Virus record (IMG/VR): IMGVR_UViG_3300023083_000010
Coordinates: 1-34,814 of that record
Direction: 5' to 3' (one strand)
Length of the DNA stretch: 34,814 bases
Source of the DNA: a virus
The number at the start of each line of letters is the position of its first letter. Positions within the stretch are counted from its first letter, which is position 1. A program made the translations under genes and the position numbers. Shown here piece by piece: positions 1 to 34,814 of the stretch. The notes under the pieces are model-generated. The model searched no databases and was not told the DNA's origin. It saw nothing but the letters and a program-made list of their open reading frames with translations.

Positions 1-597
1 GATCTCTCCGGCGACGACGGACAGATCAACGCGCAACAGTTCAAGATCCGGGCAGCCGAGCACGCGGCCACTCTCCTCGGTCTCACCAAGGAGGTTACAC
101 AGTTCGCCGGTTACTCCCTGTCGTCCTACGGGGAGCGGTCGGATGAGGGCGGCGTCACCGCGACGGAGACCGTCGACCGGACGACTCTCACCGAGCGCAC
201 GAGGGACAAGAAGTTCCTCTACTTCGAGGAGGCGGCGAACCCGCTCACCTACGCGCTCATGGATCTCGATGCCCGCCACTATGGGGGCGCACAGATTCCC
301 AAGACGGCGACTCTCGACATCGAGATCACCGAACTCTCCCAGATCGACCCGGAGAAAGAGGCGCGAATCTTCCAATACCTCCGATCCGCTATGGCCGCGT
401 CGACGCGCACGCTCGTCAAGGCACAGCACCCGGACTGGGAGTCCAAGGAGATCGAGCGCGAGGTGCTCGAGATCCAGGCGGAGAACAACCTCACCTCCGA
501 GGTCGACCCGGCCACGGAGGGACGCGTCGACCCGACCGACCCCACCGAGCAGCAGAACCCGACCGACCTGACCGACGACGTCGACGAGCAGGAGTAG
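1..597 (+). CDS. Portal protein, C-terminal part (5' end outside window)
   Basis: The reading frame is open from the first base and ends at TAG 595-597, giving 198 visible residues. The sequence ends in a charged helical stretch and an acidic, Pro/Thr/Asp-rich tail, as in SPP1 gp6-like portals of actinophages. The portal is the dodecameric ring at one capsid vertex through which DNA is packaged and to which the tail attaches. Position supports the call: a MuF-like head protein, scaffold and major capsid protein follow directly. The visible part lacks the conserved portal core, so the assignment rests on gene order and the general look of the C-terminus. The terminase should lie just upstream, outside the window. 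Confidence 0.8.
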   Translation, partial: DLSGDDGQINAQQFKIRAAEHAATLLGLTKEVTQFAGYSLSSYGERSDEGGVTATETVDRTTLTERTRDKKFLYFEEAANPLTYALMDLDARHYGGAQIPKTATLDIEITELSQIDPEKEARIFQYLRSAMAASTRTLVKAQHPDWESKEIEREVLEIQAENNLTSEVDPATEGRVDPTDPTEQQNPTDLTDDVDEQE

Positions 598-600
598 GCC

Positions 601-693
601 GTGCTCGCCGAGAGCATCGTCGGTGTGGTGCTCGGGTCGCTTATTGTTCTAGTCGTCGCACGGTGGATGTTCCGCCGCACACACGGGGAGTAG
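601..693 (+). CDS. Small membrane protein, 30 aa, unknown function
   Basis: A GTG-initiated frame of 30 codons begins 3 bases after the portal stop. An AGGAG (590-594) lies at a good distance inside the portal end. The product is almost entirely one hydrophobic helix (ESIVGVVLGSLIVLVVARW) followed by a basic end (RWMFRRTHGE), so it would be a single-span protein with a positive C-terminus. It fills the gap between portal and MuF-like genes exactly, and the next gene starts 3 bases downstream, which favours a real gene. No family is recognised. An unusually placed holin-like or membrane-tethering role is only a guess. Confidence 0.6.
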   Translation: MLAESIVGVVLGSLIVLVVARWMFRRTHGE

Positions 694-696
694 ATC

Positions 697-1878
697 ATGC
701 CGGTATACGTCCCGAACCCGGATCCGCTGGCATCAACCCCGGCGAACCTGTTTGACGACCTCGGGGCAGAGATCGCCGCACGCTACGCCGAGGCCGAGCA
801 ACGCATGATCGAACGCGTCGCGACCCTCGCGCGGGCAGGCATCGCCGAATCCCCATCGATCATGGAACGCCGCCGCATCCTCGCCGAGCTACGTGCCGAG
901 GGTGAGCGGATCGCCGAACAACTCAACGACCCCGCGTTCGTCGCCCGCATCGTCGACATCGCTGCCCGCGACGGTGAGGCGGCAGCCGTCGCCGCGCTCG
1001 GTGTCGGCGGTGTCACGATGGGCGCCGCGGGTATCACCACGAACGCAGCGAACGCGACCGCACAGATCGCCCTCGACCTCTCATCCCGCCTCGCGGACAT
1101 GAGCGCACGAATCACCCGGTGGATGCCGGATGCCTACCAACGGGTGATCTCAATGGTGTCCCCCTCCGTCGTGCTCGGCGTCGAGACACTCGCCCAGGCT
1201 CAGGCGCGAGCGGCCGAACAGTTCCTCGCCCGTGGGGTGCGCGGGTTCGTCGACTCGGCGGGCAAAGAGTGGCGCATCGGCACCTACTCGGAAATGGCAA
1301 CCCGGACGACGGTGAACCGGGCATGGCAGTCGGCGAACATCTTTGCGGCACAGTCGGCGGGCATCAACCTCGTCACCATCGTCATCGGTGTCGACGCGTG
1401 CAAGGTGTGCGCGGCGCACGCGGGCAAAATCTACTCAACGGACGGCACCCCGGCCGGCACCTACCAACTCGAGCACACCACCCAGCCGGGGCGCGTGTCC
1501 GTGACCGTCGCGGGCACCATCGACCAGGCGCGCGCCGAGGGATGGAATCACCCCAACTGTCGGTGTGTGCTCGCCGCTTACCTCCCCGGACTGTCGATTG
1601 TCACGGGAACCACCCACGACCCCCAGGCCGAGGCCGACCGCGATCGCCTCCGCGCGCTCGAGCGTCGCGTCCGCGAGTTGAAACGCCGCGAGGCGGCAGC
1701 GTTCGCAGATGTCACCAAGGGGCGCCTACGCGGGCAGATCAAGGACGCACAACGCGACATCCGCGAGCACGTCGCCGCTACAGGGCAACTCCGCAAGAAC
1801 TACCGCGAGCAACTCGCATTCTCCGACGGACGGCGCCCCGCGCTGCCACCATCGAAACCCCGCGCGATCACGCGCTAG
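697..1878 (+). CDS. MuF-like / minor capsid protein (phage_min_cap2 type)
   Basis: A 393-aa protein, ATG start 3 bases after the previous gene. The N-terminal 200 residues are Ala-rich and helical. The C-terminal half holds a Cys/His cluster typical of MuF-like head morphogenesis proteins: CKVCAAH at about residues 235-241 and HPNCRC at about 285-290, with the sequence N-H-P-N-C-R-C before a hydrophobic strand. These proteins are minor capsid components next to the portal that are packaged in the head and sometimes injected. The last ~70 residues are a basic helical tail. Portal upstream and scaffold downstream fit. Some annotators call this position a capsid maturation protease, but I see no protease motif. 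A GC-rich hairpin follows the stop. Confidence 0.8.
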   Translation: MPVYVPNPDPLASTPANLFDDLGAEIAARYAEAEQRMIERVATLARAGIAESPSIMERRRILAELRAEGERIAEQLNDPAFVARIVDIAARDGEAAAVAALGVGGVTMGAAGITTNAANATAQIALDLSSRLADMSARITRWMPDAYQRVISMVSPSVVLGVETLAQAQARAAEQFLARGVRGFVDSAGKEWRIGTYSEMATRTTVNRAWQSANIFAAQSAGINLVTIVIGVDACKVCAAHAGKIYSTDGTPAGTYQLEHTTQPGRVSVTVAGTIDQARAEGWNHPNCRCVLAAYLPGLSIVTGTTHDPQAEADRDRLRALERRVRELKRREAAAFADVTKGRLRGQIKDAQRDIREHVAATGQLRKNYREQLAFSDGRRPALPPSKPRAITR

Positions 1879-1882
1879 ACCT

Positions 1883-1912
1883 CCCGCCCCGGATCCTCTG
1901 TTCCGGGGCGGG
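1883..1912 (+). terminator. GC-rich hairpin between MuF-like and scaffold genes
   Basis: An 11-bp perfect stem (CCCGCCCCGGA / TCCGGGGCGGG) with an 8-base loop sits in the 86-bp gap. No T-run follows, so it is not a canonical intrinsic terminator. It may be a partial terminator or an mRNA-processing or stability element. Confidence 0.6.
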
Positions 1913-1964
1913 CGGGCACCCGGTAGGAACCGGGCGCCAACCACGAAACGATCAGGAGATCACC

Positions 1965-2804
1965 GTGAACAGCATGACCCGCACCATCGCCCCCGCCTGT
2001 GCTGTCGACCTCAACGGCATGGCCGTCATCGGTATGACGCGTCACGCGCTCATGGGCATCCGCCACGCGGAGGACACCGGAGGCGCCGCACCCGCAGCAG
2101 CACCGGCAGCCTCGCCGACGCAAACCGCTCTCGGAGCACCCACGGCACCGGCTCCCGCCGCAACGGGCACTCCGGCGACACAAACCCCCACGGGCGGCGC
2201 CCAAACGCCGCAAACGGGCGCACAGCCCGCCGCGGGCGCCGCCGAGACCCCTCCGGCGATCAATCCGGCCACCGGGCAGCCGTACACGGCCGCGGAGACA
2301 CAGAAGTTCATTGCCGATCTCCGTGGGGAGAACAAGACCCACCGCGAGGCAGCGGCAACGGAAAAGGCACGCGCCGACGCCGAGGCGGGCAAGCTCTCCG
2401 CCGTGCTCGCCGCGCTCGGACTCAACGCGGACGGATCCGCCGCGGCCAAGACCCCCGACCAGCTCACCGCGGAACTCAACGAGCGCAACACAGCCGTCGA
2501 GACCACCAAGCGGGAGAACCTCGTCCTCCGCGTCGCGGGCAAGGCGGAAATCTCGGCCGACGCCGACAAGATGCTCGACTCCCGAGCATTCAACGACAAG
2601 CTTTCGGCGCTCCCCAGCGCCGACAAGGACAGCGTGGAAACGCTCGTCAAGGAATGGGTGCAGGAGCACCCCGACCACAAGACAATCCCCGCCGCAGCAT
2701 CGTCAGGAGGCGTTGCTCACGCGGGGGGCGTGCCAACCACCCAGCGCAAGACTCTGTCGGAGGCGCTCGACGCAGCGCTCCCGACCCCAACCAAACGAAA
2801 GTAG
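1965..2804 (+). CDS. Capsid scaffolding protein
   Basis: A GTG start is chosen because AGGAG (1954-1958) sits 6 bases upstream; the open frame itself extends much further left, inside the previous gene. The product is 279 aa. Residues about 35-100 are low-complexity Ala/Pro/Thr, followed by a highly charged helical region (about 110-190) likely to form coiled coil, and a C-terminal segment ending in basic residues (PTKRK). This composition and the position directly before the major capsid gene are the hallmarks of scaffold proteins, which line the procapsid interior during assembly and are then removed. No protease is visible nearby, so scaffold may exit intact. An ATG three codons in (1974) is an alternative start. 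Confidence 0.85.
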   Translation: MNSMTRTIAPACAVDLNGMAVIGMTRHALMGIRHAEDTGGAAPAAAPAASPTQTALGAPTAPAPAATGTPATQTPTGGAQTPQTGAQPAAGAAETPPAINPATGQPYTAAETQKFIADLRGENKTHREAAATEKARADAEAGKLSAVLAALGLNADGSAAAKTPDQLTAELNERNTAVETTKRENLVLRVAGKAEISADADKMLDSRAFNDKLSALPSADKDSVETLVKEWVQEHPDHKTIPAAASSGGVAHAGGVPTTQRKTLSEALDAALPTPTKRK

Positions 2805-2813
2805 GAAATCAGG

Positions 2814-3806
2814 ATGCTTACACTCGCGGATGTCCAGGCGAACACCGCCGACGACATCGACTACAACCTCATCGACGAACTCCGCATGGGTTCGCCGTGG
2901 CTCCTCGACCGCCTCGTGTTCGACGACACCGTCGTTCCCGGCACGGCCGGCGGAACCCTCACGGCCGGTTACAAGCGCCTCCAGGCGACGCGCCCGGCTC
3001 ACACCCGCCAGGTGAACACCGAGTACCCCGCGTTCGAGGCCAAGACCAAGCGCGTCACGGTCGACCTCATCCCGATCGGTGCTCGCTACAACCTCGACCG
3101 CGTGATCGCCCGCATCGGCGCCACCTCCGAGGTCGCGTTCCAACAGCAACAGGCCGTTCGCGCGACCGTTGCAAAGTTCAACGACCTGTTCATCAACGGT
3201 GAGGCCGGACTCGACTTCGACACCGCTGCCCCCGAGTTCGAGGGCATCGACTCAATCGTCACCGGCACCATCACCGAGTGGACGGACGCAGGCAACCCGT
3301 GGGACTTCAACACCATCACGGACAAGGCCGGGGCGCTCGCCGTCACCCGCCAACTCCGCGCATGGCTCCGCAAGTTCGACGGCAAGCCCGACGTGTTCAT
3401 GGTCAACGAGGACGGCGCCGCTTTCCTCGACCGGGTGAACGACTGGATCACGTACTACAACGCGGTCAACGACTCGTTCGGCAACGAGGTTCCCACGTTC
3501 GCGGGGATCCCCTACGTCGACCTCGGCACCAAGCCCGGCACCATCGATCAGGACGGTGTGCTCACGGGCGAGGACGCGGAGGACTTCGTGATCCCCACCG
3601 TGAGCGGTGTGACCACGATCTACGCGGCACGGTTCGGTCTCGACTCCGTGCACGGCTACGCCACACCGGGCAACCTGTTCTTCCAGGCGCTCCCCGACTT
3701 CCAGTCGGCCGGTGCGGTCAAGCCCGGCGAGGTCGAACTCGGCCCTGTCGCGATCGCAGCCAAGAAGACCCGCGGCGTGGGCGCGTTCCGCGTCAAGGTC
3801 TCCTAG
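2814..3806 (+). CDS. Major capsid protein (HK97-fold)
   Basis: A 330-aa protein, 9 bases after scaffold, with AGGAAATCAGG ahead of the ATG. It has the length and composition of actinophage HK97-type capsid proteins: an N-terminal helix, a long beta-rich P-domain region (about 75-110) and an A-domain-like C-terminal half. It ends in basic residues and a beta strand (GVGAFRVKVS). There is no delta-domain pro-region, in line with the separate scaffold gene. Hairpins lie both before the scaffold gene and directly after this gene, as might suit a very highly expressed product. The gene is GC-rich with strongly biased codons. Assignment rests on position, size and composition; fold prediction would confirm it. 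Confidence 0.88.
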   Translation: MLTLADVQANTADDIDYNLIDELRMGSPWLLDRLVFDDTVVPGTAGGTLTAGYKRLQATRPAHTRQVNTEYPAFEAKTKRVTVDLIPIGARYNLDRVIARIGATSEVAFQQQQAVRATVAKFNDLFINGEAGLDFDTAAPEFEGIDSIVTGTITEWTDAGNPWDFNTITDKAGALAVTRQLRAWLRKFDGKPDVFMVNEDGAAFLDRVNDWITYYNAVNDSFGNEVPTFAGIPYVDLGTKPGTIDQDGVLTGEDAEDFVIPTVSGVTTIYAARFGLDSVHGYATPGNLFFQALPDFQSAGAVKPGEVELGPVAIAAKKTRGVGAFRVKVS

Positions 3807-3824
3807 GCCACTCCCACCGGTAAA

Positions 3825-3852
3825 GGCGGGCACCTCGAGAGGGGTGCCCGCC
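3825..3852 (+). terminator. GC-rich hairpin after major capsid gene
   Basis: A perfect 10-bp stem (GGCGGGCACC / GGTGCCCGCC) with an 8-base loop lies 19 bases after the capsid stop. It has no T-run. It probably acts as a partial terminator or 3'-end stabiliser that sets capsid mRNA level. Confidence 0.65.
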
Positions 3853-3881
3853 CGAACCCCGACCTCCACGAAAGGGAGATC

Positions 3882-4646
3882 ATGACCAATCGCACGATCA
3901 CCGCGCGCTCGAACACCCTCACCGGGTTCACGGGCGGCGCGCAGTACACGAACGGCAGCGCGACCGTCGACGACGCCACCAAGGGCGGCAAGGCGGCTAT
4001 CGAGTACGCCAAGCGCCACGGGTTCGCCGTCTCCGGGGGCATCGCCACCGCCGTCGACCTCACTCCTGCCGACGGCGAGGTGCTCATCCGGTGGACGACC
4101 GCCGAACTCAAGGCGTACCTCACCGACAAGCACGTCACGTTCCCGGCCGACGCCACGGATGAGCAACTCCGCGACGCGATCCGCGACGCGATCGACATCA
4201 AGGCACAGGGTGGATCCGCCGCGAACGAGTCGGCCGGGCACACGTCCGGCACGTACCCGCCCGAGGGTGCGCCCCCGGTGTCGAACCCGGACAAGCCCGA
4301 CACCCCGAGCGAGACCGTCAAGTGGGCGACGCCGCTCTCGGTCGCCAACGAGACCCTCCTCGACCCGCCTGTCGTGACCAGCCCGCCCGTGCTCACCAGC
4401 AAGGTCGCGCCGGCAACGGCAACGTTCACCGTCGTCGCCACGGGTGAGGATCTCCACTACCAGTGGGCACGCCAGGCCAAGGGCGTCGGCAGCTACGTCG
4501 ACATCGAGGGCGCCGAGGCAGCGTCCTACACGACCCCGGCCACGACCGTCGCCGACAACAACGGCGACCGCTACCGTGTGACGATCTCGAACGAGAACGG
4601 CACGGTCACGACGACCGGCGTTGTTCTCACCGTCACCGCGTCCTAA
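3882..4646 (+). CDS. HeH/LEM plus Ig-like domain protein, probable capsid decoration protein
   Basis: A 254-aa protein with GAAAGGGAG just upstream of its ATG. Residues about 71-104 (WTTAELKAYL... DEQLRDAIRDAI) match the pattern of the HeH/LEM helix-extension-helix domain seen in phage head-tail region proteins. A Pro/Ser/Thr-rich linker (about 110-165) follows. Residues about 165-254 are an all-beta, Ig-like domain: W195 in HYQW, the Y-R-V-T pattern of strand F at 231-234, and a closing strand TGVVLTVTA. Phage Ig-like domains decorate virion surfaces and bind carbohydrates weakly. Position right after the capsid gene suggests a capsid decoration or head-surface protein. The combination with an HeH module is unusual. 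A hairpin follows the stop. Confidence 0.65.
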   Translation: MTNRTITARSNTLTGFTGGAQYTNGSATVDDATKGGKAAIEYAKRHGFAVSGGIATAVDLTPADGEVLIRWTTAELKAYLTDKHVTFPADATDEQLRDAIRDAIDIKAQGGSAANESAGHTSGTYPPEGAPPVSNPDKPDTPSETVKWATPLSVANETLLDPPVVTSPPVLTSKVAPATATFTVVATGEDLHYQWARQAKGVGSYVDIEGAEAASYTTPATTVADNNGDRYRVTISNENGTVTTTGVVLTVTAS

Positions 4647-4658
4647 CCGGATCAACGA

Positions 4659-4693
4659 AACGCGCCCCGGTTCCACTGGGATCGGGGCGCGTT
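4659..4693 (+). terminator. GC-rich hairpin after decoration gene
   Basis: A perfect 11-bp stem (AACGCGCCCCG / CGGGGCGCGTT) with a 13-base loop in the 93-bp gap. It is followed by CCACCACC, not T residues. A short direct repeat (TCAACGAAACG) occurs on both sides, at about 4652 and 4718. Confidence 0.6.
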
Positions 4694-4739
4694 CCACCAC
4701 CACCGATCAACGACCGGTCAACGAAACGAGGAGGACACC

Positions 4740-5177
4740 GTGGGAGTCACCTACGCAACGCCCAACGACTACTTTCAATCGACCGGGATGCCGATCGCCG
4801 ATTGGCCGACCGAGGACGACGCGGAGTTCGTCCGCATCGACGCGCTCCTCAAGAAATCGTCCGACACCATCCGCCGCATGACGCGCCTAGCGCGCCTCAC
4901 CTACGGGGTGGACGGATTCCCCCACGACGCGAACATCCGCCAAGGGTTCATTGACGCCACGTGTGCCCAGGCCGCATGGTTCGAGGAGGCCGGAGACACC
5001 ACCGGATTCGCAGCCGGTTACGACAATGTCTCGATGATCGGGGTGTCGTTCGGCCGCAACGCGGGCACCGCATCCGGCAAGCCCTCCTCCCGCGAGTCCC
5101 GCTACTCCCCCGAGGCGCAGGACATCCTCGTCACCCTCGGAATCTTCGGAACCCGCCCCTCACATCCGGGGGTGTGA
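4740..5177 (+). CDS. Head-tail adaptor (connector) protein
   Basis: A 145-aa protein; GTG start with GAGGAGG about 6 bases upstream. The sequence is mainly helical in its first 90 residues (EDDAEFVRIDALLKKSSDTI... IRQGFIDATCAQAAWFEEAG), the pattern of gp15/gp6-type head-tail adaptors, with a Ser/Gly-rich segment and a final helix (SPEAQDILVTLGIF). Adaptors bind the portal ring and extend the DNA channel toward the tail. It is first in a tight block of four small genes between head and tail modules. The assignment is by pattern and position. Confidence 0.7.
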   Translation: MGVTYATPNDYFQSTGMPIADWPTEDDAEFVRIDALLKKSSDTIRRMTRLARLTYGVDGFPHDANIRQGFIDATCAQAAWFEEAGDTTGFAAGYDNVSMIGVSFGRNAGTASGKPSSRESRYSPEAQDILVTLGIFGTRPSHPGV

Positions 5178-5178
5178 C

Positions 5179-5523
5179 ATGCGGATCCCGAACCGCTACC
5201 TCGAGCACAAGGTCACGCTCACCAAGATCCAGGCCGTCGGCACATCCGTGGGTGCGAAGTTCGACGAACCCCGCACCGGGATCCGCGCTCTCGTGATCGA
5301 CAAGCGCACTCGTGTCGTCGACCAGCGCGCGGGATCCGACACCGTCGGCACCGAGGTCATTGCCTCGGCGCACATCCTCCTCCACAAAGAGAATTGGGTG
5401 CCGCCGTCGTCGCTCGTCACCGTGTGGCCGGGTACGCCGATGGAACGTGTGTGCGAGGTCATCGCGGCCGGGTACAACGTCCACTCGATCGCTCCCGAGT
5501 CCGCGCAATTGTGGGTCGTCTAA
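5179..5523 (+). CDS. Head closure / stopper-like protein
   Basis: A 114-aa protein whose ATG begins 1 base after the adaptor stop, so translation is probably coupled. It is beta-rich (HKVTLTKIQAVG, EVIASAHILL, LVTVWPGT), as expected for the SPP1 gp16-like stopper family that closes the channel after packaging. Its place as second of four connector genes supports the role. There are no catalytic motifs. Confidence 0.6.
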   Translation: MRIPNRYLEHKVTLTKIQAVGTSVGAKFDEPRTGIRALVIDKRTRVVDQRAGSDTVGTEVIASAHILLHKENWVPPSSLVTVWPGTPMERVCEVIAAGYNVHSIAPESAQLWVV

Positions 5524-5885
5524 TGGCCGGGCTGTCGTTCTCCGCCACGGGTGAGTGGAACGGTGATCGCCTCGCACGCGCTCTCTACCCGGCAGGGCAG
5601 CGCGGCGCCAGGAAAGCGGGCGAGCGTCTCCGCGCTCTCGCGCTGCCCCTCACGCCCATCGACCGCGGAAACCTCCGCGAGTCCGCAACTGTGGAGACCC
5701 CGAACCGCACCCCCGAGGCGTTCGTCGTGTTCGATGAGCCTTACGCGGTGATCCAGCACGAGGAACTCGACTACCAGCACACAGAGGGGCAAGCCAAGTA
5801 CCTCGAGCAGCCGCTCGAGGAACACCGCGGCGAACTCATGGCGATCATGGCTAAGGAGGTGCAGGTTGGTATTCTCAACGCTTAG
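5523..5885 (+). CDS. HK97 gp10-like / tail completion protein
   Basis: A 120-aa protein. The ATG overlaps the upstream TAA (TAATG), so start choice is clear; the open frame extends further upstream without a good ribosome site. Residues about 18-65 carry a helical region ending in the short motif TPIDRGNLRESA, close to the T-P-x-D-T-G-x-L-R-x-S pattern conserved in HK97 gp10-like proteins at the head-tail junction. The stretch EPYAVIQHEELDYQHTEGQAKYLEQPL is also typical of this family. These proteins help join tails to heads. The 3' end overlaps the next gene by 20 bases. Confidence 0.75.
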   Translation: MAGLSFSATGEWNGDRLARALYPAGQRGARKAGERLRALALPLTPIDRGNLRESATVETPNRTPEAFVVFDEPYAVIQHEELDYQHTEGQAKYLEQPLEEHRGELMAIMAKEVQVGILNA

Positions 5886-6345
5886 CTACCCGTTGCAGAT
5901 CGTCGACGGCATCGCCAAGTATCTCGAGGAGCACGGCATCGCGTCGTGGGATGAGTTCGGCGAGGGCGAGCCGTACACGGGCGAGACCGAGTGGCCGATC
6001 TACCTCGGCCCGGACATGCCGGTCTCGCCTAACCGTGTCATCGTAATCACCCCAGGGGTGCAGTCGTTCATGCGAGCCGACGTCATGACCTCGGTGCAAA
6101 TCCGCCTCCGCGGAACACCGAGCACACCGCAGGATCCGCACCGCGACGAGGTCTCGTCCAAGATGCAAGAGATCCATGACCTGTTCTACCCCAACGGGTT
6201 CCCCCTCGCGCACGTCACGATGGGAAACATCCGCGTCGGCGCCGTGTTCCCCGGCGACGCGCAACCTCTCGACCCGGACGGCAGCCGCCGCCACGGTGCG
6301 TTGCAAAACTTCCGGTTGCGGACTCGTCGTCCGCGGCCGGTATAA
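5866..6345 (+). CDS. Tail terminator protein
   Basis: A 159-aa protein that starts at TTG 5866. The rare start is supported by a near-perfect ribosome site AAGGAGGT (5853-5860) 5 bases upstream, placed inside the 3' end of the previous gene. The fold pattern (long first helix VDGIAKYLEEHG, beta strands RVIVITPG and DVMTSVQIRLRG, helix SSKMQEIHDLFY) fits the gpU / SPP1 gp17 tail terminator family, which caps the tail tube at the head-proximal end. It is the last of four connector genes before the major tail protein. Confidence 0.7.
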   Translation: MVFSTLSYPLQIVDGIAKYLEEHGIASWDEFGEGEPYTGETEWPIYLGPDMPVSPNRVIVITPGVQSFMRADVMTSVQIRLRGTPSTPQDPHRDEVSSKMQEIHDLFYPNGFPLAHVTMGNIRVGAVFPGDAQPLDPDGSRRHGALQNFRLRTRRPRPV

Positions 6346-6401
6346 GACCCCAACCGGGGATAACCGTCGGATTGTCCGGCACAACTGAAAGGATCTACCC
6401 C

Positions 6402-7154
6402 ATGGCAACCAACCATGATGTGTGGGATGCCGTCGACCAGACCGACGGCACGCCCGGCAACTCGTTCGAGTTCCTCCTCCGCGCACAGCAGGGTCGCGCG
6501 GGCGCCTACTTGCAGTCGGCGGACATCACGAACGTCGCCCCGGCGTTCACGGGCAAAAAGCGTGCACGACAGACCTACGGCGCCAAGGGCGTCGACCTGT
6601 CGAACACCTACGCCCGCAACCTCGTGCTCACGTTCGACGTCGAGGTAGTCCGCGGCGACAACGGTGAGTTCCAGCCGTTCTTGCAAGACCTCCTTGACGC
6701 GTCCAAGGAAGTCGGAGCGCTGAACCGCCGCCGCATTCAGGCATTCGATGCCCTCGGCGCCGACTACGCGTTCCAGTCGGACTTCACGATCGAGCACGCA
6801 CGCGCAAACACCGGGTGGGACGACGCGTCGTTCTTCACGATCACGGCGGAGCAGTACACGCCGACCGAGTGGATCACGAACCCCGTGCTCGTCGGCAACG
6901 TGCCGGCGAACCTCGCGGTCTCGCCCGCCACGGCCGCGGGCGGCGCAACGGTGTACATCCAGGGTGAGAACCTCGCGGATGTCACGGGCGCCGCATCGGT
7001 CAAGTTCGGCGTCACCAACGCGACGAGCTACACCGTGATCTCCGACACCCTCATCTCGGCCGTTGTGCCGGGCACGGGCGCCGCCGATCTGCCCATCACC
7101 GTCACGAACCCGGACGGTGCGGGAGAACCCATCCCGTTCGCTCGCACGGCGTAA
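6402..7154 (+). CDS. Major tail protein with IPT/TIG-like C-terminal domain
   Basis: A 250-aa protein. ATG 6402 is preferred over an upstream GTG (6372) because GAAAGGA (6387-6393) sits 8 bases before it. Residues 1-160 form the tail-tube subunit: strands with FTGKKRARQTYG and LVLTFDVEVV, a loop with FQPFLQDLLDASK, then TIEHARANTGWDD. Residues about 168-250 are an IPT/TIG-like beta-sandwich (VSPATAAGGATVYIQGENL, then SDTLISAVVPG). Such domains project from the tail surface and may help in weak adhesion to host surfaces. A hairpin follows the stop, as after the capsid gene. Confidence 0.87.
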   Translation: MATNHDVWDAVDQTDGTPGNSFEFLLRAQQGRAGAYLQSADITNVAPAFTGKKRARQTYGAKGVDLSNTYARNLVLTFDVEVVRGDNGEFQPFLQDLLDASKEVGALNRRRIQAFDALGADYAFQSDFTIEHARANTGWDDASFFTITAEQYTPTEWITNPVLVGNVPANLAVSPATAAGGATVYIQGENLADVTGAASVKFGVTNATSYTVISDTLISAVVPGTGAADLPITVTNPDGAGEPIPFARTA

Positions 7155-7160
7155 CACCCC

Positions 7161-7190
7161 GCTCGGGCGGGCGGCAACGTCCGCCCGAGC
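7161..7190 (+). terminator. GC-rich hairpin after major tail gene
   Basis: A perfect 10-bp stem (GCTCGGGCGG / CCGCCCGAGC) with a 10-base loop begins 6 bases after the major tail protein stop. It is followed by ACCCCCACC with no T-run. It is likely a partial terminator that lowers expression of the chaperone and tape measure genes relative to the tube subunit. Confidence 0.65.
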
Positions 7191-7230
7191 ACCCCCACCA
7201 TCCACGCAGCGCAGACAGAGGAGTCGCAGC

Positions 7231-7905
7231 ATGACTACAGCAACACAACAGGGACGCCAACTCCGGTTGACCGTCGACGGCATCGATGAGCCGTTCCTTA
7301 TCGATCCGCTCTCCGCCAAGCGGGGAAAGTACCTTACCGAGCGATTCATCCGTGCATCCCTCGGGCAGATGACCCAGGCGGAGGCCGAGGAGATATTCAT
7401 CGAGTCCCTCGGCGCCTCGAACTACTCGCGCATGAGCGGGTACTACGTCGACGAGTACCACCCCGGAGGGCGCTACGCCCAGACATGGACGCCCGAGGGC
7501 GCCGTGATCCGTGATCCCGGCGATGATGAGACCATCACGGCCAAGTTCATCGCACGCGAGGCCGTCGGCGATGAGCCGGAACTCGAGGGCGAGCCGATCC
7601 GCCAGGAGGAGTCGGAGGCGCTCGCGCTCGCAGCGTTCTACTGGCAAACCGTTGTCGGCATGGAGGCCGTCGACGCGTTTCTCAACGAGGGAGGCGGCAC
7701 CAACGGATCCCTAAAAGCGCTGACCCTCTTGCAGATCCGACTCGGACTCTCACGCCAACCGCTCTCATCGAGTCCGGTTATGGAGAACTTGATTCAAGAG
7801 GCAAGTTCCAAGGCAACGCCCGCTATACAGAACTCGTCCGCGAGCGTGCGGCTGCCCGCAAACAAGCGCGGGTTTCTGCCCAAGCGGGCACACTCCCGGC
7901 GCTAG
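7231..7905 (+). CDS. Tail assembly chaperone, short form (gpG-like)
   Basis: A 224-aa protein; ATG with GAGGAG about 10 bases upstream. It has the layout of actinophage tail assembly chaperones: an N-terminal domain with FLIDPLSAKRGKYLTERF, a middle with FYWQTVVGMEAVDAFLNEGGG, and a low-complexity C-terminus ending in basic residues. These proteins bind the tape measure while the tube polymerises. The gene overlaps another open frame at -1 that supplies the long form, and the tape measure gene follows directly, as in lambda G/GT. Confidence 0.83.
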   Translation: MTTATQQGRQLRLTVDGIDEPFLIDPLSAKRGKYLTERFIRASLGQMTQAEAEEIFIESLGASNYSRMSGYYVDEYHPGGRYAQTWTPEGAVIRDPGDDETITAKFIAREAVGDEPELEGEPIRQEESEALALAAFYWQTVVGMEAVDAFLNEGGGTNGSLKALTLLQIRLGLSRQPLSSSPVMENLIQEASSKATPAIQNSSASVRLPANKRGFLPKRAHSRR

Positions 7906-8177
7906 CGGACGCCGAGGTAGGCGCCCTATGGGGTGCTCTCCTCCCGCTCCTCGACGACGGCACCATCGGCATCGACTTCGCGTTCCACCTACCCCACATC
8001 GATATCGAACCTGAGTCCCCGGTGTGGGAGGAGAGATCGTGGCATTACGTCCGCGACCTCATCCTCCGCTTCCGCGTGATCCCCGACACAGCAGTAAGAA
8101 AGGCGGATCTCGATGTTCGAGGTAGGCAAGCTAGTCGCAAGGATCGCACTCGAGGGCGCCCAGGTATTCCGGGATGA
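7231..8177 (+). CDS. Tail assembly chaperone, long form made by -1 frameshift (gpGT-like)
   Basis: The -1 frame relative to the short form is open from 7575 to the TGA at 8175-8177 and has no credible start of its own. Its product holds segments typical of the T part of GT chaperones (LPALADAEVGALWGALLPL, LLDDGTIGIDFAFHLPHID, PVWEERSWHYVRDLILRF), so it is clearly coding. The joint product shares the short form's N-terminus and continues after a slip within about 7683-7900. The extension overlaps the tape measure start (8113) by 65 bases. The exact slip point is not certain; CCTAAAA at 7710-7716 is the best candidate that I see. Confidence 0.75.
7710..7716 (+). promoter_or_regulatory. Candidate -1 slippery site
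   Basis: CCTAAAA is read as C CTA AAA in the chaperone frame, directly after the conserved NEGGGTNGS segment where slips often occur in this gene family. The A-site codon AAA re-pairs perfectly after a -1 slip, but the P-site CTA to CCT re-pairing is poor, so this is not a canonical heptamer. No other better site is evident in the overlap. Confidence 0.35.
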
Positions 8178-10812
8178 CCTCCACAAAGTAGGCAAAGAGT
8201 TCGACAACCTCTCCGACACGGGCAAGGCGTCACTCACCTCCCTCGGTACAGGGATGGTCACGCTCGGCGCCGGAATCATCGCACTCGCCTCTCTCGCGAT
8301 CGCCCGGTTCGCATCGTTCGATAAGGCCATGTCTCAGGTGTCCGCGACGATGGATGACACCTCAACGGCCGGCGTCGAGAACATGCGAAAGCTCCGCGAC
8401 GCCGCGATCGAGGCGGGCGCAACCTCTGTCTACACGGCAGAGGAGGCCGCGGGCGGCGTTGCGGAACTCGCTCGAGCGGGCGTCCAAGCCGCCGACATCC
8501 TCGGCGGAGGTCTCACCGGTTCCCTCGCGCTCGCCGCGGCCGGTGAAATCTCCGTCGCAGAGGCCGCGGAGGTTGCCTCGACCGCCATGACCCAGTTCCG
8601 GTTGTCCGGCGAGCAGATCCCCCACCTCGCCGACCTCCTCGCCGCGGGCGCGAACAAGGCACAAGGTGGCGTAGGCGATCTGTCTATGGCGCTCAAGCAA
8701 TCGGGTCTCGTGGCCGCGCAGATGGGTCTCTCCGTCGAGGACACCATCGGCACCCTCACCGCGTTCGCCTCGGCCGGTCTCCTCGGTTCGGACGCGGGCA
8801 CCTCGTTCCGCACCATGCTCCTCGCCCTCGCGAACCCGTCGGGAGAGGCCGCGGCAGCGCTCAAGAAATACAACATCGAGGCCTACGATGCCCAAGGCAA
8901 CTTCGTTGGCATCGCCTCGTTGCAGGATCAACTCCGCGAGGGTTTCAAGGGCGTTTCATCCGCACAGCGCGACGCCGCGCTCGCAACGATCTTCGGATCC
9001 GACGCGATCCGCGCCGCGAATGTTCTCTACGCCGAGTCCGACAAGTCGATCTCTGACTGGACGGCGGCGATCGACGAGAACGGTGCCGCGGCGCGCACGG
9101 CCGGAGAACTGCAAAACAACCTCGCGGGCGACGTCGAGAAGCTCGGAGGCGCGTTCGACTCCGCACTCATCAAGACCGGCACCGGGGCGAACGATTCCCT
9201 CCGTGACATGGTGCAACTCCTCACCGCGCTTATCGACGCCTATGGCAATCTCCCGCCCCAGATCCAAAGCACCGTTCTCGGTCTCAGCCTCGGCGCGGGC
9301 GCAATTCTGATATTCGGTGGGTCGCTCCTCATGACGATCCCGAAAATCGCCGAGTTCCGAATCGCTGTCAGAACTCTCGGCAACGAGTTCCCCATCATGG
9401 CGGGCAAGGCTAAGGCCGCGTCCGCGTTCTTGGGAGGCCCGTGGGGTATCGCGATCGCTCTCGCGGTCGGCGCCCTCGGGATGTTCATCGACCGCCAGGT
9501 GCAGACCGCGGCCAACGCCCAGGCGTTCACGGACACGCTTGACACCCAGACCGGCGCGATCACCGATGCCACGCGCGCGATGGTCGCGAACCGTCTCCAA
9601 ACAGAGGGCGCCTACGATGCCGCGCTCAAGGCAGGGGTTGGGCAAGAGGAACTCACCGACGCGATCCTCAAGGGCGGAGACGCACTCGACAACGTAAAGG
9701 CCAAGCTCGGAGGCGGGTTCTCCGAGGAGTTTGCCGCCACAATGGGACTCGTCCTCACGCCGACCCAGAAAGCCGCAAACTCCGTCAACGAACTGTCCAC
9801 CGAACTCGGCCGCGGCAAGGACGGATTCAAGAACATCACCGAGGCCGGAGTGGAGGCCGCGGAAACCGGTGAGTACGTCGCCGGCACATACGACGAAACC
9901 GCTACGGCGGTCGAGGGACTCACCCTCAACGTCAACGAACTCATCGACGCGCTCAACAAGGCGAACGGTGTACAGATCAGCGCGGAGGAGGCGGCGATCC
10001 GATACGCCGAGCAACTCCGCGAAATCTCGGCAGCAGGCAAGGAATCCAACGCGGGGATCTCGCTCAGTACCGCGGAGGGCACCAAGAATCGCAACATGCT
10101 CCTCGATCTCGCTAAGGCCGGACAGGATGTCGCGAAAGCGCACCTCGACGCGGGTGGATCTGTAGAGGAGTACGCGGCACAGATCACCAAGTCCCGAGAC
10201 AAGTTCATCGAACAGGCACGGGCACTCGGCGCGACCAGTAGCCAGGCCAACGCCCTCGCAGATTCGATCTACCGGATCCCGAACAAGACCGAGTTGCAGA
10301 TCATCGCGAACACCAAGGCGGCGGAGAAAAACGTTGCGGATCTCGGGGCAAGGATCCGCGGACTCTCGACAACGATTACGATCACAGCCGCGGCGACCGC
10401 AGTAAAGAACGCCGCCAGCACGATCGGCAAAGCTGACGGCGGGATCCTCGAGTTCTACGCCAACGGCGGGATGCGCGAAAACCATGTCGCGCAGATCGCC
10501 CGCGCGGGAACGACGCGCATATGGAACGAGCCAGAGACCGGAGGCGAGGGGTATATCCCGCTCGCAGAGTCCAAGCGCGGCGGGGCATTGCCGGTGCTCG
10601 AGCAGATCGCCAGCTTGTTCGGATTCGACCTAACCCCCAAGGGTTCGGGAAAGAGCAGCGCACCAGGCGCATCCTCGACGGCGGGTGGCGGAGAGCGGCG
10701 GTTCGCGATCTCGGGCAAACTCGATATCGGTGGGGTGCTCGTTGACCTCATCGATGGGCAGATCGAGGAATACGACAGCGACCTCGCGGTCGCAACGGAG
10801 GGACGCTCATGA
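8113..10812 (+). CDS. Tape measure protein
   Basis: An 899-aa protein with AGAAAGGCGG before its ATG. The N-terminal ~330 residues have the TP901-type tape measure core (ARFASFDKAMSQVSATMDD, the TSVYTAEEAAGGVAELARAG region, then SLEDTIGTLTAFASAGLLG-like segments). Hydrophobic stretches lie at about 47-66, 385-413 and 445-460, and could be membrane-active on DNA entry. The rest is helical and Ala/Glu-rich with a Ser/Gly-rich end. Its length sets the tail length; by the usual ~0.15 nm per residue rule of thumb the tail would be roughly 130 nm. The final bases overlap the next gene by 4 (ATGA). Confidence 0.92.
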   Translation: MFEVGKLVARIALEGAQVFRDDLHKVGKEFDNLSDTGKASLTSLGTGMVTLGAGIIALASLAIARFASFDKAMSQVSATMDDTSTAGVENMRKLRDAAIEAGATSVYTAEEAAGGVAELARAGVQAADILGGGLTGSLALAAAGEISVAEAAEVASTAMTQFRLSGEQIPHLADLLAAGANKAQGGVGDLSMALKQSGLVAAQMGLSVEDTIGTLTAFASAGLLGSDAGTSFRTMLLALANPSGEAAAALKKYNIEAYDAQGNFVGIASLQDQLREGFKGVSSAQRDAALATIFGSDAIRAANVLYAESDKSISDWTAAIDENGAAARTAGELQNNLAGDVEKLGGAFDSALIKTGTGANDSLRDMVQLLTALIDAYGNLPPQIQSTVLGLSLGAGAILIFGGSLLMTIPKIAEFRIAVRTLGNEFPIMAGKAKAASAFLGGPWGIAIALAVGALGMFIDRQVQTAANAQAFTDTLDTQTGAITDATRAMVANRLQTEGAYDAALKAGVGQEELTDAILKGGDALDNVKAKLGGGFSEEFAATMGLVLTPTQKAANSVNELSTELGRGKDGFKNITEAGVEAAETGEYVAGTYDETATAVEGLTLNVNELIDALNKANGVQISAEEAAIRYAEQLREISAAGKESNAGISLSTAEGTKNRNMLLDLAKAGQDVAKAHLDAGGSVEEYAAQITKSRDKFIEQARALGATSSQANALADSIYRIPNKTELQIIANTKAAEKNVADLGARIRGLSTTITITAAATAVKNAASTIGKADGGILEFYANGGMRENHVAQIARAGTTRIWNEPETGGEGYIPLAESKRGGALPVLEQIASLFGFDLTPKGSGKSSAPGASSTAGGGERRFAISGKLDIGGVLVDLIDGQIEEYDSDLAVATEGRS

Positions 10813-12104
10813 GCATCGTTGCAACACCGGATGCCGCCTACTCCCCGCCGCGGGTGGCGATCGCGCTCGGCGTGGGCGCGGGTAACGTCATGGCGTCCGC
10901 CTCGGTGTGGCGTGTGCGCGACGGTCGACGCACCCTCCTCCGCACCCAACCCGAACTAGGGTCGGATGTCGCGACGGTCTACGACTACGAGTGCCCCCGC
11001 CAGGTGCCCGTGACTTATGAGTGGTCAGGAACTTACACCGACCCGGTGGCCTACCCGACGGTGTGGAACGAAACGTGGTCGAACACCTCCGCATGGACGG
11101 CGGTCGGAACGTGGAACGTATCCGCGGGCAAGGTGCGAAACACAGGAACCGGTTTCCAAACTCTCACGAGGGCGACTGGGGTAGCAAAAAAGCATCGAGT
11201 CACGGTCGGATCAATAGCCGGTTTCGCAGACGGTGCCCGTGTCGAGTTCCTCAACGCCGGCGTCGTCAAGATCGCCCTGTATCTCGACCCGTTCGTGGGC
11301 ACGCTCATTATCCTCGTCAACGGAGTTTCGATTCCCAACGCGATCTCTCCGGCATCGCCCATGCTCATCGACATGCTCGGGAACACCGTGACCATCACGG
11401 GCACAGGAGGCACCGCGTCATCGGCACAGGATGTCTCGATCGATAGTGTGCGACTCACGAGCGTCGCCGACTTCGCCAATGAGGTCGTTATTGGGTCGAT
11501 CTTTGTGCAGGACTACCCCGCAGCCCCAACAGCAATCTCGGGAACCTCCAACGAAATCACTCTCGACGTCGACGAGACGTGGCTCGTGCATCCCGCGCTC
11601 GTGAATCTGTCGGTGCCGCTTGGCTACGAGGATGTCGAGGTTCTGGGCATTGGCGATATCGGTTCGATCCGCAACGCGGCCGATGTCGCCATGCACAAGG
11701 TCATGGGCAACCCGCGTCCTGTTTCCGTGGCGTCCGGCGACCGTGGCGACGACGAACTCACGATGACGCTCTCCTCGGTCACGCGCGCGGAGGAACTTGC
11801 CCTCGTCGAATTGTTCCGCGATCAAACACCGATCCTCATACTCACCCCGCCGTCGTGGAAACTCGACTTTGCGGATGACTACTACCAGGTGGGAGACGTC
11901 GTGCGAACGCGGCTCATCCAGGTCGAGGGGTTCACATACAAGGACATCGCATTCCCCCTCGTGGCCGTCGAGTCGCCGGCCGTGAACGTGTCCGACTCGA
12001 ACTGGACTTACAACGTCCTTGTTGTCGTCGAAGCAACCTACGATTCCATACCCCTCGACTTCGCGACCTACAGCGACGTCGAGACCCGGACGGAGATCGC
12101 GTAA
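10809..12104 (+). CDS. Distal tail / minor tail protein
   Basis: A 431-aa protein overlapping the tape measure stop by 4 bases. It is beta-rich throughout. The N-terminal 80 residues and the region after about 235 read like the Dit-type ring protein of actinophages (IVTTYDYECP-like segment, DETWLVHPALVNLSVPL, then MGNPRPVSVASGDRGDDELTMTL). Residues about 90-225 look like an inserted carbohydrate-binding-type beta-sandwich (AYPTVWNETWSNTSAWTAVG, then a jelly-roll-like pattern to SIDSVRLTSV). Such insertions in Dit proteins can bind host sugars. Position right after the tape measure supports a tail-tip role. Confidence 0.7.
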   Translation: MSIVATPDAAYSPPRVAIALGVGAGNVMASASVWRVRDGRRTLLRTQPELGSDVATVYDYECPRQVPVTYEWSGTYTDPVAYPTVWNETWSNTSAWTAVGTWNVSAGKVRNTGTGFQTLTRATGVAKKHRVTVGSIAGFADGARVEFLNAGVVKIALYLDPFVGTLIILVNGVSIPNAISPASPMLIDMLGNTVTITGTGGTASSAQDVSIDSVRLTSVADFANEVVIGSIFVQDYPAAPTAISGTSNEITLDVDETWLVHPALVNLSVPLGYEDVEVLGIGDIGSIRNAADVAMHKVMGNPRPVSVASGDRGDDELTMTLSSVTRAEELALVELFRDQTPILILTPPSWKLDFADDYYQVGDVVRTRLIQVEGFTYKDIAFPLVAVESPAVNVSDSNWTYNVLVVVEATYDSIPLDFATYSDVETRTEIA

Positions 12105-13195
12105 TGCGTCCGGTATCTGCCCAATTCCTCGACGCGCTTGGTAGCCCTCACAAGGTATGCACCACCATCACCGCCACCACGCCCCTCGGCGACGAGATTA
12201 CGCTCAAGCCGCTCGGTGGCCGTGTGGTGTGCGACACGGCATCTATCCGTCGCCGGAGCGCAAACATTACGGCAGAGGCAACCCCGGCCGAGGTGCGTCT
12301 CATCACAACGCCAGGAACATTGTTCCGCATCGATCACGGAATCGACTACAGACATGGAGACCCGGAACTCGTGCCCGTGTTTCACGGAGAACTCGCGGAT
12401 CCCGACGAACCGCTTGCCTCGGGGTCGATATCGCTAGCGTTCCTCGATGACACAGCACGGTTGGCGCGCTGCCCGTTCGTCACTCCATACGTTCCATTCG
12501 CGGGCATCACACGAGCAATAGCGATTCGCGACATTGTGCTCGCAGCAAGTCCGCTAACCGCAATGATTATCACCGCCACAGACACAGGCACCGTTGGCGC
12601 ACAGATGTTCACCGGGTCACGGTTATCCGCAATCGAGAAACTCGCGACCGACGGAAATATCGAGGCATTTTTCGACCCCACTGGAACGTTCATCATTCGC
12701 GACGCCCCATCAACGAGCACGCCTCCTGTGTGGACGATCAAGGCAGGCCGGGGCGGGACGCTCATGAAAGCTAACCGCCGCCGCCCACTGACTAAGCTCA
12801 TCAACTCCGTACAGGTACGACCATCGGGAACCTCTGGCTCTCAAGTATGGAAACCACAAACAGCGACCATCACTGATATCGCTAATCCGTTGCACCCCAA
12901 CTACATCGGCCTCGCAACGTTCATCATCGACTCGCCGAGCATTGATTCCACGGCAAGCGCTGTAGATATCGCATATAAGAATCTAGCCAGGCGAGCAAGC
13001 ATCCCCGTGTCTCTCTCGCTCGCAGCGTTATCAAATCCGGCACTCGAGGGGAACGATGTTATTGGCATTCAGACCGCCGCCGCTGGGCAGAACGAGGCAC
13101 TCGGGTTCCAACACTGGATCGACGCATTCGACATCGACCTCAAGGCCGGTTCGATGAACGTAGTAACTCGAGAGCAGGTGAGCATCGATGGCTAG
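12104..13195 (+). CDS. Minor tail protein (tail-tip hub-like, DUF5047-type)
   Basis: A 363-aa protein; its ATG overlaps the upstream TAA by 1 base (TAATG). The N-terminus MRPVSAQFLDALGSPHKV and the segment VFHGELADPDE are typical of the DUF5047-like minor tail proteins that follow the Dit gene in actinophages. The core has domains resembling tail-hub proteins (VTPYVPFAGIT, SRLSAIEKLATDGNIEAFFDPTG). It probably forms the tip of the tail and closes the tube. The family call is from memory of sequence patterns and needs a profile search. Confidence 0.65.
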   Translation: MRPVSAQFLDALGSPHKVCTTITATTPLGDEITLKPLGGRVVCDTASIRRRSANITAEATPAEVRLITTPGTLFRIDHGIDYRHGDPELVPVFHGELADPDEPLASGSISLAFLDDTARLARCPFVTPYVPFAGITRAIAIRDIVLAASPLTAMIITATDTGTVGAQMFTGSRLSAIEKLATDGNIEAFFDPTGTFIIRDAPSTSTPPVWTIKAGRGGTLMKANRRRPLTKLINSVQVRPSGTSGSQVWKPQTATITDIANPLHPNYIGLATFIIDSPSIDSTASAVDIAYKNLARRASIPVSLSLAALSNPALEGNDVIGIQTAAAGQNEALGFQHWIDAFDIDLKAGSMNVVTREQVSIDG

Positions 13196-13418
13196 AGTCC
13201 GATCTCGAGTACCCGCATCACTCCTCGAACGCTACGGAGAACCCATTTACCGTGTCCCGTGCACGATCGTTCAAGTCACTCCGCTCCTCGTCGACATGAT
13301 GGGCGGCACGAACCTCCCGGCCACCAAAGTCGCAGGAGCCACCTACACGCTCAACGCACCCGCCCTCGCCTACATCTCGGCAACCGGCGTCCCGCAAGTC
13401 CTACCGATCGGAGTCTGA
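13188..13418 (+). CDS. Small tail-module protein, 76 aa, unknown function
   Basis: ATG start overlapping the previous gene by 8 bases. The product begins with a basic segment (MARVRSRVPASLLERYG) and continues as a short beta-rich domain (RVPCTIVQVTPLLVDMMGG, TYTLNAPALAYI). Similar small proteins sit between the tail hub and receptor-binding genes of actinophages, where they may join the tip to the fibre. I do not recognise a defined family. One base separates it from the next gene. Confidence 0.6.
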   Translation: MARVRSRVPASLLERYGEPIYRVPCTIVQVTPLLVDMMGGTNLPATKVAGATYTLNAPALAYISATGVPQVLPIGV

Positions 13419-13419
13419 A

Positions 13420-14091
13420 ATGCCCACCACTCGAGGCCGCTTGAAACTGCCCATCCCGGTCGGAGGCGATGCACCCGCCATTCCCGCCGACTTCGGATCT
13501 CTCGCCGACAGGATAAACGTGGTGAGCGGTGCGGGGGTTGTATTCGTCGCAGATGCTACCGCGCGTGCCGCTCTAGTCACGAACGCCGATGTGTTCAATG
13601 GTCTCTATGTTTACCAGGACGACACTAAAGAAACGTGGCGTTATTTTAGCGGGTGGAAACTGTGGGATGTTCCCTATAAGACTTTCACGCCGTCACTCGT
13701 CACCGGCACCCTCGGCAATGGCACTCTCGTGGGCGGATTTTCTGTTTCGTCCGGGCAAATGGAGGGATGGGCTAAGTGGACATTCGGATCTACGTCGGCG
13801 ATTGCATCCGGTGGCGGAGTGTTGGCGCCTCCTGTGGCAATGGACTCAAGCCTCCCTGTCTATAGTTCCTTGGGAACCGTGTTCATGCGTGACCAGTCAT
13901 CAGGCGATTTTCACAACGGGCACCTCGTGATCGGAGCGAACCTCGGAGAAATGCTCCCTCTCCGGGCGCTGCAACCCGCGTCTTACACCGCTGCACAAAT
14001 GGGGCAGTTGGGATCTATAGCATCATCGAGCCCACTGCCTTGGACGAACCTCGACTCGATCTCCTACGCATTCCGCGCACCGGCTGCCTAA
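13420..14091 (+). CDS. Minor tail protein, probable receptor-binding tip
   Basis: A 223-aa protein, ATG 1 base after the previous stop. Residues about 1-80 are a conserved-looking N-terminal linker (GDAPAIPADFGSLADRINV; ALVTNADVFNGLYVYQDDTKETWRYF), the common tail-fibre attachment pattern. The remainder is Gly/Ser-rich beta with aromatic residues, as in a receptor-binding head. Base use is less GC-biased at third positions than in the head genes, a common sign of rapid exchange in receptor-binding genes. It is last in the tail module; the lysis genes follow with a TAATG overlap. Confidence 0.6.
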   Translation: MPTTRGRLKLPIPVGGDAPAIPADFGSLADRINVVSGAGVVFVADATARAALVTNADVFNGLYVYQDDTKETWRYFSGWKLWDVPYKTFTPSLVTGTLGNGTLVGGFSVSSGQMEGWAKWTFGSTSAIASGGGVLAPPVAMDSSLPVYSSLGTVFMRDQSSGDFHNGHLVIGANLGEMLPLRALQPASYTAAQMGQLGSIASSSPLPWTNLDSISYAFRAPAA

Positions 14092-14876
14092 TGAGCATCA
14101 TCATCGAGCACCCGTTCCCCGGTGCGGCGGTCGGCGCTGATTGGGCATGGCACAAAGCCAACAACTACGAGGGCGGCAACGACTACATTGTCGGCGCTGG
14201 GCAGCGGTTCGAGGCACCCGCCGACGGTGTCGCACAATACATCGGCAACGGGCAGATCATCCTCACCCTCGACGACGGACGCAAGATCGGATGCCGCGAG
14301 ATCACCTCGTCAGTCATCACGATGAAACCCGTTCGGGTCAAGCGCGGCGATCTCCTCGCATACACCGGGCGCCGTGTCTACCGCAACGGAAAGTGGATCG
14401 CCTTGTGGCCGCACGTCGACGGCATCACCAAGGGCGGCACCCGCGTTCCGTTCGAGCCGTGGGTCAACACGGGCAGCACCCCAGCCGGGGGCGACGGCAC
14501 CCCGATAACCGCAACAGAAAAGGATGATGACATGAAGTTCCTCAGCCACAAGACACAGACAATCTGGTATCTGGTCGGCGAGTTCACGACGACCCGAACC
14601 CGTGATATCGCGGTCGCCCGCGACTGGAAAGAGTCTCACGGTGCATCGGTCACCTGCACGGGTGACGCGATCAAGGCACTCATTCTCGTCGCCGAGAACA
14701 ACGCGGCAACTAGCGCCGCCAAGACCCAGGCCGCGGTTAAGTCCGCCCTCACAGGCACGATCGTCGCACCTGTCATCGACTACGACGAGATCGCGCGCCG
14801 CGTGAACGCCGAACTCCAAGACGAGTTCGACGCCGCCCCAGGCCGCACCGTCGACGAACTCCGCGACAGGATCTAA
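14091..14876 (+). CDS. Probable endolysin with M23-like N-terminal domain
   Basis: A 261-aa protein; ATG overlaps the upstream TAA. Residues 1-145 resemble a lysostaphin-type (M23) fold: WHKANNYEGGND near the start, the strand pair GQRFEAPADGVAQYIGNG, the DG turn at LTLDDGRK, and a closing LWPHVDG where M23 peptidases have their second His motif. The zinc ligands are not all obvious, so catalysis is inferred. Residues about 146-261 are a separate helical C-terminal module that may bind the cell wall. An in-frame internal start with a good ribosome site lies at 14532. Three membrane-protein genes follow, which supports a lysis role. Confidence 0.55.
   Translation: MSIIIEHPFPGAAVGADWAWHKANNYEGGNDYIVGAGQRFEAPADGVAQYIGNGQIILTLDDGRKIGCREITSSVITMKPVRVKRGDLLAYTGRRVYRNGKWIALWPHVDGITKGGTRVPFEPWVNTGSTPAGGDGTPITATEKDDDMKFLSHKTQTIWYLVGEFTTTRTRDIAVARDWKESHGASVTCTGDAIKALILVAENNAATSAAKTQAAVKSALTGTIVAPVIDYDEIARRVNAELQDEFDAAPGRTVDELRDRI
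14532..14876 (+). CDS. Internal in-frame start: short form of endolysin, C-terminal domain only
   Basis: ATG 14532 is in frame with the endolysin and is preceded by AAAAGGA (14518-14524) at 7 bases, an ideal spacing and stronger than the site for the full gene. It would make a 114-aa protein starting MKFLSHKTQTIWYLVGEF, exactly at the boundary between the peptidase-like and C-terminal domains. Dual-start endolysins with a separate cell-wall-binding subunit are known in other phages. This is inference from signal and domain boundary. Confidence 0.45.
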   Translation: MKFLSHKTQTIWYLVGEFTTTRTRDIAVARDWKESHGASVTCTGDAIKALILVAENNAATSAAKTQAAVKSALTGTIVAPVIDYDEIARRVNAELQDEFDAAPGRTVDELRDRI

Positions 14877-14880
14877 CCTC

Positions 14881-15303
14881 ATGATCCGCACTAGCCTCCA
14901 ACACGTCGTGCGCGCCGGGATGTGGTTGTTCTCGCGCATCGCGGAACCGCGCGTACCTCGCCTTATCCAGTTCGGCATATACCTCTGCCTTGGGTGGGCG
15001 GGGCACCTCGTGCTCCTCAACCCGCCCGCCTCGTTCACGGCCGAACTCGGCGGTTACGTCATCGTGTTCGCATGGTTCCTCACCCTCGGCGCGGCGGCGG
15101 GCGCCGTCGCCGTCCTCCCCGGCACGTGGTGGCTCGAGCGCATGGCCGTCATATCAATATGGGTGGCGCTCGGCCTGTTCACGCTCATAGCAATCGGCAT
15201 CGGCAACTCGCCCATCGGTGCCGCGATCGCCATAGCGCTCGCCGGCGCCCTGATCCAACGGTGGCGTGAGATACGCCAATACCACGTCGCACCCCGGAGG
15301 TAA
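14881..15303 (+). CDS. Membrane protein, about four helices, lysis cassette
   Basis: A 140-aa protein, 4 bases after the endolysin stop, with AGGATCTAA upstream of its ATG. Hydrophobic segments fall at about 29-46 (IQFGIYLCLGWAGHLVLL), 56-80, 88-108 and 112-127, with basic ends. The position and multiple spans suggest a holin or holin-associated protein, but its size is larger than a typical holin, and the small two-helix protein at the cassette end is another holin candidate. No specific family is recognised. Confidence 0.6.
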   Translation: MIRTSLQHVVRAGMWLFSRIAEPRVPRLIQFGIYLCLGWAGHLVLLNPPASFTAELGGYVIVFAWFLTLGAAAGAVAVLPGTWWLERMAVISIWVALGLFTLIAIGIGNSPIGAAIAIALAGALIQRWREIRQYHVAPRR

Positions 15304-15311
15304 CACCGCAC

Positions 15312-15671
15312 ATGTCGCCCGAGACCCTCCAGTTCATCGCTCAAATTATGGTCGGAGGCGGCGGACTCGCACTCCTCGGCTCGGCAGGTCGCGCCGTGTG
15401 GAAACGTGTTACGGGGCGTGCCGGCCGGGAGAAGATCCGCAATACCTCGCTCCTCTCACAGCGTGACGCGGCGGATGCACGCGCGGTCAAGGCATACGCC
15501 GAGCGCGACGAGGAGGCGAGCAAACGCCGCATAATCCAGGAGTACGCGTCGGGTCTCCGAGTGCGTCTCATCGAGGCGGGCATCGAGCCGGACGAGTGGC
15601 CGATCGACACCCGCACCCAACAGCCTCCCCGCGATGGGGAAAAGAAACGCCGCATCCCCGCGGCAGAGTAG
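15312..15671 (+). CDS. Membrane-anchored coiled-coil protein, lysis cassette
   Basis: A 119-aa protein with a strong ribosome site (GGAGGT at 15296-15301). One N-terminal hydrophobic helix (about 6-26, LQFIAQIMVGGGGLALLGSA) is followed by a basic stop (VWKRVTGRAGREK) and a long charged helix (about 45-95, with many E/R/K heptads) that should form a coiled coil in the cytoplasm. The C-terminus is basic and Pro-rich. This layout is common beside holins in actinophages and recalls a Rz- or spanin-like or holin-regulatory partner, but Gram-positive hosts have no outer membrane, so a spanin is unlikely. Confidence 0.55.
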   Translation: MSPETLQFIAQIMVGGGGLALLGSAGRAVWKRVTGRAGREKIRNTSLLSQRDAADARAVKAYAERDEEASKRRIIQEYASGLRVRLIEAGIEPDEWPIDTRTQQPPRDGEKKRRIPAAE

Positions 15672-15678
15672 GAGCATC

Positions 15679-15921
15679 ATGAGCAACACCCCCGCCCCCA
15701 CCGAGACGCCCAACGTCGTTATCGAGAATCCCAACTACCGCCGCATCGCGAACATCGTTGTCGGAGGACTCGGAATTGTCCTCGGAACCGTCATCGTCGT
15801 CGACGGCTCGAGTCCCGCGTTCGACGTCTCGCAGATCACCGGCCCCGCCTCGGCCGGTCTCCTCTACCTCGGGAGTGCCCTCGGCCTCGCCGTGACGTTG
15901 CCGAACATCCCGCGCCGCTAA
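15679..15921 (+). CDS. Two-helix membrane protein, holin candidate
   Basis: An 80-aa protein; ATG with AGTAGGAG upstream, 7 bases after the previous stop. Two hydrophobic helices (about 24-42, IANIVVGGLGIVLGTVIVV, and about 57-75, ASAGLLYLGSALGLAVTL) are joined by a short polar loop. The N-terminus is polar (SNTPAPTETPNVVIEN) and the C-terminus short and basic. Size and topology match class II holins, which form the membrane lesion that releases the endolysin. It is the last virion/lysis gene before a strong terminator. Confidence 0.6.
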   Translation: MSNTPAPTETPNVVIENPNYRRIANIVVGGLGIVLGTVIVVDGSSPAFDVSQITGPASAGLLYLGSALGLAVTLPNIPRR

Positions 15922-15938
15922 CGCTCCGCGAACGACTA

Positions 15939-15968
15939 AGCGCCCCTCCCATTCGTGGGAGGGGCGCT
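15939..15968 (+). terminator. Strong terminator ending the late operon
   Basis: A perfect 13-bp stem (AGCGCCCCTCCCA / TGGGAGGGGCGCT) with a TTCG tetraloop, then ATTCGTGTTT. It lies 17 bases after the holin-candidate stop and marks the convergence of rightward late genes and leftward island genes. The TTCG loop makes it very stable on either strand. Confidence 0.88.
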
Positions 15969-16087
15969 ATTCGTGTTTAACGCGGCGGTCGCGCAGTTGC
16001 CCCCCTCGGATCTTTGGTTCCGAGGTTGCGCTCCGCTTGAGGGCACTTGTAGACATCTTCCCAGTGTCCGAACGCGACCGCCGCTAG
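15969..16087. other. Short non-coding stretch between late terminator and tRNA
   Basis: No supported gene lies here. A weak 7-bp hairpin occurs at 16004-16025 (CCTCGGA / TCCGAGG, 8-base loop) and could end leftward transcripts just past the tRNA. Nothing else is evident. Confidence 0.5.
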
Positions 16088-16159
16088 CTCCCCCGCGAGG
16101 ACTCGAACCTCGACTTAACGCTCCAAAGGCGCGCGTGCTGCCAATTACACCAAGGGGGA
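16088..16159 (-). tRNA. tRNA-Gln (anticodon TTG)
   Basis: Read on the minus strand it folds as a cloverleaf: acceptor TCCCCCT/CGGGGGA, D arm GTG...CAC, anticodon loop CTTTGGA with anticodon TTG (plus-strand 16124-16126), T arm CGAGG TTCGAGT CCTCG, discriminator G at 16088. CCA is not encoded. Two features are imperfect: a T-C mismatch at the last acceptor pair and an anticodon stem with only three Watson-Crick pairs plus a wobble. TTG reads CAA, a rarer glutamine codon in high-GC hosts. It lies downstream of the leftward operon, beyond a hairpin. Confidence 0.85.
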
Positions 16160-16178
16160 TCACTGTGAAGTTATGCCA

Positions 16179-16209
16179 CCCCTCGCCCGCGAGCCAAGCG
16201 GACGAGGGG
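16179..16209 (-). terminator. Hairpin after leftward operon
   Basis: A stem of CCCCTCG plus CCGC paired with GCGG plus CGAGGGG, with one C/A mismatch and a 7-base loop. It starts 14 bases after the stop of the 55-aa leftward gene. It is probably the terminator for the leftward mRNA or a separator that aids tRNA processing. Confidence 0.6.
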
Positions 16210-16222
16210 GACGATCAAGAGG

Positions 16223-16390
16223 CTAGCGCCCGAGGGCGGTGAGCGCGTAGCCGATAATCTCTCGAGCCTCGACCAGTTTCTCCGACGCTTTCGCGTCCTC
16301 GCCGTTGCGTATCAGGTGCCGAGCCTCGGCCGCGAGGTCTTGAGCAGTCACAAGATATTCGAGTGAGCGGGTTCCGTTAGATGTGGCCAT
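16223..16390 (-). CDS. Small leftward protein, 55 aa, unknown function
   Basis: On the minus strand an ATG at 16390 follows AAAGGA about 8 bases upstream, a good ribosome site. The gene starts 2 bases after the stop of the upstream leftward gene (spacing typical of coupling) and ends at TAG 16225-16223. The product is a single charged helical unit (YLVTAQDLAAEARHLIRNG, then EKLVEAREIIGYALTALGR), as in small helical-hairpin regulators. No family is recognised. Codon positions show normal GC bias. Confidence 0.75.
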   Translation of the reverse strand: MATSNGTRSLEYLVTAQDLAAEARHLIRNGEDAKASEKLVEAREIIGYALTALGR

Positions 16391-16392
16391 GA

Positions 16393-17256
16393 TTAGTTCC
16401 TTTCGAATCGGTCGGACTCGACCCAGATCGCGGGTGAGAATGTGCCGTACTCGCGCACGAGGTAGCCGCTACGCCCACGGTCGAGTGACCATGTGACGAC
16501 CTCGCACGAGGTGCCCGCCGACCATCGGCCGGATGCGACGCGGAGGATGAGCACGTCGCCAGGTTCACGGCCGAGCGGGTCGACCGTGGGGAGTGCGCGA
16601 GGCGCGACGGTGGGTGCCGCGGGCACAGCCTCGCGGGGGTCGTGGGTCTCGACGGCGACCATCGAGGGACGAGAACCGGACGGCGCGATCTCGTGCGGGT
16701 AAAGGCAGGAGTCCGCGAGCGTGTGCGGGTTTCCCAATCCACCGTGTGCCTCGCACACGACGATCGGCGCGGCCGGCATCACGTCGAACGCGTAAACCTC
16801 GCGAGCGGGATCGAACCCGATGAGGCTCACCGGACGACCAGCATCGATGAACGCGCGGCGTGCGGCGTGTGCCTCGGCCTCGACCGCGAACGTGTGCTCG
16901 CCGAGTATCTCCGACTCCCGCTCGGCCTCGATCTCGGCGGTCACGGCGTCGTGGTTGATCTCGTCGATCTCCTCGTTGGTTACGATCGGCGCGACGACCT
17001 CGACAGGAACAGGGAAACACTTAGCGCAGAGGGTGCGTCCCTCGGCGATGAAGTCGGCACGAGTGCGACCGGCGACAGACTCGACGCGACTGACAACGGT
17101 GCGGCGCACGCTGCCCATCGTGGAGCAGTTGGCCGTGTTGTAACGGAATCGGTGGATGATCGTGTCGTCGAACGAGTCGTCGTCAACCGCGACGATTGTT
17201 CGGTGGGTCATGCCGGTCGAGCTTGTTCCGATTGCGGCGATCAGTCTGCGGGTCAT
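16393..17256 (-). CDS. Leftward protein, 287 aa, unknown function, Cys motif
   Basis: ATG 17256 is chosen because GGAG lies 8 bases upstream on the minus strand and 53 bases downstream of a likely promoter -10; a longer frame (to 17301) and a shorter one (MTHRTIVAVDDD) exist. The N-terminus MTRRLIAAIGTSSTGMTHRT is followed by a polar domain with CAKCFP near residue 80, an acidic helix (EIDEINHDAVTAEIEAERESEILGE), and a C-terminal all-beta domain (GDVLILRVASGRWSAGT, REYGTFSPAIWVESDRF) like an RNA- or protein-binding barrel. No family is recognised. It is the main product of the leftward island, opposite the HTH regulator, and so may be a switch or host-takeover protein. Confidence 0.75.
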   Translation of the reverse strand: MTRRLIAAIGTSSTGMTHRTIVAVDDDSFDDTIIHRFRYNTANCSTMGSVRRTVVSRVESVAGRTRADFIAEGRTLCAKCFPVPVEVVAPIVTNEEIDEINHDAVTAEIEAERESEILGEHTFAVEAEAHAARRAFIDAGRPVSLIGFDPAREVYAFDVMPAAPIVVCEAHGGLGNPHTLADSCLYPHEIAPSGSRPSMVAVETHDPREAVPAAPTVAPRALPTVDPLGREPGDVLILRVASGRWSAGTSCEVVTWSLDRGRSGYLVREYGTFSPAIWVESDRFERN

Positions 17257-17281
17257 GTCGTGCTCCAAAGATTCGATGTGG

Positions 17282-17302
17282 CGTGCGACCCTCTGTCGCA
17301 CG
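17282..17302. promoter_or_regulatory. Palindromic operator candidate at leftward start
   Basis: A perfect 21-bp palindrome with 8-bp arms, CGTGCGAC-CCTCT-GTCGCACG. It begins where the leftward transcript should start. Its half-site GTCGCA recurs at 17356-17361 inside the rightward promoter. The neighbouring HTH protein is the obvious candidate ligand. Confidence 0.65.
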
Positions 17303-17308
17303 AGTGAG

Positions 17309-17338
17309 AATCTACAGGCATTCGTGCCAGTTTTGCAA
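17309..17338 (-). promoter_or_regulatory. Leftward promoter for 287-aa gene
   Basis: On the minus strand: -35 TTGCAA (17338-17333), 18-bp spacer, and extended -10 TG-TAGATT (17314-17309). The predicted start, near 17302, falls on the edge of the 17282-17302 palindrome, so a bound regulator would block it. Confidence 0.6.
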
Positions 17339-17344
17339 GCACGT

Positions 17345-17374
17345 TTGCGTTATTTGTCGCAACCGTGCTACTTT
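17345..17374 (+). promoter_or_regulatory. Rightward promoter for HTH regulator, leaderless type
   Basis: -35 TTGCGT (17345-17350), 18-bp spacer, and -10 TACTTT (17369-17374). The -10 ends only 6 bases before the ATG at 17381, so the transcript would start at or next to the start codon. The spacer holds GTCGCAA, forming the imperfect inverted repeat TTGCG-N8-CGCAA (17345-17362), a likely second operator. Confidence 0.6.
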
Positions 17375-17380
17375 CGGCGC

Positions 17381-17641
17381 ATGGCTAAAGCACCCGGAGC
17401 ATTCGCGATTGTGACGAATGCGAACATCAAGGCAGAGATCGGCCGACACGATCTCACGAATCAGCAGATCGCCGACGCGAGCGGATCCTCTGTCGATACC
17501 ATCCGCCGCCGCCGCGCGGGGGAGTCGGCATGGACGCTCGACGAGATCGAGGCGATCGGCCTCCTCGTCGGCGTGCTGCCCGACGAACTCGTGCGCGGCG
17601 ACCGCTCGCTCCGAGTCCCCCCGAAACCCGCCCAGACATAG
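17381..17641 (+). CDS. Helix-turn-helix (XRE-like) regulator, leaderless mRNA
   Basis: An 86-aa protein. The ATG lacks a ribosome site because the promoter -10 ends 6 bases upstream; leaderless mRNAs are common in actinobacteria. Residues about 25-47 form the HTH: LTNQQIADASGSSVDTIRRR, with the scaffold A31, G35, T40-I41. Residues about 49-70 (WTLDEIEAIGLLVGVLPDEL) match the helix pattern that follows in Cro/C1-type repressors. It has no dimerisation or cleavage domain, so it resembles a small Cro or immunity-type regulator. It is divergent from the 287-aa gene, with shared operator sequences, so it probably controls itself and the leftward operon. A GC-rich hairpin follows. Confidence 0.8.
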   Translation: MAKAPGAFAIVTNANIKAEIGRHDLTNQQIADASGSSVDTIRRRRAGESAWTLDEIEAIGLLVGVLPDELVRGDRSLRVPPKPAQT

Positions 17642-17645
17642 AAAA

Positions 17646-17680
17646 GGGCGGGACACCCCCAGCAATGAGAGATCCCGCCC
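17646..17680 (+). terminator. Hairpin after HTH regulator
   Basis: Stem GGGCGGGA (17646-17653) / TCCCGCCC (17673-17680), 19-base loop, starting 5 bases after the regulator stop. The loop contains ACCCCCAGCAATGA (17655-17668), a sequence that recurs as a gene leader at 23213 and 32827. It is probably a terminator or attenuator. Confidence 0.55.
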
Positions 17681-17706
17681 TATGCACATCGCTCGGCAGA
17701 TTGACG

Positions 17707-17728
17707 CGCCCGTAGATTCTAACGGGCG
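17707..17728 (+). terminator. Second hairpin after HTH regulator
   Basis: A 7-bp stem (CGCCCGT / ACGGGCG) with an 8-base loop (AGATTCTA). It would lie inside the long alternative reading of the next gene, which favours the later start at 17760. Function is uncertain. Confidence 0.4.
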
Positions 17729-17759
17729 TCATCGACACCCACAGAACGGAAACCACCTC

Positions 17760-17918
17760 GTGCGAACGATCATCGCTCTCGCCCTCCTCATGTTCGCGCT
17801 CGGCCTCGGAATCGGGTGCACGATCGAGGGCGTCTATGACGGACGAACCCTCCTCGCTCTCGCCGCAATAGTCGCGGCGTTCATCGTCCACATGACAGAC
17901 CCTAAGGCTCACGAATGA
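17760..17918 (+). CDS. Small two-helix membrane protein, 52 aa
   Basis: The GTG at 17760 is preferred; an earlier ATG (17682, 78 aa) would read through a hairpin and has no ribosome site. The product has two hydrophobic helices (about 3-22, RTIIALALLMFALGLGIGC, and about 31-46, LLALAAIVAAFIVHM) separated by a short EGVYDGRT loop. Its TGA overlaps an ATG that also lies in frame with the next gene, suggesting coupling. Between a switch and a surface protein, it might be a superinfection-exclusion type membrane protein, but that is only inference. Confidence 0.55.
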   Translation: MRTIIALALLMFALGLGIGCTIEGVYDGRTLLALAAIVAAFIVHMTDPKAHE

Positions 17919-17971
17919 GCCTCCACAAACTCCCGACCGGCGCCCGCCGTCGGGTCAACGAAAGGAACACC

Positions 17972-19285
17972 ATGAACCGCAAACTCGGGGCGGCGCTCGT
18001 CGCCCTCGCGCTCGGTATCGGTTCGGCTATCGCCGTGCCGATGTCGGCTAGCGCACACACCGCCGCACTCAGCGGCGTCGCCTCGTGCCAGGCTGACGGC
18101 ACCTACTACGTGGCATGGACTGGCACGCTCTCGAACTATGGCGATCACCAGTCGATCGACATCAAGGTCATCAAGCACGCCCCGGCCGGATCGAAGATCA
18201 ACGGCGTCGACGGCCAGGTGTGGTTGTTCGAGTGGCCGTCGCATTCCGCGAACCACGGCCTCACCCCGTTCCCGGCCGGTGGCGTGTTCACCTACACGCA
18301 GACCGGTATCCCCGGCGACGCTAAGTCGGCGACCTCCGGCTACCAGTACGACTGGGAGGTGGGCGGCGGATCCGGCGACCCCGAGCGCACGATCACGCTC
18401 AAGGGCGATTGCAAGGCCACCCCGCCGACGATCACCGTGCCGACGCTCACCCCGCTCGCGCCGACCTGTGACGAGAACGGCAACCTCCCGCTCCTCAACA
18501 ACCCGCCCGCACAGAATCCCGGAGGCTACGAGGTTCCCGGCGCCGGATACCGCGTGTACTACTCGCCGGCACCGACGAACCCGGCAGCACCAGGCACCTA
18601 CACGGCAACGATCCAGAAGATCGGCGCCGGGTTCGATCCCGCGTTCCCGAACGGAACCAAGGTCACCGGGCAGACGACGCAAACCCTCGTCGTGCTCGCC
18701 AAGCTCGGGCAGAACGCCGACCCGACGGCGCCGTGTTTCACGGGCGGCGACAAGCCCAAGGACAAGGTTGAGGTCATCGTCACGACTGACGCCCCGAACT
18801 GCGAGACGGACACGGTCGCGACCAAGACGTCGACGATCACCACGCCGTATGTGTGGATCGACGGCGCATGGGTGCTCGGGACTCCGGTGCAGGTCGACGC
18901 CTACACCTACCGGGATGCGACAACCGCCGAGTGCGTGCCTGACTCCCCGGAGCCATACACGACAGAACGCACGAGCGAGCGCGTCGACTGTGAAGCCAAG
19001 ACCGTTGTGATCTCGGTGTACACCACCGACGTCACGTGGGTATGGGATCTCGCGAACCTCACGTGGGGCAAGGTCGAGATCGAGCGCACGACGCCGACAT
19101 CCGTAACCGAACGCGCCGCGACCGCCGAGGAAACGGGAGAGTGCCCGGTCGTCAAGCCGCCGACCAAGCCGACCCCGACCGCGAGCCTCGCCGTGACCGG
19201 TGCGGATCCCGCTCCGTTCCTGTGGTTCGCTGGCATCATCGCAGCTGCGGGCGCCGGACTCCTCCTCCGCCGCCGCACCGTCTAA
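17972..19285 (+). CDS. Secreted, sortase-anchored surface protein (LAVTG signal)
   Basis: A 437-aa protein. ATG 17972 is chosen over 17915 because GAAAGGA is 6 bases upstream and a signal peptide begins at once: MNRK, a hydrophobic core, and a probable ASA|HT cleavage near residue 28. The mature part is Thr/Pro-rich and beta-predicted, with Cys pairs. Two related units of about 60 aa near the C-terminus (NCETDTVATKTST...YVW...G and DCEAKTVVISVYT...WVW...G, each ending ...CP) resemble repeats in actinobacterial wall proteins. The end is LAVTG (406-410), a hydrophobic segment (416-432) and RRRTV: a textbook sorting signal of the LAxTG class used by sortase E. No sortase gene is seen, so a host enzyme would be used. 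Confidence 0.85.
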   Translation: MNRKLGAALVALALGIGSAIAVPMSASAHTAALSGVASCQADGTYYVAWTGTLSNYGDHQSIDIKVIKHAPAGSKINGVDGQVWLFEWPSHSANHGLTPFPAGGVFTYTQTGIPGDAKSATSGYQYDWEVGGGSGDPERTITLKGDCKATPPTITVPTLTPLAPTCDENGNLPLLNNPPAQNPGGYEVPGAGYRVYYSPAPTNPAAPGTYTATIQKIGAGFDPAFPNGTKVTGQTTQTLVVLAKLGQNADPTAPCFTGGDKPKDKVEVIVTTDAPNCETDTVATKTSTITTPYVWIDGAWVLGTPVQVDAYTYRDATTAECVPDSPEPYTTERTSERVDCEAKTVVISVYTTDVTWVWDLANLTWGKVEIERTTPTSVTERAATAEETGECPVVKPPTKPTPTASLAVTGADPAPFLWFAGIIAAAGAGLLLRRRTV

Positions 19286-19292
19286 CCACCTC

Positions 19293-19320
19293 GGGGGAGG
19301 CGGCACATGTCGCCTCCCCC
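19293..19320 (+). terminator. Terminator after surface protein gene
   Basis: A perfect 10-bp stem (GGGGGAGGCG / CGCCTCCCCC) with an 8-base loop, 7 bases after the stop. Followed by ACCATCC without a T-run. It probably separates the surface protein mRNA from the recombination operon. Confidence 0.65.
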
Positions 19321-19341
19321 ACCATCCTCGAGAGGATCCCC

Positions 19342-19932
19342 GTGCAATATCACATCGTTGGTCTCGACCTGTCGCTCTCCGCCACAGGTGTCGCCCGCAT
19401 CCGCCCAGGCGCCGACCGCCCCATCACTCTCTCCCTCGTCACCTCGTCGCCGGTGCCGAACGCGAAATACCCCCACACTCTCGACCGCATCCGCGGCCTC
19501 GCGTCCCGCATCATCGCCGCGATCAAGCTCGGCGCCGAGCCAGACGACATCATCGTCGTCGTCATGGAGGGCGGTGCGTTCATGTCGACGACAGGCCACG
19601 CCCACACCCGCGCCGGCCTGTGGTGGCTCATGTACCACCTCATCGAGAAGTTTGCTCTCGTGGTCGTCGTCGAACCGAGCAAGCTCAAGCGCTACATCAC
19701 AGGCAAGGGCAACGCGCCCAAGGATCTCGTGTTCTCCTCCGTCGTCCGCAACTACCCCGGAATCGGGATTGTGGATAACAATGAGGCGGACGCACTCGGA
19801 CTTGCGAGCATGGCCTCGCGAGAACTCGGCTACCCCATGGAGCCGAGTGTTCAACGCTGCACACCATCGGCGCTCGAGGGCGTCGATTGGCCGGAGCACA
19901 TCATCCAACAGAGGAGAAACCGAAATGGCTAA
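19342..19932 (+). CDS. RuvC-like Holliday junction resolvase
   Basis: A 196-aa protein; GTG start with GAGAGGA about 6 bases upstream. The RNase H-like fold is marked by the first acidic motif GLDLSLSATG (D9, residues 7-16), a strand ending in MEGG (E75), and the C-terminal NNEADALGLA segment (residues about 146-155, D150). All are expected catalytic carboxylates of RuvC-type enzymes that cut four-way junctions. It opens a recombination operon with a Rad50-like ATPase, exonuclease and annealing protein, and likely resolves branched replication or recombination intermediates before packaging. Confidence 0.85.
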   Translation: MQYHIVGLDLSLSATGVARIRPGADRPITLSLVTSSPVPNAKYPHTLDRIRGLASRIIAAIKLGAEPDDIIVVVMEGGAFMSTTGHAHTRAGLWWLMYHLIEKFALVVVVEPSKLKRYITGKGNAPKDLVFSSVVRNYPGIGIVDNNEADALGLASMASRELGYPMEPSVQRCTPSALEGVDWPEHIIQQRRNRNG

Positions 19933-20272
19933 GCCGAAACTGTCGAGCAAGACGCCCGACACCGATGACACGAACGCGCTCATCCCCGCGCACGACATGC
20001 TCGTCGAGCACTTCAACTCGCGCGAGCACTCGAACCGGCACATCGCGATCGTCGAGTACGGTGTCGCCGACGTCAAGTTGTTCGAGGGCGGCGGGCAGCA
20101 AGCAACCGTCGTGACCCGGCACATCGAACTCGTCACGAGCGACCACGCGGAGGCGGCGGAAAAGTTGTTCACCAAGCTCTACCAGGAGCGCACGAACAAC
20201 AAGACCCGCCCCGCCCCCGAGACCCCGGACACCCCGCTCGAGGATCTCGAACTCGACGACTCCGTCGAGTAA
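19925..20272 (+). CDS. Conserved phage protein, 115 aa, unknown function
   Basis: ATG overlapping the resolvase gene by 8 bases, with GAGGAGA upstream. The N-terminus is polar (AKPKLSSKTPDTDDT). A beta-rich core (NRHIAIVEYGVADVKLFEGG; TVVTRHIELVT) is followed by a helix (AAEKLFTKLYQERTNNK) and an acidic Pro-rich tail (PDTPLEDLELDDSVE). I do not recognise the family. The operon position and acidic tail suggest a partner or DNA-mimic type protein in the recombination set, but this is not shown. Confidence 0.7.
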   Translation: MAKPKLSSKTPDTDDTNALIPAHDMLVEHFNSREHSNRHIAIVEYGVADVKLFEGGGQQATVVTRHIELVTSDHAEAAEKLFTKLYQERTNNKTRPAPETPDTPLEDLELDDSVE

Positions 20273-20277
20273 CAATC

Positions 20278-20333
20278 TCTCGGCACCATTGCCGAGAACG
20301 GGGCGGCGCCCTACCGCGATTCGGCGCCGCCCC
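20278..20333 (+). terminator. Two tandem hairpins
   Basis: First: TCTCGGC / GCCGAGA with a 6-base loop (20278-20297). Second: GGGGCGGCGCC / GGCGCCGCCCC with a 12-base loop (20300-20333), 11 perfect pairs. They fill the 105-bp gap before the ATPase gene. No T-run follows. They suggest partial termination or an mRNA 3' end. Confidence 0.65.
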
Positions 20334-20377
20334 AACCCCCATCAATCAGCAACACCTAGTGGAACAGAGGCCACATC

Positions 20378-21694
20378 ATGACCGAACGACTCCTCGGACT
20401 TCGCGCCGAGAACTACATGCGAATCGAACTCCTCGACATCGTGTTCCCCGACGGCGGCGGCGCCTACTCGATCATGGGCGCGAATGAGGCGGGCAAGTCG
20501 TCCGCGATCAACGCGCTCGAGGCCACCCTCAACGGCCGCAAAATGGCGAAAGAGACCGACAAGCCGATCCACACCGGGGCAGACTCCGCGGTGATCGTCG
20601 CAACGTTCGACGACATCGTCGTCAAGCGCGTCTACCGTGCGAACGGCACAACGGGACTCACCGTCACGGGCGCCGACGGCCGACCGGTCGCCAAGCCCGA
20701 GGACGCCCTCCGCAAGCTCTACTCCCACGTGGGTCTCGACCCACTCTCGTTCTCACGTCTCTCCGACGAGGATCAAGTCGCCCGCCTCCTGCCCCTCATC
20801 GGCTACGACCCCAAGGACGACAACGAGGAGTGGCAGGAGTCCTACGACCTCCGCACCGTCAAGGGTCGTGACGTGACCCGCCTCAAGGGTGAACTCACCG
20901 CCTACGGTGACATCGTCACCGGTCTCCCGGCCGAGGAGGTGTCTGTCGCCGATCTGTCGGCAGAACTCTCCACCGCGCTCGGCGCACGCTCCGCAAAGGC
21001 GACCGCGGAGGCCGCATATAACGCCGCCGTGTCGACACACCAGCGCGCCGCATCCGACGTCGGTGTGGCCGACGTCAGGGTCGAGGAGGCCGAGGCCGCG
21101 CTCGAGCGTGCACGCGCCGCGGCCGGCGCCGCTCGTGAGGAGAGTGACCGCACGAGCATCGTCGCCGGCGAGCGCAAGGCGGAGTGGGAGGCAATGCCCG
21201 ACACTGTCGACACGTCCGCTCTCGAGGCACAGATCGCCACGGCCGAGGACACGAACCGCAAGATCCGCAACGCCCAGGCGCGCGGCACGGCAGCGGCAGC
21301 GCTCAAGACCGCGGAGGCCGAGTACGCCGCGTTCACCGCAAAGATCGACGCGGTCGAGGTACGCAAGGCCAAGGCGCTCGCCGACGCCACCATGCCCCTC
21401 CCCGGTCTCACGATCGACCCGGTCACGATGCGACTCATGCTCAACGGCGAACCGTTCTCCCAGGCGTCGACCGGTGTGAAGATCAAGACCGGCACGGCGA
21501 TCGCTATGGCGCTGCAACCGGATCTCCGCCTCATCATCATCCGCGACGCGTCACTCCTCGATGCCGGCAACCGCGAGGTCATCAACGAACTCGCGATCGC
21601 TAACGAGTTCCTCGTCATCATGGAGATCGCGGACGAGTCGTCCGAGGTCGGCGTGGTCATCGAGGACGGCGCAGTTCGCGAGGTGCGCTCGTGA
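20378..21694 (+). CDS. Rad50/SMC-like AAA ATPase
   Basis: A 438-aa protein. Walker A is GANEAGKS (residues 34-41) in the context YSIMGANEAGKSSAINAL, typical of Rad50/RecF/SMC family ATPases. The middle (about 175-340) is an Ala/Glu/Arg-rich helical region long enough for an antiparallel coiled coil. The C-terminal head has a QASTGVKIKTGTAIAMAL signature-like region and a Walker B strand LRLIIIRDASLL in which the usual D-E pair is changed (R389-D390). It is small for the family. Such proteins work with nucleases in end processing; YqaJ and RecT genes lie downstream. Its last 4 bases overlap the next gene. Confidence 0.8.
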   Translation: MTERLLGLRAENYMRIELLDIVFPDGGGAYSIMGANEAGKSSAINALEATLNGRKMAKETDKPIHTGADSAVIVATFDDIVVKRVYRANGTTGLTVTGADGRPVAKPEDALRKLYSHVGLDPLSFSRLSDEDQVARLLPLIGYDPKDDNEEWQESYDLRTVKGRDVTRLKGELTAYGDIVTGLPAEEVSVADLSAELSTALGARSAKATAEAAYNAAVSTHQRAASDVGVADVRVEEAEAALERARAAAGAAREESDRTSIVAGERKAEWEAMPDTVDTSALEAQIATAEDTNRKIRNAQARGTAAAALKTAEAEYAAFTAKIDAVEVRKAKALADATMPLPGLTIDPVTMRLMLNGEPFSQASTGVKIKTGTAIAMALQPDLRLIIIRDASLLDAGNREVINELAIANEFLVIMEIADESSEVGVVIEDGAVREVRS

Positions 21695-22101
21695 CACGTG
21701 AGTTCGACCTCGGCGACGTGCTCACCATCACCACGGGTATCATGCTCTCGCCGCGCCGCATCGATGGGGTTTACGACATCCTCAACTACATGACCGGCGA
21801 CAACCTGTTCACGCATCAACTGCCACGTGCGGCCGAGGAGTGCCATGCGCCCTTACTCGCCCAGCACCCGCAACTCGCCGATGTGGTCGTGCCCGAGTTC
21901 GACTCGGCCACGAACGAGGACGCAGCGACGGCCGTGTTCCTCTGGCTCGCGAAACTCGAGAAAACTCTCGGGAGTCGACTCGCCGTTGAACCGCTCGCCG
22001 ACGGCGAGCACACCCGAATCGATCCGCTCGCAGAGTTTGCGATGAACTACCCGAACGTGACGGTCATCCCGGTCGTCATCGACACAGAGGAGAACGAGTA
22101 A
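21691..22101 (+). CDS. Conserved phage protein, 136 aa, unknown function
   Basis: GTG start overlapping the ATPase stop (GTGA), so translation is coupled. The N-terminal segment FDLGDVLTITTGIMLSPRR and the MTGDNLFTHQLPRAAEEC motif recur in many actinophages as a small family of unknown function (DUF7736-like, by memory). The C-terminal half has AATAVFLWLAKLEKTLG and a beta strand VTVIPVVID. No catalytic motif is seen. The operon suggests a recombination or replication accessory role. Confidence 0.7.
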   Translation: MTREFDLGDVLTITTGIMLSPRRIDGVYDILNYMTGDNLFTHQLPRAAEECHAPLLAQHPQLADVVVPEFDSATNEDAATAVFLWLAKLEKTLGSRLAVEPLADGEHTRIDPLAEFAMNYPNVTVIPVVIDTEENE

Positions 22102-22325
22102 TGCCAGGAACAAAGAACGGCACGTGGGTCGAGTACGACGACCACGCCACCGAAAGGATCACCCGCACATTCGGGTCGGAGGTCAACGCGCTCCGCTCGG
22201 CCGTCACCAATGGCAACAAGGTCGCGTTCGTCGAGTTCGGGGAGACGCTCGCCGAGGCACTCCACCGACAGGCGCCGACCATCAAGCCGACCGCGGCAGC
22301 GGCGAGCACGGCGGCGCAGCGATGA
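22101..22325 (+). CDS. Small protein, 74 aa, unknown function
   Basis: ATG overlaps the previous TAA by one base. The product is charged: TWVEYDDHATERITRTFGS, a beta-like VAFVEFGETL, then an Ala/Thr-rich tail. It has no recognisable family. It sits in a chain of overlapping genes and its final 4 bases overlap the next start (ATGA). Confidence 0.65.
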   Translation: MPGTKNGTWVEYDDHATERITRTFGSEVNALRSAVTNGNKVAFVEFGETLAEALHRQAPTIKPTAAAASTAAQR

Positions 22326-22555
22326 GCCTCGAATGGACGCCCCCGCCCATCACTAAGCACGAGGAGGCGCAAAAGCTCATCGGGCAACTCGCCGACCATC
22401 CCGGCGATTGGGCGAAGATGCCCCAACACATCACCAAGGCGTCGGTTCTCCGCGCCGCAACCACGCTCGAGGTTGCTAACAAGATCGAGTGCGCCGAACG
22501 CATCCGCGACGGCGTCAAATCTGTCTACGCGCGACTCCGCGCCGAGGGGAAATAA
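22322..22555 (+). CDS. Small protein, 77 aa, unknown function
   Basis: ATGA overlap with the upstream gene fixes the start. The sequence (EEAQKLIGQLADHPGDWAKMP; ITKASVLRAATTLEVANKIECAERI) is mostly helical and ends in basic residues (VYARLRAEGK). The pattern resembles small DNA-associated proteins in actinophage recombination operons, with no specific family recognised. Two bases separate it from the J-domain gene. Confidence 0.65.
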   Translation: MSLEWTPPPITKHEEAQKLIGQLADHPGDWAKMPQHITKASVLRAATTLEVANKIECAERIRDGVKSVYARLRAEGK

Positions 22556-22557
22556 TC

Positions 22558-23181
22558 ATGGCCGATTGGCCTTACGGACTCACGCTCAAGCCCATCGTCA
22601 CGTGGCCGACAGCGATGACGCGCAACCGCAAGATGTCACAGTTCTCGGCACCGCTCCGCGCGACGCTCAAGCAACTCGACTCGGAACTCGCATCGATCAA
22701 GGCCAAGGATGTCGTGATGCAAATCGCGCTCGAGGCGTCACAATTCCGACTCGACGGCTACCCGCGTTCCACGGCAAAACCGGAGCACCCAGGGATCATC
22801 ATCACCATGACGACGCCGGACGGCGCGCTTTCATTCCCGTGTGACACGTTCACGGAGTGGACGGATAACCTCCGGGCGATCGTTCTCACGATGCAAAAGT
22901 TCCGCGACATCGCTCGTTACGGGGTCACGAAGAACGGGCAGCAGTACGCGGGGTTCCGGGCGATCGAGGGCGCGCGCCCGGCGCCGGCCGCGGGGTTCGC
23001 TGACACCGACGACGCGATCGCCTACCTCCGGCAGATCGCCAAGCCTGACGGCATGTTGTTTATCCCCGAACTCGTGCGGCGCGCTAAGCGGTTCGGACAC
23101 CCTGACCACGGAGGCACCGCGGAGACATTCCAGCGCGTGCTCGTCGCCGAGGATTACCTGAAACAGCACGGCGAGTTGTAG
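22558..23181 (+). CDS. J-domain (DnaJ-like) protein
   Basis: A 207-aa protein; ATG 2 bases after the previous stop. Residues about 170-205 form a compact J-domain: ELVRRAKRFGHPDHGGTAET with the HPD motif at 181-183, then FQRVLVAEDYLKQHG. The HPD loop is what activates DnaK-type Hsp70 ATPases. The first helix of a full J-domain (before residue 150) is less clear, so it is a minimal domain. The N-terminal ~150 residues are a separate domain (DTFTEWTDNLRAIVLTMQKF) that may bind a client. It could recruit host DnaK to a replication or recombination complex. Confidence 0.75.
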   Translation: MADWPYGLTLKPIVTWPTAMTRNRKMSQFSAPLRATLKQLDSELASIKAKDVVMQIALEASQFRLDGYPRSTAKPEHPGIIITMTTPDGALSFPCDTFTEWTDNLRAIVLTMQKFRDIARYGVTKNGQQYAGFRAIEGARPAPAAGFADTDDAIAYLRQIAKPDGMLFIPELVRRAKRFGHPDHGGTAETFQRVLVAEDYLKQHGEL

Positions 23182-23222
23182 AGTCGCAAACGGCAGATTG
23201 ACACGAAAGGAAACCCCCAGCA

Positions 23223-23384
23223 ATGACCGGATCCATAGCGATCGCGGCACTCCTACTCGCACGAGGCGCAACCCTCGACGAGTTCCCCGCGATTCAACAG
23301 CACTTGGGAAACCGTGCGGTTCCCACAGACCCCGCCCAAGCCGTGCGCGACGTCGACGAGGCTATCGCCGCGGTGAGATCATGA
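23223..23384 (+). CDS. Small protein, 53 aa, unknown function
   Basis: ATG preceded by GAAAGGAAACCCCCAGCA, part of a leader that recurs in this window. The stop overlaps the ATG of the YqaJ gene (ATGA). The product (TGSIAIAALLLARGATLDEF, then a polar helix VRDVDEAIAAVRS) is a short two-helix protein. No family is recognised. It probably couples translation into the exonuclease gene. Confidence 0.65.
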   Translation: MTGSIAIAALLLARGATLDEFPAIQQHLGNRAVPTDPAQAVRDVDEAIAAVRS

Positions 23385-23980
23385 CTGTCGCGGACGATCT
23401 CGCCGCCCGCATGGTCGTCGACGGCCTCGACCGACAGGTATGGCTCGACGCCAGGCAAGGCAAGATCGGCGGATCCAACGCCGCCCAGTTCGCCAAACTC
23501 GAGTCGGCGCCCGGCTATACCCGTGCGATGCTCGCCGAGCAGTGGAACGGGAATCAGTACACCCGCCATGGCACCGACCGCGAACGTCACATGCTCGCCG
23601 CGTTCAACATCCGCCAGAACCTCGCCCTCTACCACGCGGCGGGCAACCCGCTCCACGTGTCCACCCCAGACGCGATCGTAATTCCAGCGATGGGCGGAGA
23701 TCCGATCATCGCGGAGTGCAAGACCTCGAACAAGCCGATCGTCAAACCATCGCCCGCATACATCCGTCAATGCCAGTGGAACATGTACGTGATCGGCGCC
23801 TCCCGGTGCCTGTTCATCTGGGAGGAACACGACAGGTTCACCCCGGTCGACGTGGAACCGAACTCGTTGTGGATCGACCGCGACGACCTCATCATCGGCA
23901 ACCTCATCACCATCGCGGACACCGTCCTCGATGCTTTCGAGGGCGCCCGCCAATTCAGAAAAGAGATCCAAGAATCATGA
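23381..23980 (+). CDS. YqaJ-type viral exonuclease (lambda Exo/RecE-like)
   Basis: A 199-aa protein; ATG overlaps the upstream TGA. Conserved YqaJ-fold elements appear in order: GKIGGSNAAQ (28-35), HGTDRERHM (63-71, E68), a DAI strand (about D97), the E-x-K core AECKTS (E112, K114) and QCQWNMYVIGA (130-140). These are the PD-(D/E)xK residues of 5'-3' dsDNA exonucleases that leave 3' single strands. The next gene is a RecT-like annealing protein; the pair is the two-component recombination system known from many phages. Confidence 0.88.
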   Translation: MTVADDLAARMVVDGLDRQVWLDARQGKIGGSNAAQFAKLESAPGYTRAMLAEQWNGNQYTRHGTDRERHMLAAFNIRQNLALYHAAGNPLHVSTPDAIVIPAMGGDPIIAECKTSNKPIVKPSPAYIRQCQWNMYVIGASRCLFIWEEHDRFTPVDVEPNSLWIDRDDLIIGNLITIADTVLDAFEGARQFRKEIQES

Positions 23981-25221
23981 CCACCGACATCGAACGCGCA
24001 ACCGCTCCCGAGACCGCACCCGCACGCCGCGAGGTCGCATCGCAATACACCCTGTGGGGTCTCAACGATCGCGCCTCCTACGCCAAACTCCTCGCCGGGG
24101 CGAACGAAATCCTCCCCTCCGGCATCAAGGGCGGCAGCATCGACCAGGTAGCCGCGAAAGTGTTTCTCGCGCTCGAGACCGGCGACATGCTCGGTCTGCA
24201 CCCCATGGCCGCGGTCGGCGGCATCGACATCATCGAGGGCAACCCGACGATCTCCCCGCAACTCGCCCTCGGCCTCATCAAGAAGAACGGGCACCGCTAC
24301 CGCATCGAGGAGACCGGCGCGATCGAGACCGGAGACTTCAAGGTCACCGTGACCCTGTGGCGCACCGACGATCCTGAGCCGATGTCCAAGTCGTACTCGA
24401 TGCGCGACGCCCTCCGCGCCGGACTCCTCGATTCCTACGAACCCGACGGCCGCGGCGACTGGATCCCGGTCGCCCGCTCGGCTAAGGGAAACGCGCTCAA
24501 CTGGGAGAAGATCCCCGCCGACATGTGCCAGTGGCGCGCCGTCGGTCGACTCATGCGCGCCTACGCGCCGGACATCATGCTCGGTGTGTCGTACTTCCCC
24601 GAGGAACTCGAGGCACACGTGGATGCATCGGGCGTCCGCACCGAGGTCATCACCGACGAGACGGTCGCGGAGTACATCGCGCGCATCAAAGCGATCCAGG
24701 ACAAGGCCGACATGGAAACGATCTACCACGAGATCATCGCGGCGGAGGCATGGATACCCAAGATCGAGGGCGAGTTCGTCGCGCACCTGTCGACCCTCAC
24801 GGTCGACTCCCGCCCGCCCAAGCCGGGGCGACCCGGCAACACGGGCGACCCGGCAATCGACAATCCGACGGAATCGCCCACGACGTCGACAGAACCGGGG
24901 CATCCACAGGAGGACAGCCCTCATCCGCCCGTGAGTGCCGAACCGGACTCCCAAGCCGTGACAGAGGCGCACAGCGACGCACCGTCGGATGAGGATGCGC
25001 CGCCCGTGGATCACGAGCCGCGCATCGAACAGTCGATCGACGAGGCGGATGCCGCCGAGCGTGCCGAGTACCAGGCGGATCGTGCGGTGCCTCACTCGAC
25101 GGTCGGGATGCCGACCGCCCCGGTTCGCGATGCCGACGGCATGATCCCGCCCGGTGCGGCGATCGCGGCAGCCCGAGGCGAGCGCAAGCCGTTCGATCCG
25201 TCCGCACTCTACGGCGGCTAG
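23977..25221 (+). CDS. RecT-like single-strand annealing protein
   Basis: A 414-aa protein overlapping the exonuclease stop by 4 bases (ATGA). Residues about 30-255 match the RecT-like annealing proteins: LWGLNDRASYAKLLAGANEI, ALETGDMLGLHPMAAVGGID, NPTISPQLALGLIKKNGHRY and a basic/aromatic core with MCQWRAVGRLMRAYAPDI. The last ~140 residues are a disordered Pro/Thr/Asp-rich tail with a conserved short end. Such tails in annealing proteins can bind partners, including host SSB-type proteins. With YqaJ it should mediate strand annealing during recombination or replication. Confidence 0.85.
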   Translation: MTTDIERATAPETAPARREVASQYTLWGLNDRASYAKLLAGANEILPSGIKGGSIDQVAAKVFLALETGDMLGLHPMAAVGGIDIIEGNPTISPQLALGLIKKNGHRYRIEETGAIETGDFKVTVTLWRTDDPEPMSKSYSMRDALRAGLLDSYEPDGRGDWIPVARSAKGNALNWEKIPADMCQWRAVGRLMRAYAPDIMLGVSYFPEELEAHVDASGVRTEVITDETVAEYIARIKAIQDKADMETIYHEIIAAEAWIPKIEGEFVAHLSTLTVDSRPPKPGRPGNTGDPAIDNPTESPTTSTEPGHPQEDSPHPPVSAEPDSQAVTEAHSDAPSDEDAPPVDHEPRIEQSIDEADAAERAEYQADRAVPHSTVGMPTAPVRDADGMIPPGAAIAAARGERKPFDPSALYGG

Positions 25222-25224
25222 ACC

Positions 25225-25491
25225 ATGTCGACGAACCAAGAGGCGTTCTCGGATGCACTCACCCAAGCCGGGTACATCGTCGCCGTCGACGAGCAGGACG
25301 CGGGCATCCGACGGATCTACCGACCGGACTATCTTCTCGTCGGCATGTTCGTTATCCGGAACGACCAGTTCACCTACGCCGAACTCCCCAAGCCCGAGGG
25401 TGGAACCCGCGTGTTCCCGTTCCACCCTCACCTCGATCCCTACCTCGACACCGCGGCGATGCACGGGCACCTCCGGGCGAACCCGGCATGA
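25225..25491 (+). CDS. Small protein, 88 aa, unknown function
   Basis: ATG 3 bases after the RecT-like stop. The sequence has a small helix-strand pattern (SDALTQAGYIVAVDEQD; RRIYRPDYLLVGMFVI; FPFHPHLDPYLDTAAMHGH) and is neither membrane-bound nor Cys-rich. No family is recognised. Overlap of its stop with the next ATG (ATGA) shows it belongs to the operon. Confidence 0.65.
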   Translation: MSTNQEAFSDALTQAGYIVAVDEQDAGIRRIYRPDYLLVGMFVIRNDQFTYAELPKPEGGTRVFPFHPHLDPYLDTAAMHGHLRANPA

Positions 25492-25592
25492 GCGACGTCA
25501 TCATCCGCATCCGAGCCGTCGACGACCAGTTCGTCGACGCGCTCGCCGACCTCCTCGACGGTGTCGACCACACCATCACGGTCACGTCATGA
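25488..25592 (+). CDS. Very small protein, 34 aa, unknown function
   Basis: ATG overlaps the upstream TGA and its own TGA overlaps the next ATG (25589), so both ends are tied to neighbours. The peptide (SDVIIRIRAVDDQFVDALAD, then LLDGVDHTITVTS) is beta-alpha-beta in pattern and acidic. Codon bias matches the operon. No family is recognised. Existence is supported by the tight packing, not by homology. Confidence 0.55.
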   Translation: MSDVIIRIRAVDDQFVDALADLLDGVDHTITVTS

Positions 25593-25795
25593 TCCAGGGA
25601 TCCGCAATCCGTCCGGTGGAGGATCGCCCCTCGCTCGCGCGTCGGTGCTACCGGTGCGGCGTCGATTGGTACGACGCCCGATGCGAGTGGCGCTCGGGCG
25701 CACCATGCAAGGACTGTCGCGTCACCCTCCGCAAAGAGGGCGTCGATCTCGACGAGTACCGGCGCCCCGCGAAACGAAAGAACCGAGCCGCATGA
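25589..25795 (+). CDS. Zinc-ribbon-like small protein, 68 aa
   Basis: ATGA-coupled start. C20-x2-C23 and C40-x2-C43 (RRCYRCGVDWY ... APCKDCRVTL), with an extra C32, form a likely zinc-binding ribbon. The C-terminus is basic (RRPAKRKNRAA), as expected for a nucleic-acid-binding protein. Many actinophages carry such a gene near replication genes. It overlaps the methyltransferase start by 4 bases. Confidence 0.7.
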   Translation: MIQGSAIRPVEDRPSLARRCYRCGVDWYDARCEWRSGAPCKDCRVTLRKEGVDLDEYRRPAKRKNRAA

Positions 25796-26766
25796 GCATC
25801 CACTACCAGGACGACCGCGTCACGCTGCACCACGGCGACGTCGTCGACGTCGGACGCACGCTCGAGCCGGGCAGCGTCCGCACGATCGTCACCTCCCCCC
25901 CCTACTACGGTCTCCGCGACTACGACGGTCAAGATCAGCAGATCGGAGGTGAGGAAACCGTGGATGAGTACGTCGAGAATCTCGTCGACGTGTTCCACGT
26001 CCTCCGCCGCGTGCTCGCCGATGACGGCACCCTCTGGCTGAATCTCGGGGATAGCTACTCCTCGTCGGGCGGGATGCAAGGCGTAGGCATCAACGCCAAG
26101 GTTGGCAACACCCGCGCCCAGGCACAGAACCGCACACGCCCGCGCTCCGACCTGCCACCCAAGAACCTCCTCGGCGTCCCGTGGCGTGTGGCGCTCGCGT
26201 TGCAAGCCGATGGGTGGATGCTCCGCTCGGAGATCATCTGGCAGAAACCGAACGCGATGCCCGAGTCCGTCACCGACCGACCGTCCAAGTCACACGAGCA
26301 CGTGTTCCTCCTCACGAAATCCGCCCGGTACTACTACGACGCCGAGGCCGTGCTCGAGGACGCATCCCCCGACAACATCGCGGACATGGCCGGGCGTAAG
26401 GCGATGGACAACAAGAGCGACCACGGAGGCACCCGACCGGATCTCGCTCGGTCGCGCGAGGAGTACGTTCGCGCGGACGGTAAGCGCAACCGCCGCGACG
26501 TGTGGTCGATCCCCACACGCCCGTTCGCCGGCGCGCACTTCGCCGTTTTTCCGGAGGAACTCGCCCGCCTCCCGATCCTCGCGGGATCCCAGGTCGGCGA
26601 CACCGTTCTCGATCCGTTCTCCGGCTCGGGCACCACTGGGAAAGTCGCTCTCGACCACGGCCGCAACTACGTCGGCATCGACCTCTCCGAGAAATACCTC
26701 GACCTGTCGATCGCTACCAGGTTCGCGCACCAAACCCTCGACGTGTGGGGAGGAGCGGCATCATGA
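25792..26766 (+). CDS. DNA methyltransferase, SPPY type
   Basis: A 324-aa protein; ATGA-coupled start. Motif IV is TSPPYYGL (SPPY at residues 35-38) near the N-terminus, and motif I is FSGSGTTG (276-283) near the C-terminus, the beta-class order. SPPY suits N4-cytosine or N6-adenine transfer; which one cannot be told from sequence alone. The middle (about 95-250) would hold target recognition. No restriction enzyme is adjacent, so it is an orphan phage methylase that probably protects the genome from host restriction. A second, different methyltransferase gene lies at 27723. Confidence 0.9.
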   Translation: MSIHYQDDRVTLHHGDVVDVGRTLEPGSVRTIVTSPPYYGLRDYDGQDQQIGGEETVDEYVENLVDVFHVLRRVLADDGTLWLNLGDSYSSSGGMQGVGINAKVGNTRAQAQNRTRPRSDLPPKNLLGVPWRVALALQADGWMLRSEIIWQKPNAMPESVTDRPSKSHEHVFLLTKSARYYYDAEAVLEDASPDNIADMAGRKAMDNKSDHGGTRPDLARSREEYVRADGKRNRRDVWSIPTRPFAGAHFAVFPEELARLPILAGSQVGDTVLDPFSGSGTTGKVALDHGRNYVGIDLSEKYLDLSIATRFAHQTLDVWGGAAS

Positions 26767-27182
26767 GCGGAACCGGGTTCGGAACCGAGATCATCGCGGC
26801 AGTCATCATCCGCGAGGGCGGCATGTGCGCGATGGGATGCGGGCGCCGCGCCGAGACCGCGAACCACCGCCTCAACCGCAAGGCCGGGGGACGCAAGAAC
26901 GGATCCCTCATTGCCAACGCGTGCGCGATCTGCAACATCTGTAACCACGCGATAGAGGACAACGCCGACCAACGCGAGGAGGCACTCCGACGCGGCGTCA
27001 AGTGCGAGGAGCACCAGGATCCCGCACTCACGGCCATGTGGCACCCGTTCTATCAGCAATGGTGTTTGCTCGGCGAGAACCTCGAACTCACCGGCAACCC
27101 CGACGCCGACCTCGACGCCCGCACCCTCGAAATCACCCCGACGAACTACCTCATCCACCCCGACACGGAGCTAGACCTATGA
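26763..27182 (+). CDS. HNH endonuclease-like protein
   Basis: A 139-aa protein; ATGA-coupled start. The pattern C22-x3-C26 ... N34-H35-R-L ... C54-x2-C57-N58-x2-N61-H62 fits an HNH/beta-beta-alpha-metal fold with a zinc-binding pair, close to HNH proteins that recycle the short NH motif as catalytic His. It may cut DNA in packaging, recombination or replication start; HNH near replication genes is common. The C-terminal half (EEALRRGVKCEEHQDPALTAMW...) is separate. Its stop overlaps the next ATG. Confidence 0.7.
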   Translation: MSGTGFGTEIIAAVIIREGGMCAMGCGRRAETANHRLNRKAGGRKNGSLIANACAICNICNHAIEDNADQREEALRRGVKCEEHQDPALTAMWHPFYQQWCLLGENLELTGNPDADLDARTLEITPTNYLIHPDTELDL

Positions 27183-27535
27183 CCGGACTCCCGTGGTATC
27201 GCGGCGACACGAACCTCCCCACCCACGACAAGATCCTCGACCTCCTCGGCGCATCCCCCAAGGGCAAAGGTGCCGCGTTCGTCTATATGTGCTCGATCGC
27301 CCAGTCGGTCGGCAACGGATCCGACGGAATCATCAAACGCGCTCAACTCCCATTTATCCACGGCACACCTACCGACGCCCGACTCCTCGTCGACGCCGGA
27401 CTCTGGGAGGTAATCGACGGAGGGTGGCGCATCCGCAATTTCGGAACACGCCAGGTCGTCGGCGCCTCCGAGCAGGTCAAGGCCGAGCAGATCAGCGCCG
27501 CCCGATCGAGGGCAGCGAAAGGGGGCAGCAAGTGA
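27179..27535 (+). CDS. Winged-helix DNA-binding protein, replisome-organizer-like
   Basis: A 118-aa protein; ATG overlaps the upstream TGA. The sequence LPWYRGDTNLPTHDKILDLL, then GAAFVYMCSIAQSVGNGSDGIIKRA and LVDAGLWEVIDGGWRIRNFG has the layout of winged-helix N-domains of phage replication initiators (DnaD/organizer-type: opening tryptophan-tyrosine, helix, GIIKRAQLPFIHG, wing). The C-terminus is basic and short. It sits directly left of a likely origin, as replication initiators often do. Alternatively it is a transcription factor. A +64 codon frame at -1 follows (27532-27726). Confidence 0.65.
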   Translation: MTGLPWYRGDTNLPTHDKILDLLGASPKGKGAAFVYMCSIAQSVGNGSDGIIKRAQLPFIHGTPTDARLLVDAGLWEVIDGGWRIRNFGTRQVVGASEQVKAEQISAARSRAAKGGSK

Positions 27536-27726
27536 GCGATATTTGTTGGAGCAACTCGCGAGCAAAAACGCGCGCGTGCTCACGAATTGACACGTGCGCT
27601 ACCCTACGGACGAACGGACGAACTAACGCACGTCACACCAACCTCAAGCAGATCCGGCAAGTTCTCCACCGTGTGTGGAAAAGCCTGTGGATAAGTCCGT
27701 CACCCCAGCAAAGGAAACCCCGATGA
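27532..27726 (+). CDS. Possible 64-aa ORF or -1 frameshift extension, overlapping the origin
   Basis: GTG 27532 overlaps the upstream TGA (27533-27535), and the frame ends at TGA 27724-27726, overlapping the next ATG. Both ends look like coupled phage genes. The frame is also at -1 to the winged-helix gene, next to a G5 run (27523-27527), so a slip or one-base indel could fuse them. However, codon use is unlike the neighbours (poor third-position GC), and the region carries repeats and DnaA boxes, so the ORF may be incidental or a degraded initiator tail. Confidence 0.3.
   Translation: MSDICWSNSRAKTRACSRIDTCATLRTNGRTNARHTNLKQIRQVLHRVWKSLWISPSPQQRKPR
27608..27623 (+). repeat. Tandem 8-bp repeat in origin region
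   Basis: GGACGAAC occurs twice in direct succession (27608-27615, 27616-27623), followed by TAACG. It may be an iteron-like binding site for the winged-helix protein. Confidence 0.6.
27674..27682 (-). promoter_or_regulatory. DnaA box 1 (TTTTCCACA on minus)
   Basis: TGTGGAAAA on plus reads TTTTCCACA on minus and matches TTWTNCACA, the classical DnaA-box consensus. Confidence 0.6.
27686..27694 (-). promoter_or_regulatory. DnaA box 2 (TTATCCACA on minus)
   Basis: TGTGGATAA on plus reads TTATCCACA on minus, a perfect consensus DnaA box. It lies 12 bp from box 1 in the same orientation, so both sites face the same way on about one helical turn. Confidence 0.7.
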
Positions 27727-29087
27727 ACATGCCACCCCCGCACTTCGACAACGGACACGTGCGCGTGTTCCACGGAGATTGCATCGAGGTCATGCGCGAC
27801 ATGGCTGACAACTCGATCGACGCGATCGTGACAGATCCGCCCTACGGCCTTGGGTTCATGGGCAAAGAGTGGGACGATCTGCCGCCAGGAATCGACTTCG
27901 CGATTGAGGCTCTCCGTGTGCTCAAGCCGGGCGGTCACATGCTCGCGTTCGGCGGGACGCGCACGTGGCACCGCCTCGCGGTTGCCGTCGAGGATGCCGG
28001 TTTCGAGATTCGAGACTCGATCGCATGGCTCTACGGTTCGGGGTTTCCCAAGTCCCTCGATGTGAGCAAGGCGATCGACAAACTTGACGCAGCGGACGAA
28101 CGCCTCGAGAGGGCACGAACATTCCAAGCATGGCTTTCGCAACACATCACCCCTAGGCAGATCAACGAGCTAACCGGGACTGACATGGGGCATCACCTCA
28201 CGACCCACCCAACGCAACCGAGTGTGGCGACGGCTGAAATCTTCGACAAGCTACGACCGCACCTCCCCGACATTCCCGAAAACATCGAGACACTTGTGGC
28301 GCTCCGGACGGTCGAGTCTCAAAACTTCGCCGCGCGAGAAGTGGTCGGACAATACAGGTCATCTATCGCACGCGGATCGGCCGGAGTGACCGCAGCCGGA
28401 GAGGGCAAAAACATCACCGAGTCGTTTACAGAGGCCGCTCGCCAATGGCAAGGATGGGGAACAGCGCTCAAACCAGCGTTTGAACCGATTGTTGTGGGGC
28501 GCAAGCCGCTTTCAGGAACAGTCGCGGCCACTGTCCTCGCACACGGCACCGGAGCAATCAACATTCGGGCTACTCGGGTGAGTGACGAATCTGAGATCGA
28601 CGGCCGGTGGCCGACGAACGTTCTCCTCGACGAGACCCAGGCACCCGAACTCGACAAGCAATCCGGCACACTCACGTCTGGCGTGCTCGCCGAGCATCAC
28701 GCACGAGCACCGAAAGAATCGGGGATCCTCGGCGCTCCCGTAAGCGCCGAGGGGCAACGTGGCTACGGCGACACCGGAGGGGCGTCTAGGTTCTTTCCCT
28801 CGTTTCGTTACGAGGCCAAGGCGCCCACGCACGAGCGCCCGACGATCGACGGCCACGCCCACCCGACCGTGAAACCCCTCGACCTCATGAGGTGGCTCGT
28901 TCGCCTCGTCACTCCCCCCGGAGGTCTCGTGCTTGACCCGTTCGCAGGATCCGGGACGACCGGCGAGGCGTGCATGGTCGAGGGATTCGATTGCATCCTC
29001 ATCGAACTCGACGAGACCTCCCTACCGCTGATCGAAAAACGGTTGACGAAAGACGTTCAACCGACGATGTTCGGGGATCTCGCATGA
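27723..29087 (+). CDS. DNA methyltransferase, DPPY type, with inserted helical module
   Basis: A 454-aa protein; ATG with AAAGGAAA upstream. Motif IV is VTDPPYGLGF (DPPY 38-41) and motif I is FAGSGTTG (407-414), a beta-class N6-adenine pattern. Between YGSGFPKSLDVSKAID (about 104-119) and QWQGWGTALKPAFEPI (241-256) lies an extra segment of about 85 residues (121-205) that reads like a helical DNA-binding module (FQAWLSQHITPRQINELTG). This stretch has lower GC than the rest. The enzyme probably modifies genome adenines for protection; the insert may give target choice. Confidence 0.88.
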   Translation: MNMPPPHFDNGHVRVFHGDCIEVMRDMADNSIDAIVTDPPYGLGFMGKEWDDLPPGIDFAIEALRVLKPGGHMLAFGGTRTWHRLAVAVEDAGFEIRDSIAWLYGSGFPKSLDVSKAIDKLDAADERLERARTFQAWLSQHITPRQINELTGTDMGHHLTTHPTQPSVATAEIFDKLRPHLPDIPENIETLVALRTVESQNFAAREVVGQYRSSIARGSAGVTAAGEGKNITESFTEAARQWQGWGTALKPAFEPIVVGRKPLSGTVAATVLAHGTGAINIRATRVSDESEIDGRWPTNVLLDETQAPELDKQSGTLTSGVLAEHHARAPKESGILGAPVSAEGQRGYGDTGGASRFFPSFRYEAKAPTHERPTIDGHAHPTVKPLDLMRWLVRLVTPPGGLVLDPFAGSGTTGEACMVEGFDCILIELDETSLPLIEKRLTKDVQPTMFGDLA

Positions 29088-29533
29088 AGATCCTCTCCGT
29101 CCGACCACCGTGGTCGAGTCTCATGTTCCGGCCGGTCGCGCCCAAGGACATCGAGAACCGTGTGTGGGCAGCGCCGTCGGCAATCATCGGGGAGCGGATC
29201 GCAATTCACTCGGCGTTGAAACTCGACCCGGCCGGCCTCCCGTTCACCGACGAGACGTTTCAGATTCGCGCGTCTAACGACCGCGGGCACGTGCTCGGCA
29301 CCGTGACTGTCACTGGATGTCACGAGGCGGGGTCGAGGTCGTGCACGTGGCACAGTTGCGCGGAGAATCCGTGGGCAATGTGGCCGGATGCGGAGCACCC
29401 GGTGATCTTCCATTGGGAACTCGAGCACCCGCACGCACTTGTGACCCCGATCAAGGCACGAGGTGCGCTCGGCCTGTGGAACCCGGACGAGCGCCTCGCG
29501 CACCTCCTCGACCTCGGCGACGTGAAACTATGA
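29084..29533 (+). CDS. ASCH-domain protein
   Basis: A 149-aa protein; ATGA overlap with the methyltransferase. The N-terminus MKILSVRPPWSSLMF followed by KDIENRVW and the strand ERIAIHSALK match the ASCH/PUA-like fold (ILS-x-x-P-W, K-x-I-E-N-R-x-W). ASCH proteins bind RNA or modified nucleobases, and the EVE/ASCH group can read modified DNA. Position between a methyltransferase and an HTH gene suggests a role linked to modified DNA or to RNA regulation. The later part holds Cys/His residues (GCHEAGSRSCTWHSC). Confidence 0.8.
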   Translation: MKILSVRPPWSSLMFRPVAPKDIENRVWAAPSAIIGERIAIHSALKLDPAGLPFTDETFQIRASNDRGHVLGTVTVTGCHEAGSRSCTWHSCAENPWAMWPDAEHPVIFHWELEHPHALVTPIKARGALGLWNPDERLAHLLDLGDVKL

Positions 29534-29814
29534 CCGACAACGTCGAGTTCACGACAATCGCCGTGCCGATCACGGCCGCGCGCCTCGCAATTCTCCGCGA
29601 CATTGCGTCCGGGCAGAACGTCACCGCGGAGGTGTACCTCGCCGAACTTGCCCGCTGCGCCGTCGCCGCACGCGAGACCCGCGACGAGATCGTCTCCCTC
29701 CACGAGCAACGAAAGACCGACGCCGAGATCGCCCGTGCTCTCGGCTACACGAACGCCCAGGTCGCGCAACGCCGCCGCCGTTACGGACTCCCCGCGAACA
29801 GGAAAGCATTATGA
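29530..29814 (+). CDS. Small HTH DNA-binding protein, 94 aa
   Basis: ATGA-coupled start. Residues about 13-45 are helical (RLAILRDIASGQNVTAEVYL). Residues about 57-92 form an HTH: LHEQRKTDAEIARALGYTNAQVAQRRRRYGLP, as in resolvase- or homeodomain-like HTH motifs. It ends in basic residues. It probably binds DNA as a transcription regulator or nucleoid-type protein. It overlaps the next ATG by 4 bases. Confidence 0.75.
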   Translation: MTDNVEFTTIAVPITAARLAILRDIASGQNVTAEVYLAELARCAVAARETRDEIVSLHEQRKTDAEIARALGYTNAQVAQRRRRYGLPANRKAL

Positions 29815-30128
29815 GACACATCCTCGTCATCCGCAGCACCTACGACTGGAACATCACCCACCCGCGCGGGTTCGGCAACGCCGACACCGTCGACCGCCAC
29901 GACGCCGTCGAGTGCGCGCGCGTGCAACTCGCGGCTATCGCGTTCATGGAACCGCCGCCCCTCCGCCCCGCCGCCACCCTCCGCGAGCGTGCACGACGTC
30001 TCCTCGGCCGCGAACCGCTGCCCGTAAAGATCGGCGCCTATTGGGTCGACCTCATCGGCGGGAACCTCGCGATCGGCGGGCGCCTCGAGCCGGCCGCGGA
30101 ACTCGTCCACACGGGGAGGCTCGCGTGA
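29811..30128 (+). CDS. Hypothetical protein, 105 aa
   Basis: ATGA-coupled start. The protein opens with a beta strand (RHILVIRSTYDWNITHPRGFGNADT) and has a helical middle with a basic cluster (LRERARRLLGREPLPVKIG) and a beta C-terminus. No family is recognised. It lies in the right-hand block of small genes and overlaps the following GTG start by 4 bases. Confidence 0.65.
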   Translation: MRHILVIRSTYDWNITHPRGFGNADTVDRHDAVECARVQLAAIAFMEPPPLRPAATLRERARRLLGREPLPVKIGAYWVDLIGGNLAIGGRLEPAAELVHTGRLA

Positions 30129-30997
30129 GCGGCGCCCAGGTGTGTGTCACGAACACGGTGAGGGATCTCCGGTCGTGTGTCATCAAGGGCGCGCACCGGT
30201 CGAATTGCGACGGCTATGAACTCCGCTACGACCCCGAGACCGGGCAGACGAAACACCACTACCAGATCGAGTGGAACAATCTCACCCGCGAGAACGACCG
30301 GTGGCTCGTCCCGTGCCCCGGATGTCTCCCCCGCCGCGCCGACCGCGGCATGTTGTGCCAGGCGCACACCCTGAAACTCGACCATTCACTCGACCATGAT
30401 GAGACCGGGCAACGGGTGCTCGTGGATCTCATCACCCACCTGTGGTCGATCGAATCCGGGGGCATCCGCGACGATAACGACCGCGTGTCGACGGCCAAGG
30501 GTTCTCAGTGGCCGCTCTCCGCCTCCCACCTCTCCGCGAACGAGATTTACACCTACCTCGCGTCGACGTGCATCGCGTTCGCGAACGACCTCCGCATCCC
30601 CGAGCCGGAGTTCTCGGCCGCGGCATCGATCCTCGACGGATTCCTCAACGACATGGATGTCGACATCGTCGGAGTCCTCACCCGCCGCCTCCTCGAATAC
30701 ATCGAGGAGAACCAAGCCGCGGCCGTCAAGCACAAGCACTCCGCCGAGACCGTCGTCCGCATGATCGGCGTCATCCAAACGGCTATGGCAAAGTTCCCGC
30801 TCGTCGACCTCGAGCATCGGGTGCCGTTCGTGCGGTGCGCGGCGTGCTCGCGGATGACGCTCACGTGGAAACCGCCGCTCATGAACGCCGACGACGTCGT
30901 GGTGAAGTGCGAGCGGTGCGGCCACGAGGAAAACCAGGACTGGCTCGAGGCGTACATCGAGGTAGTCAAGACCGACAAACGGAGGAAAACCGCATGA
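30125..30997 (+). CDS. Zinc-ribbon-containing protein, 290 aa, unknown function
   Basis: GTG start at the GTGA junction. The N-terminal part is Cys-rich (CVTNTVRDLRSC; a CPGC pair; LCQAH), a possible zinc-binding region of about 90 residues. The middle (about 100-225) is helical (VLVDLITHLWSIESGGI; SANEIYTYLASTCIAFANDL; IHGRLLEYIEENQ-like). The C-terminus has a classic zinc ribbon: CAAC ... CERC (RCAACSRMTLTW, then KCERCGHEE). Two zinc sites suggest nucleic-acid binding. Similar genes occur near the right end of actinophage genomes, but I cannot give a function. It overlaps the next ATG. Confidence 0.75.
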   Translation: MSGAQVCVTNTVRDLRSCVIKGAHRSNCDGYELRYDPETGQTKHHYQIEWNNLTRENDRWLVPCPGCLPRRADRGMLCQAHTLKLDHSLDHDETGQRVLVDLITHLWSIESGGIRDDNDRVSTAKGSQWPLSASHLSANEIYTYLASTCIAFANDLRIPEPEFSAAASILDGFLNDMDVDIVGVLTRRLLEYIEENQAAAVKHKHSAETVVRMIGVIQTAMAKFPLVDLEHRVPFVRCAACSRMTLTWKPPLMNADDVVVKCERCGHEENQDWLEAYIEVVKTDKRRKTA

Positions 30998-31284
30998 TCG
31001 AAACCACAGGACTCGCGCTCGCGCGTGAGCAGATCGCGAACGCAGCGAACTCACCCCTCACCGCATCGTCGGCGCCCGGCGTTATGGCGCGGGCGATGCT
31101 CGCCACGGCAGCCGCAACCGTCGCCCAGGCGGAGGCCGCGCAACTGTCGGCGCTCGCGGATCTCCTCCGCTATGAGGAGACCGGCTACGGGCACCGCGAG
31201 CGTTTCCTCACCCACGAGGAAACTCTGCAACTCAAGAACAACATTCGCGCACTCGCCGGATTCTCGACCCCTGAAACGGAGTAA
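30994..31284 (+). CDS. Small helical protein, 96 aa
   Basis: ATGA-coupled start. The sequence is Ala-rich and helical (SAPGVMARAMLATAAATVAQAEAAQL), followed by LSALADLLRYEETGYGHRER and a short end (ALAGFSTPETE). It may oligomerise through its helices. No family is recognised. Its GGAGG leader lies in the previous gene end. Confidence 0.65.
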   Translation: MIETTGLALAREQIANAANSPLTASSAPGVMARAMLATAAATVAQAEAAQLSALADLLRYEETGYGHRERFLTHEETLQLKNNIRALAGFSTPETE

Positions 31285-31288
31285 GACG

Positions 31289-31603
31289 ATGGGACTCAGC
31301 AAGCCAAAGCATTACCGCCCGGAGGTGGGCGACGAGTTCATCACCCTCGGCGACATCCGCCCCTCGCACGCGACCCGCATTTTCGAGGCGCGCGACGTCA
31401 AGACCGGGGAGGGGATCCTCGGCAAGCTCGCCGACGTGAATTGGTACATGCTCAACGGCACGATCGCTATCCGGTTCGAGGGTGAGACCCTCGGGTTCTT
31501 CGGTGTCCCGGAGGAGCGGATACTCCTCAAGGCCGAGGGATTTGTCATGCCGAACGCAGACGGACAACCGCACGATTCCCAGTCGGGAGGCGACCGTGGC
31601 TGA
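31289..31603 (+). CDS. Hypothetical protein, 104 aa, possible SH3-like fold
   Basis: ATG 31289, 4 bases after the previous stop. The sequence begins KPKHYRPEVGDEFITLGDIR and has beta strands (TRIFEARDV, NWYMLNGTIAIRF, GETLGFFG) as in small SH3-like or OB barrels. The C-terminus is polar. No family is recognised. Its end overlaps the next gene by 8 bases. Confidence 0.6.
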   Translation: MGLSKPKHYRPEVGDEFITLGDIRPSHATRIFEARDVKTGEGILGKLADVNWYMLNGTIAIRFEGETLGFFGVPEERILLKAEGFVMPNADGQPHDSQSGGDRG

Positions 31604-31823
31604 AAAGATTCCCGCCAAGAACCTGTCAGTGGGCAGGCAGTTCACGCATCACGGCATGGCCCTCATTGTGACCAAGATTCATAGCACTACAGGTTATTAC
31701 CCATGGCCAGAGCCAGCTATCAACATCGACTGGGTGGACCGAAACGGAAACCGATCTGGGGGCACGTTCCTCTCCAACGAGGAAGTCGAAGTAATCCCTC
31801 AATCCGATGGTTCCGAGTCGTGA
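31596..31823 (+). CDS. Hypothetical protein, 75 aa, recently acquired?
   Basis: GTG start with GGGAGG upstream. The first residues (VAEKIPAKNLSVGRQFTHHGMALIV) and a Trp/Tyr-rich middle (STTGYYPWPEPAINIDWVDR) resemble a small beta-barrel protein. Third-position GC is clearly lower than in neighbours, suggesting recent exchange. No family is recognised. It overlaps the next GTG start by 4 bases. Confidence 0.6.
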   Translation: MAEKIPAKNLSVGRQFTHHGMALIVTKIHSTTGYYPWPEPAINIDWVDRNGNRSGGTFLSNEEVEVIPQSDGSES

Positions 31824-31999
31824 CCGCCTCCGTCTTGCGGTGGATGACCTACCGCTATTTCTGCCCCGAGTGCGACGAGATGGGAGCGCGACGCGACAAA
31901 GAATCACAGGCTAAGGCCGACGCGAAGGCGCACAACCGACGCGCACATGCGAACCGCACATCCGATGATTCACTCACCGAGGAGGCGACCGATGATTGA
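31820..31999 (+). CDS. Small zinc-finger-like protein, 59 aa
   Basis: GTG start at the GTGA junction with the previous gene. YFCPECDEMGARR contains a C-x2-C pair and AHNRRAH supplies His residues 4 apart, making a plausible C2H2-type zinc finger. The tail is acidic (DDSLTEEATDD). It is probably a nucleic-acid- or protein-binding regulator. It overlaps the next gene by 8 bases. Confidence 0.6.
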   Translation: MTASVLRWMTYRYFCPECDEMGARRDKESQAKADAKAHNRRAHANRTSDDSLTEEATDD

Positions 32000-32270
32000 A
32001 CCGATCACCATGTACGCCCTCCGATGCGACGAGTGCGGCGCCACCCTCGAATACTCCGACGAGAGCGGGTTCGTCGCGTGGGAGACCGCCGAGGAGATCA
32101 TCGCGGATCTCGCCGAGTGGGAGTGGTCGGAGGACGGCCACGGCAAGCACCTATGCCCGCGGCACACCCCGCTCGTCCTCGACCCTGTGGTCGCGCAGCA
32201 GCGGGAGGACGACCGGACGCGCGCGATCACCGACGCCGACGTGCCCCTCGACTTCGGAAACCTCACATGA
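31992..32270 (+). CDS. Small zinc-binding protein, 92 aa
   Basis: ATG with GGAGGCGACC upstream. CDECG near residue 12 and LCPRH near residue 54 form a Cys4/His-type metal site that would bracket an acidic middle (EWEWSEDGHG). The C-terminus is acidic. It belongs to the row of small zinc proteins in this block. The next ATG overlaps its stop. Confidence 0.65.
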   Translation: MIEPITMYALRCDECGATLEYSDESGFVAWETAEEIIADLAEWEWSEDGHGKHLCPRHTPLVLDPVVAQQREDDRTRAITDADVPLDFGNLT

Positions 32271-32560
32271 TGAACTACGGGCACGGGTATTACACGATCA
32301 CCGCCCCATCCGGCCGCGAGTACCTCGTGAGCTACTCCGGGCACGACCTCAACTCGTCCGTGTTCGCGCCCGGCTCGTGGGATCCGCCATTCCGGTCTCT
32401 CGGTCTCAGCCACATCGCCGGAGGGGGAACGAGCCTCGGGGGTGGCTCGGCACGGTGGGTCGATCTCAAGGCGCGCCGACACATCCGGCGCCGTGAACGC
32501 CGATTGAACCGCGAGGAGCGCCGCCGTGCTCGCAATGCGCGGTTTGTTGCTCGCCAGTAA
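32267..32560 (+). CDS. Small basic protein, 97 aa
   Basis: ATGA-coupled start. The first half has a beta pattern (GHGYYTITAPSGREYLVSYSGH). The C-terminal ~35 residues are strongly basic (RRHIRRRERRLNREERRRAR), suggesting DNA or RNA binding. No family is recognised. A short gap with a weak 5-bp hairpin (32563-32578) follows. Confidence 0.65.
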   Translation: MMNYGHGYYTITAPSGREYLVSYSGHDLNSSVFAPGSWDPPFRSLGLSHIAGGGTSLGGGSARWVDLKARRHIRRRERRLNREERRRARNARFVARQ

Positions 32561-32592
32561 AAAGAGTGCACAAACTCTGAAAAGATGACACA

Positions 32593-32805
32593 ATGACCGT
32601 CATGGGTTCCGAGGACTGGCAGAAAGTCGACGACGCGGCAGCGTCGATTGGCAAGAAACGACGCCAGGTGTATCACTACCTCGCACTCCCAGAGTCGGAG
32701 ACGGGCATCAACCGTCGCCGGATCAACCGCACGACCTACGTGCACATGCCGTCACTCGTTGACTACGAGGCGACCGTGAAAATCGGGAGACCGCGCAAAA
32801 CCTAA
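32593..32805 (+). CDS. HTH/excisionase-like protein, 70 aa
   Basis: ATG 32593 (an in-frame ATG at 32602 is an alternative). DAAASIGKKRRQVYHYLAL (residues about 14-32) fits the MerR/excisionase winged-helix pattern, followed by a basic wing (NRRRINRTTYVHM) and a C-terminal KIGRPRKT. It starts a new small transcription unit, since a 32-bp non-coding gap precedes it. It may regulate or bind origin or recombination sites. With no integrase seen, the excisionase role is doubtful. Confidence 0.65.
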   Translation: MTVMGSEDWQKVDDAAASIGKKRRQVYHYLALPESETGINRRRINRTTYVHMPSLVDYEATVKIGRPRKT

Positions 32806-32837
32806 GCGCTCTCCCCTAGAGAAAGAACCCCCAGCAA

Positions 32838-33152
32838 ATGACACGCACACTCCTCGTTCGCGAGACAGCAACGCACAAGATCGTCCGCATCCTCGACCTT
32901 TCCGGTAAGTCCGTGAGTGAGGGAGACCGGGCACTCTCCGGTCTCCTCCGCCAGATGAACACCGCAGATTACTACGTCGAGGACAGCGATCTCGCCCTCG
33001 TTGCCACTCCTGAGTCGGCGCTCTCGTGGTCTCCCGAGCAGCGCGCCGAATACCGCGCACAGTACGACCGCCTCGCGCTCACCGGCTCATTCTCTCCGAG
33101 CCTCCCGATGCACCCCGACGAGGTCGACCGCATTGCCGAGGCGGGAGCATGA
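32838..33152 (+). CDS. Hypothetical protein, 104 aa
   Basis: ATG with AGAGAAAGAACCCCCAGCA upstream, the same leader as at 17655 and 23213. Sequence: TRTLLVRETATHKIVRILDL, a helix (EGDRALSGLLRQMNTADYYV) and a polar end. No family is recognised. Overlaps the next gene by 4 bases (ATGA). Confidence 0.65.
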   Translation: MTRTLLVRETATHKIVRILDLSGKSVSEGDRALSGLLRQMNTADYYVEDSDLALVATPESALSWSPEQRAEYRAQYDRLALTGSFSPSLPMHPDEVDRIAEAGA

Positions 33153-33256
33153 ACCCGTTCACCTACATCCTTGTGGCGATCATCCTCGGCGCCGCGATCC
33201 TCGCTCTCCTCCTCATCGGCGGCGACAACTACACCGAGAGGCACCTCAATGACTAA
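33149..33256 (+). CDS. Small membrane protein, 35 aa
   Basis: ATGA-coupled start. One hydrophobic helix (FTYILVAIILGAAILALLLI) with a short polar end (GGDNYTERHLND) makes a single-span membrane peptide. Its end overlaps the next ATG by 8 bases. Possible roles include holin-like or superinfection control, not shown. Confidence 0.6.
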   Translation: MNPFTYILVAIILGAAILALLLIGGDNYTERHLND

Positions 33257-34010
33257 CCCGACCCGCAACTCGGTCGGTGAGGTCATCGCAGTCGGGCAGA
33301 TAGTCGACCGTCTCGACCACTACAAGACCAACGGCAAGGTAGTCGCGATCAACACTAAGTCGCCCGGCAGAGAGCGCGCACCGATCCTCGTCCGGTGGTC
33401 TCGCCTCGACGATGAGTGGTGCTCGCCCGAGTTGCTCATGCCGCGCCCCGGAGAAGTGGCCGATCTCTCGCGCGTTCTCCGACGCCCGACGCAAAAGCGT
33501 TCCGCCGAGGTTCTCAAGCGAATCGAGGATGCCGCCCGCGAGCACCTCCACGACGTCGGCGTGTGCCATTTCTCGACTCACATCGTCGCGCAAATGGCGG
33601 GCACCTCGGTCGGGAACCTGTACCGATGGTTCGCCGTGACCGAGGATCTCATTGAGCACATCGAACCAGGCGCCACCCGCCCGTGGATCGAACGCGACCG
33701 GATCCGCGAGGTGCTCGTGCCCGTGCTCGACGGATACGAGGCAGCCGTCGAGAAGATTGAGGACGAGTGGGGCATGAGCCGAACGTTCCCCGTGCTCGTC
33801 GCCGCGGGTGACGAGGAGGCTATCGCGATCACGCAAGCACGCGCCGCGCTCGGCATCACTGCCGGCCGCGAGCACGACATCCGTTCGACGGCGAACTCGA
33901 TGCTCTCCCCGTACACCGACAAGGTGTGCGCGGCGTGCGGCGGGTGGCCGTCGGATCCCTACTTTCCCGCTTACTGCACACCACTCCCGGAGGAATACCG
34001 TGCCAAATAA
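33249..34010 (+). CDS. Protein with TetR-like HTH and a C-terminal Cys pair, 253 aa
   Basis: ATG overlapping the upstream gene by 8 bases. The N-terminal ~75 residues form a small beta domain (GKVVAINTKSPGRERAP; LDDEWCSPELLMP), similar to short SH3-like regions. Residues about 85-138 carry a TetR-type HTH: helix IEDAAREHLHDVG, then HFSTHIVAQMAGTSVGNLYR (108-126) WF, and EDLIEHI. The last 25 residues have CAACGGWPSD ... C, a possible zinc site. TetR-like regulators are unusual in phages. It could bind DNA and a ligand or act through the N-terminal domain. Confidence 0.7.
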   Translation: MTNPTRNSVGEVIAVGQIVDRLDHYKTNGKVVAINTKSPGRERAPILVRWSRLDDEWCSPELLMPRPGEVADLSRVLRRPTQKRSAEVLKRIEDAAREHLHDVGVCHFSTHIVAQMAGTSVGNLYRWFAVTEDLIEHIEPGATRPWIERDRIREVLVPVLDGYEAAVEKIEDEWGMSRTFPVLVAAGDEEAIAITQARAALGITAGREHDIRSTANSMLSPYTDKVCAACGGWPSDPYFPAYCTPLPEEYRAK

Positions 34011-34814
34011 CCGACCCACCCCCATCCCTCGCGACGAGCGGTTCAACGGCAGCGCGTGGGTCTCCCGCGAGCGCCTCGCCGAGATCAGCGAACGCTGGGA
34101 TGCGTTCATCGCCCACGACATCGAGATCAAGGATGCGGGCTACCCGACTACCCTCGACGCTTTCTGGTACGCGCTGCAACTCACCCCGCAGCCGACCGAT
34201 CCTCGCGAGTTCGCGCACATGGAGTGCGACTGTGTTCCCGACCTCGGCCAGAGCCACTGCCACAAGTGCGGCGACGAGGCGGGCGGTCGGATCATTGCAT
34301 GGAAGGACACGTACCACGGTGAGCGGGTGCAGCGGACCGGTGACGTAGCTGAACTGATTGCGGAACAACTGCCCGAGGGTACCCGCATGCACGCGTACTA
34401 CTACGGGTTCGATCGCACAGGACTTGCCGCAATCGACTTAATTCTCAGTGCCGTTGCAACCGCCGGAAAGGGATACCACCACACCGAACAATGGGCAGAT
34501 GAGGAGGGCGACACGACACCCTCGCACGAGGCGCGGATACAAGCGGCGGCAGGCGAGGCGGCGAACAGGATTGTTGCCGCTCTCACCGCGCTGTCCTCCG
34601 AGTTGGCATCTACCCGCCAGCAACTCGCAGACGCCGAAGCTGTGATTGCTCAGGCGCACGCATGCTGGTACAACACGCGGTTTGTCGATGACGCGGGGGC
34701 TGACATGTACGTCATTCTCGACGGTTACAAGCCCACCACTGTCGGCACCACGGACGAGGCGACAGCACAAACCGCCGACCTCGCGCGGCAATCGGCGTTC
34801 TACACCGAGAACCC
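34000..34814 (+). CDS. Large unknown protein with zinc cluster, cut by window end
   Basis: GTG 34000 with GGAGG (33989-33993) upstream; the frame is open to the window end (271 codons). It overlaps the previous gene by 11 bases. Residues about 1-70 are charged and helical. CDC near 76-78 and HCHKC near 86-90 form a Cys/His metal cluster. A coiled-coil-like region (about 168-205: RIQAAAGEAANRIVAALTAL) follows. Codon use is less GC-biased after about 34350. No family is recognised. Confidence 0.7.
   Translation, partial: MPNNRPTPIPRDERFNGSAWVSRERLAEISERWDAFIAHDIEIKDAGYPTTLDAFWYALQLTPQPTDPREFAHMECDCVPDLGQSHCHKCGDEAGGRIIAWKDTYHGERVQRTGDVAELIAEQLPEGTRMHAYYYGFDRTGLAAIDLILSAVATAGKGYHHTEQWADEEGDTTPSHEARIQAAAGEAANRIVAALTALSSELASTRQQLADAEAVIAQAHACWYNTRFVDDAGADMYVILDGYKPTTVGTTDEATAQTADLARQSAFYTEN

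Follow-up and report, generated by a model that had tools for sequence, protein, structure and literature searches.

The staphylococcal protein SasX is a prophage-encoded, sortase-anchored adhesin with an LPxTG-type signal, and represents a type that is expressed by lysogens and handled by sortase A. The proteins Llp of phage T5 and Ltp of phage TP-J34 are superinfection-exclusion lipoproteins located at the cell surface. Exclusion by T5 is also cited in the literature (PMC9863714). Among actinobacteria, the substrates of class E sortases, such as the Streptomyces chaplins ChpA-C, combine a Sec signal peptide with a C-terminal LAxTG motif, a hydrophobic stretch, and a basic tail. The sortases SrtE1/2 of S. 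coelicolor were found to cleave LAXTG peptides and to anchor LAXTG proteins (PMC5148588).

The DNA analysed here (the window, 34,814 nucleotides) is a 34.8-kb IMG/VR virus record of a tailed phage, which represents a fragment, and it encodes a 437-aa protein with all of these class E substrate features. Like SasX, this is a predicted wall protein of the LPxTG type encoded by a phage genome, but the family to which it belongs has mostly lytic carriers and a class E signal. With Llp and Ltp it shares a proposed stop of adsorption or entry at the envelope of the infected cell; in contrast, those proteins are lipoproteins and not sortase substrates, and the exclusion role of the window protein is putative. 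Anchored Micrococcales proteins carry related N1, N2, and C modules, whereas the window protein differs from bacterial class E substrates in being phage-encoded, in lying near DNA-metabolism genes, and in containing a module, A, that is hardly seen in bacteria. The same architecture with shared modules was found in the Microbacterium phage proteins Anakin 58, ClearAsMud 84, Mercedes 37, Magritte 249, Zooman 245, and FuzzBuster 74, as well as in Curtobacterium phage Elener 44 and Micrococcus phage Kurnik. These homologues differ from the window protein in the order and number of their modules, and the literature examined contains no description of them as sortase substrates.

The ATG at position 17972 was preceded by the ribosome-binding-like sequence GAAAGGA, and the in-frame ATG at 17915 chosen by the ORF caller would add 19 residues ahead of the signal peptide. 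By rule and hydropathy, the protein begins with a Sec signal peptide, MNRKLGAALVALALGIGSAIAVPMSASA followed by HT, consisting of MNRK, a hydrophobic core, and the predicted cleavage site. It ends in LAVTGADPAPFLWFAGIIAAAGAGLLLRRRTV, in which LAVTG occupies residues 406-410 and is followed by a hydrophobic stretch and an RRR tail. The hydropathy profile peaked only at residues 4-10 and 413-415. The mature part is rich in Thr (15%) and Pro (10%), and its eight Cys residues (39, 147, 166, 255, 277, 321, 340, and 391) form four pairs, one per module, in the order N1-A-C-(C). The preliminary description had named a Sec signal, a beta-rich Thr/Pro body with Cys pairs, and an LAVTG sorting signal, and translation and hydropathy confirmed this reading. 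The features of the locus are collected in Table 1.

Table 1. Features of the LAVTG protein gene and its surroundings, in window coordinates
Feature	Residues	Position	Strand	Description and basis
12-bp inverted repeat		17338..17369		AGCACGTTTGCG-8 bp-CGCAACCGTGCT (11/12); divergent intergenic region, just 5′ of the HTH gene
HTH (Cro/C1-like) regulator, 86 aa		17381..17641	+	PHROG 4583 transcriptional repressor, E=7e-11
Small membrane protein, 52 aa		17760..17918	+	GTG start, two hydrophobic stretches; sequence directly
LAVTG surface-protein gene, 437 aa	1-437	17972..19285	+	Translation; single stop at the end
Sec signal peptide	1-28	17972..18055	+	Cleavage predicted between ASA and HT; first mature codon at 18056
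Module N1	29-147	18056..18412	+	Ig-like beta sandwich; Cys39/Cys147 bracket
Module A	163-256	18458..18739	+	Cys166/Cys255 bracket; phage-typical
Module C	270-324	18779..18943	+	Cys277/Cys321; tandem unit
Second C-like unit	about 330-391	18959..19144	+	Cys340/Cys391; inspection and BLAST alignment to Pumpernickel 249-437
Pro/Thr linker	392-405	19145..19186	+	Sequence directly
Sorting signal		19187..19282	+	LAVTG, hydrophobic stretch, and RRR; hydropathy 2.1
GC hairpin, 13 bp		19293..19320		3′ of the LAVTG gene; possible terminator, T-run absent
RuvC-like resolvase		19342..19932	+	PHROG 159, E=2.8e-31; opens the DNA recombination/replication block

The sorting signal was evaluated with a rule demanding LA/LPxTG at 20-50 residues from the end, a hydrophobic stretch, and at least two basic residues, which was applied to all six-frame ORFs of at least 60 codons in the window and 35 phage loci. 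The rule was passed by the window protein and altogether by 33 of the 3506 ORFs, a fraction that is no rate for phages at large because the loci were chosen for holding relatives. All 33 ORFs were members of the family, and shuffled proteins passed in 6 of 70120 cases, or about 9e-5 per ORF. Since only family ORFs pass and shuffled proteins almost never do, the signal lies far beyond chance, and the sorting-signal search proposed in the preliminary description had a positive outcome. The NCBIfam anchor model Microco_LAVTG (NF058582) aligned to residues 406-435 (E=0.0018) at 18.3 bits, under its curated cut-off of 27 bits, and membership in that family was consequently not assigned.

The ASAHT cleavage site is shared by the majority of relatives and also by host surface proteins. 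In most of these phage and host proteins, of both the N1 and the N2 type, His is the first predicted mature residue (residue 29 of the window protein). An N-terminal metal site formed by this conserved His was considered and dropped, as N1 contains no second conserved His.

No sortase gene was found in the phage record. A sortase of some kind was present in 79 of 80 Microbacteriaceae genomes, and a class E sortase scoring above the NCBIfam curated cut-off in 89 of 100, these being plausible hosts. Two sortases checked individually were class E by NCBIfam, and one that was compared with the PDB was closest to actinobacterial sortases, including SrtE1 (5cuw). If the host is Microbacteriaceae-like, anchoring in the infected cell would follow from the established activity of class E sortases. 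The earlier assignment of LAVTG to the LAxTG class used by sortase E agrees with the cleavage of LAXTG by these enzymes (PMC5148588). Good evidence points to export, to cleavage by a sortase, and to display on the infected cell, and the window protein is very probably anchored to the wall.

The distribution of the protein was examined by tblastn, in which residues 186-256 matched 85 Microbacterium phage records at 50-64% identity, and residues 25-148 matched Micrococcus phage Kurnik at 37% identity. Searches seeded with relatives added more Microbacterium phages and Curtobacterium phage Elener. The 16 relatives taken from GenBank records represent at least 11 unrelated phage types with genomes of 39-193 kb; the types read were Krampusvirus, Quhwahvirus, Neferthenavirus, Mementomorivirus, Rogerhendrixvirus, Squashvirus, Magritte, Zooman, Pumpernickel, FuzzBuster, Elener, and Kurnik. 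All 16 end in an LAxTG motif, a transmembrane stretch, and a basic tail, and all start with a signal peptide except that of Pumpernickel as annotated. The annotated start of this Pumpernickel gene (243; positions 2152-3978 of locus L016) gives a protein without a signal peptide, and a candidate is encoded by the in-frame sequence ahead of it, which makes an annotation error in the start probable. A scan of IMG/VR with the single window protein gave no match, and a scan with an alignment of module A gave eight loci. Among the IMG/VR relatives, those at loci L061, L055, and L019 were cut by contig ends, and every complete one carries the anchor except that at L062, which reads LAYTA. The search of related phages for the LAxTG end, suggested at the outset, thus returned both anchor and signal peptide in nearly every complete relative.

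The relatives are annotated as membrane or hypothetical proteins, and five that were tested had no confident PHROG or Pfam match. No relatives were found on plasmids. The window protein belongs to this family by its homologous modules, signal peptide, LAxTG anchor, and position outside the structural block. The temperate Microbacterium phage Footloose, whose tape measure is the nearest, has no LAxTG protein, and therefore such a protein is not generally essential. No description of such phage proteins was found in the openly searchable literature, which included main Microbacterium phage papers. We found no earlier report of the family, whose apparent novelty lies in being phage-encoded, modular class E sortase substrates, mostly in lytic phages.

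Profile searches with eight modules recovered N1, N2, proline repeats, A, B, C, and D in many orders. The shuffled modules are always flanked by the signal peptide and the anchor, which is kept. In the window protein, N1 is common to Kurnik and host LAxTG proteins, and C is common to phages Magritte, Zooman, and Pumpernickel and to host proteins; the module HMM gave no separate detection of the second C-like unit. Module D, of about 145 aa, was observed in anchored proteins of unrelated phages (L013:2860-4122, L017:2860-4149, L024:7443-9026, and L086:7956-9542).

We propose, with a probability of roughly 45%, that the gene encodes a host-anchored surface protein outside the virion, which would alter the exterior of the infected cell during lytic infection. 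The protein would be made in the infected cell, exported by the Sec route, and cut between ASA and HT, and the C-terminal hydrophobic stretch would keep the exported protein in the membrane. A host class E sortase would cut LAVTG between Thr and Gly and link the protein to a peptidoglycan precursor, with the Cys-bracketed modules displayed in a row on the Pro/Thr stalk. The displayed protein may cover a surface receptor or compete with it, by which other phages would be kept out and the progeny would be released without binding back to the dying cell or its remains.

Receptor masking or adsorption block was ranked first among the conceivable purposes because phage receptors on Gram-positive bacteria include surface proteins, glycosyltransferase genes lie near the LAxTG gene in some carriers, and the exposed modules are reshuffled on a fixed anchor, a pattern expected from an arms race at the surface. 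Examples of such receptors are the sortase-anchored protein GamR (PMC9863714) and, for phage phiC31 in Streptomyces, surface glycoproteins (PMC5882110). This anti-adsorption role is put forward tentatively, its chances falling somewhat short of even. No sequence feature singles out adsorption, and Ig-like folds suit adhesion equally.

Adhesion is the main rival: a wall-anchored adhesin could make infected cells stick to neighbours or surfaces through modules binding host glycans or proteins, and progeny would be freed near fresh hosts. A stalk bearing repeated Ig-like modules is a typical adhesin design in Gram-positive bacteria, and module shuffling would alter the binding partners. Structure prediction of residues 29-405, which the preliminary description had suggested, succeeded in part. 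AlphaFold gave reasonably confident beta domains for N1 (about 30-145) and module A (about 150-245, pLDDT mostly 81-92), and residues 256-437 had pLDDT values <50, leaving no usable model of the C-terminal half. Among the many unrelated Ig folds that resemble N1 in structure are the streptococcal surface protein GspB and the pilin EbpB. However, the fold matches were generic and Ig-like, with Z of about 7-8 and no PDB Foldseek match at E <0.001, and no binding domain was identified. The best match in the viral fold library was a protein of Microbacterium phage Cressida. Pfam gave only Big_13 at E=0.06, below the cut-off, PHROGs gave no family, and a sequence search of the PDB gave nothing meaningful. 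An adhesin in place of the proposed alteration of the cell exterior is, on balance, rather unlikely.

The position of the gene bears on a second rival, in which the anchored protein would stabilise or alter the wall during infection, or compete with host LAxTG proteins for sortase, and so delay or shape lysis. The minor and major head proteins, the tape measure, and tail genes occupy 0.7-13 kb of the window and are followed, at about 14-16 kb, by what is probably the lysis region; a divergent control region spans 17.26-17.38 kb. The LAVTG gene is located past the lysis region, between the control region and a DNA block, which runs from 19.3 kb onward and contains the RuvC-like resolvase, an SbcC/MRE11-like ATPase, RecT, and DNA methyltransferases. 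The modules and the anchor resemble those of host surface proteins, and the same sortase would be occupied. The gene is nevertheless distant from the lysis cassettes in relatives (in ClearAsMud, lysin gene 45 versus gene 84), and no enzyme signature or catalytic domain was found in the protein, making a factor for lysis timing or envelope keeping clearly unlikely.

The HTH regulator and small membrane protein noted earlier were both found ahead of the gene. Pfam HTH matches to the regulator were below cut-off, and family searches with the membrane protein gave no match. The inverted repeat in front of the HTH gene occurs as a single copy in the window and is likely its operator. The claim that the gene is closed by its own terminator stood in part, since a GC hairpin follows the gene, but it has no T-run and the terminator scan reported nothing there. 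GC hairpins without T-runs, this one included, follow successive genes (17645-17681, 19293-19320, and 20300-20333) and could represent the way in which this phage terminates transcription. Elsewhere in the window were observed a divergent gene for 287 aa (16393-17256, minus strand) with a weak PHROG match only (phrog_2433, E=0.0015), a tRNA-Gln(ttg) gene (16087-16159, minus strand), and two related DNA methyltransferase genes (25561-26766 and 27675-29087), of which the second has an insertion in its centre when compared with the family profile.

A third possibility is a captured host gene carried as a passenger of little selected use. Chromosomes of Microbacteriaceae and of further Micrococcales likewise encode modules N1, N2, and C and the proline repeat, in proteins that, by sequence, have an LAxTG or LPxTG anchor of their own. 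Against this, many unrelated and mostly lytic phages keep the gene undamaged, including the two targeting signals, and in such phages a gene of 1.2-2.6 kb that served no need should decay. Moreover, pattern and alignment searches found no relative of module A among 84,980 bacterial and archaeal species, and profile searches of 300 Microbacteriaceae found one remote match, in an LAHTG protein; module B likewise had one profile match in these 300. As module A is nearly absent from host genomes, it evolved mainly within phages. A passenger gene is therefore improbable, and, from these module sequences, the phages seem to build a surface protein resembling those of hosts out of modules of which some derive from hosts and others evolved in phages.

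A virion decoration or receptor-binding protein with incidental secretion signals is the least probable reading by far, for although Ig-like modules are common on virions and Foldseek gave weak matches to, among others, phage tail-tip and FnIII proteins, the protein has a signal peptide and a membrane anchor, Pfam, PHROG, and fold searches gave no virion family for its body, and its gene lies outside the structural block, as do those of relatives, which were never among head or tail genes in any phage type read. The earlier statement that the gene is not part of the virion module holds accordingly. The relatives' genes are instead accompanied by replication, nucleotide-metabolism, sigma-factor, glycosyltransferase, or small unknown genes.

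In the cluster EC type (L006:3191-7006 and L007:2501-6269), the LAxTG gene is followed by genes for a sigma factor, a ParB-like nuclease, a glycosyltransferase, and a UDP-glucose dehydrogenase, a run that could possibly serve joint surface remodelling. The 18-bp motif of cluster EC was not present directly upstream of gene 84.

Display on lysogenic cells, which the preliminary description had allowed for, was not borne out. No tyrosine or serine integrase was found in the window, which is a partial record, yet the window carries an HTH gene resembling repressors and, next to it, a repeat of good operator-like form. The tape-measure protein of the window has its closest counterparts in phages of Microbacterium and Arthrobacter. 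Microbacterium phages are mostly regarded as obligately lytic, and for clusters EC (Quhwah) and EG (Hyperion) the absence of both integrase and repressor has been reported (PMC7302621). Most carriers fall in groups reported as lytic, and the LAVTG gene is probably not a lysogeny gene.

Sortase-anchored proteins are usually seen as bacterial, or as prophage cargo that benefits the lysogen, and here the carriers mostly only kill. This suggests that a lytic phage gives a new surface to the cell that it is killing. The broader idea that strictly lytic actinobacterial phages share fast-shuffling coat proteins hijacking sortase E, as a new, sortase-dependent form of superinfection exclusion and progeny protection, is on the doubtful side. 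Many carriers are sequenced phages of Microbacterium foliorum with a laboratory host, making wall decoration of the doomed cell directly testable. The analysis provides a likely interpretation for a set of phage genes that are widespread and had lacked annotation, and points to the exchange of surface modules between phages and Micrococcales.
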